From the NCBI GenBank assembly GCA_905477785.1, contig CAJQGR010000066.1:1-40278 (forward strand): 40,278 nucleotides of DNA, given 5' to 3'. Numbering within the stretch: position 1 is the first letter of the stretch; every line of letters starts with the position of its first letter. Both the position numbers and the translations under genes were made by a program. Shown here piece after piece: positions 1 to 40,278 of the stretch. The notes below the pieces were generated by a model. It saw only the letters and a program-made list of their open reading frames with translations. It did no database searches and had not been told where the DNA came from. This DNA is from an uncultured Hellea sp. (GTDB lineage Bacteria; Pseudomonadota; Alphaproteobacteria; Caulobacterales; Maricaulaceae).

Positions 1-120
1 GGGGTTTAGTGCACTAACCCCAATAATTTCAGTTATATTTGATATATTAAAAATGCATTGTATTCCCCATGGTAACCAAACAGCTACCATTATGATGAAA
101 TAAATTTTCACTATCTTCAC
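1..120 (-). CDS. DUF4345-like small membrane protein (5' part only)
   Basis: This is the first 40 codons of a gene that runs off the left edge on the minus strand. It starts at a GTG (120-118) with an AGGAG ribosome site at 131-127, five to six bases upstream. The reading frame stays open to base 1. Residues 7-24 form a hydrophobic segment (YFIIMVAVWLPWGIQCIF), followed by a stretch ending in IIGVSALNP. That resembles the start of DUF4345 membrane proteins, which have a similar 'WLPWG...' first helix followed by a 'GV.A.NPTG' turn. The family is a small multi-helix inner-membrane protein of unknown function. The assignment rests on memory of the family pattern from a 40-residue fragment, so the coding call is firmer than the family name. 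It is divergent from the gene at 217. Confidence 0.5.
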   Translation of the reverse strand, partial: MKIVKIYFIIMVAVWLPWGIQCIFNISNITEIIGVSALNP

Positions 121-216
121 ATTAGACTCCTCATCTTTAATAGTTATTATTCATAGCGCTTCTATTCAAAGTGATATATTTTAATTTTAATATTAATAGT
201 AAAACAGGAATTCACA

Positions 217-2199
217 ATGATTAAAAGGCGAAGAGTATTTGTTCTGATTTCTTTACTCTTTGGTCTGCTTTTTGTTGCCTTTTCGAATTTGTTTATTGGC
301 AACCTTAAATTTAAGCCGGTTGTTCGAAAAGCAGTTGATGGACCTTTTAAGTTAGTTGCCACCAGCAGTATTGATGGTTCGTTTAAATCTGTAACTAGTA
401 GTAAGAATTTAAATAACAACTCTAGAAAATGGGACAACCGCATCCTCAATGGTCACCAAGCGAAGAGGGGCGCATCTTATCCATGGTCAACAACGATCCA
501 TGGTAATGAATTATGGATGGGTACAATTTCTCAAGGGTGGTGTGTCTGGCCATCAGTAAATCTTAAATGGCCTCTTTCTTTGAGCACTTATCAAAGCCAA
601 TATACCGGGTGTTCAATTCAAGATACACTTTCAAGTCTTTCCCAAATTATTGTTTATAATTTTGAGACAGGCCAACAAGAGTTAGTGAATAAAGATTGGT
701 TACTAGATGGAGGAGAAAGATTTCAGCTTGCAATGAAACGTCATAAAGAAATGTCGCGCCGTTCAGTAATGGGACTAAGAGCCGCGGGAACAATTGGCGA
801 TGTTGTATTTTTTGTTGGGCATCATAAACATGCTAAATCAGAAGGGTGGCTCAGAATATTTGCTTTTAATGCTAAGAAAAGGTCTTTTTTGGGTTACCGA
901 GATATTAAAGGCGACACAATCCGCCGCTTTGTAGCTATTAAAGATGCAGCGGGTCAAATTGGATTTTATACTATAGTTGGAGCTGAAACAGGCATGCTGC
1001 AAAACGGTCAAGGCCCTACCGTGATGCTGCGCTGGGTTGGAAGTCAAGATAATCCCTTTAAAGGTGGTAACTACCTACAGACTGAAGATGGAACCGGGGC
1101 AGGTTGGGATATAGTTTCGTCTGAAATGCTTGATGGCCGGCACGGAATGATCGGTGATTTAAAACAGTTCAAGCATTATGATGGCAGTCAAAGACTTCTA
1201 ATGTCATCAGCGGCACACCCTCTATTATATAATAACGATACAAGTGATCTTGACCCCACTCGTGAGGAATCTAAAATGCTATTATCAGATCCCTTACCTC
1301 TTGGGGGGTGGACAAAAAACAATCATATGAAATTTAAAGTTATTTTTGGAATGGAACAGTATGATCCAGATACTAAAGGTCGCTGGGGTTCAAAGTGGGG
1401 CACAACTAATATTTTTAATGGATATATCTATTTTGGGACCTACCATCAAGGTACTGCTGCGGGGTATGAACATTTTAAAAAAGCAGATAAAAAGCTTTTT
1501 AAAAAACTGACATCTACAAATAAAAAACATGAAGAATTCGCAATCAACCAATGGAGGGCTAGCTCCATTTTTCGGATGAAATTAACTGATTTGGACGAAA
1601 TCAGTAAGGGAGCTAAAGACCCGGAATTATTATATGGATATGAAAATTTCAATATAGTTAATGATGAAGGGCAATGGGAAAAAATACCAAATAAACTCAT
1701 GCAAATACCCTTGTTTGGAGATGCTGGTATGGGTAATCCAGGAAATATTTACTCGTGGACATCACTAAACCGTAAAGGGAAATTATTTTGGGGTTTCTTT
1801 GATGCATTTTCAGGGACTCATGATTTACTCGAGCAAGCGAATGCAAGTAGACTATTAATAATTCCAGGACTTTCTATTCCAATTATTAGTTGGAAAAATA
1901 AAAGGAATAATAGCCTAACATATGCCCTGCATAGGCATATGAGAAAACAAATGGAGGAGAATGGAAATGGCAAAGACTTTATTCCAGGCGGTGATCTTGT
2001 AGTTTTTGAGGGGTATGGTCCACCTCGTATTTTAACAAGTAAGGGTTTCGGCAACCCTTGCTCCAATGGAATTCGAAATGCTGAAGTTTTAAAGGATAGA
2101 GTTTTTTTTGCTACCTCAAGTTGGTGTAATCTTTCAGAATTAGCAGGATCTGAATTTTATGAGTACATTCCTGAATTAGATACCAAAAACACCCAATAA
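217..2199 (+). CDS. Large exported protein of unknown function, propeller-like repeats
   Basis: A 660-residue protein with an N-terminal basic stretch (MIKRRR) and a hydrophobic helix at about residues 7-28, so it is exported or anchored with a large periplasmic part. I do not recognise the family. A recurring pattern is visible: an aromatic-rich beta strand followed by a glycine turn, for example ELWMGTISQGW (98-108), VVFFVGHHK (196-204), GFYTIVGAETG (249-259), YIYFGTYHQGT (403-413), LFWGFFDAFSG, and VFFATSSWCN near the C-terminus. Six such units suggest a beta-propeller. Cysteines occur at 109 and 132 and as a pair near the C-terminus, which would suit disulfides in the periplasm. The ATG has an AGGAA site at good spacing. 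The TraB/GumN lipoprotein gene follows after 55 bases on the same strand, so the two could be co-transcribed. Function is not known. Confidence 0.85.
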   Translation: MIKRRRVFVLISLLFGLLFVAFSNLFIGNLKFKPVVRKAVDGPFKLVATSSIDGSFKSVTSSKNLNNNSRKWDNRILNGHQAKRGASYPWSTTIHGNELWMGTISQGWCVWPSVNLKWPLSLSTYQSQYTGCSIQDTLSSLSQIIVYNFETGQQELVNKDWLLDGGERFQLAMKRHKEMSRRSVMGLRAAGTIGDVVFFVGHHKHAKSEGWLRIFAFNAKKRSFLGYRDIKGDTIRRFVAIKDAAGQIGFYTIVGAETGMLQNGQGPTVMLRWVGSQDNPFKGGNYLQTEDGTGAGWDIVSSEMLDGRHGMIGDLKQFKHYDGSQRLLMSSAAHPLLYNNDTSDLDPTREESKMLLSDPLPLGGWTKNNHMKFKVIFGMEQYDPDTKGRWGSKWGTTNIFNGYIYFGTYHQGTAAGYEHFKKADKKLFKKLTSTNKKHEEFAINQWRASSIFRMKLTDLDEISKGAKDPELLYGYENFNIVNDEGQWEKIPNKLMQIPLFGDAGMGNPGNIYSWTSLNRKGKLFWGFFDAFSGTHDLLEQANASRLLIIPGLSIPIISWKNKRNNSLTYALHRHMRKQMEENGNGKDFIPGGDLVVFEGYGPPRILTSKGFGNPCSNGIRNAEVLKDRVFFATSSWCNLSELAGSEFYEYIPELDTKNTQ

Positions 2200-2254
2200 G
2201 TATTCATAAAAAAGAACTATTGAATATATTTATATGTGAGTTCAATAGTAAATT

Positions 2255-3229
2255 ATGTTTCGATTTATTACCATAATGTTTACTGTTTGGCTATTTGGCT
2301 GTGACAGTTCAATAATCTCTTCCGATATTAATGTAAAAGTGGAACTTGCCAGAGAAAGAAATGATGGTCCTGCTATTTGGGTGCTCAAAGACAATGACAC
2401 TACATTATATCTTTTTGGCACTGTACACCTTTTACCTTCAAACTTGAGTTGGCAGAAAAGTGATATGCAAAAAGCATTTGCATCATCAGGAACTATATTT
2501 TTTGAAGCCAATTCAGAGGCTAACGAAAAGGTTGCTGCTAATATTTTAGCATCGAGCCTTGGGATGCGTCAGGACGGCCTAAGATTATCAGATAGTCTTG
2601 ATAGTTATCAATTAAAATTATTAGAAGCTGTCGCCCATAATGGAAATTTAAATATTGCTCTCCTAGATAGCCTCAGGCCTTGGCTGGCTAGTGAGTATAT
2701 AACTCTTGCAGCAGCAACAAATGCGGGGTTATCTTCTGATTTATCAGCTGACGAGGCTTTAAAATCAAGAGCTCGGCGTGATAAAAAGAATGTTATCTTT
2801 CTTGAGACTGTCGAAGAGCAAATCCTTACTTCAGCAAACCTTTCTAAGTCTGTTCAGATGTCACTTCTTACCGAAACATTAGAAAAGTATAGTAGCCTTG
2901 CTAATGATCTTAATGATGTTGCTCAGTCTTGGGCATTGGGAAGAACTGATTATTTGTCACGCGAATTAGTTATGGCAATGAAATATAAATCATCAGAATT
3001 GTATAATAATCTAATTGTAAGACGAAATATTAAATGGATGGACAAAATAAACCAATTTATTGAAGGAAGCGGGACAGGATTTGTTGCCGTTGGAACAAGT
3101 CATTTGCTTGGTGAAGATAGCCTCATAGAAATGCTCAGGGAACAAGGCTATGAGGTATCCAGATATTATGCTTTTCAAGGACCAAATGTGATCAAACCGA
3201 TTAACCCAAGTATTAAAAAGCTAAATTAA
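2255..3229 (+). CDS. TraB/GumN family lipoprotein
   Basis: A 324-residue protein with a short lipoprotein signal (lipobox ending LFGC, Cys16). The mature part carries the TraB/GumN signature: the strand LYLFGTVHLLP at about 51-61, an acidic FFEAN segment shortly after, and the C-terminal block VAVGTSHLLGED near residue 280. The family is related to the ChaN/Tiki fold and is proposed to include metal-dependent proteases or haem/metal-binding envelope proteins. Most bacterial members are uncharacterised. It lies 55 bases after the large exported protein, and its stop faces the stop of the TonB receptor with only about 10 bases between them. I see no strong terminator hairpin in that gap. The family call is secure, the molecular role is not. 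Confidence 0.88.
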   Translation: MFRFITIMFTVWLFGCDSSIISSDINVKVELARERNDGPAIWVLKDNDTTLYLFGTVHLLPSNLSWQKSDMQKAFASSGTIFFEANSEANEKVAANILASSLGMRQDGLRLSDSLDSYQLKLLEAVAHNGNLNIALLDSLRPWLASEYITLAAATNAGLSSDLSADEALKSRARRDKKNVIFLETVEEQILTSANLSKSVQMSLLTETLEKYSSLANDLNDVAQSWALGRTDYLSRELVMAMKYKSSELYNNLIVRRNIKWMDKINQFIEGSGTGFVAVGTSHLLGEDSLIEMLREQGYEVSRYYAFQGPNVIKPINPSIKKLN

Positions 3230-3239
3230 GTACTATTTA

Positions 3240-5099
3240 TTAAAAACTTGTTTGAAAGCCAGCATACAGTTTTCTTCCTTGCGAAGAGTAGCCAATGACC
3301 TCTTGATATTGCTCATCGAGTAAATTTTCACCGCGAAGATAAAATCTTAAATTATCGTTTACTTTATATGATCCATAAAGGCCAATTAATGTAAAAGCGT
3401 CAAGTTTCACATTTTGAAAACTTGAAAAATCCGTATCAAGTTGACTCCCATTATGGTCAAGAGACGCTGAAATTAATATGTCATCACTAGGGATGTATGT
3501 TATTGATGTACTTGCAATAAACTTAGGTCTTCGGATCTCCTCTATTTCATTTTGCTTGCTTGTTTGATAAGTTGCTGAGGATCTCACTTTTATTTTCTCT
3601 GATATATCCCAACGGACTTCTGTTTCAACACCTTGCCGAGTACTTTTGGAGCCTAAGTTAATTACAGTGGAAGTAAAGTCAGCAGCATAAACTGTAGTAA
3701 TTTCATTCTTTAGTTCTGACCTGAAGTAATCAACAGATAATTGTAGATTAGCAATTTTATGTTCATAGCCAATATTAAAGCCTAATGAGTTTTCTGGTTT
3801 AAGACTCTTATTTCCAGAAAAACCAGAAGTTGGGTAAAAACCAAATAGTTCTATTAGAGACGGGTTTTTTACACCAGAACCTATTGATGCACGCAACCTA
3901 CCGTTAAGTTCCTCTGGTTTATAACCAGCCCCTACTCTCCATGTGGTTACGTTCTTAAAATAGTCATTTATATCGTGACGGCCCGAAGCTGTTATTGTTA
4001 TAGGACCAGAAGAATGAACATAATCACCAGCAAGCGCATATGACCAAATTTCAGGCTCTGCATCCGGCTCTGTAAAATTTGGTAAGATAGAATAAGACTC
4101 GTGCTCAGCTTCCGTTAGGAATGATATTGTATTGTTTCCAAGAACTTTTTTTGCAACCCAGTTTATTCCGTGCCTCGCACCTTTTGAAAGACTTGAAAAC
4201 CCCGCTTGGGTATCTGTATCGGTTGCAACCATGTGTGAGGTTATTGCATTAGAAAACCCCGCTAAATCAAATTTAGCATCTATTCTTGCAGTATCACTTT
4301 TTACATTTGTTTTTCCAGTTGTGTTGTTGAGCCGGCCATTGAAATCGGCATCCTCGTCTATATCAGTAGTAATGTCAGAAAATCCAAATTTTGCACTCAA
4401 AGATATACCTGTAAAATTTACATTGTTTAAACCAAGGTTTATATTTTTACCTTTGGAGCCATCTTTCTCGCCATTGAGCCCTGATATATCATAGCCCTGG
4501 GATTTAAATGCTGTTCCATTCAAAGACAGAGAGGCTTTGCCAATAGGAATTATTGTGTGAATATTACCTTCATAGCTTTTTTCATTTCCAGCACTAAAAG
4601 TACCCTGTGTACTTTTAGTGACTGAATTTGTTCGGGTGGTTATATTTATGACCCCTCCAATTGCGTCCGACCCATATAATGCTGACTGCTCTCCCTTTAA
4701 AATTTCTATTCTTGTAACATCGGAGGAACGTAGACCTGCAAAATCAAATTCACCTGTTGTAGGATTATTCATTTCCACACCATCAATTAATACTAAGACA
4801 TGGTTTGCCTCAGAGCCCCTTACCCGTACTTGCGTTAAGCTGCCTTGTGGCCCTGAAGAGTTAACGGCAACTCCTGGAATAGTTCGTAGTAAATCTGAGA
4901 TGTACTGTTGTCCTCGATTAATAATCTCGGTTTCAGTTATAACTATTGCTGGAGAGGTGAGTTTATTTTTATCTATGCTCCCTAATCTTGTTCCTAAGAC
5001 TATTATATCTTCATTGTTTTTATTTAAATCTTGCTCAATTTGACCATATGCATTGTTAGATAAAAAGATCATGACACTGCTCAGTAGGTATTTTTTCAT
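3240..5099 (-). CDS. btuB: TonB-dependent outer-membrane receptor, probable vitamin B12 transporter
   Basis: An outer-membrane beta-barrel that would import cobalamin using TonB energy. From the ATG at 5099 it has a signal peptide (MKKYLLSSVMIFLSNNAYGQ) and a TonB-box-like EDIIVLGTRLG. The plug domain covers about residues 30-150, with VRVRGSEANHVLVLIDGVEM, RIEILKGEQSALYGSDAIGG and VINITTR. A long barrel follows and ends in Phe, the usual outer-membrane insertion signal. The frame is open upstream to an ATG at 5195, but that adds 32 residues before the signal peptide. I chose 5099 because the signal peptide begins there and GGAG (5110-5107) lies upstream. The cobalamin riboswitch directly in front of it is the main reason for calling it B12-specific rather than siderophore-specific. 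No btuCDF or cobalamin synthesis genes are in the window. Confidence 0.9.
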   Translation of the reverse strand: MKKYLLSSVMIFLSNNAYGQIEQDLNKNNEDIIVLGTRLGSIDKNKLTSPAIVITETEIINRGQQYISDLLRTIPGVAVNSSGPQGSLTQVRVRGSEANHVLVLIDGVEMNNPTTGEFDFAGLRSSDVTRIEILKGEQSALYGSDAIGGVINITTRTNSVTKSTQGTFSAGNEKSYEGNIHTIIPIGKASLSLNGTAFKSQGYDISGLNGEKDGSKGKNINLGLNNVNFTGISLSAKFGFSDITTDIDEDADFNGRLNNTTGKTNVKSDTARIDAKFDLAGFSNAITSHMVATDTDTQAGFSSLSKGARHGINWVAKKVLGNNTISFLTEAEHESYSILPNFTEPDAEPEIWSYALAGDYVHSSGPITITASGRHDINDYFKNVTTWRVGAGYKPEELNGRLRASIGSGVKNPSLIELFGFYPTSGFSGNKSLKPENSLGFNIGYEHKIANLQLSVDYFRSELKNEITTVYAADFTSTVINLGSKSTRQGVETEVRWDISEKIKVRSSATYQTSKQNEIEEIRRPKFIASTSITYIPSDDILISASLDHNGSQLDTDFSSFQNVKLDAFTLIGLYGSYKVNDNLRFYLRGENLLDEQYQEVIGYSSQGRKLYAGFQTSF

Positions 5100-5156
5100 T
5101 TTACGACTCCAATTACGCTGTGACAGCGATTTTAAATACAAAGGTGTCGTCATTGG

Positions 5157-5177
5157 AAAAGGCATCATCGCCTTTTT
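5157..5177 (-). terminator. Hairpin between riboswitch and btuB, possible expression platform
   Basis: Reading the minus strand, AAAAGGC pairs with GCCTTTT around a six-base loop, and the 3' arm is itself U-rich. It sits between the end of the B12 aptamer (about 5205) and the btuB start, where a transcription terminator or anti-terminator would be expected. The stem has only three G-C pairs, so it is a weak intrinsic terminator at best. A second hairpin at 5128-5116 (CGCTG/CAGCG) lies just before the ribosome site and could control translation instead. Confidence 0.35.
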
Positions 5178-5204
5178 ACCATGCACATAGGTCATTCCCG
5201 CCCT

Positions 5205-5402
5205 CGTGCGCTGGCGACTTTATTGGCAGGTCTTCTGACTTTTGGTTCAAATGTTACTTTTACGCCTTCCCGATAAATCAGTGGCACATGTAAGAGTAAC
5301 TTACCAATTACAGCTGCGGGCGCAGTTGAAGCTTTAAACTCCATTCCCATATTATCGCACAAGGCGACCAATAAATCGCACTTAAAACATAATACCTTGG
5401 TA
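5205..5402 (-). promoter_or_regulatory. Cobalamin (B12) riboswitch
   Basis: On the minus strand the leader shows the conserved order of the adenosylcobalamin-class aptamer. First comes CTGCGCCCGCAGCTGTAA (core stem and loop, about 5327-5310). Next is a small GTAAG-loop-CTTAC hairpin, then GCCACTG followed by CGGGAAGGC (5286 to about 5263). Last is the B12 box AGTCAGAAGACCTGCC at 5240-5225. High cobalamin would be expected to repress the downstream TonB receptor. Boundaries are approximate: the 3' end was set after the GTCGCC...GGGCGGG tail, and the 5' end at the CTTACC near 5402. A 71-codon frame runs through the aptamer by chance and is not a gene. Confidence 0.93.
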
Positions 5403-5553
5403 AGCAAGCATATGCTTATATCTAATTTAAGTATTAAAATTTTTGAAATAATAATACATTAGATTTAATAATTCTTTATTCTTTTGTAAAAATTAGACTT
5501 GATAAATGTCGTAATTTGGCTCAGATGCATTCTTTAGTTTTAAGGAAAATTTG

Positions 5554-5970
5554 ATGCTTAAAGTCTATGAAAATGATAGTCACACGAGTTTAAAGCCTTT
5601 AAAGAGTGCCATTAATGATCAAGTTTTTATTGAAGGCCTCGTACTTCAAGCTCAAATAGGTGTTTTTGATAACGAGCGCGGTATTGAACAGCCTGTTAGA
5701 TTTGATATAAGTGTTGACCTAGGACATCTTGATAATACACTTTCTGACTCCGCCCAAAATATATTGCGTTATGATTACATAGTTGAAGATGTAAAAAAGT
5801 TATTAGCAAAGGGGCATATCGATTTGGTTGAGACATTGGCTGAGTCTGTTGCACAGATATGTTTGTTTTATGATCGAGCGGAGCAGGCAACTGTTTCAGT
5901 CTCTAAGTTAAATGCTTTCGAAGAAGCCGAAGCTGTAGGTGTGCGTATAACCCGCTTTCGAGATGCATAG
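5554..5970 (+). CDS. folB: Dihydroneopterin aldolase (folate synthesis)
   Basis: A FolB-type enzyme that splits 7,8-dihydroneopterin to 6-hydroxymethyl-dihydropterin and glycolaldehyde in the cytoplasm. Visible family blocks are VFIEGLVLQAQIGVFDNERG with an IEQP step and the FDISVDL strand, the YDYIVEDVKKLL segment, LVETLAESVAQ, and the C-terminal SVSKLNAFEEAEAVGVRI containing the conserved active-site lysine. The N-terminus carries about 20 extra residues before the usual domain start. A TTG lies directly before the ATG. I chose the ATG at 5554 because AAGGA (5542-5546) gives 7-base spacing. A possible small gene begins inside its last codons and a DUF1244 gene follows, suggesting one short operon. 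Confidence 0.9.
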   Translation: MLKVYENDSHTSLKPLKSAINDQVFIEGLVLQAQIGVFDNERGIEQPVRFDISVDLGHLDNTLSDSAQNILRYDYIVEDVKKLLAKGHIDLVETLAESVAQICLFYDRAEQATVSVSKLNAFEEAEAVGVRITRFRDA

Positions 5971-6061
5971 TTCATTAGAAAGATTAGAAAGTCTCCCAAG
6001 TCCTTCAGCTGAAGAGGGTGCTAAAGTATTTCGTAGAAACCGCAAAAGAGGGCGTAGTTAA
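5963..6061 (+). CDS. Possible 32-residue basic small protein between folB and DUF1244
   Basis: An ATG inside the last codons of folB (frame shifted, so the genes overlap by 8 bases) opens a 32-codon frame. It ends at a TAA three bases before the DUF1244 start. The product would be MHSSLERLESLPSPSAEEG followed by a basic tail rich in Arg and Lys, ending RKRGRS. The frame fills the gap between two real genes exactly, which is what translational coupling would look like. There is no good ribosome site of its own, and a 32-codon frame can arise by chance. I recognise no family. Confidence 0.3.
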   Translation: MHSSLERLESLPSPSAEEGAKVFRRNRKRGRS

Positions 6062-6064
6062 TAG

Positions 6065-6358
6065 ATGGATAATGATTTACAAGACAAATTAGATGCAGCC
6101 GCTTTTCGAGAGCTTCTATCACATCTAGACGCACGAAAAGATGTACAGAATATTGATTTAATGATCTTAGCTAATTTTTGCAGAAATTGTCTTGCAAAAT
6201 GGTATGAAAGCGCAGCTAAAAAACACGGAGTAGAAATTTCTAAACCCGAAGCTAGAAAAAGAATTTATGGAATTTCATATGAGGACTGGAAAGAGATGTA
6301 CCAAAAACCTGCTACAGATGAGCAACTGCGAGCTATGAAAGCTCGAAAAACCTCTTAA
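6065..6358 (+). CDS. DUF1244 family protein
   Basis: A 97-residue soluble protein that matches the DUF1244 (SMc04008-like) family along its length. Markers are [20 protein letters not shown], the core [11 protein letters not shown], and [15 protein letters not shown] near the end. The two cysteines of the FCRNC motif are characteristic. The family is common in alpha- and gammaproteobacteria and its function is unknown. A GAGGG stretch upstream could serve as the ribosome site. Its stop codon overlaps the stop of the convergent ctrA gene within TTAA (6355-6358). Confidence 0.92.
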
Positions 6359-7050
6359 GCTGTAATTTTATTTTTGACGGGATCTCTAAGTACATAGCCT
6401 CGCCCCCATACAGTTTCTATATGGTGCTCTCCCTTTGAAACAGCCACAAGTTTTTTTCTTAATTTGCAAATGAATACATCAATAATTTTTAATTCTGGCT
6501 CATCCATTCCGCCATAAAGGTGATTTAAGAACATTTCTTTTGTTAGAGTAGTCCCTTTGCGTAAAGATAAAAGTTCTAACATTTGATATTCTTTACCTGT
6601 TAGATGAACCCTTTGCTCTCCAACCTCTACTGTTTTAGCATCAAGATTAACTTTAATTTTACCTGTTGTAATAGTTGATTGACTATGTCCTTTTGATCTT
6701 CTTACTACTGCGTGAATACGTGCAACTAACTCATCTTTGTGAAATGGCTTTGTCATAAAATCGTCAGCTCCAGTACCGAGACCTTTAACCTTGGATTCGA
6801 TATCACTAGTGCCAGATAATATAAATATAGGAGTATCAACTTTTGCTAACCTTAAGGTTTTAAGAACATCAAAACCTGGCATATCTGGTAAGTTTAAGTC
6901 TAATAATATAATATCATAATCATAGAGTTTACCCAGGTCTACGCCCTCTTCCCCAAGATCTGTAGTGTAAACGTTAAACCCTTCCGATTTTAGCATTAAT
7001 TCTATTACTTGTGCTGTAGCACTATCATCCTCAATTAGTAGAACACGCAT
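6355..7050 (-). CDS. ctrA: Cell-cycle response regulator CtrA
   Basis: An OmpR/PhoB-type response regulator of 231 residues. The receiver domain has the acidic pair (EDD at 7-9), the phospho-acceptor Asp51 in [12 protein letters not shown] and the switch lysine Lys101 in MTKPF. The winged-helix DNA-binding domain spans about 125-225, with [20 protein letters not shown] and FICKLRKKL. The near-constant CtrA stretches [15 protein letters not shown] and [18 protein letters not shown] mark it as CtrA rather than a generic OmpR protein. In alphaproteobacteria CtrA controls division, motility or late developmental genes through phosphorelay from CckA and ChpT, neither of which is in this window. 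The upstream region (7051-7199) holds TTAA pairs that could be autoregulatory sites. The GAGAGGG site upstream supports the ATG at 7050. Confidence 0.95.
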
Positions 7051-7089
7051 AATATATTCCCTCTCTTGCGAATCAAAAACTCGAAGCTG

Positions 7090-7149
7090 TTAATATAGTT
7101 AACGGAAATTAATGCTTTTGGGAATCTAGTTTTTTTTAACTTATTTTAA
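7090..7149. promoter_or_regulatory. Candidate CtrA-box-like TTAA pairs upstream of ctrA
   Basis: Two TTAA-N6-TTAA pairs lie 40-100 bases before the ctrA start: 7099-7112 (TTAACGGAAATTAA) and 7136-7149 (TTAACTTATTTTAA). Another TTAA is at 7090-7093. The textbook CtrA site is TTAA-N7-TTAA, so the spacing is one base short, and TTAA is frequent in AT-rich DNA. Autoregulation of ctrA is known in other alphaproteobacteria. The assignment here is inference. Confidence 0.25.
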
Positions 7150-7199
7150 AAGCAAAATTTGGTTCAGTTTAGATCTCTGATTTAGATTAATAAGTGTGA

Positions 7200-7724
7200 C
7201 TATTTAAGCCTATTCTTGGATTGATGCCTGAAACGGTCATGTTTTGTTATCACTCCGTCACTATTAGTATCCATTCTTAAAAAATTAGCTTTTATGGATA
7301 TATTATATTCTTCTAAAGATATAAATTCATCTGAGTTTAAGTCGCGGCCTAATATCATTGGTCGAGAACCTCTGTTTTTTACCTTTGATCTACGAGAACT
7401 ATTTCTTTCGATTTTAGAGTTAATTTTGCGTGACATCCATTCATTGATGCTCAATACACCATTTTTATTTTGATCTAATTGGCTGAAAGCTTTTTCTGCG
7501 CGTTCGATTTCTTTTTTATGACGAAAATTCATTAATTCTGCTTTTGATAGTTTTTTGTCAAGATTTGTGTCGGCTAATGAAAAGATTTCCTGAGCATTTA
7601 AATAAAACTGTTCAGAAGTAATAATTTTATCAGCACCGCTTGATTTTGCAAAAGCTATAGTAGGAGCATTAGTTATAAATATTATGGTTATGTATATAGC
7701 TATAATTCTAAAATTAATTTTCAT
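7200..7724 (-). CDS. Exported EF-hand calcium-binding protein
   Basis: A 174-residue protein with a signal peptide (hydrophobic residues 5-22, likely cut after AFA at 26). It has four EF-hand loops: DTNLDKKLSKAE (52-63), DQNKNGVLSINE (84-95), DLNSDEFISLEE (128-139) and DTNSDGVITKHD (152-163). Loops 2 and 4 have the central glycine. Loops 1 and 3 do not, so they may bind weakly, and loop 4 ends in Asp instead of Glu. A basic linker (about 101-121) separates the two pairs. The protein is probably a periplasmic calcium-binding protein of unknown partner. It lies 105 bases downstream of the HtrA protease gene on the same strand and could share its transcript. Confidence 0.88.
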   Translation of the reverse strand: MKINFRIIAIYITIIFITNAPTIAFAKSSGADKIITSEQFYLNAQEIFSLADTNLDKKLSKAELMNFRHKKEIERAEKAFSQLDQNKNGVLSINEWMSRKINSKIERNSSRRSKVKNRGSRPMILGRDLNSDEFISLEEYNISIKANFLRMDTNSDGVITKHDRFRHQSKNRLK

Positions 7725-7829
7725 AATTATGCCCTGGTTAAGTATTGCATCCTTATTAATTTATCACATTAACAAGTTCTTAAATTTATTCAAATTAACA
7801 TTATTTAATCTGGCTATTTCGCGCACATT

Positions 7830-9236
7830 CTATTTAATAGCTACATAAAATGTACTTCCATTTCGTTCAACTGATAGTGCGAATGGCCCATCTTCACCTT
7901 TTGTAAGTTTATTAAAGCTTGCGAGATCTTGAACATCTTTTCGGTTTACTGACCGAATAACGTCTCCTTTCACAAGCCCAGCTCTTTGAGCTTTCGAACT
8001 TATTTCTACTGCTGAAACATAAACACCTTCACTACCACCTCGTAGATTTAAATCTGTTGGGATATTTGTAAGCGTTGCTCCAGAGAAGGTTTTAGATTCC
8101 GGACTATTATTCATAGCGAGGCTATCTGACTGTTCTTCATTTTCGTCTACTGCCTCAACTTCTATACGTCGTTTTATTTTTCTACCATCACGTAAATAAG
8201 TTATTGTATACCTCTCGCCTGGTTCAACGAGACCAACTGCATTTCTAATGTCAGATGCATCCTTAATAGCTCCCCCATTAAATGAAATAATTATATCATC
8301 ACGTTTAAGACCAGCTCTTTCTGCAGGGCTGTTTTCTACCACTTGGCTAACTAAAGCACCATCGAGTGTTGTCAGCTCTAAGGCTTCTTTGAGTGTTGGG
8401 GTTATATCCCCTATTAAAACGCCAATTCTACCTCGACGAACTTCGCCATAGGAAACCAACTGACGCATAACGGCTTGCACTATATTTGTTGGCACAGCAA
8501 ACCCTATACCTTGATTGCCACCTGATCTTGATATTATAGCAGAGTTTATTCCTATTAGTTCGCCTTTTGAGTTTACTAAAGCTCCTCCGGAATTTCCTGG
8601 GTTTATTGATGCATCAGTTTGAATAAAGTCCTGATATCCATCACCACTTCCATTATCTCTGCCGAGTGCAGATACAATACCTGCGGTTACTGAATGCGAT
8701 AAACCAAAGGGGTTTCCTACTGCGATTACATAATCACCGACTTTTACATCACTTGCTTTAGCTATTTGCAATTCAGCTAATTTTTTAGCGGATACCTTAA
8801 TAAGCGCTATGTCTGTCTTTTTGTCTGTTCCGACAATTTCAGCTTCTAATTGTCTTTTATCTTTGAGCGTTACTATAATTTCATCTGCATCTTCAATTAC
8901 ATGCGCGTTAGTAATAATAAGACCTTCAGAGGCATTTACAATAACACCTGAGCCCAAACCACGTTTTTCTCTTGGCTCATTTGGCATGCGTCCACCGAAA
9001 AAACGTTCAAGTAGTTCTTCATTCCTGTTAGATAATTTGGGAGCTTTAGCTGTACTTCTAACATTGATTGATACTACTGCAGGAGTAATTCTATCCAGAA
9101 GCGGAGCCATGCTTAATACGCCTCTTTCACTATCCATACTCATTGCTGAATTTGAATTTAGAATAGATTGAGAATATCCCTCTTGTGAAATCAGACATCC
9201 AATTAATAATGTAGTTATCAGTAGTTTTTTAGGCAT
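7830..9236 (-). CDS. degQ: Periplasmic serine protease of the DegP/DegQ (HtrA) family
   Basis: A 468-residue envelope quality-control protease. The catalytic triad is visible: His112 in ITNAHVIED, Asp142 in TDIALIK and Ser216 in NPGNSGGAL. Two PDZ domains follow: about 265-365 (with GALVSQVVENSPAERAGLKR) and about 385-468 (with GVYVSAVEISSKAQRAGLVK). This two-PDZ layout is typical of DegP/DegQ/MucD. The N-terminus is a signal sequence. It contains LIGC at 11-14, which fits a lipobox, so the protease might be lipid-anchored rather than free. The alternative is ordinary cleavage near YSQS. An AAGGA ribosome site precedes the ATG. It lies upstream of the EF-hand gene. Confidence 0.93.
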   Translation of the reverse strand: MPKKLLITTLLIGCLISQEGYSQSILNSNSAMSMDSERGVLSMAPLLDRITPAVVSINVRSTAKAPKLSNRNEELLERFFGGRMPNEPREKRGLGSGVIVNASEGLIITNAHVIEDADEIIVTLKDKRQLEAEIVGTDKKTDIALIKVSAKKLAELQIAKASDVKVGDYVIAVGNPFGLSHSVTAGIVSALGRDNGSGDGYQDFIQTDASINPGNSGGALVNSKGELIGINSAIISRSGGNQGIGFAVPTNIVQAVMRQLVSYGEVRRGRIGVLIGDITPTLKEALELTTLDGALVSQVVENSPAERAGLKRDDIIISFNGGAIKDASDIRNAVGLVEPGERYTITYLRDGRKIKRRIEVEAVDENEEQSDSLAMNNSPESKTFSGATLTNIPTDLNLRGGSEGVYVSAVEISSKAQRAGLVKGDVIRSVNRKDVQDLASFNKLTKGEDGPFALSVERNGSTFYVAIK

Positions 9237-9402
9237 AGTCGCTGTCCTTATAAGACCGATTTATATTTTTTGTTATATTTAAGGAAGATTGATTTTGTAT
9301 CAAGAGCAATAAGACTAACCTGTACATCTTTTAATGAAATTCTTTAAACTTAAGGTCAAACCTAATCTTACCAGTGATAGTAGTCTTATTAAAAAAGTGG
9401 GT

Positions 9403-9684
9403 TTATTTTCCGATAATCCAATTAAAATGTTTTATTATAACGCTGTTTGTGAGCCCAGCGGCTGCGTATGGATCGTCTTTTAACCATTGAGTAACTGTAT
9501 TTTTATCTTGAGCTTTCACAATTAACAAGCTCCCTCTCATTATTTCGTTTTCATCAAGCCAAGGTCCTGCAATCAGTAATTCAACTGCACTTTTTGACTT
9601 TAACCAAGCTAAATGGCTCTCGCGTGCCGACTGTCTAATGTGTAAGCTATCAGGCTTGTCTTCACTATAAATAATAAAATCCAA
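9403..9684 (-). CDS. YCII-family protein
   Basis: A 93-residue YCII-like protein, a small ferredoxin-like fold that usually acts as a dimer and is of unknown function. It contains the features expected of the family: DFIIYSEDKPDSLHIRQSAR at the start, HLAWLKS, LLIAGPWLDE, GSLLIVKAQDK and WLKDDPYAAAGL, including the conserved His and Asp. The start is a TTG at 9684, one base after the gpsA stop. GGAG in the last gpsA codons is spaced well for this TTG, and no ATG lies nearby. The tsaD-gpsA-YCII order is common in alphaproteobacteria. Confidence 0.88.
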   Translation of the reverse strand: MDFIIYSEDKPDSLHIRQSARESHLAWLKSKSAVELLIAGPWLDENEIMRGSLLIVKAQDKNTVTQWLKDDPYAAAGLTNSVIIKHFNWIIGK

Positions 9685-9685
9685 T

Positions 9686-10696
9686 TTAAATCTCCGTTGT
9701 TATCTCTCTAGATAAAAGCTGTTTTATGGCTTCATCAACGCCTATTTTCCCAGAAAGAATATGGGACATGGCTGTGCATATTGGCATATCTATTTTTAGT
9801 TTTTTTGCCATGGCTTCTAAAACAGGGGCAGTTGCTACACCTTCAGTTACAGAACTTCGTGATGAAATTATTTCTTTCAGTGTCATGCCTTTGCCAAGGG
9901 ATAATCCGCATGACATATTTCTAGACTGTTCGGATGAACAGGTTAAAACTAGATCTCCTAAACCACATAAGCCACGTAAAGTTTCAGGCTTGCAGCCAAG
10001 GGCCATCCCGAATCGAGTCATTTCAGCATAGCCGCGTGCAATAACGGCAGCATGTGCTGACTTTCCTAAGCCTTTGCCAATAACAATACCGCAAGCAATT
10101 GCGAGAACATTTTTAACAGCTCCACCGACTTCTGTACCTATAAGATCTTCAGTAAGGTATGGCCGGAATGTGGGAGCACCTATTGCTTCAACTAGTTTCT
10201 GACCAATAACTTGATTCTCACAAGCTAAAGTTACGGCTGTGGGTAACCCCCTTGCCACATCGATGGCAAAACTTGGACCGGATAAAACTGCTGCCACGGA
10301 CTTTGGCAATATTTGATTTAGAACTTGAGACATAAAACTGTGTGAAGAAATTTCAACACCTTTAGAGCAGAGTACTATTGGTAGCCCTTCTCTAATAAAA
10401 GGAGAAAATTCTTCTAAAATATTTCTCGTGTGTTGGGCTGGAGCCACAGAAAATATTGCATCCATATCCCCTAAATCTTGAATATTTGATGTTGCAACTA
10501 TATTATCATGCAAATTTATTCCGGGTAAATATTGACTATTTTCTTTTTTTTTATTGATATTAGACACGCATTGGTCTTCATAAGCCCAAAGCAAAGTATC
10601 ACGACCTGCTAAGGCAAGCCTTTGCGCAAGCGCTGTCCCCCATGCACCCCCACCAATAACACCTATTCTTTGATAGACTTGATTAATTTTTTTCAT
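9686..10696 (-). CDS. gpsA: Glycerol-3-phosphate dehydrogenase [NAD(P)+]
   Basis: GpsA makes sn-glycerol 3-phosphate from dihydroxyacetone phosphate for phospholipid synthesis. The 336-residue protein has the Rossmann motif IGVIGGGAWGTALAQ at 12-26, LSGPSFAIDVARGLPTAV in the middle, the catalytic region GTEVGGAVKNVLAIACG with its lysine, and GLGDLVLTCSSEQSRN towards the C-terminus. Its length is normal for the family. The ATG overlaps the tsaD stop by four bases (ATGA), so translation is likely coupled. The YCII gene follows after one base. Confidence 0.97.
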   Translation of the reverse strand: MKKINQVYQRIGVIGGGAWGTALAQRLALAGRDTLLWAYEDQCVSNINKKKENSQYLPGINLHDNIVATSNIQDLGDMDAIFSVAPAQHTRNILEEFSPFIREGLPIVLCSKGVEISSHSFMSQVLNQILPKSVAAVLSGPSFAIDVARGLPTAVTLACENQVIGQKLVEAIGAPTFRPYLTEDLIGTEVGGAVKNVLAIACGIVIGKGLGKSAHAAVIARGYAEMTRFGMALGCKPETLRGLCGLGDLVLTCSSEQSRNMSCGLSLGKGMTLKEIISSRSSVTEGVATAPVLEAMAKKLKIDMPICTAMSHILSGKIGVDEAIKQLLSREITTEI

Positions 10697-11823
10697 GACT
10701 TTGGCCCTTTTTTACCGTACCCACTTTTAGGCTTTTGGTTAGCTGCAATCATATCAAGCGGCCACCTTGGCCTCGCTTTAACTTCAATGCTGTCATAGTT
10801 GCCAATAGCATAGTGCTGTGCTCCAGCTAAAGCAATCATGGCGGCATTATCAGTGCAATATTTGAGAGGGGGCGCAACAAATTTAAAATTTTCGTTCTCA
10901 CATAAAATTTTGAGTGACTCTCTGATTGTAGTATTAGCAGCAACACCACCGGCTACCACAAAATGATGTTTTTTATTAGAATCAATATCTGGATCATCAA
11001 TGAAAATCTTCATTGCCTTTTTGGAGCGATCACTTAGCACATCGCAAACTGCTTCTTGGAAGCTTGCTGCAATATTTGCTTTAGCAGTCTCTGTTTTATT
11101 TGAAGCTTCATATGCACGGGATACAGCTGTTTTTAATCCTGCAAACGAAAAATCCGCATGGTTTTTACCTATTAATGGCCGCGGTAACTCTATAGCTTTT
11201 GAGTCTCCATTTTTTGCAAGCTGTTCAACCTTTGGCCCGCCTGGAAACCCAAGTTTCATAACCTTTGCTGTCTTATCGAATGCTTCACCGGCCGCATCGT
11301 CTAATGTACTCCCAATTCTTCTGTAGTTACTGAGTCCTTTTACAGATAACAATTGGGTATGACCTCCAGAAACAAGTAATAGTAGATATGGAAAAGGACA
11401 GTATTCAGAAAGGCTTGGAGAAAGCGCATGTCCTTCCAGATGATTAACGGCTATTAAAGGTATACTTAAAGACATGGAAATACCCTTGGCGGCCATTAGT
11501 CCGGTAATCACCCCACCGATAAGCCCTGGGCCAGCAGTTGCTGCTATTGCATTCAAATCGGTATAATTTATATTGGCTTTTTGAATAGCATTTTCGATTA
11601 CACCTTCAATTTTTAACAAATGTGCCCTTGCTGCTATTTCTGGAACAACACCTCCATAGGGGGCGTGCTCATCATTTTGACTGGCGATAATAGAAGATAA
11701 AACTTTTATTGGCTTGCCTTCTTCCCATAATACAACAGAAGCAGCTGTTTCATCACAGCTACTTTCTATGCCCAGAATAAGTGCTTTCTCTTGGACAGGG
11801 TATTTCAAAGGCGTTAGGGTCAT
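10693..11823 (-). CDS. tsaD: tRNA N6-adenosine threonylcarbamoyltransferase
   Basis: TsaD transfers the threonylcarbamoyl group to A37 of ANN-decoding tRNAs (t6A), working with TsaB, TsaC and TsaE, none of which is in this window. Visible motifs are ILGIESSCDETAASVV at the start, AATAGPGLIGGV, the metal-binding HLEGH (His128 and His132 from the ATG used here), LLVSGGHTQL, and FVVAGGVAANTTIRESL near the C-terminus. A GTG at 11832 is an alternative start three codons earlier. Neither start has a clear ribosome site, so the ATG at 11823 is a choice, not a demonstration. Only 26 bases separate it from the divergent hemC. Confidence 0.96.
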   Translation of the reverse strand: MTLTPLKYPVQEKALILGIESSCDETAASVVLWEEGKPIKVLSSIIASQNDEHAPYGGVVPEIAARAHLLKIEGVIENAIQKANINYTDLNAIAATAGPGLIGGVITGLMAAKGISMSLSIPLIAVNHLEGHALSPSLSEYCPFPYLLLLVSGGHTQLLSVKGLSNYRRIGSTLDDAAGEAFDKTAKVMKLGFPGGPKVEQLAKNGDSKAIELPRPLIGKNHADFSFAGLKTAVSRAYEASNKTETAKANIAASFQEAVCDVLSDRSKKAMKIFIDDPDIDSNKKHHFVVAGGVAANTTIRESLKILCENENFKFVAPPLKYCTDNAAMIALAGAQHYAIGNYDSIEVKARPRWPLDMIAANQKPKSGYGKKGPKS

Positions 11824-11849
11824 AAATATCACATAGGGAGTATTTAGTC

Positions 11850-12758
11850 GTGATGCAACGTAAGCTTATTATCGGAACAAGAGGTTCGCCATTGGCTCTT
11901 TATCAAGCTAATTTAGTCAAAGGCCTTCTTGACCATGATTCTGTGATTAAAATTTTTAAAACATCTGGAGATAGGATATCTGGCGATTTGAAAGAGTTTG
12001 GAGGCAAAGGGTTATTTACAAAAGAGTTAGAAGCGGCATTAATTAATCGTGATATTGATTTAGCTGTACACTCGATGAAAGACGTTCCAACATCTAGCCA
12101 AGAAGGCTTAAGCATAGAGGCGGTGTTAAAAAGAGAAGACCCTCGAGATGCATTTATATCCAATAAAGTATCTAAGCTTATTGATTTGCCATATAAAGCT
12201 ATCGTAGGAACAGCTTCGATACGCCGCCGAGCTCAGTTAAGTGCGATGCGGCCTGATATTAAATTTACATTGCTAAGAGGTAATGTGGGCACACGTATCA
12301 ATAAACTTAAGAATGGAGATTGTGATGCTACCTTCCTTGCTATCTCAGGCCTAAACCGCCTTGGCAAACAAAAATTAATAACTGAAGCTATAGAATCTAA
12401 TATTATGTTATCTGCTCCAGCACAGGGAGCAATAGGTATAGAAATTCGCAAGTCAGATTTAGAAATAAAGAAAATAATTTCATCTCTTAATCACTATGAA
12501 ACAGAGGTCTCCATTGCAGCTGAGAGGTCTTTTTTAAGAGCACTTGACGGCTCGTGTAAAACTCCAATTGCTGCTCTTGCAAACTACAAAGATAAAATTC
12601 TTAATTTCCGAGGGGAAGTTATTTCTAAGGATGGAACTTTAGCTTTTTCACGTAAGGTCAAACAAAGAATATTAAGTGTTAATGATGCTATTTCTTTAGG
12701 GTATGAATTAGGAATTGAATTGCGTGAAGAAATTGGAGATAAAATTCTTTGGGATTGA
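11850..12758 (+). CDS. hemC: Porphobilinogen deaminase (hydroxymethylbilane synthase)
   Basis: HemC joins four porphobilinogens into hydroxymethylbilane for haem and other tetrapyrroles. The 302-residue protein has IIGTRGSPLALYQANLV at the start, DLAVHSMKDVPTS, GTASIRRRAQL, LRGNVGTRINKL and the dipyrromethane-cofactor cysteine Cys236 in ALDGSCKTPIAA. The GTG at 11850 is preceded by AGGGAG with 9-base spacing. The next codon is ATG (11853), a possible alternative with 12-base spacing. It is the first gene of a hemC-hemD-hemY run. Its promoter must lie within the 5' part of tsaD because the intergenic gap is so short. Confidence 0.97.
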   Translation: MMQRKLIIGTRGSPLALYQANLVKGLLDHDSVIKIFKTSGDRISGDLKEFGGKGLFTKELEAALINRDIDLAVHSMKDVPTSSQEGLSIEAVLKREDPRDAFISNKVSKLIDLPYKAIVGTASIRRRAQLSAMRPDIKFTLLRGNVGTRINKLKNGDCDATFLAISGLNRLGKQKLITEAIESNIMLSAPAQGAIGIEIRKSDLEIKKIISSLNHYETEVSIAAERSFLRALDGSCKTPIAALANYKDKILNFRGEVISKDGTLAFSRKVKQRILSVNDAISLGYELGIELREEIGDKILWD

Positions 12759-12765
12759 ATAAGAA

Positions 12766-13467
12766 ATGCTAAAAAGATCAAAACCAGTAGTTTGGGTTAC
12801 CAGGTCGCTGCCTGCAGCAAATAGAAGTGCAAAAAATTGGTCATGCGCTGGATTTAACCCAATCATCTTTCCATTACTCGAGATATCAAAACCTCTTATT
12901 GAACCAAATATACCATCAAAAGAAGGAATATTAGTTTTTACTTCAGGTAACGCTGTTAGAGCTTTTTCTGAAAGGACAACAGATAGGGATTGGAAAGTTG
13001 TAACTGTTGGTAAAGAGACACAACGCTTAGCAAGTAAATTTGGATTTAAAAGTCCGCTAACTGCAAACGGAGACTCGAGAGATGTTAAGAATTTAATTTT
13101 AAATAATTTTAGTAAACATAACAAAATCTATCATTGCAGCGGTAATAATTTACAAGGATCCCTTGTTAAAGATTTGCTTCAGAATGGTTATCATGCCGAA
13201 AGGTTAATATACTATCGCTCTGCACCTATTAATGTTAGACCTTCGATTAATATAAATGAAGTAGACTATTTAATTCTATATTCTCCTTTAGCGGCGGGAA
13301 CGCTTAATAAATACAAATTAAACCTTTCGGGCGTAACAGTTATCTCTATCAGTCAAGCAACAGAAAATGCTATGGGTTGTCTGGAAGGCGTAATACACAA
13401 AGTTTCAGAAAAGCCCCATGAACTTGCAATGATAGATTTGGTGAAAAATTTAGAGGTTGATAGATGA
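12766..13467 (+). CDS. hemD: Uroporphyrinogen-III synthase
   Basis: HemD closes hydroxymethylbilane to uroporphyrinogen III with ring-D inversion. The sequence is divergent, as usual in this family, but has the typical layout. It has VVWVTRSLPAANRSAKNW at the start, GILVFTSGNAVRAFSER, VVTVGKETQRLASKFGF, a middle Y-H-C-S-G-N segment followed by LVKDLLQNGYHAERLIYYRS, and DYLILYSPLAAGTLNKY. Length (233) is normal. It begins seven bases after hemC, and its stop overlaps the hemY start by four bases (13464-13467). Confidence 0.9.
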   Translation: MLKRSKPVVWVTRSLPAANRSAKNWSCAGFNPIIFPLLEISKPLIEPNIPSKEGILVFTSGNAVRAFSERTTDRDWKVVTVGKETQRLASKFGFKSPLTANGDSRDVKNLILNNFSKHNKIYHCSGNNLQGSLVKDLLQNGYHAERLIYYRSAPINVRPSININEVDYLILYSPLAAGTLNKYKLNLSGVTVISISQATENAMGCLEGVIHKVSEKPHELAMIDLVKNLEVDR

Positions 13468-14978
13468 TTAGATATTTAAATATTATTTCAATTCTTTTAT
13501 TAGTTTTATCAGCTGCGCTAATATTTTTAGGCGGATTGCCACATCTAATTTTTCTTATGCCCTTAAACAATGAGTCTTTGGTATTTCACTCTATATATGC
13601 TTCACCAGAGGCTATAACAGGTATGATTTTTGCTGGTTTTGGTTTTCTAGCAATTATATTTTCAATTGCACTACATATTCGAAGGTTATTAGCAAATAAT
13701 CTTCTTTTTGAGAGTTTGGATGATAAGGGTCAAATTATTAATACGCTTAGAGCATTGTTAGTTGCTACGGCTGAGGGAAATATATCAAATGTAAGAAAGC
13801 GTACAAAAAAGTTGGGAAGTTCATCAGTTCCTAACGGGTTAAGCTGCTTCATTAGCGCTAAAGCAGCAGAGGTGTGTGGTGATTTTGAGGGAGCGATCAA
13901 ACACTACAAAGCCATGCTTTTGGACCGTGATTACTTATCTTTAGCTCAACGCGGTCTAGCGGAACAATATTTTACTATCACTGATTACTCAAGAGCACTT
14001 AAGTATGCTAAAGATGCAATCAATAAAAATAAGAGTTCTTATTGGGCGTATCACATAATATTTCAATGTCATGTGTCTCGAACAGAGTGGTCTAAAGCAC
14101 TGAAAACATTGGCTGAGGTAGAACAAAGTAAATACTTTGACTTCAAAGCTATTTATCGATATAGAGCAGCGCTCCTTTCAGCTGAAGTCGTTAAATTAGG
14201 TAAGCTAAAAAAAGCAGAGGAAGCTTTTCATGCTGCATCTGAATCCTATAAATATGCGCCGGATTTTCCACCTGCTGTGGTAAATTATTCCCAATTATTA
14301 ATTGCAAGAAAAGAATTTAAAAAAGCAGCTAAAGTTATTAAAAACTCTTGGAAAAAAAATCCGCACCCGGTTTATGCAATTATTTATCGTAATTTATTAA
14401 AAGAGGGTGAAATAAAAAATAAGGAAAAGTATTTTACTGATTTAATAAAGTCTAACCCCAAACACTATGAAACCCAAATGTTTAAGGCTGAGCAATTTTT
14501 GAATTCAGGAAATGGTGATAATGCACTAAAACTATTATCCCCTTATTTATCAACGGATGGAGTTAATGCAAGGGTATGTATACTAGCAGCTAATGCTGAA
14601 GCATTAAGACAAAATAATTTAGAGGCTTTAGAGTGGTTGCAAACAGCAGTTACTGCTCCAAAGGACTTTAACTGGTCTGACATTAGTCCCGAAGGAATTG
14701 CATTTGATTACACAGAAGAAGAATGGATACGACTTATAAATGTATTCGGAAAAAAAGCAGAATTTATACATCCTAGGTATGAAAAAGGTGAAAAAACATT
14801 GTTGCCTATAAGTGTCGTAAATTCACCCATATTAAATAAAAAAAAGGTAACAAATAAAAAACTAAAATCTCTCTTTAAGGAGGGTAAGCATCAGGAAGAG
14901 AAGTTTGAAATACTAATTCCTAATGGACTAGCGGAAAGACTTGAGAGTCTTCTTGAGCCATCAAAAAAACCTAAATAA
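13464..14978 (+). CDS. hemY: HemY-like inner-membrane TPR protein
   Basis: A 504-residue protein with two N-terminal membrane helices (about 5-33 and 50-72) and a long helical TPR-rich part. It matches the proteobacterial 'HemY' of hem operons, which is not protoporphyrinogen oxidase and whose biochemical role is unclear. TPR-like stretches include GDFEGAIKHYKAMLLDRDYL, ITDYSRALKYAKDAINKN, and the segment around LIARKEFKKAAKVIKNSW. The C-terminus is lysine-rich and loses similarity. Its ATG overlaps the hemD stop. In many alphaproteobacteria a mitofilin-like (Mic60/COG4223) gene sits between hemD and hemY. Here there is none. Confidence 0.88.
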   Translation: MIRYLNIISILLLVLSAALIFLGGLPHLIFLMPLNNESLVFHSIYASPEAITGMIFAGFGFLAIIFSIALHIRRLLANNLLFESLDDKGQIINTLRALLVATAEGNISNVRKRTKKLGSSSVPNGLSCFISAKAAEVCGDFEGAIKHYKAMLLDRDYLSLAQRGLAEQYFTITDYSRALKYAKDAINKNKSSYWAYHIIFQCHVSRTEWSKALKTLAEVEQSKYFDFKAIYRYRAALLSAEVVKLGKLKKAEEAFHAASESYKYAPDFPPAVVNYSQLLIARKEFKKAAKVIKNSWKKNPHPVYAIIYRNLLKEGEIKNKEKYFTDLIKSNPKHYETQMFKAEQFLNSGNGDNALKLLSPYLSTDGVNARVCILAANAEALRQNNLEALEWLQTAVTAPKDFNWSDISPEGIAFDYTEEEWIRLINVFGKKAEFIHPRYEKGEKTLLPISVVNSPILNKKKVTNKKLKSLFKEGKHQEEKFEILIPNGLAERLESLLEPSKKPK

Positions 14979-15002
14979 ATTAGTCAAAGGTACGGAGATA
15001 TA

Positions 15003-16415
15003 ATGACAGCGATATTTGTTAAGCAGGATGAAATTACTGCTAGTATTAATGTAATACCAATTTATGTGGTAAGAGATAATGAATGGGCTAAATTTAAATG
15101 CTCTTTATCAGATTCCCATAAAAAGTTTTCTGAGGTTCAAAAATTTTCTGCAAAAAAAAACCAAAAGCTTTGCTTAACAAATTCTGACGGCGAGATTTTA
15201 TCCGTAATATTTGGAGCAGGTTTAAAAAGCACTGATGATCTTGGAGCCATGCGTGCAGGGGGGCTTTCTGCTTCACTCCCATCTGGTTTCTATAAATTTT
15301 CATTGCTACCAAAGGATTGGAGTCAAAATTTAGCAAGTGTTGGCTGGGGAGCTGGCGCTTACAAGTTTGAAGAATATTTGCCTACCGAAACCATTTTCCC
15401 AACCTTAGTGATAGACCAATACGATAAAATAGAAGAAATAAAATCTACAGTTGATGCTATTCATTTGTGCAGAGATTTAATTAATACCCCAGCCAATGAT
15501 ATGGGTCCTGATGCTCTTGGTAAAATTGTTGCAAAAACTGCTGAGTTTTATGATGCAAATATTAAAGTTACTAAAGGGAAAGAATTAATAACAGAAAGGT
15601 ACCCTATGGTTCATGCAGTGGGAAGAGCAGCGCATGAAGAGCCAATGTTAGTTGAGTTTGAATGGGGTGAGACCTCTCATCCGCGCTTGGCTATAGTTGG
15701 TAAGGGCATCACATTCGATACAGGAGGCTTAAATATCAAAAGTGCTGCAGGGGCAAAAATAATGAAAAAAGATATGGGCGGCGCGGCTCATGCTCTAGCA
15801 CTTTCAAAAATGATTATGGCCAATAATCTTCCTATAAGACTGCATTGTTTAATTGCAATTGCAGAAAATTCAATTTCAGCTGGCGCCTACAGGCCTGGGG
15901 ACATATTGACTTCCCGTTCAGGGTTAACTGTCGAAATTGATAACACTGATGCTGAGGGAAGGTTAGTTTTGGCTGATGCATTGACAAAAGCATCAGAATT
16001 AAAACCAAATTTAATTATGGACTTTGCCACTTTAACAGGAGCTGCTCGCGTGGCATTAGGACCAACTTTACCTCCGTTTTATTGCAACCGAGAGGCTCCA
16101 GTTTCTTCAGTTTTAGAGCATTCTAAGAAACAACAAGATCCAATATGGCATATGCCACTCTGGCAGCAGTATAATAAAATGTTAAGTTCCCCAATTGCTG
16201 ATATGAAAAATGCAGGAGGAGGTTTCGCTGGTTCAATTACTGCTGCTTTATTTCTAGAAAGGTTTGTTAATGATCAGCCTTGGATGCATTTTGATGTTTA
16301 TGGCTGGTGTCCAACATCATACCCTGGCCATCCAAAAGGAGGGGATATGTTTGCAGTTAGAAGTTTGTATCATTGGTTAAAAGCTGGAGGTTTAAATAGC
16401 AATCTAGCAATTTGA
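15003..16415 (+). CDS. Leucyl aminopeptidase family protein (M17)
   Basis: A cytosolic metallo-aminopeptidase of family M17, 470 residues. The C-terminal catalytic domain shows the metal and active-site residues: Lys234 and Asp239 in VGKGITFDTGGL, Lys246, Asp257 in KKDMGGAAHAL, and NTDAEGR (314-320) followed by LVLADAL. The N-terminal half is the variable regulatory domain. A GGAG ribosome site precedes the ATG. It lies 24 bases after hemY on the same strand. A MarR regulator and an NlpC/P60 hydrolase follow, a grouping I recall from other alphaproteobacteria that points to peptide or cell-wall peptide turnover. Between pepA and pepB naming I would not choose. Confidence 0.94.
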   Translation: MTAIFVKQDEITASINVIPIYVVRDNEWAKFKCSLSDSHKKFSEVQKFSAKKNQKLCLTNSDGEILSVIFGAGLKSTDDLGAMRAGGLSASLPSGFYKFSLLPKDWSQNLASVGWGAGAYKFEEYLPTETIFPTLVIDQYDKIEEIKSTVDAIHLCRDLINTPANDMGPDALGKIVAKTAEFYDANIKVTKGKELITERYPMVHAVGRAAHEEPMLVEFEWGETSHPRLAIVGKGITFDTGGLNIKSAAGAKIMKKDMGGAAHALALSKMIMANNLPIRLHCLIAIAENSISAGAYRPGDILTSRSGLTVEIDNTDAEGRLVLADALTKASELKPNLIMDFATLTGAARVALGPTLPPFYCNREAPVSSVLEHSKKQQDPIWHMPLWQQYNKMLSSPIADMKNAGGGFAGSITAALFLERFVNDQPWMHFDVYGWCPTSYPGHPKGGDMFAVRSLYHWLKAGGLNSNLAI

Positions 16416-16625
16416 ATAAAGATTATTTGATATGCGCTATGCTATTTTAATAAAAATTATTATCAATTCAGCAACTAATGTATAATTTTATAAAAAAAAT
16501 ATATAATTATTTCTGTTGCTTATCAAAATCTTGAGTCAGTTATAAAAATTCTGTCTTGACCAAAGAATCATTGCTGTGCGAGTCTCTTATTAAGTGATTT
16601 GTTTTAATGAGAGGCACATCAGTAA

Positions 16626-17006
16626 ATGCAAAGTTTGACGACTATAGCTAAAGCTAAACGAAGTGATGCTTTAGCTATTTGGCATAGGGTTACTTTGGAG
16701 ACAGTTTTGTCTAATGGACCAGATTTATCATCTCGACAGCTTGCTGTGTTAATGACAATATATTTAGATAATTCCAACCAAACAGTAAAATCACTATCAA
16801 AAAAATTAAATGTAACAAAGGCAGTAATATCGCGTGCACTTGACACTCTAACTAAATATGGATTTGTTAAAAGGGCTTCAGACCCAAGAGACCGACGCTC
16901 TATAATTGTAACGCGTACTTCTGGTGGCATATTATATTTGCAACATTTTGCAGATATTATTCAATCTGAGATAAAATTGAATAATTTTTCTTCTGCGGCT
17001 GCTTAG
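16626..17006 (+). CDS. MarR-type transcriptional regulator
   Basis: A 126-residue winged-helix regulator. The recognition region is visible at about 55-75 (NQTVKSLSKKLNVTKAVISR), followed by ALDTLTKYGFVKRASDPRDR. The last part is the MarR wing, with the conserved D-x-R-D-R and the following strand SIIVTRT. The upstream dimerisation helix starts near DALAIWHRVTLETVL. The 210-base non-coding stretch before it (16416-16625) is AT-rich with no obvious gene and should carry its promoter. Its TAG shares its last base with the GTG of the NlpC/P60 gene, so the two are probably translated together. Its target and ligand are unknown. Confidence 0.87.
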   Translation: MQSLTTIAKAKRSDALAIWHRVTLETVLSNGPDLSSRQLAVLMTIYLDNSNQTVKSLSKKLNVTKAVISRALDTLTKYGFVKRASDPRDRRSIIVTRTSGGILYLQHFADIIQSEIKLNNFSSAAA

Positions 17007-17851
17007 TGTCAGTTAGAGAAATAAATACACAAGACCCGCGTATAAATTTAACATTAACTAATAATCGATCTTATAACTTAAGTTCAGTTGTGTCGCGCAT
17101 CGCGTCTTTATATAGTGAGCCAGAAACATGCTCCCCTAAAGATAGTGAGCTACTCTTTGGTCATAATTTTAAAATTTATGAAATACAAAACGGCTTTGCA
17201 TATGGTCAGGCTGCAGCATTAAATGAAAACTCTATATATCCTGGATATGTAGGCTTTATACTGGAAAGTGATTTAGGTGCATTTACTACTCAAGCAAATT
17301 ACACTGTTACTGCTTTAGGGGCCCCTGTATTTGATGAGGCTAATATTAAAAGTTCAATTAAGAAGACCCTAACTATGGGCTCACATATTTACTCTTCATT
17401 AAGTTTCAAAAACTTTATAAAAACCGAGAGCGGTGATTATATTCATCGAGAACATATAAGAAAAATATCAGATACCCCAAAGGTTACTGATTTTACAAGT
17501 ATTGCTGAAATGCATTTAGGGCTACCTTATATTTGGGGAGGTATTAGTACGGTTGGCCTTGATTGTTCAGGCTTAGTTTTATCATCTTTAAGGGCAGTTG
17601 GATCTGATAGCCCAAGAGACACCGATATGATGGAAGAGAAGTTGGGAACTTATTTGTCAACAATGCAAACTGATTTATTTAGAGGTGATTTAGTTTTTTG
17701 GAAGGGACATGTTGGTATTATGGTTTCAAAGAGTGATATTATTCATGCAAACGCATTTCATATGTCTGTTACAGTCGAGCCTTTGTCGGTTGTATCAGAT
17801 AGAATTTTGGAGCAGGGCGGTGGAAAGATTACTTCAATTAAAAGGCTTTAA
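17006..17851 (+). CDS. NlpC/P60 family cell-wall peptidase
   Basis: A 281-residue protein. The C-terminal NlpC/P60 papain-like domain (about 163-281) has Cys187 in VGLDCSGLV, His235 in WKGHVGIMV and His247 in IIHANAF, the expected Cys-His-His triad for cutting gamma-D-Glu-diaminopimelate links in peptidoglycan. The N-terminal half holds SH3b-like beta-rich segments, as in the DUF/SH3 plus NlpC enzymes common in alphaproteobacteria. There is no signal peptide, so it may act on recycled muropeptides in the cytoplasm. The GTG start overlaps the MarR stop by one base, and no separate ribosome site is visible. Its stop overlaps that of the convergent cytochrome gene. Confidence 0.9.
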   Translation: MSVREINTQDPRINLTLTNNRSYNLSSVVSRIASLYSEPETCSPKDSELLFGHNFKIYEIQNGFAYGQAAALNENSIYPGYVGFILESDLGAFTTQANYTVTALGAPVFDEANIKSSIKKTLTMGSHIYSSLSFKNFIKTESGDYIHREHIRKISDTPKVTDFTSIAEMHLGLPYIWGGISTVGLDCSGLVLSSLRAVGSDSPRDTDMMEEKLGTYLSTMQTDLFRGDLVFWKGHVGIMVSKSDIIHANAFHMSVTVEPLSVVSDRILEQGGGKITSIKRL

Positions 17852-18477
17852 TGCGCCTCATCAACATGCCCTTTATCTTTGGTTTCTAGACTTTGGTCTT
17901 GTGAAGTAGTATTTTCTACGAGAGGAATTTCATTTTCAATAAGTTTAGGAGTTGGTTGTGAAAGTGGAGAGTCAGAAGCTTGGCGTAATAGTTCAATAAC
18001 GGCTGCCCTGTCGGATTCTTTCTTTAAACCAATAAAGTTCATATTTGTTCCTGAAATATACTTCGTAGGTTTTGCTAAAAATCCATCCAATTCCTCGTAT
18101 GTCCAAGTTTTTTCAGAGGTTAAAAGTGCATTTGAATATTTAAATCCATCTTTTACTCCTGCAGTTGACCCTACTATATTCCAGAGGTTTGGTCCTGTTC
18201 CATGAGTACCATCAACATCTATATTATGACATGAGGTACATTTTTTGAATACTTTTATTCCACGTGTGGAATCCATGGCTTCAATCCATGCTAACTGTGG
18301 AAAGGGAAGTGGTTCAGCATCATCTATTGTAGCCACTTCCAAAGGCCCAACAGTGTATGCTGGTGTATTTGGCATTTCTGAATGAATAAAAATGTGTGGT
18401 GCTGTTCGTAAAACCATCACCCCAAGTGCTGTTGCCAATACGGCGCCCGCTATCTTATTAAATCCGAGTTCATCCAT
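17848..18477 (-). CDS. Membrane-anchored class I cytochrome c
   Basis: A 209-residue cytochrome with an uncleaved N-terminal anchor (about 8-30, KIAGAVLATALGVMVL). A linker rich in Ala and Pro follows, then a class I haem domain with CTSCH (80-84) and the axial methionine Met146 in SGTNMNF. The C-terminal tail of about 40 residues is acidic and proline-rich. It resembles the alphaproteobacterial CycM / cytochrome c552 type that shuttles electrons from the bc1 complex to terminal oxidases. A GTG directly precedes the ATG at 18477. AAGGA seven bases upstream favours the ATG. It is divergent from pheA, a pairing also seen elsewhere in alphaproteobacteria. Confidence 0.92.
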   Translation of the reverse strand: MDELGFNKIAGAVLATALGVMVLRTAPHIFIHSEMPNTPAYTVGPLEVATIDDAEPLPFPQLAWIEAMDSTRGIKVFKKCTSCHNIDVDGTHGTGPNLWNIVGSTAGVKDGFKYSNALLTSEKTWTYEELDGFLAKPTKYISGTNMNFIGLKKESDRAAVIELLRQASDSPLSQPTPKLIENEIPLVENTTSQDQSLETKDKGHVDEAH

Positions 18478-18631
18478 CACTTAGTCCTTGTTTAATTTCT
18501 TTAGTGAAATTTTAGCATGCAAATATTTGTTGTTTATTATAAGTATATCCTTCAAATGCAAACCGAAAATAGCTTGCGGCCAAGCGTCGCAAAGGCTTTA
18601 AGGAAATAGGTATCTAAAAGGGTTAAAAATA

Positions 18632-19471
18632 ATGTCAGATATTATCGTTTATCAAGGAGAGCCTGGAGCTTTTTCTCATTTAGCTTGCCAAGTGGGTTAT
18701 CCAAACCTCACCCCCATTCCGTGTATAAGCTTTGCTTCAGCATTTGATGAGGTTAAATCAGGCACTGCAAAGCTGGCTATGATACCAGTAGAAAATACAG
18801 TAGCAGGTAGAGTTTCTGACATATATCACCTGTTACCTGAGGGAGGATTATACATAATTGGGGAGCAATACTTACCTGTACATCATCAATTATTAGGAAT
18901 TCCAGGCGCAACACTTGAAACTATTAAGACTGCGCGGTCTCACCCTATGGCATTAGGTCAAGTTCGAAAGAATCTGGCTAAAATGAAAATTTTACCATCA
19001 GCAGATATTGATACAGCAGGTGCGGCCCGTGCCGTTGCTCAATTAAAAGATAAATCTATATCTGCTGTTGCCTCATCGCTAGCGGCAAGTATTTATGGTT
19101 TAGATATTATAGAAAAAAATATTCAAGATGAGAGCCATAATACAACTCGGTTCTTAATATTAGCTAATGAGCCCCTAAATACGGACTTAGTAGGAGGGCC
19201 TTGGGTAACAAGTTTTGTTTTCAAGGTTCGCTCAGTTCCTTCAGCGCTGTACAAGGCCTTGGGTGGCTTTGCTACTAATAATATAAATATCACAAAGCTT
19301 GAAAGTTACATGGTAGGAGGTTCTTTTAAGGCTGCTCAATTTTATGTTGATGTTGAGGGGCACCCTGAAGAAAAAGGAATGGCCCATGCTCTAGAAGAAC
19401 TTAGTTTTTATACCGAATCGATTACAATGTTGGGTACTTACATTGCTCATGAGTCAAGAATTGGATCATGA
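18632..19471 (+). CDS. pheA: Prephenate dehydratase (phenylalanine synthesis)
   Basis: A monofunctional PheA of 279 residues that converts prephenate to phenylpyruvate. The catalytic domain covers about 1-180, with VYQGEPGAFSHLAC, AMIPVENTVAGRV, ARSHPMALGQVRKN and the TRF motif in NTTRFLIL. A C-terminal ACT domain (about 194-275) starts at VTSFVFKVRSVPSALYKALG and has the NITKLESYMV segment that binds phenylalanine for feedback inhibition. There is no chorismate mutase domain, so that activity must lie elsewhere. The AGGG-containing leader is close to the ATG. The gene is flanked by the divergent cytochrome c and convergent nudC. Confidence 0.96.
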   Translation: MSDIIVYQGEPGAFSHLACQVGYPNLTPIPCISFASAFDEVKSGTAKLAMIPVENTVAGRVSDIYHLLPEGGLYIIGEQYLPVHHQLLGIPGATLETIKTARSHPMALGQVRKNLAKMKILPSADIDTAGAARAVAQLKDKSISAVASSLAASIYGLDIIEKNIQDESHNTTRFLILANEPLNTDLVGGPWVTSFVFKVRSVPSALYKALGGFATNNINITKLESYMVGGSFKAAQFYVDVEGHPEEKGMAHALEELSFYTESITMLGTYIAHESRIGS

Positions 19472-19515
19472 AGTTTTTTCCTTGCCTAATATTCGTATTA
19501 TTAAAAGCCAGTACT

Positions 19516-20421
19516 CTAACCTTCAATCCAATTTTTCAATAAATGGTGAGCTATAGTAAATTTGGGTAGCCTAAGAAAGTGATCACCCGATTTATTATAG
19601 ACAGCCTTAACTTGATCCTTTGTGAACCACCTGGCTTCTTCAATTTCAGCTGTATTAATATTTAAATCTTCACTTTGCGCTTCACAAACCATACCAATCA
19701 TTAGCTGACTAGGCCAAGGCCAAGGTTGACTAAATATATACTTTGGATTTTCTATCTTGATTCCAACTTCTTCAAAAGTTTCTCTTTTAACAGTTTCTTC
19801 AATTGTTTCTCCAGGTGATATAAAGCCAGCTAAAGCTGACATTGCACCTTCTGGCCACCCCTTACCCCTTCCAAGTAACACTTTATTTTTTGATATTATA
19901 AGCATAATTACTACTGGATTAACTCTAGGGAAATGCTCCGAACTGCACGAATTACATTCGCGTTTAATTCCACCGCTGCTGGGTTGAGTTATTTGTCCGC
20001 ATTTAGGACAAAACCTATGATTTATGTGCCACTCCATAAGAGACTTTGCACGACCTGCAAGGGACATTTCTTGGGGACTTAAAAACTTAGATGCTTTTCT
20101 TAAATCTTCAAAGACTAAATCTTGATTTAAAGTATTGGGTTCAACAATAGATGCCGAAAATATAGGTATATTTTTTTTAAGTCCAAGAAAAACTGGGCCA
20201 GGGTCGTTTATTTTTTTACCTATGAGTGTTGATGGATGAATAAGCTTTAAGCCCCCAGTACTCTCAATAGCAATAGATCCATTGTTTAGGCATAAGCATT
20301 TGGCATCATTCTGTTTTATAAAAACTTCTAATTGCTCAGTTGTACGTATTGTTTCAGCATGATCTAGTTCATCTCCAGAAAATGGCATAATGAAAGATTT
20401 ACTTCTGGTATGAGATTCCAT
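19516..20421 (-). CDS. nudC: NADH/NAD-RNA pyrophosphatase (Nudix)
   Basis: NudC splits NADH to NMNH and AMP and removes NAD caps from RNA 5' ends. The 301-residue protein has a zinc ribbon with CPKCG and CNSC pairs, followed by the Nudix box GFISPGETIEETVKRETFEE (residue pattern G-x5-E-x7-RE-x2-EE). It then has the NudC-specific SQPWPWPSQLM, which separates it from other Nudix enzymes. The N-terminal domain is the variable NUDIX-like part. The gene is convergent with pheA. No ribosome site is obvious before the ATG at 20421, but the N-terminus reads like the family. Confidence 0.94.
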   Translation of the reverse strand: MESHTRSKSFIMPFSGDELDHAETIRTTEQLEVFIKQNDAKCLCLNNGSIAIESTGGLKLIHPSTLIGKKINDPGPVFLGLKKNIPIFSASIVEPNTLNQDLVFEDLRKASKFLSPQEMSLAGRAKSLMEWHINHRFCPKCGQITQPSSGGIKRECNSCSSEHFPRVNPVVIMLIISKNKVLLGRGKGWPEGAMSALAGFISPGETIEETVKRETFEEVGIKIENPKYIFSQPWPWPSQLMIGMVCEAQSEDLNINTAEIEEARWFTKDQVKAVYNKSGDHFLRLPKFTIAHHLLKNWIEG

Positions 20422-20534
20422 AACTTAGGCTCTTTAGTATATTGTTAGTATTGATAAAAAATATTAGATAAATTTAATAGTTATTAAAACTATGCATATT
20501 TTTTATAAACTAAATAGTTTATTTTTTTAGTCTC

Positions 20535-20563
20535 TTGCATCAGAGTGATTATTTACGTAACTA
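20535..20563 (+). promoter_or_regulatory. Candidate promoter of the SRP RNA
   Basis: TTGCAT (20535-20540), a 17-base spacer and TAACTA (20558-20563) lie about six bases before the expected 5' end of the SRP RNA. Spacing is right. The -10 element is a poor match, so this is a positional inference. Confidence 0.3.
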
Positions 20564-20568
20564 GACTT

Positions 20569-20666
20569 CCGGAAGGTTATCTTGGACAACATTCTTGTTA
20601 ACCCGGTCAGGTCGGGAACGAAGCAGCCGAATATAAGTCCTTGTTGGGTCAGGTATAGCCTTCCAC
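20569..20666 (+). ncRNA. ffs: Signal recognition particle RNA (4.5S, small bacterial type)
   Basis: The conserved apical domain is present: GGTCAGGTCGGGAACGAAGC continuing into AGCC, with a GGAA tetraloop closed by TCG/CGA and the two internal loops that bind Ffh. The ends pair: GGAAGG (20571-20576) with CCTTCC (20659-20664), so the molecule folds as one long hairpin of about 98 bases. The strand is fixed by the reading direction of the apical motif. The RNA works with Ffh and FtsY to target inner-membrane proteins. It sits between nudC and a mobA-like gene. The ends are estimated to within a few bases. Confidence 0.93.
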
Positions 20667-20719
20667 TTAATTAGCAAATTTATTGCAAAAAATGGCCTGA
20701 TAGTTATTATAGGTCATCT

Positions 20720-21304
20720 ATGAATAATTCCATTGATTCCGCACCCATAGTCATTTTAGCTGGAGGATCAGCAAGTCGATTTAATGGACGGGATAAGGGT
20801 GAAATATTAATTGGCGGTAAGCGGATGATTGATATTATTCTTGAAAGAATTAATCATCATACTAATCATCTTATTATCTCAGGTTATCACGATTATGGAT
20901 TAAAAGCTTTAATTGTATCTGATGAAATCCATGGACCCAAGGGCCCTGTTGGTGGGATATATTCGACCTGGAAGTATTTTAAGAATACGAGTGATTTAAA
21001 TTTAAAAGGCTTTTTCACTTTAGCAATTGATGTCCCCAACCCCCCTAAGAATTTTTTAAAAAAGATTTATTCGAACTCAACATCTAATATATCTGTAGTT
21101 GGATTGCAAAAGCATCCTGCGCATGGGTGGTGGAGAATGGAAGACCTTGATCCAGTTTTTAATAACATATCATTTGATGACTCTATTTCATTAAATAAAT
21201 TAGCTATATTGGTTAAAGCTAAATTAGTTAGATGGTCTAAAAATGAGTATTTTTTTAATATAAATAAACAAAGTGAACTTGATGGTTATATAGAAACTAT
21301 TTGA
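20720..21304 (+). CDS. mobA: MobA-like nucleotidyltransferase (molybdenum cofactor guanylyltransferase)
   Basis: A 194-residue NTP-transferase. The nucleotide-binding loop is VILAGGSASRFNGRDKGEI (about 11-29), matching the LAGGxSxRxGxDK signature of MobA, followed by GPKGPVGGIYSTW (about 73-85) and FTLAIDVPNPP with its metal-binding aspartate. MobA adds GMP to molybdopterin to make the bis-MGD cofactor. No other molybdenum-cofactor gene or molybdoenzyme is in the window, so a related activity (an IspD- or MobA-like transferase for another substrate) cannot be excluded. It follows the SRP RNA on the same strand. Confidence 0.82.
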   Translation: MNNSIDSAPIVILAGGSASRFNGRDKGEILIGGKRMIDIILERINHHTNHLIISGYHDYGLKALIVSDEIHGPKGPVGGIYSTWKYFKNTSDLNLKGFFTLAIDVPNPPKNFLKKIYSNSTSNISVVGLQKHPAHGWWRMEDLDPVFNNISFDDSISLNKLAILVKAKLVRWSKNEYFFNINKQSELDGYIETI

Positions 21305-21312
21305 ACTTTCAG

Positions 21313-21810
21313 TTACGAAACTCTGGGTACTGCATTACTGATTAAATTCAAAGGTATGCAGTTACTTTCTTTAGTTTGTCTAAGTACTATACGCGATTGT
21401 ACATCTGAAATTAGATCAATTGATAGAAGGACTTCACGTAAAAAGTCTTCATAAGAGTGCATATCTTTTGTTACGACACGAAGCATAAAATCAACCGCCC
21501 CAGTGACTGAGGCGCACTGAACAACTTCCGGCATATTTGCCACTGCCTTTTCAAGTTTTTCCATGTTTTCTCTGTTTGGAAGAGCTAACTTAACAGCCAC
21601 GAATACCTCAAAATCAAGACCAAGCTTTGTCCTATCAAGAATAGTAACTCTATTTTTTATAATGCCTAATTCTTCCATCCGCTTTATCCTTCTCCAGCAA
21701 GGCGAAGATGATAAGCCAACTTTATCTGCTATATCGGCAACGGAAACAGCTGCATCTTTTTGGATTATATTAAGTATTTTGGCATCAATACCATCAATTT
21801 GTATAGGCAT
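21313..21810 (-). CDS. Lrp/AsnC-family transcriptional regulator
   Basis: A 165-residue feast/famine regulator. The N-terminal helix-turn-helix (about 8-60) reads IDAKILNIIQKDAAVSVADI with SPCWRRIKRMEELGII after it. The C-terminal RAM/ACT-like domain (about 68-150) includes VAVKLALPN, CASVTGAVDFMLRVV and YEDFLREVLL. This is the Lrp type with the SxxCWRRI recognition helix, which commonly responds to amino acids. It is convergent with mobA, eight bases apart. A palindrome just before its start suggests autoregulation. Confidence 0.93.
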   Translation of the reverse strand: MPIQIDGIDAKILNIIQKDAAVSVADIADKVGLSSSPCWRRIKRMEELGIIKNRVTILDRTKLGLDFEVFVAVKLALPNRENMEKLEKAVANMPEVVQCASVTGAVDFMLRVVTKDMHSYEDFLREVLLSIDLISDVQSRIVLRQTKESNCIPLNLISNAVPRVS

Positions 21811-21823
21811 AATAATCTCTCTA

Positions 21824-21840
21824 TTCTATGGATAATAGAA
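21824..21840. promoter_or_regulatory. Palindrome upstream of the Lrp-type gene, possible operator
   Basis: TTCTAT-GGATA-ATAGAA is a perfect 6-base inverted repeat with a 5-base centre, 14-30 bases before the regulator start codon. Lrp/AsnC proteins often bind such AT-rich dyads and repress their own genes. Binding is inferred from position and symmetry only. Confidence 0.4.
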
Positions 21841-22225
21841 AAATATGTGCAATTCTCATTAATTCAAGACATAATTTTTAATATTATATAACTTTATATC
21901 ATTTAGTGCAATATTGTACAGTATGCATATGTTTAACTGCAGTTTAATCAAAATGGTATTTCAATTTGCTGAACTCAGGCAATATTTTTCTTCCAATGGT
22001 TTAGAAGCTGAGTTATTTATGTCTGATTTTTCCGTAACGATAGCTGAAGCGACTTTATTGCTTTACCGAAGCCCTTATCAACTAATTTAGGCAAATTCAA
22101 AAGTCTGTATTTAGTAATTATGACTAAATATGTGAATAGTTAGATTATGAACTTAAAGTATATTGAATTTGGAGTGGACCAGATAAAATACACCTTATTT
22201 ATCATATTTATAATTATAAAGAGAC
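21841..22225. other. AT-rich stretch without a convincing gene
   Basis: This is the longest gene-free region of the window, between the Lrp operator and the tRNA promoter. It holds a 55-codon plus-strand frame at 21923-22090. That frame begins MHMFNCSLIKMVFQ and has no ribosome site, so I do not call it a gene. I see no hairpin with a T-run, no direct repeat and no RNA family that I recognise. Confidence 0.5.
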
Positions 22226-22253
22226 TTGTAATAAGTGCTAATTTACCTTAAAC
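22226..22253 (+). promoter_or_regulatory. Candidate promoter of tRNA-Met
   Basis: TTGTAA (22226-22231) and TTAAAC (22248-22253) are 16 bases apart, and the tRNA begins 20 bases downstream. A GC-rich CCGCGGC patch follows the -10 element, as is usual at growth-rate controlled stable-RNA promoters. Both hexamers are imperfect. Confidence 0.3.
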
Positions 22254-22272
22254 CGCGGCTTCTCGAGTATAT

Positions 22273-22349
22273 GGTGGGGTAGCTCAGCTGGTTAGAGCGC
22301 AGGACTCATAATCCTGAGGTCGTGAGTTCAAGTCTCACTCTCACTACCA
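22273..22349 (+). tRNA. tRNA-Met (CAT anticodon, elongator type)
   Basis: A full cloverleaf of 77 bases including an encoded CCA. The acceptor strands are GGTGGGG and TCTCACT. The D arm is GCTC/GAGC, the anticodon stem CAGGA/TCCTG with loop CTCATAA, the variable loop AGGTC, and the T arm GTGAG/CTCAC with loop TTCAAGT. The anticodon is CAT. The first pair is G-U and the body lacks the initiator signs (a mismatched C1-A72 pair and three consecutive G-C pairs next to the anticodon loop), so it is the elongator. A lysidine-modified tRNA-Ile2 is less likely from the body sequence. There are three G-U pairs in the acceptor stem. Confidence 0.95.
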
Positions 22350-22517
22350 ATACTTGATATCCTTAATTTCTTATACACTACGGCTTGATAAAATTTACTG
22401 AATCAGCTTAATATCTAATATCAATTGATTTGGAGTAGAGTGTTCAAATATTTTCGTTTTAGTTATTTTTCCTACTTCGAGTTTGGTTAGTTGGGTTACG
22501 TCGATAAAGAAGACATA

Positions 22518-23072
22518 ATGGCATCTAATGATTGCTACAATTACCCATGTCTTGTTTTGAATGCTGATTACCAGCCACTAAGTTATTTGCCATTATCTCT
22601 TTGGCCTTGGCAGAATGCGGTTAAAGCAGTCTTTCTTGATAGAGTTAATGTTGTTAACAATTATAAAAAAGTAATCCGGTCGGAAAGTTATAAAATGATG
22701 GTTCCTTCGGTTGTGTCCTTAAAAGATTATGTTTCTCAAGATAGGGCTCCAGCTTTTACTAGATTTAACTTATTTCTTCGTGATGGTTTTAAGTGTGTTT
22801 ATTGTTGTAGTTCTGAGGAGTTAACTTTTGATCACCTCATTCCCAGACGTTTAGGGGGTAATACTACTTGGGAAAATATTGTTGCGGCTTGTACTAGGTG
22901 TAATTTTAAAAAAGGGGGTCGTTTGCCCAAGGAAGTTGGTATGGCTCCGAAATTAAAACCTTTTCAGCCTTCCATTCATCAGCTACAAGCAAAAGGTAGA
23001 AAGTTTCCGCCTAACCATTTACATGCGACTTGGGCGGATTATTTATATTGGGACGTGGAACTAGAAAAATGA
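22518..23072 (+). CDS. HNH endonuclease family protein
   Basis: A 184-residue protein from the ATG at 22518. The frame is open to a TTG at 22491, but the family begins close to 'CLVLNADYQPLSYLPLSLW', so the inner ATG is preferred. The HNH core (about 90-135) has the zinc cysteines CVYC and CTRC, the metal-binding block LTFDHLIPRRLGG, and NTTWENIVAACTRCN. This is a chromosomal HNH family conserved across alphaproteobacteria, with no known substrate and no phage or restriction context here. Its TGA overlaps the ATG of a small membrane protein (ATGA). Confidence 0.9.
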   Translation: MASNDCYNYPCLVLNADYQPLSYLPLSLWPWQNAVKAVFLDRVNVVNNYKKVIRSESYKMMVPSVVSLKDYVSQDRAPAFTRFNLFLRDGFKCVYCCSSEELTFDHLIPRRLGGNTTWENIVAACTRCNFKKGGRLPKEVGMAPKLKPFQPSIHQLQAKGRKFPPNHLHATWADYLYWDVELEK

Positions 23073-23251
23073 AATTACATCCATATGCAGTTATTTTAGG
23101 TTTGTCTCTTGGGATATTTGTCTTGCTGACTTTGCGTTATCCGCCTTTTGCACTCTTAACTACTATAATAAGTTTACTAGGTTTTGATTTAGGATTTAAA
23201 GCAAGGGCAAAAAATCTAGAAAATAAAAAAGACAACGATAAAAAAAAGTAA
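23069..23251 (+). CDS. Small hydrophobic membrane protein coupled to the HNH gene
   Basis: A 60-residue protein starting MKLHPYAVILGLSLGIFVLL. It has one long or two short hydrophobic segments (about 5-40) and a Lys/Asn/Asp-rich cytoplasmic tail. The frame extends upstream inside the HNH gene, but the ATG at 23069 in the ATGA overlap is the natural start, since translation would be coupled to the HNH gene. I do not recognise a family. The coupling is the only hint at function. Confidence 0.6.
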   Translation: MKLHPYAVILGLSLGIFVLLTLRYPPFALLTTIISLLGFDLGFKARAKNLENKKDNDKKK

Positions 23252-23334
23252 AATTCTACCTCCCTTTTCTGATAAGAATATTTGAACAGGATAAATGCTA
23301 AGTAGTCTGGGGATCATAAAAAGGGTATGGAAAA

Positions 23335-23832
23335 ATGATAATACGTAGATTAACAGCAATTCTTGCATTATTTATGTTATCCAGTTGTGGCTCTAACAAT
23401 GTTTACGATGCGCAATATTATTTAGTGAGGCATGCAGAAAAAACAACAGATAAAGTTGACCCAGGCCTGACAGAAATTGGCGAGCAAAGAGCTTTGGACC
23501 TTGCTGAAAGGTTAAAAGATATACCTCTTACTCACATTTATTCTTCCAATTTTAAAAGAACCTTGAATACAGCCAAACCAGTATCAGAGAAAAAAAATCT
23601 AGAAACCACCATCTATAGTCCAAAAGCCTTAGAGGCTCTTGCAATAGAGCTTTTATCAAAAGAAGGTATATTTCTAGTTGTTGGACACTCGAACACTACA
23701 CCAAATCTCTCAAATTTTATGGGAGGTATAGCTGGAGAGCCTATTGTAGAGGCTACTGAGTATAACCGTTTGTATGTTCTACAAAGAAAGGGAAATAAAA
23801 TAACCAGTAAGATAGAAGTTTATGGAAGGTAA
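23335..23832 (+). CDS. Histidine-phosphatase (SixA/phosphoglycerate-mutase-like) lipoprotein
   Basis: A 165-residue envelope protein with a lipobox (LSSC, Cys18). The phosphatase core follows at once: YYLVRHAEKT with Arg32, His33 and Glu35, then LTEIGEQRALDLAERL, IYSSNFKRTLNTAKPVSE, and VVGHSNTTPNL with the second catalytic histidine. The phospho-histidine intermediate motif is thus complete. The domain is short and resembles SixA-type phosphatases rather than glycolytic mutases. Being lipid-anchored it would act outside the cytoplasm, on an unknown phosphoester. It is preceded by a GG-rich AAGGG leader. Confidence 0.88.
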   Translation: MIIRRLTAILALFMLSSCGSNNVYDAQYYLVRHAEKTTDKVDPGLTEIGEQRALDLAERLKDIPLTHIYSSNFKRTLNTAKPVSEKKNLETTIYSPKALEALAIELLSKEGIFLVVGHSNTTPNLSNFMGGIAGEPIVEATEYNRLYVLQRKGNKITSKIEVYGR

Positions 23833-23866
23833 GGACTAAGAACCTTATATACTGAAATTCTAAATC

Positions 23867-24292
23867 TTAGTTTAATGCCTGTAACGCATAGTCTTTTATC
23901 CTTGCAATCATAGCTTTCAAACCATTGGCCCGTTGTAAAGAAAGATGCTCATCAAGACCAAGTTCTTTAAGTATTTCTGTTGCATTGAGTTTAAGAATTT
24001 CAGTAGCCTTTTGATCGGAAAAAATTTGTAAAGTTATTGCAACTAGACCCTTAACTATATGTGCATCACTATCTCCGCGAAAGGATATTGTAGGGTCAGG
24101 GTCGTTTGTTTTATCTGAAATAAGCCACACTTGACTTACGCATCCTTTTACTTTGTTACTCTCAATTTTTTCACTCTCATCAAGACTAGGAAGAGATTTA
24201 CCCATATCAATAACGTGCATATAGCGGTCTTCCCATTCAGTCAAAAACTGGAAGTCGTTTATCATATTCTGTATGTTATTTGGGTAATTCAT
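23867..24292 (-). CDS. sufE: SufE-like sulfur acceptor for Fe-S cluster assembly
   Basis: SufE accepts persulfide sulfur from the cysteine desulfurase SufS and passes it to the SufBCD scaffold. The 141-residue protein begins MNYPNNIQNMINDFQFLTEW with EDRYMHVIDMGKSLPSL, and has the active cysteine Cys51 in KVKGCVSQVWL. HIVKGLVAITLQIFS and the C-terminal LGLDEHLSLQRANGLKAM are also family blocks. The frame is open to a TTG at 24328, but the family start corresponds to the ATG at 24292. No suf operon is nearby, as is frequent for sufE in alphaproteobacteria. Confidence 0.92.
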   Translation of the reverse strand: MNYPNNIQNMINDFQFLTEWEDRYMHVIDMGKSLPSLDESEKIESNKVKGCVSQVWLISDKTNDPDPTISFRGDSDAHIVKGLVAITLQIFSDQKATEILKLNATEILKELGLDEHLSLQRANGLKAMIARIKDYALQALN

Positions 24293-24354
24293 CGAAGATC
24301 CATAGGTAATCATTAGGTCTAATGTCAATTAGATAGATAACCTTAATCCAAAAA

Positions 24355-24816
24355 TTATAAATTAAATTTACCTTTGGCTAGAGCAGTATCTATCTCAGTT
24401 GCAAGGTCTTTTGGAATAATAACTGTATTGAAAGGCATAAATGCTATTCTTATCATTTTCCAATGACCGGTTATGTTTGGAATTGTTATAATCAGAAAAA
24501 ATAAGAACAAGTTAGCTATGGATGCTAATAAGTGAGATAATGCCAATATCCAACCGAATGTAATAACCCAGACAATATTTAGAATTCCAGCTATGGTTGT
24601 CATTGTTGAGCTCTCTGTATCATTACCATTTAACTCGCGATATTTATCTAGTTTTCTCTTACTGATTACAGTTCTACCAAAAGGAAAGGCAGAGTACTTA
24701 GCAATTCTAAACAATGGTAGAAACATAGGAAAGAATATTACTGCCGCAATTAAGTAAAGTATAAAAAGGAGCCAGCCTCCTAAAATAAACCAAATAATAT
24801 TTCCTAAAAATGCCAT
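24355..24816 (-). CDS. yccF: YccF-like (DUF307) inner-membrane protein
   Basis: A 153-residue membrane protein with two similar halves. Each has a hydrophobic stretch (NIIWFILGGWLLFILYLIAA and NIVWVITFGWILALSHLLAS) followed by a short amphipathic 'FRIAKYSAFPFGRTVI' or 'MIRIAFMPFNTVII' motif. This internal duplication with 'W..GW' and 'PFG..V' is the YccF/DUF307 signature. Function is unknown. It lies between sufE and rlmN on the same strand, with gaps that do not suggest tight coupling. Confidence 0.85.
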   Translation of the reverse strand: MAFLGNIIWFILGGWLLFILYLIAAVIFFPMFLPLFRIAKYSAFPFGRTVISKRKLDKYRELNGNDTESSTMTTIAGILNIVWVITFGWILALSHLLASIANLFLFFLIITIPNITGHWKMIRIAFMPFNTVIIPKDLATEIDTALAKGKFNL

Positions 24817-24865
24817 CCTGCCTTCCTAATCTATATTTTTCAAATTAGATACAAAAATTTGAAAA

Positions 24866-26059
24866 TCATGTCTTCGGTATAAAGGGAGTTTTTAATAATT
24901 TTAAATTGGATTTATTCAATTTTCTTAAATCACTTGCTCTTAATTTTTCAGATTCTGACCTTAGCTGTCCACATGCTGCAAGAATATCACGGCCTCTTGG
25001 GGTTCTAATTGGCGAAGCATAGCCTGCTTTGTTTACTAAATCTGCAAAATTTTCTATCGTAGCCCAGTCAGAGCATTCAAAATCACTGCCGGGCCATGGA
25101 TTGAATGGAATAAGGTTAACTTTAGATGGAATACCCTTTAAAAGATTTATTAGCTGTTTGGCATGTTTAGGTTTATCATTTATTCCTTTAAGCATTACAT
25201 ATTCAAAAGTAATTCTTTTTGAGTTTGATAACCCAGGGTAATCGCGACATGCTTGCATGAGTTCTTTAAGAGGGTATTTTCGATTTATGGGCATAATTTT
25301 TTCACGAAGATCATCGTTTGCAGCATGAAGCGAAATTGCAAGCATAGCTGACGTTCTTGACCCAATAGGGACAATTTCTGGTACAACACCTGATGTTGAT
25401 ATAGTAATTCTTCGCCTACCAATGCCGATGCCCTCTGGATCGCAAATGATATCTAAACTATCTCCTACTTGATTAGAGTTGTATAGTGGTTCACCCATGC
25501 CCATAAAAACAATATTAGTTAGCTTTCTATTTTCTTGTGTGGTCGGCCACTCATTTAGATCATCACGAGCTGAAATGACCTGTAATACTATTTCTTGAGA
25601 TGTTAGATTTCTAACTAATTTTTGAGTGCCAGTGTGACAAAACTTACAAGTTAAAGTGCAGCCAACTTGCGATGAAACACATAGTGCACCAGTTTTTGAA
25701 ACATCAGGAATGAAAACAGTCTCAACCTCAACACCTGGGCTCATTTGAATTAAATATTTTCGCGTTCCATCATTACTTACTTGCTTTTCTATAATTTTTG
25801 GACGCTCAAGTGAAAATTTTTCTTCAAGTTCATTTCTAAGCTTTTTCGCAATATTTGTCATTTCCGACCAATCACGAACCCCGTAATTATAAATCCAATG
25901 AAAAATTTGCTTTGTCCGCATTTTTAATTTTTGTTTTTCAATTCCAAAATTTTCTAGATGGAATAAAATTTCATTCCGTCCTAAACCCACTAATCTGATG
26001 CGATCATCTACATTAGAGCTTATCTTTTTTTGGGTATTGGGTATCAAAGTTGAGGCCAT
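24866..26059 (-). CDS. rlmN: Dual-specificity 23S rRNA / tRNA adenine C2-methyltransferase
   Basis: RlmN is a radical SAM enzyme that methylates C2 of A2503 in 23S rRNA and A37 in some tRNAs. The 397-residue protein has the CX3CX2C cluster motif Cys134, Cys138, Cys141 ([13 protein letters not shown]), the catalytic base region [38 protein letters not shown] and [16 protein letters not shown]. It ends with [14 protein letters not shown], which holds the mechanistic second cysteine. A longer N-terminus than E. coli RlmN precedes LRLVG-type residues. A standard member. Confidence 0.97.
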
Positions 26060-26110
26060 CAGAGATCTTTATTAATATAATAAAAGTATACAGTCATAGT
26101 ATAAGCATGA

Positions 26111-26383
26111 TTAACTAGCTGCAATTTCCATGGCTTTGGCAAGTGAGATGTCTTTCTCGGTAACCCCGCCTGAGTCATGTGTTCTGAGCGTTATATCAAC
26201 TCTATTGTAAACGTTATACCACTCAGGGTGATGATCCATTTTTTCAGCTATCATTGCGATATTTGTCATAAAGCTAAATGCTTCAATAAAGTCCTTAAAT
26301 TTAAAGACTTTTGTTATAAAGTCATCGCCACCAGTCCAGCCATTTAATTCCTCAACTGCAACTTTGGGGTCAATGATATTCAT
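26111..26383 (-). CDS. phhB: Pterin-4a-carbinolamine dehydratase
   Basis: A 90-residue PCD/PhhB-like enzyme that regenerates pterin cofactor after aromatic amino acid hydroxylation. The motif [20 protein letters not shown] is a clear signature, with [13 protein letters not shown] upstream and [19 protein letters not shown] downstream. No aromatic amino acid hydroxylase is in the window. In many bacteria PCD proteins occur without one and serve molybdopterin or other roles. It lies about 50 bases upstream of rlmN on the same strand, and the alanine symporter is further upstream. Confidence 0.93.
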
Positions 26384-26419
26384 TATATAACTCTCAGATT
26401 CTTGGCGGAAATAAATAAA

Positions 26420-27901
26420 CTATTTCTTACTTTTAATTTTATGACTGTCTTTAGACATATGGTTACTTTGAAAGTACTCTTTAGATAATTTAAATATTAC
26501 TGGCGAGAGGAAAATAATAGCAATTAAGTTAGGCGCTGCCATCAATCCAGTTAAGCTATCAGCTATTAACCAAAATGTTGCCACTACAAGATTGTCTTCA
26601 CCAGTCTCAAATGACATAGCAAAGCTTGATAGGAATACCGCTAAAACCCAAAATACCCTAAAAACCGGTATTGATTTTTCTTTAAAAATAAATGCCGTAC
26701 AGCGTTCACCGTAATAAGACCAACCTATAATTGTAGTAAATGCGAATATGCATAAGCAAAATGTAACAATATGCTCTCCAAAACCAACAAGAATAGAGTC
26801 AAAAGCCGCAGCTGTTAGCGGAACACCAATTTCGCAGCCTTGAGGAGTAGTTCCTGATTCTAATAACTCTAAAATGGCAGGGTTAGCTAGACAATCATTT
26901 GACATCACTCCCGATGTTAGAATTACAAGTGCTGTTATGGTGCATATAATTAAAGTGTCTATGATTGTACCAAGCATTGCAATTATGCCTTGATTTACAG
27001 GATTGTCATTTTGTGCCGCAGCATGAGCTATAGGAGCAGATCCTTGCCCTGCCTCATTAGAAAAAAGTCCACGAGCAACACCTTTTTGCATGGCTAGCAT
27101 CATGAGCCCTATGGTAATTCCTGTGCCCGCCCCTTGCATGCCAAATGCACCTTTAAAAATAAGACCAAATGCGGCAGGAACTTCTCCAATATTAGCCGCT
27201 ATAACAATTAGTGCTGCTGTTAAATATATAATAGCCATAAAGGGAACCAGTTTCGATGCAACTGCACCAATGCGCTTGATGCCGCCTATGATAACTGTTG
27301 CTACAAGTAGTGATAGAATTACTGCCACAATGCGAGGGTCAAAATTATAAGCACTTTTTAGTGCATCAGCGATTGAATTTGCTTGAACTGCATTGCCTGT
27401 CGAAAGTGACCCTATAATTCCGAAAAATGCGAAAGCCCCAGCTAACCAAAGCCATTTGGGCCCTAAACCATTTTTGATATAATACATTGGACCACCTACA
27501 CGATTTCCATTTGCATCAACTTCACGAAACCGAACAGCTAATACGCCTTCACCAAATTTAGTCGCTGTTCCTAAAATTGCAGTCACCCACATCCAAAATA
27601 CCGCACCAGGCCCGCCGATTGCAATTGCTGCTGCTACGCCTGCGATATTCCCTGTTCCAACAGTAGAAGATAGAGCTGTCATTAATGCTGCAAAAGGTGA
27701 AACTTCTCCTTCACTAGCATTATCATCACGTTTTCGAAAAAGTTGATTAAAGCCGTAGCCGATTTTTGTAAGCGATATAAACCGTAAACCGATCGTAAGG
27801 AAAAGACCCACGCCCAACAATAGAATCATCATGGGGGGGCCCCAGACAAAATTATTAAGTTTTTCCATTAAAACAGCAAAGGTTTCCATAGTTTTTTCCA
27901 T
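26420..27901 (-). CDS. Sodium:alanine symporter (AGCS family)
   Basis: A 493-residue transporter with about ten to eleven membrane helices. Family motifs are MTALSSTVGTGNIAGVAAAI in the first third, GGPGAVFWMWVTAILGTATKF, RVGGPMYYIKNGLG, and GVARGLFSNEAGQGSAPIAH in the middle. The GTGNIAGV and FSNEAGQGS blocks line the substrate and Na+ site in this family. It brings in alanine or glycine with sodium, which suits a marine organism. The N-terminus has METFAVLMEKLNNFVWGPPM before the first helix. It is divergent from rpmJ. Confidence 0.95.
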   Translation of the reverse strand: MEKTMETFAVLMEKLNNFVWGPPMMILLLGVGLFLTIGLRFISLTKIGYGFNQLFRKRDDNASEGEVSPFAALMTALSSTVGTGNIAGVAAAIAIGGPGAVFWMWVTAILGTATKFGEGVLAVRFREVDANGNRVGGPMYYIKNGLGPKWLWLAGAFAFFGIIGSLSTGNAVQANSIADALKSAYNFDPRIVAVILSLLVATVIIGGIKRIGAVASKLVPFMAIIYLTAALIVIAANIGEVPAAFGLIFKGAFGMQGAGTGITIGLMMLAMQKGVARGLFSNEAGQGSAPIAHAAAQNDNPVNQGIIAMLGTIIDTLIICTITALVILTSGVMSNDCLANPAILELLESGTTPQGCEIGVPLTAAAFDSILVGFGEHIVTFCLCIFAFTTIIGWSYYGERCTAFIFKEKSIPVFRVFWVLAVFLSSFAMSFETGEDNLVVATFWLIADSLTGLMAAPNLIAIIFLSPVIFKLSKEYFQSNHMSKDSHKIKSKK

Positions 27902-28007
27902 TTTGATAAGAATACTGGTAATGTCATAAGCGAGGGAGAGAGCAAGGCCAAGGACTAATTCATTATTTCAATGAATTACATTGGTAACTTTCTTTGATCA
28001 ATAGCTC

Positions 28008-28036
28008 TTGACTGGAGATATCTTGGGCTCTATATG
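28008..28036 (+). promoter_or_regulatory. Sigma-70 promoter of rpmJ
   Basis: TTGACT (28008-28013), a 17-base spacer and TATATG (28031-28036) give a well-formed housekeeping promoter. It is the best promoter in the window apart from the rpmH one. The expected start is near 28043, leaving a leader of about 27 bases before rpmJ. Confidence 0.65.
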
Positions 28037-28069
28037 CCCCGTTTAATTTAACTAATTTAGGCTATTACG

Positions 28070-28195
28070 ATGAAAGTCCGCAGTTCTTTGAAATCTTTAA
28101 AAAATCGCCATCGTGATTGCCAAATAGTGAGACGTAAAGGAAGACTTTACGTTATCAATAAAACTGACCCTCGTTTTAAGGCTCGCCAAGGCTAG
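28070..28195 (+). CDS. rpmJ: 50S ribosomal protein L36, zinc-free type
   Basis: A 41-residue protein beginning [20 protein letters not shown], with [19 protein letters not shown] at the end, which is L36 along its whole length. The zinc-binding form has three cysteines and a histidine. This one keeps only one cysteine, so it is the C-minus (zinc-independent) form that is standard in many alphaproteobacteria. An AGG-containing leader precedes the ATG. It is a single gene, divergent from the alanine symporter and convergent with the M19 dipeptidase. L36 sits in the 50S subunit near the peptidyl-transferase region. Confidence 0.96.
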
Positions 28196-28229
28196 CCAAT
28201 TAAACCTTACTTATTGAGTTACCCTAATA

Positions 28230-29393
28230 CTAGCTTTCAGGTAAATTTCTTAAAAAGAAATCTCTAACATTTTCTCCCATAACCTTACGTATTTGTGTTT
28301 CAGATAAGCCTTGCTCTAGTAATTGATACGTTATCGCTGATAGTTCGGAAGTATCGATAGAAGTAGTTACAGTTCCATCAAAGTCTGAACCTAGTGCTAC
28401 TGAATTTTCGTCCATGATTGAGATGGCATGTATAATTTCCTTAGCTATGCCTTTTGGGGTAATGTCACAAATAGCACCATCGAAATAACCAATACCAAGT
28501 ATTCCGCCTCTGTTAGATATTTCTTTCAGTATTTTATCTGGTAAGTTACGATTAATTGTTTTTTTACAGCCACTTATTGTTCCACCGTGTGAAATGAAAA
28601 TAGGACCTTCAATTGTATTAAGAACATCTTCAACTGTATTTTTTGAGCTATGTGCTACATCTATCATAATATTCATACGCTCCATTTCTAGGACAGCTTC
28701 TCTTCCAAAATTTGTCAACCCACTTTGAGATTTACCATGAAGTGATCCACCTAATTCATTATCAAAGAAGTGTTGAAGTCCCATCGCTCTGTAACCGGCA
28801 TTATAAAGATTTTTTATATTTTCTATCTTGCCTTCTAGTGGATGCGACCCTTCTGTAAGTAATAGTGCTAGTATTTTCGTGTCTGTATTTTCTATGTCTG
28901 CTTTATTTTTTACAATCAGCAAATTATTTCTTGGATTGCTTTCTAGTTTTTTTAGTCTTTGAGCTTGATAAATGGCCCTTTCAAATATTGAGTTCCAAGT
29001 TCGACGAGGCCAAAGTTGAGCTTTTACTAATAAACTAATATCATCTGGTGCTCCAGCTGAGTTTGCATCAAAATTGAGGCCTCTTGGTGATTTTGTTACA
29101 GCGCTAAATACTTGCAAATTTACCCCCCCCTCACGCAAGCGGGGTAGGTCTACATGACCGCGTTTCCAGCGTTTTTCTGGGTTTCGGCTCCATAACAGTG
29201 TGTCTGAGTGGAGGTCAGCTATGAATAAGCTATTGTGTAGCTTTTCACTTACATTTGATACCGCAAAGTTTTCATGTGGTATTACCTTATTCATCTTTGC
29301 ATCTTGGCCTGGCGCTATTATTTTATTTATTACGAAAACTACAATCAATAAAATAGTAAGAAAAAAAAATGAGATTTTAATGATTTTTTTCAT
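28230..29393 (-). CDS. Membrane dipeptidase (peptidase family M19)
   Basis: A 387-residue M19 dipeptidase with an N-terminal anchor or signal (MKKIIKISFFFLTILLIVVF). The binuclear zinc site is visible: FIADLHSDTLLW (His-x-Asp), the bridging glutamate in LLTEGSHPLEG, the first later histidine in IDVAHSS and the second in FISHGG. GSDFDGT near the C-terminus is also typical. The substrate is a dipeptide or related N-acyl compound. The frame is open to a TTG at 29417. I prefer the ATG at 29393 because the signal begins there. It lies 24 bases after the HAD gene on the same strand and may share its transcript. Confidence 0.92.
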   Translation of the reverse strand: MKKIIKISFFFLTILLIVVFVINKIIAPGQDAKMNKVIPHENFAVSNVSEKLHNSLFIADLHSDTLLWSRNPEKRWKRGHVDLPRLREGGVNLQVFSAVTKSPRGLNFDANSAGAPDDISLLVKAQLWPRRTWNSIFERAIYQAQRLKKLESNPRNNLLIVKNKADIENTDTKILALLLTEGSHPLEGKIENIKNLYNAGYRAMGLQHFFDNELGGSLHGKSQSGLTNFGREAVLEMERMNIMIDVAHSSKNTVEDVLNTIEGPIFISHGGTISGCKKTINRNLPDKILKEISNRGGILGIGYFDGAICDITPKGIAKEIIHAISIMDENSVALGSDFDGTVTTSIDTSELSAITYQLLEQGLSETQIRKVMGENVRDFFLRNLPES

Positions 29394-29417
29394 AAATAAT
29401 ACTTCGTTTGTTTGCAA

Positions 29418-30119
29418 TTATTCGGATAATATATGTTCAGTGAGCCAACTTTCAATATCATTCGTTTTGAAATCAATCCAATCAGTTATATTGTCATTAA
29501 TTTCAAGTCCTTTGCTATTAAATTCATGATTATAATCGATATCTGAAGTCACTAATACAGTTTTCATACCCATTTTTTTTGGAATTATGAGATTACGTGG
29601 ACTATCCTCAAAGAATATAGCCGAGTTGGGATCAATTTGATAGTGCTCGCAGAAAATATCATACGCATTTTCATTAGGTTTAGGATTGTAATTTGTATCT
29701 TCAATTCCAAAACTTCCATCAAATAAATCATTAAGGTTTAAATGATTTGTTACATTTAAAGCATGCTTTCGAGATCCATTGGTGAACACAAACTTTCTTC
29801 CTTTGAGTAATTGTATATTTTCACGAAGTTTTGGCTGGGGTATTAAAAATGATAAATTTACATCATGGACAAATTCTAGAAATTCTTCTGGATCCATATT
29901 GTAAACATCCATCAGTCCTGAAAGTGACGTACCGTAGTCTCTCAGAAATTCTTTTTGCTGTAGACGTGCATTAGTTTCAGGAATTTTAAGGTATTTACTA
30001 ATATATAAAGTTATTTTCTTATCGATCTGTGAAAAAAAATCTGCATCAGCTCGGTACAGTGTATTATCTAAATCAAAAATCCAATTATTTATATTTGAAA
30101 GGCTAGGTTTTTGTTTCAT
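29418..30119 (-). CDS. HAD-family pyrimidine 5'-nucleotidase
   Basis: A 233-residue HAD hydrolase of the pyrimidine 5'-nucleotidase type (SDT1-like). Motif I is IFDLDNTLY with Asp16 and Asp18, motif II FVFTNGSRKHA, and motif III/IV is KPNENAYDIF with FFEDSPRNL. The segment RLQQKEFLRDYGTSLSGLM is characteristic of the subgroup. It removes phosphate from UMP, CMP or modified pyrimidine nucleotides. It sits in the minus-strand run rpmH to argB-DUF1036-HAD-M19 and is probably transcribed with it. The start ATG at 30119 has a weak upstream site. Confidence 0.9.
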   Translation of the reverse strand: MKQKPSLSNINNWIFDLDNTLYRADADFFSQIDKKITLYISKYLKIPETNARLQQKEFLRDYGTSLSGLMDVYNMDPEEFLEFVHDVNLSFLIPQPKLRENIQLLKGRKFVFTNGSRKHALNVTNHLNLNDLFDGSFGIEDTNYNPKPNENAYDIFCEHYQIDPNSAIFFEDSPRNLIIPKKMGMKTVLVTSDIDYNHEFNSKGLEINDNITDWIDFKTNDIESWLTEHILSE

Positions 30120-30151
30120 ATGTAGCTTATTAATTAATTTATTAAGACGTT

Positions 30152-31186
30152 TTAAAAATCATTATTAGTGAGAGTTACTGTTAGACCTAAGATATTGGAT
30201 GGAAGTTGTCTAAATTGCGCATCATCGTATCCAGACAATATACAATTAATGTTAGTTATTGCTGAAAATTTAGAATTAGAAATACAAAAGTTTTTGGCCG
30301 AAGCCTTATTAGATATTATATCAGAATACCCTTTCTCTTCTTCTGATTTTATGATGCCTTTAGATTCTTTGCGAGCAAAATAATAAGTTTTTTTAGAATT
30401 AAGTTTTCTATTTATAATTTGTTTGCATTTCCCGATTTTTATATTCCACCATCCACGTGATGATATTTCTTTTCTATTCTCAATACCTAGGGCAGTCCAG
30501 ATAGGTGCGTCTGTTCTATTGCAAATGGTAAGGCCCATTTTTTGACCTTCTTTTTCAGCCACCTTGGAAAGCTTTTGCATTAACAACTTTTTGTCAATTT
30601 CACTTTCTAATTTATGTAATTTTTTAAAATCACTTAAAGCCTGGATAGTTTTTTTTCCTGAAATACCATCAATTTTATTTATATTGTAACCATTATCCCG
30701 CAATAATCGCTGAGTTCCAGCTGTTATTGCTTTCTTTTTATAGTCATTTTTTTCTATTAAATAACTTATATTTTCTCTAGGCCCGATTACTCTAAAGAAA
30801 CTAGATTCTAGGTTATTTTCTTGGCAGTTCCTTGAAATGCTTGCTGATGCAGAAGCTATATTTTTACAAATTGGATTTTCACCTCGCCACTCTCTAATTC
30901 CACCTTGATGAATAGGACTGCTTTTTGCATATATATATCTTCGGTAACTATTTAATACTTCTTTGTTTATGCATTCACCTGGGTAAATTTCGGTATTCTG
31001 ATTTATTTTATATTCATTCGCTTCTACATCTTTATAGGCAGTTGATACTTTTAATATGAAGCTTGTCTCATTGCAAATTTCCCAATTTTGGGAAATGTCA
31101 CTTTGTAATACATCTTGTTGTGAGATTTCAGAGAATGCTTGGATTGAATAGGTCAGACTAAAAAAAATATAAATAAAAGTTTTCAT
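30152..31186 (-). CDS. Exported protein with two DUF1036-like modules and a peptidoglycan-binding-like domain
   Basis: A 344-residue protein with a signal peptide ([20 protein letters not shown]). The N-terminal module (about 35-110) starts at [17 protein letters not shown] and contains [20 protein letters not shown]. The C-terminal module (about 215-330) starts at [20 protein letters not shown] and contains [16 protein letters not shown]. Both resemble DUF1036, which has paired cysteines and 'W..G..W...GKC'. Between them is a helical stretch (about 155-205) starting [20 protein letters not shown], with [16 protein letters not shown], which looks like a peptidoglycan-binding PG_binding_1 domain. 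Function unknown. The ATG overlaps the argB stop by four bases (31183-31186). Confidence 0.8.
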
Positions 31187-32046
31187 TTAATCAAAGTTCC
31201 AGCACCTTGATCTGTAAATAGCTCCACTAAGAGGCCATGAGGTTTTCGGCCATCTAAGATTACTACCGCTTTAACGCCCCTTGAAATAGAATCAATTGCT
31301 GTCTTAAGTTTAGGTATCATTCCAGCCTTAGCAACACCCTCTTCGATTAAGATTTCAGCGTCATCAATGGATAAGTCTGTGAGTAAATTCTTGTCATTAT
31401 CCATCACTCCTTCAACATCTGTAAGTAGCATCAAGCGTGATGCCTTTAAGGCACCGGCCAATATTCCGGCAGCTGTATCGGCATTAACATTATAAAAATT
31501 ACCATCATTACCACTACTTATTGGGGATATCACTGGAATAAAACCTGGTTCTGCTGAAGTTAAAACATTTAAGACTGATATATCGGTTGCCTCAGGGGTT
31601 CCAGTGAACCCTAAAGTACTATCTTTTTGTGTTGCCGTAATTAGGTTTGCGTCACGTCCAGATAGTCCAACTGCACGCCCACCTGCATCATTTATGGCCT
31701 GTACTATTGACTTATTTATAGCTCCTGAAAGAACCATTTCAGCTACTGCTACAGTTTCAATATCAGATACCCGTAAGCCATCCACAAACTTTGTTTTAAT
31801 CTTAAGTTTTTCTAGCATAGAACCAATTTGCGGTCCCCCGCCATGAACAATAATTGGACATAGACCAAATTGTTTTAGGAGAACTACATCGCGTGCAAAC
31901 TGCATTGTAAGGTCTTTATTGCCCATTGCATGGCCACCAAACTTAATAACTATAGTTTGGCCAGAGTACCTTTGTATGAATGGCAAAGCTTCTGAAAGTT
32001 CTTTTGCACTTTTCCAGCCTGTTTGTATTGATTGTCGTTTCAACAT
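31183..32046 (-). CDS. argB: Acetylglutamate kinase (arginine synthesis)
   Basis: ArgB phosphorylates N-acetylglutamate, the second step of arginine synthesis. Family marks are [14 protein letters not shown] near the N-terminus, [49 protein letters not shown] and [25 protein letters not shown] instead of GGSAM is usual in alphaproteobacteria. The frame is open to an ATG at 32064, six codons earlier. I prefer 32046 because GAGGTGG lies 3-9 bases before it, while the earlier ATG has AGGA only two bases away. It is part of the rpmH-rnpA-yidC-engB-argB block, and the DUF1036 gene overlaps its stop. Confidence 0.95.
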
Positions 32047-32122
32047 TACCACCTCTGTATTCATTATCCTAAAGTAAGAACTATATCTTTAAAAAAACAA
32101 TATTACACTAGTTTTACAATAT

Positions 32123-32776
32123 CTAGGGTATTGCTATATTTGCTATGGTTGAACGCAATTCATCCAAACCATTTTTTTTCTCGGAAGATGTTAGTATTAT
32201 ATTTGGGTATGCTGCTGGACGTTTGGCAATTAAAGCTGCCGTTTTTATATAAACTTCATCTATCTCACTTTTTTTAATTTTATCAATTTTTGTCAAAACT
32301 ATCTGATATGTGACAGCTGTTTCATCCAGCATATTCATAAGCTCTATATCATTTTCTTTGGTTCCATGGCGACTATCGATTAACAAAAAAACGCGGCGTA
32401 ATGATGCCCTTCCAAATAAAAACTCTCTTGTTAATTTAGTCCATCTAACTATGTCGGACTTTGATGCTTTTGCATACCCATAACCAGGTAAGTCAACAAT
32501 AAATAACCTTTCGTCAATGTTGAAATAGTTTAACTCCCTAGTTCGGCCAGGGGTATTTGAAGCTCTTGCCAGCCCTTTTCTATTTGTTAGTGCATTAATT
32601 AAACTAGATTTTCCAACATTAGATCTACCTGCGAAACATATTTCGGGAAGTCGAGCTGGAGGAAGAGTATCAAGGCTAACTGCACTAAGCATGAAAGTTA
32701 CATCTCTGGCAAATAACAAACGCCCTTTTTCAATACTATTTTTTGAAATAGATAATGGGTTATCACTTTTAATCAC
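32123..32776 (-). CDS. engB: Ribosome-biogenesis GTPase EngB (YsxC/YihA)
   Basis: A 217-residue P-loop GTPase needed for assembly of the large ribosomal subunit. The G motifs are G1 in GRSNVGKSSLINALTNRKGL, G2 region ASNTPGRTRELNYF, G3 in FIVDLPGYGYAKA, G4 in VLTKIDKIKKSE and a G5-like ILTSSEKKNGLDEL. The start is a GTG (32776) that shares its base with the yidC TAG. The tight overlap suggests co-translation with yidC. Argument for identity is firm. Confidence 0.96.
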   Translation of the reverse strand: MIKSDNPLSISKNSIEKGRLLFARDVTFMLSAVSLDTLPPARLPEICFAGRSNVGKSSLINALTNRKGLARASNTPGRTRELNYFNIDERLFIVDLPGYGYAKASKSDIVRWTKLTREFLFGRASLRRVFLLIDSRHGTKENDIELMNMLDETAVTYQIVLTKIDKIKKSEIDEVYIKTAALIAKRPAAYPNIILTSSEKKNGLDELRSTIANIAIP

Positions 32777-34527
32777 TATTCTTTACCAGATGTATTTTTA
32801 CCTGTTATTTTTCTCCAGAACTCATCAACTGGAGTGTCGACTTTAAACTTCCTAGTTATGTAATACTGCTGTCCAAAAGATAAAATATTATTCCAAACCC
32901 AATATATTAAAAGCCCTGCGGCAAAAGGTGAAAGAATAAACATAAAGATCCAAGGCATCCATTTAAATATTTTGGCCTGCATTGGGTCTCCTGCCGGCGG
33001 AGTTAATGTATACATAAGACTCATTGATATGCCATATAAAATTGCTAGAGGCCCAATTGCAAGAATTGATGGTATGGGTCCAGGAACTGCTTCCCAAGGT
33101 AATATGCCAAAGCCATTTAAAATTGAGAGTGGATCTTTAGCTGATAGGTCACGTATCCAACCAAAGAAGGGCTCATGGCGTAAATCAATATTAATAAAAA
33201 CAGCTTTATAAAGTGAGAAAAATACAAAAATAGTAGGTATTATAGGTAAGCAACCTGCTGCGGGGTTTACTCCCTCTTTTCTGTAGAGACCCATCATTTC
33301 TTTTTGCATTTTCATTCTGTCATCTTTGTAAAGTTCTTGCAGCCTTTTTACTTTTGGCTGCACTTTTTTCATTTTAGCTTGGCTTTCATATTGTTTGTTA
33401 AATAAGGGAAACATGAATAACTTTATAAAAAATGTTAAAACGAGTATTCCAACTCCATAATTACCTAGCTTTGAACCTAGGAAACTTAGTGCCCAACTTA
33501 TGGGCCTAACAATTAAGCGCATTGCTCCCCAGTCGATTGCTCTTTCCATTTCTGCTATCCCTTGGGACTCATAATTTACTAAAGTTGAACGTTCTTTGGG
33601 CCCAACATATAAGTGACTTATAGACTCCACTGAAGAGCCTGAGGTTATTGTTAATGGATTTAGGGTATACGAGGTTTCATATACATCTTGTGTATTTATG
33701 GTTTTAAAATCATAATTCACTTTGATAGTTTGGTCTTGTGGTGCAATATTTGCAATAAACCAATATTTATCAGTTAATCCTACCCATCCAGCTTTCCCAG
33801 TTTCATTCCAATTACTTTTTTTCTTAAGGCCTTTATATTTTTGATCATGATACTTGCCGTTCACTAATGATATTGGACCTTCTTGGACAATAAAAAAGTT
33901 AGTTAGGTCGTCAGGTAGATTGTGTTGACGGCTTACCCCAACGCGAGTGATAGTTTTTTCACTGCTGCTTAAATTTACCACTTTATCAGATAGTGTGATT
34001 AAAAACTTATTGTCTATGGATACTTTTCTTTGAATTAGGAGTTCATCCTTTAAATATTCAAGAAATACAGGTGAAGTTTCAGTGAGAGTCTCTCCAGAAA
34101 CTAATGTCCACTTTGTATCTGAACCATTACCTCCATTAATATTTGTCCAGTTGTCCATTAGATAAGCTGATTTTTCTTTTCCTTCTTTAGCTAATAGAAC
34201 GACTGAACCATCCTCAACATCTAAGGTTTTGTTGTAATTTTTTAATGCAATATCATCAAACCTTGAGCCTTCTGTAATGAACGACCCAGAGATAGAGGCG
34301 GTTTCTATATTAATTCTTTGACCAGTCGGGCCTTTAGTTTTTAAGGTTTGGTTTTTGTTTGATAACTCAATGTCTTTGTTTGTATCTTGACTGAGTTCTA
34401 ATGCAGCATTTTCTCTTGCCATTTCTTCTAATGGCTGCCCATAGAAAAACCAATATCCCATGAGCACTAAACCCGATAGTAACATGGCTAAAATAAAATT
34501 TTTCTGATCATTACCTTGGTCTTGCAT
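32776..34527 (-). CDS. yidC: Membrane protein insertase YidC
   Basis: YidC inserts inner-membrane proteins alone or with SecYEG. The 583-residue protein has a first membrane helix (about 9-27, FILAMLLSGLVLMGYWFFYG) and a large periplasmic domain (about 50-340) with the blocks KTKGPTGQRIN and GWVGLTDKYWFIANIAPQ. The core has five helices, including FIKLFMFPLFNKQYESQAKM, QKEMMGLYRKEGVNPAAGCL and FILSPFAAGLLIYWVWNN. This is the Gram-negative long form. It ends in a basic tail. The small yidD gene, often found between rnpA and yidC, is absent here: the rnpA-yidC gap is 19 bases. Confidence 0.97.
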   Translation of the reverse strand: MQDQGNDQKNFILAMLLSGLVLMGYWFFYGQPLEEMARENAALELSQDTNKDIELSNKNQTLKTKGPTGQRINIETASISGSFITEGSRFDDIALKNYNKTLDVEDGSVVLLAKEGKEKSAYLMDNWTNINGGNGSDTKWTLVSGETLTETSPVFLEYLKDELLIQRKVSIDNKFLITLSDKVVNLSSSEKTITRVGVSRQHNLPDDLTNFFIVQEGPISLVNGKYHDQKYKGLKKKSNWNETGKAGWVGLTDKYWFIANIAPQDQTIKVNYDFKTINTQDVYETSYTLNPLTITSGSSVESISHLYVGPKERSTLVNYESQGIAEMERAIDWGAMRLIVRPISWALSFLGSKLGNYGVGILVLTFFIKLFMFPLFNKQYESQAKMKKVQPKVKRLQELYKDDRMKMQKEMMGLYRKEGVNPAAGCLPIIPTIFVFFSLYKAVFINIDLRHEPFFGWIRDLSAKDPLSILNGFGILPWEAVPGPIPSILAIGPLAILYGISMSLMYTLTPPAGDPMQAKIFKWMPWIFMFILSPFAAGLLIYWVWNNILSFGQQYYITRKFKVDTPVDEFWRKITGKNTSGKE

Positions 34528-34546
34528 AATTTTGCCGTTCTAATTT

Positions 34547-34906
34547 TTAAATACTTTTTTTGCTCATTTTTGAGATGCTTGCAAGGGCACCGCGTGCATT
34601 ACTTATTAAATTTTTGTATGGAATTGATGTCGTGGAATTGCGAGCAATAAAAACATAATCCACTCCGTTTATGCCAAGTTCAGGTAGTAACTCACGAGCC
34701 ACATGCCTTAGGCGCCGTTTGGCTTTATTTCTTACTACTGCATTACCAATCTTTTTTGTGGCTGTGAAACCTACCCTAATGTTATTGCTACTGGGGTTAG
34801 TATTCGCTTGAATAACAAGATTTTTGCAAGCTCTGTATTTGCCTGATCTTACATGCAAAAACTCGGACCGCTTTTTTAGCACTCCGAGTTTGATATGGTT
34901 TTCCAT
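34547..34906 (-). CDS. rnpA: Ribonuclease P protein component
   Basis: RnpA is the basic protein subunit that helps the M1 RNA trim the 5' leaders of tRNA precursors. The 119-residue protein starts LGVLKKRSEFLHVRSGK after a short leader, and has VGFTATKKIGNAVVRNKAKR with RRLRHVARELLP, the arginine-rich RNR helix that contacts RNA. DYVFIARNSTT near the C-terminus is also typical. It is close behind rpmH and before yidC, the standard order. The N-terminal methionine at 34906 is the only nearby ATG. Confidence 0.95.
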   Translation of the reverse strand: MENHIKLGVLKKRSEFLHVRSGKYRACKNLVIQANTNPSSNNIRVGFTATKKIGNAVVRNKAKRRLRHVARELLPELGINGVDYVFIARNSTTSIPYKNLISNARGALASISKMSKKSI

Positions 34907-34930
34907 AGGGCGATAACACGCAAGTACTGT

Positions 34931-35065
34931 TTAAGCTGACAGTACCTTACGGCCTTTTGCACGACGACGAGCTAAAACAGCACGTCCATTTTTGGTAGCC
35001 ATACGGGATCTAAATCCATGGCGGCGTTTGCGAACCAATAAGGATGGTTGAAAAGTACGTTTCAT
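34931..35065 (-). CDS. rpmH: 50S ribosomal protein L34
   Basis: A 44-residue L34: [20 protein letters not shown] at the start, followed by [19 protein letters not shown] and KVLSA at the end. The sequence is a normal match for L34, including the arginine/lysine density. A GGAG ribosome site is close to the ATG. rpmH heads the operon to argB, and a clear promoter and a leader hairpin precede it. In many bacteria this gene is next to dnaA. Here a DegT aminotransferase is on that side instead. Confidence 0.97.
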
Positions 35066-35077
35066 GTCATTCTCCGA

Positions 35078-35093
35078 AGCAGTATATCCTGCT
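35078..35093 (-). promoter_or_regulatory. Leader hairpin before rpmH
   Basis: On the minus strand AGCAG and CTGCT pair around a six-base loop (GATATA), just upstream of the CGGAG ribosome site of rpmH. It could affect ribosome access. Only five pairs are present, so it may be incidental. Confidence 0.3.
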
Positions 35094-35110
35094 TTTACTT
35101 TCGAAATGGT

Positions 35111-35139
35111 GCATTAGTGCTGCTCAAGTGATCTGTCAA
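35111..35139 (-). promoter_or_regulatory. Sigma-70 promoter of the rpmH operon
   Basis: On the minus strand TTGACA (35139-35134) is a perfect -35 element, followed by a 17-base spacer and TAATGC (35116-35111). The predicted start near 35104 leaves a leader of about 38 bases that contains the hairpin at 35078-35093. It would drive rpmH, rnpA, yidC, engB, argB and perhaps the three genes after argB. Confidence 0.6.
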
Positions 35140-35185
35140 GCTTTGTAAGGTATTATAAAAGTGAATTTATGACCTTAAACTAAAC

Positions 35186-36310
35186 TTACTTGACTGCTTT
35201 CTGTACTATTTCAATAATTATATCTTGTGTGCGGTTATCAAGATAAGGATGCATTGGTAAACTGATAGTATGATTGCTACAATCTTCAGTATTCAAAAGT
35301 TTTTTTCCTTCAATAGGGAAATGTGAATAAGCAGACTGTTGATGAACTGGTTTAGGATAGTACCGTGCAGTCGGAATTCCTTTTTCTTTAAGCCTTCTAG
35401 CAAATAATTCTGGATCTGTAACTTCAATAGTAAATTGTGCCCAAGTAGAAATTACGCCGTTCATTATTTTTGGTAAGCATGAGACATGGTCTTTGAGACC
35501 GTCAATGTATCTATTGGCAATAAAATTCCGGACATTAATTTCTTCAGAAAAAATTTTTAACTTTGGTAGTAAAATCGCGGCTTGAAGGGTATCAAGTCTA
35601 GAATTTAAACCTACATGAGTGTTATCGTACTTCTCTTCACCTTTACCGTGGAATCTGAGCGATTCAATTCTTATTGCAAGATTGTCATCATTTGTAAGAA
35701 TAGCCCCTCCATCTCCGTAACATCCGAGTGGCTTTGCAGGAAAAAAACTTGTTGTAGTAATGTCAGCCCAGTGCAATGGGTGCTTACCCTTTAAAGTAGT
35801 TCCAAACCCTTGAGCACTATCAGCAATTAACTTTAAGTCATAGGATTTTGCTATGGCTGATAAGATTGGATAATTTGCGCTTTGACCAAATAAATCTACT
35901 GCGATAACTGCCCGGGGGACTAACTGTCTATTTTTTTTTACTTCGTTGATGGCTCTTTCTAAGCTTTCAGGGTCGATATTATATGTTCTGCGGTGTATGT
36001 CGATAAAAACTGGCGTAGCTCCAGTATTAGCGATTGCCTCAGCTGTTGCACAATATGTAAAAGAGGGACAAAATACGGCATCACCAGGGCCAATTTCCCA
36101 TGCTAATAGTGGAAGTACGATTGCGTCAGTTCCATTTGCACAGCCTAGAGCATACTTTGATTTCCCAAATTTTGCTAAGTTTTTTTCAAACTTCCTGACT
36201 TCAGGGCCAAGTATGTATTGGCCATGTTTTAAAACCGATTGAATGCCAGAATTGATTTCATCTTTCAAACGCAACTGTTGAGAATTTAAATCAATGAATT
36301 TAATACTCAT
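35186..36310 (-). CDS. DegT/DnrJ/EryC1/StrS-family aminotransferase
   Basis: A 374-residue PLP-dependent sugar aminotransferase. The PLP lysine is Lys193 in SFFPAKPLGCYGDGG, with DSAQGFG supplying the cofactor-binding aspartate and histidine-equivalent region. CANGTDAIVLPLLAWEIGPG and FCPSFTYCATAEAIANTGAT are typical N-terminal blocks, and RLDTLQAAILLPKL and ARYYPKPVHQQSAY the later ones. The family makes amino-sugars for surface polysaccharides. No other sugar-nucleotide or glycosyltransferase gene is nearby, so the pathway it serves cannot be named. The N-terminus is a direct match to the family start (SIKFIDLNSQQ). Confidence 0.93.
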   Translation of the reverse strand: MSIKFIDLNSQQLRLKDEINSGIQSVLKHGQYILGPEVRKFEKNLAKFGKSKYALGCANGTDAIVLPLLAWEIGPGDAVFCPSFTYCATAEAIANTGATPVFIDIHRRTYNIDPESLERAINEVKKNRQLVPRAVIAVDLFGQSANYPILSAIAKSYDLKLIADSAQGFGTTLKGKHPLHWADITTTSFFPAKPLGCYGDGGAILTNDDNLAIRIESLRFHGKGEEKYDNTHVGLNSRLDTLQAAILLPKLKIFSEEINVRNFIANRYIDGLKDHVSCLPKIMNGVISTWAQFTIEVTDPELFARRLKEKGIPTARYYPKPVHQQSAYSHFPIEGKKLLNTEDCSNHTISLPMHPYLDNRTQDIIIEIVQKAVK

Positions 36311-36520
36311 AAGGTGGTAAAGTTTATATTTTTCATAAATATTATGTTCTTATATAAAAGCTTAATGACGTATATACCCGTAAACATCTGTATGGATAAC
36401 TAATATCATTAATGAACACAACTGTGTTTATCAAAAATCACTGACAACTTTTTGGACATTATGGTTTAAGGTGTTATTTGATAGCAGATGTTTGTATTAA
36501 ACTACGATTAAGGAATCACT

Positions 36521-37333
36521 ATGCTAAAATCATTGTTTCTGCCTATTATATTCCTTTTTTTACCACTAAATAATAATTTGGTGAGTAATCTGAACGGCTA
36601 TAATAAAGCCGAGGCGCAAAGCTTTAAAAACTCCTCAGTAGATAGTGATTGGGATTTAATTCTAAAACGTTACGTCATAAAAAGTGAGCCTGACGGAGTA
36701 AATTTATTTAACTATGCTGCATTGAGCAAAAGCTCGGATGATTGGGTGTTATTGAATAATTATTTAACTAGCCTTGAAGGTATTGACCCTAATCTAATGC
36801 TAAAAAATGAAGCCATAGCTTATTACGCAAACCTATATAACGCAGTTACTGTAAAGCTAATAACAGAGAATTACCCAATTAAATCCATACGTAAACTAGG
36901 CCCCTTTAATTCAGGCCCTTGGAAGCGTAAGATTATAAAATTAAATGGTGAATTAGTTAGTCTCGATGATATAGAACATAAAATACTAAGATCTAAATAT
37001 TTATCACCATATATTCATTATATGCTTAACTGCGCTTCTATAAGTTGTCCAAACCTTCAAAAAAAAGCGTGGAAAGGAGAAACTTTAAAGTCAGACCAAC
37101 AAAGAGCAGTTTCTGAATATATAAACTCTTCACGTGGAGTTGCTTTAAAGAAAGATGGGTTACAAGTCTCATCGATTTATAAATGGTTTAAAGGGGATTT
37201 TAAAAGTGACGGCGGGGTACTTGACCATATATTAAAGCATGCAAATAAAGACTTAAAAAATGCTATAAAAAAGGTCGAGAAAATTAAATCATATAATTAT
37301 GACTGGACTTTAAATGATGTGACAGTCAATTAG
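36521..37333 (+). CDS. DUF547 domain protein, exported
   Basis: A 270-residue protein with a signal peptide (MLKSLFLPIIFLFLPLNNN) and a full DUF547 domain. Marks are NLFNYAALSKSSDDW, AYYANLYNAVTVKLI, the GPW-K region, LSLDDIEHKILR-like VSLDDIEHKILRSKY, and NCASISCPNLQ with two cysteines. DUF547 has a thiol-protease/transglutaminase-like fold in my recollection, and its function is unknown. It is first of a compact three-gene run, followed after five bases by a TVP38 membrane protein and then by a flavin disulfide oxidoreductase. A 210-base gap before it (36311-36520) holds a 6-2-6 inverted repeat (AACACA-AC-TGTGTT, 36415-36428) and a weak promoter-like pair. Confidence 0.9.
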   Translation: MLKSLFLPIIFLFLPLNNNLVSNLNGYNKAEAQSFKNSSVDSDWDLILKRYVIKSEPDGVNLFNYAALSKSSDDWVLLNNYLTSLEGIDPNLMLKNEAIAYYANLYNAVTVKLITENYPIKSIRKLGPFNSGPWKRKIIKLNGELVSLDDIEHKILRSKYLSPYIHYMLNCASISCPNLQKKAWKGETLKSDQQRAVSEYINSSRGVALKKDGLQVSSIYKWFKGDFKSDGGVLDHILKHANKDLKNAIKKVEKIKSYNYDWTLNDVTVN

Positions 37334-37338
37334 ATGTC

Positions 37339-38082
37339 ATGAATAAAAGTAAAAAACAAAAGTCTTTTTTTTTTAAAATTTGGCCTATTTATATTCTGAT
37401 AATAGGATTGCTATTTGCTCTATATCAAGATTGGGACCAATATCTCACACCAAATTCACTGGGTCTATATGCGGCGGATTTAAATACTCTTGTTGAAAAT
37501 AATTTTTGGATAGCTTTTAGCGGGTTTGTTTTTATTTATATTTTTTCAACAGTATTTATGATCCCAGCAAGTGCACTAACAATCATGGGCGGGTTTTTAT
37601 TCGGAACCTTTATAGGTGTTCCTACAACTGTGATTAGTGCTACTGCAGGAGCTTGCATATTATTTTTGCTGACAAAGTTTTCTTTTAGTAGCGCCTTAGA
37701 AAATATTGCGGGACCATTTTTAAAAAAAATGGAAAGAGGATTTAATGAAAATTCTTTATCATATCTTTTTTCTCTTCGACTAATTCCGCTATTTCCTTTT
37801 GCTGTCGTGAATATTGCACCTGCTATATTAGGTGCTAGATTTAGTCACTACTTTGTATCAACATTGTTTGGAATTATTCCAGGAACTCTAGCTTATACAT
37901 TGATTGGCACAGGATTAAGGGATACTTTATTGAATGCATCTGCTAACGGTGAGTTATTAGATGTATCACTTCTCATTCAAAATGCAGGAAAAAACTTCAT
38001 ACCTGCACTTATTGCCCTTTCAATACTTGCTTTTATGCCTGTGGTTTATAAGTATTTTAAAAACAACAACAAACTAACTTAA
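37339..38082 (+). CDS. TVP38/TMEM64 (DedA-like) membrane protein
   Basis: A 247-residue inner-membrane protein of the VTT/SNARE-associated family. The signature helices are FMIPASALTIMGGFLFGTFI (re-entrant loop with the G-rich motif) and the conserved LRLIPLFPFAVVN with its Arg and prolines. FGIIPGTLAYTLIGTGL follows. Members are proposed to move or scramble lipids. The start is five bases after the DUF547 stop, and the flavoprotein starts 26 bases later. In other bacteria TVP38 proteins are sometimes fused to FAD-dependent oxidoreductases, which supports a functional link. Confidence 0.93.
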   Translation: MNKSKKQKSFFFKIWPIYILIIGLLFALYQDWDQYLTPNSLGLYAADLNTLVENNFWIAFSGFVFIYIFSTVFMIPASALTIMGGFLFGTFIGVPTTVISATAGACILFLLTKFSFSSALENIAGPFLKKMERGFNENSLSYLFSLRLIPLFPFAVVNIAPAILGARFSHYFVSTLFGIIPGTLAYTLIGTGLRDTLLNASANGELLDVSLLIQNAGKNFIPALIALSILAFMPVVYKYFKNNNKLT

Positions 38083-38108
38083 TTTAAAGAAATCTTAAAA
38101 AGAGCGGC

Positions 38109-39548
38109 ATGAATAAAAAATCATATGATGTTGATATTTGTATAATAGGCGCAGGCTCTGCGGGGCTTTCGGTTGCGTCAGGAGCTGCCCAGTTAGGCAG
38201 GTCTGTTGTTCTTTTTGAAGCAAATGAAATGGGTGGTGATTGTCTTAATTACGGCTGTATTCCTTCTAAAGCTTTGATTTCAGCAGCTAAGAAAGCACAT
38301 ATTTTTAAAAAAACAAAAGCATTTGGTGTGGAACTAAAAAAACCAAACATCAAATTCCAAAACGTAAAACAGCACGTTCATAAAGTAATTAATAGGATTG
38401 CTCCAGCAGATAGCCAGGAACGGTTTGAAGGTTTAGGTTGTACCGTAATTCGAGAGTATGCTGAGTTCATAAATCAGACTACTGTTTCTTCGCCCTCTGC
38501 GATAGTAAGAGCTAAAAGGTTTGTGATTGCATCGGGGTCTAAAGCTTCAATACCTCCTGTTTTAGGTATAGATGATATTCCATTTCTTACGAATGAGACA
38601 ATATTTAATATAGATGAATTACCTAAAAGTTTGATTGTAATTGGGGCAGGACCCATAGGCCTTGAACTCGGGCAAGCGTTTTGTCGTTTAGGTTCAAATG
38701 TTGATGTTATTGATGCTCAAAAGCCTTTGGAAAATTTGGATAAAGAGTATTCTGATATTTTAATTAGTGAATTAAAAAAAGAAGGCATTAATTTTCATTA
38801 TCCAGATAAAATAAAGGTTCTAAAAAGAAATAAATTAGGATTATCTGTAGAGTTAGAAAATGGAAAAGTTATCCAAGGTAGCCACCTATTAGTGGCTGCG
38901 GGGAGGTCCCCTAATATTACAAATCTTGGACTTGATAAGGCGAACGTTCAGTACGACCAGAGTGGAATAATAGTGTCTAAAAGTTTAAGAACTAGCAACA
39001 AACGCATATATGCTGCGGGAGATGTTACTAAAGGTATGGGAGGGCTTACTCATGCCGCTGGTTATCATGCCGGTAAACTAATTCAGAATTTCTACTTTTC
39101 TCCACCTTTCATGGGTGATTTTCTGGCAAAAGCTAATACATCATCGATGCCTGCAGTTATCTATTCTGAACCAGAATTTGCAAGTATCGGAATAACTGAA
39201 GATAAAGCAAAAGAGCTATTTTCAAAAGTTAAGTGTCTAACTTGGAATTTTGATGAAAATGATAGAGCAATATCTGAGTTTTCAACTTTAGGTGGAGTTA
39301 AAATAATAGCAAATAGTAAGGGAAAGATATTAGGGGGTTCTATTCTTGGTGAGCAGGCGGGAGAGATAATGCATTTAATCAATATGGCGATGGTTAATAA
39401 CATTAAGATTTCTGGACTTGCTAAAATTATTTCACCTTATCCAACAAGGTCTGAAGCTGTAAAAAGGGCTTCCTCAAGATTTTATACAAAAATCCTCTTT
39501 AGTAATCGCACAAAAAAAATTGCAGAACTTCTATCTAAATTTCATTAA
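38109..39548 (+). CDS. FAD/NAD(P) disulfide-oxidoreductase-like flavoprotein
   Basis: A 479-residue class I pyridine-nucleotide disulfide oxidoreductase, like mercuric reductase and dihydrolipoamide dehydrogenase. The FAD loop is IIGAGSAGLSVASGAAQLG (12-30), the redox pair Cys45 and Cys50 is in GGDCLNYGCIPSKAL, the NAD(P) loop is IVIGAGPIGLELGQAFCRLG and the second FAD motif is IYAAGDVT. The C-terminal dimer domain ends with PYPTRSEA, where lipoamide dehydrogenases have a His-Pro active-site pair, so the usual catalytic histidine is replaced by tyrosine. It therefore probably does not act on lipoamide. No mercury genes are nearby. It completes the DUF547-TVP38 cassette. Confidence 0.92.
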   Translation: MNKKSYDVDICIIGAGSAGLSVASGAAQLGRSVVLFEANEMGGDCLNYGCIPSKALISAAKKAHIFKKTKAFGVELKKPNIKFQNVKQHVHKVINRIAPADSQERFEGLGCTVIREYAEFINQTTVSSPSAIVRAKRFVIASGSKASIPPVLGIDDIPFLTNETIFNIDELPKSLIVIGAGPIGLELGQAFCRLGSNVDVIDAQKPLENLDKEYSDILISELKKEGINFHYPDKIKVLKRNKLGLSVELENGKVIQGSHLLVAAGRSPNITNLGLDKANVQYDQSGIIVSKSLRTSNKRIYAAGDVTKGMGGLTHAAGYHAGKLIQNFYFSPPFMGDFLAKANTSSMPAVIYSEPEFASIGITEDKAKELFSKVKCLTWNFDENDRAISEFSTLGGVKIIANSKGKILGGSILGEQAGEIMHLINMAMVNNIKISGLAKIISPYPTRSEAVKRASSRFYTKILFSNRTKKIAELLSKFH

Positions 39549-39575
39549 AGAGAATTTTGCATTATTTTGGCTAAT

Positions 39576-40278
39576 CTAAAAATCAAGTATAGTGGGTGCT
39601 TCCCAGCCTCTTCTTGAGCAAGCGGCTATGACTGTATTTCTTAGTAGGCAAGCTATGGTCATCGGGCCTACTCCGCCAGGTACAGGTGTTATCGACCCAG
39701 CTATTTCTTTAGCATTAGAATAATCTACGTCTCCAACTAACCTTGTTTTTCCTGGCCTCTTAACACTAGGTACTCTGTTAATTCCTACATCGATTATGCA
39801 GGCCCCTTTTTTTATCCAGCTGTCCTGAACCATTTGAGGCCGCCCTACGGCTGCAATTAGTATATCTGCACTTTTGCAAACGGCTTTTAAATTTTTTGTT
39901 CGTGAGTGCGCTATTGTGACTGTGCAATTTTGCTCTAAAAACAGAAGAGCAGCGGGTTTGCCTACGAGTATTGAGCGTCCTAGAACAACACAATGCTTTC
40001 CAGATAAATCCCCAATTTCATCCTTTGCTAACATTACGCATCCTGTAGGTGTGCACGGTCTCAAACCAGATTTCCCGAGGGAAAGCCTTCCTGCAGACGA
40101 TTCTGTTAAGCCATCAACATCTTTGTCAGGATGAATCTCTTTGATCACGTTATCTGAATTTATCCCCTTTGGCAATGGTAATTGAACTAATATGCCGTCA
40201 ACTTTATTATTATCATTTAGTTTTTTAACTAAATTGACGACTTTGGTTTCTGTGGTATTGGCGGGTAATTTATACTCA
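39576..40278 (-). CDS. folD: Methylenetetrahydrofolate dehydrogenase/cyclohydrolase (3' part, 5' end cut)
   Basis: FolD interconverts 5,10-methylene- and 10-formyl-tetrahydrofolate. The window holds the last 233 codons. The frame is open to the right edge, starting [14 protein letters not shown], so the N-terminal part with its catalytic lysine lies beyond the window. Visible blocks are [56 protein letters not shown] and the closing [16 protein letters not shown]. The codon at 40175 is not a start. The gene is convergent with the flavoprotein gene, 27 bases apart. Confidence 0.96.

Follow-up and report, generated by a model that had tools for sequence, protein, structure and literature searches.

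Recurrent association of DUF547, COG0398-type DedA and flavin disulfide-oxidoreductase genes, as seen from a cassette of an uncultured Hellea sp.

The window, i.e., the whole 40,278-nucleotide stretch of DNA that was analyzed, carries near its end three intact open reading frames arranged head to tail on the plus strand, which encode a DUF547 protein, a VTT/DedA membrane protein of the COG0398 type (TVP38) and a class I flavin disulfide oxidoreductase (FLAV). The Pfam matches of all three proteins lie over the respective cut-offs; the DUF547 domain scores 70 bits against a curated cut-off of 27, and the VTT domain 77.7 bits against 33.9. The genes and their features are as follows.

36521-37333, plus strand: DUF547 gene, 270 amino acids, predicted to be exported (PF04784, E 2.3e-19, residues 93-201; AlphaFold2 mean pLDDT 87)
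36521-36616, plus strand: signal-peptide-like stretch, cleavage guessed after A30-E31-A32 (translation read by eye)
37031-37048, plus strand: C171-x4-C176 (NCASISCP), with H166 just upstream (conservation counts in DUF547 proteins)
37339-38082, plus strand: TVP38/VTT (DedA, COG0398-type) membrane protein, 247 amino acids (PF09335, E 1.3e-21)
38109-39548, plus strand: FAD disulfide oxidoreductase FLAV, 479 amino acids (PF07992 Pyr_redox_2, E 7e-57; PF02852 Pyr_redox_dim, E 2e-24)
38241-38258, plus strand: redox cysteine pair C45-x4-C50 (GGDCLNYGC), present in all 138 clade members that cover this region
38712-38714, plus strand: acidic D202, which closes the second strand of the NAD-binding fold and suggests NAD(H)
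39438-39440, plus strand: Tyr444, replacing the catalytic His found in dihydrolipoamide dehydrogenase (LPD) and glutathione reductase (GR); Tyr in 138 of 138 clade members

The coordinates bear out the close gene order described in an earlier note on this DNA, with 5 bases between DUF547 and TVP38 and 26 bases between TVP38 and FLAV, and the residues to which it drew attention (C171 and C176 in NCASISC, C45 and C50 of the flavoprotein, Tyr444 in PYPTRSE) are all present. The cassette is flanked by a DegT-type aminotransferase gene on one side and by folD (named by eye) on the other, both on the minus strand, and rnpA-yidC-engB-argB adjoin it. Scanning for promoters and terminators gave a site count not above that of shuffled sequences. 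The window's copy is an ordinary member, and the interest lies in the module.

Read by eye, the N-terminus of the DUF547 protein is signal-peptide-like (MLKSLFLPIIFLFLPL...AEA, with QS following the guessed cleavage). C171 and C176 occur in all 67 TVP38-linked DUF547 proteins and in 79 of 85 encoded far from TVP38; for H166 the counts are 67/67 and 83/85. The cysteine pair singled out earlier is thus present but general to DUF547, not special to the cassette. Together with N104, Y106, N107, W134, E152, R157, H166, W222 and D226, the two cysteines are near-invariant irrespective of nearness to TVP38, and this set looks like a family-wide catalytic or ligand site. DUF547 is found from bacteria to plants, and we know of no function for it. 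Searching the solved-structure library with the good AlphaFold2 model gave no clear match (at best E 0.17 by Foldseek, and Z 4.9 with 7.4 Å over 133 residues by VIA-align); BFVD gave none at all, and the PDB holds no sequence relative of the protein. These searches establish neither a new nor a known fold.

TVP38 is modeled as all helical (AlphaFold2 mean pLDDT 90), and its residues R147, P150, P153, F154 and N158 are conserved in 99-100% of 138 sequences. DedA proteins of the COG0398 type are distinguished by a first re-entrant region without acids and by at most one of the two arginines of UndP flippases (Todor et al. 2023, PMC10127716); TVP38 has no D or E in residues 66-95, conserves R147 and has Pro153 six residues further on. 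The protein has no PDB relative by sequence, and the best fold match, to a folate ECF transporter subunit (Z 6.2, 4.2 Å over 118 residues), is within the chance range. In natural fusions the FAD domain follows the VTT domain, so the C-terminal end of the latter should face the cytosol.

It had been proposed in the earlier note that the three proteins form a redox path across the inner membrane. Its electrons would come from NAD(P)H and reach the DUF547 cysteines by way of FLAV and then TVP38, much as in DsbD/CcdA. Cysteine pairs do lie on both sides of the membrane and are invariant in FLAV and in TVP38-linked DUF547 proteins. However, the 138 TVP38 sequences hold no conserved cysteine column (best 24/136), which makes a dithiol relay through TVP38 unlikely, and DUF547 proteins encoded far from TVP38 have their pair almost as often. 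About 15 of the 138 TVP38 sequences (among them L037, L040, L045, L046 and L054) contain an additional two-cysteine loop near the C-terminus, which is not found in the window's copy. A path through the membrane protein is consequently very unlikely, and a redox link may instead be made by a diffusible carrier.

The nearest solved structure to FLAV is a mercuric reductase (MerA; 5x1y, profile E 1.5e-109). MerA proteins share with FLAV the class I fold, the C-x4-C pair and a Tyr at the His position, where MerA reads APYLT, LPD HAHPT and the GR of the window's own genome VHPT. The exchange of His for Tyr reported earlier is therefore real but no peculiarity of this protein, as it is invariant in the 138 clade flavoproteins and common to MerA. 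LPD and GR have the fold, the FAD and NAD domains and the C-x4-C pair in common with FLAV, which differs in lacking their catalytic His-Glu pair, with Tyr444 in place of the His. Scores stay below the cut-offs for the NCBIfam MerA equivalog (330 bits against 454), LPD (334 against 409) and GR (273 against 480). A hallmark of MerA is a vicinal cysteine pair at the C-terminus; FLAV ends in ...SNRTKKIAELLSKFH without any Cys, and no mer gene lies beside the cassette. The position of D202 is occupied by E or D in 118 of 120 alpha-type proteins and by E in 14 of 18 fused proteins, a pattern shared with LPD but not with GR and MerA (R/Q in the own GR and in one MerA). An acid ending the second strand of the NAD fold goes along with NAD(H) use, and D202 suggests that FLAV uses NAD(H), with NADH rather than NADPH as the donor.

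FLAV belongs instead to the TVP38/FAD-oxidoreductase clade: the Tyr-type flavoprotein gene adjoins a VTT gene, as in 77 of 80 relatives, and a quick tree agrees. In this tree a starred branch (99) separates the window's FLAV and the fusions from the LPDs and GR of the own genome and a MerA, which form long branches whose exact placement was not used. Within it, the window's copy clusters with those of Hellea (Robiginitomaculaceae) and of further genomes from its family (99, starred) and hence looks vertically inherited. The window's genome (1.83 Mb, 97% complete) holds one DUF547, four VTT and one FLAV gene. As two LPD-like genes and a true GR gene are present as well, FLAV is not the housekeeping enzyme. 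A role as substitute for glutathione reductase was rejected, since GR is present.

According to the earlier note, the cassette would be coincidental if the three families proved to be rarely adjacent in other genomes; they are often adjacent. In a class sample of 142 genomes, 43 DUF547 genes were readable with their surroundings, 10 of them with TVP38 and 8 with FLAV on the same strand within 2.5 kb. By the same measure, a phylum sample (398 genomes of Pseudomonadota, overlapping slightly with the former) gave 28/56 with TVP38 and 26/56 with FLAV, and both partners lie near DUF547 in 14 of 29 families. Chance would account for about 0.6% (<1%), by arithmetic from the four VTT genes in the 1.83-Mb genome. 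The association of the three families is not coincidental. At least six gene orders are found.

DUF547-TVP38-FLAV: the window
TVP38-FLAV-DUF547: L055
FLAV-TVP38-DUF547: L115, L123, L124, L129
TVP38-FLAV-kinase-DUF547: L130, L154
[TVP38/FLAV fusion]-DUF547: many gammaproteobacterial loci
DUF547-[fusion]: L246, L283

This variety is the stronger evidence because many alphaproteobacterial loci share the yidC neighborhood. Vertical inheritance of a gene order beside yidC, with no joint function, would be consistent with the rnpA/yidC surroundings of most alphaproteobacterial loci, which are hence not independent of each other; but it leaves the other orders, the fusions and the contexts in other classes and phyla unaccounted for, as well as one family of the window's taxonomic order in which the trio sits together with neither yidC nor the kinase beside it (L260, L336-L339). 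Recurrence outside the yidC locus largely refutes coincidence, which we consider extremely improbable. Among 80 named loci found via FLAV, TVP38 adjoins in 77, a histidine kinase, usually placed after FLAV, in 60 and DUF547 in 19, which indicates a TVP38-FLAV core with DUF547 as a common third member. In Sinorhizobium meliloti, TVP38, FLAV and the kinase are found next to yidC.

Fusions of TVP38 with the flavoprotein, to which the earlier note had alluded, are indeed seen in Gammaproteobacteria, with DUF547 after them. They are named bifunctional TVP38/TMEM64 family protein/FAD-dependent oxidoreductase by NCBI and match the window's proteins in their two domains and the order of these, in the cysteine pair and in the Tyr; the window differs in having two separate genes, DUF547 upstream rather than downstream, and no ArsS or ABC genes. 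The gene fusion COG0398-PF07992-PF02852 is already known (Todor et al. 2023, PMC10127716), and this DedA survey is the only literature we found on the function of the TVP38-FLAV pair. In the literature searched we found no paper naming DUF547 and TVP38 together, and no description of DUF547 as a recurrent partner or of a recurrence in arsenosugar-type clusters.

The histidine kinase, whose HATPase domain is joined to a sensor part with no Pfam match, could be the real partner of FLAV, with the trio as its effector or sensor. Its position next to FLAV in 60 of the 80 loci and, by coordinates, in 26 of the 35 genomes of the window's taxonomic order that hold both would agree with this, as would HK and RR genes close to TVP38-FLAV on two plasmids of cyanobacteria. 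However, in that order the kinase occurs in 53 of 60 genomes and FLAV in 40 of 60, with the kinase often alone; the window's genome lacks it, and it does not accompany the trio where the latter sits elsewhere. The link is thus partly positional, the kinase being commoner than FLAV and missing from displaced trios, and a signaling module is distinctly unlikely. The kinase as an obligatory partner is weakened by the same absences. As an orphan gene, often beside yidC, it was found in 11 of 11 other sampled members of the family and not in the window's small genome.

In Gammaproteobacteria an operon of TonB receptor, fusion, DUF547 and ABC transporter is conserved (L163, L164, L272, L273, L275 and L279), which we take to be somewhat like E. 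coli ydjXYZ-ynjABCDEF. In L163 and L164 it is followed by genes for a CDP-alcohol phosphatidyltransferase and an FA hydroxylase, as it is in Pseudoalteromonas, Catenovulum and related genomes where the contig is long enough. A CDP-alcohol phosphatidyltransferase also lies near the module in Pseudooceanicola and Paracoccus, and an FA hydroxylase in an arsenosugar-type locus described below (L341). Such neighbors would fit a lipid module, in which TVP38 would scramble or flip a lipid, FLAV would set the redox state of a lipid-linked thiol, a quinone or an unusual head group, and DUF547 would be a periplasmic lipid-modifying Cys enzyme. COG0398 DedA proteins resemble eukaryotic phospholipid scramblases and were reported to be essential in Caulobacter and Dinoroseobacter (PMC10127716). 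Nevertheless, no scramblase activity of any bacterial COG0398 protein was found in the literature consulted, and lipid genes are missing next to the window's cassette and from most alphaproteobacterial loci, so that we regard a lipid module as possible but doubtful.

Some arsenosugar clusters, with ArsS (TIGR04167) and TIGR04282/TIGR04283 glycosyltransferases, carry the module, either fused or as separate alpha-type genes. A plasmid of Acinetobacter portensis has the order arsS - fusion - DUF547 - TIGR04283 - TIGR04282, and in five genomes (G241, G244, G245, G253 and G299) ArsS is no more than about 3 kb away from the fusion and DUF547. On the Pseudanabaena galeata plasmid pPg_02 (L330, 99081-112424) the order is HK - RR - TVP38 - FLAV (annotated as 'mercuric reductase') - arsM - TVP38 - arsS. 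Within the window's taxonomic order, L341 (G563:C4:146500-158500) combines DUF547, an ArsS-like radical SAM protein, MTA phosphorylase, FLAV, TVP38, TIGR04283 (over cut-off), TIGR04282, DUF1499 and the FA hydroxylase, and L342 (G439:C16:3500-15000) has a similar gene set; that of a Roseomonas plasmid resembles L341. The radical SAM proteins of L341 and L342 score 66 and 55 bits against TIGR04167 (cut-off 300) and 80-89 bits against the Rv1681 family, and may represent another lineage of ArsS-like enzymes. Unlike these clusters, the window's cassette has no arsenosugar enzyme beside it, and its genome has no ArsS over the cut-off (best 28.7 bits against 300) and only weak ArsM matches (31% identity). 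Arsenosugar synthesis as the module's role in the window's species was rejected on account of the missing ArsS.

From the module, its conservation, its active-site residues and its genomic partners, all directly observed, we infer the NADH preference, the substrate, the direction of transport and the role of DUF547. In the cytosol, FLAV would pass electrons from NAD(H) via FAD and then the C45/C50 dithiol to a substrate that is soft, thiol-reactive or thiol-conjugated, and that is linked to the membrane or has to cross it. The VTT protein would move this substrate, as a lipid scramblase or small-molecule transporter, and DUF547 would handle it on the periplasmic side via its conserved His/Cys center. 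Organo-metalloid compounds would be the leading substrate class, with arsenicals in the best-annotated clusters; lacking ArsS, the window's species would have to use the module for something simpler, for instance detoxification or repair. Our tentative reading, possible rather than probable, is therefore one functional module of this kind around the DedA-type protein and the flavoprotein, often joined by DUF547 as an exported partner.

In favor of this reading are the recurrence of the linkage in different gene orders and unrelated surroundings, the natural TVP38-FLAV fusion with DUF547 after it, the intact trios at a site lacking both yidC and the kinase, the arsenosugar contexts, the MerA-type Tyr with a MerA as closest structure, and the GR and LPD-like genes present besides FLAV. 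Against it count the missing ArsS and weak ArsM matches of the window's genome, the half of DUF547 genes without TVP38 nearby, the TonB receptor context, which holds no arsenic gene, and the presence of FLAV within 1.5 kb in only 3 of 30 sampled ArsS loci, of which 28 come from one family (1/28 with FLAV) and both others have FLAV. No context is universal; judged from residues and gene contexts, our best guess is a membrane-coupled and probably NADH-dependent dithiol enzyme system, whose substrate would be soft and thiol-reactive, either a metalloid or a lipid-linked compound. The module ties two families without assigned function, bacterial COG0398 DedA and DUF547, to a defined redox enzyme, and its recurrence in arsenosugar-type clusters provides a testable hypothesis for both. 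A more far-reaching version, which we think unlikely, would make the module an unrecognized envelope system for metalloid or soft-element lipids or conjugates, with DUF547 as a new periplasmic Cys/His enzyme acting with a COG0398 transporter and a dedicated NADH flavoenzyme.

Elsewhere, the window carries three further features.

5208-5386, minus strand: cobalamin riboswitch (101 bits), upstream of a 651-amino-acid open reading frame at 3240-5195 (minus strand)
20571-20667, plus strand: small SRP RNA
22273-22346, plus strand: tRNA
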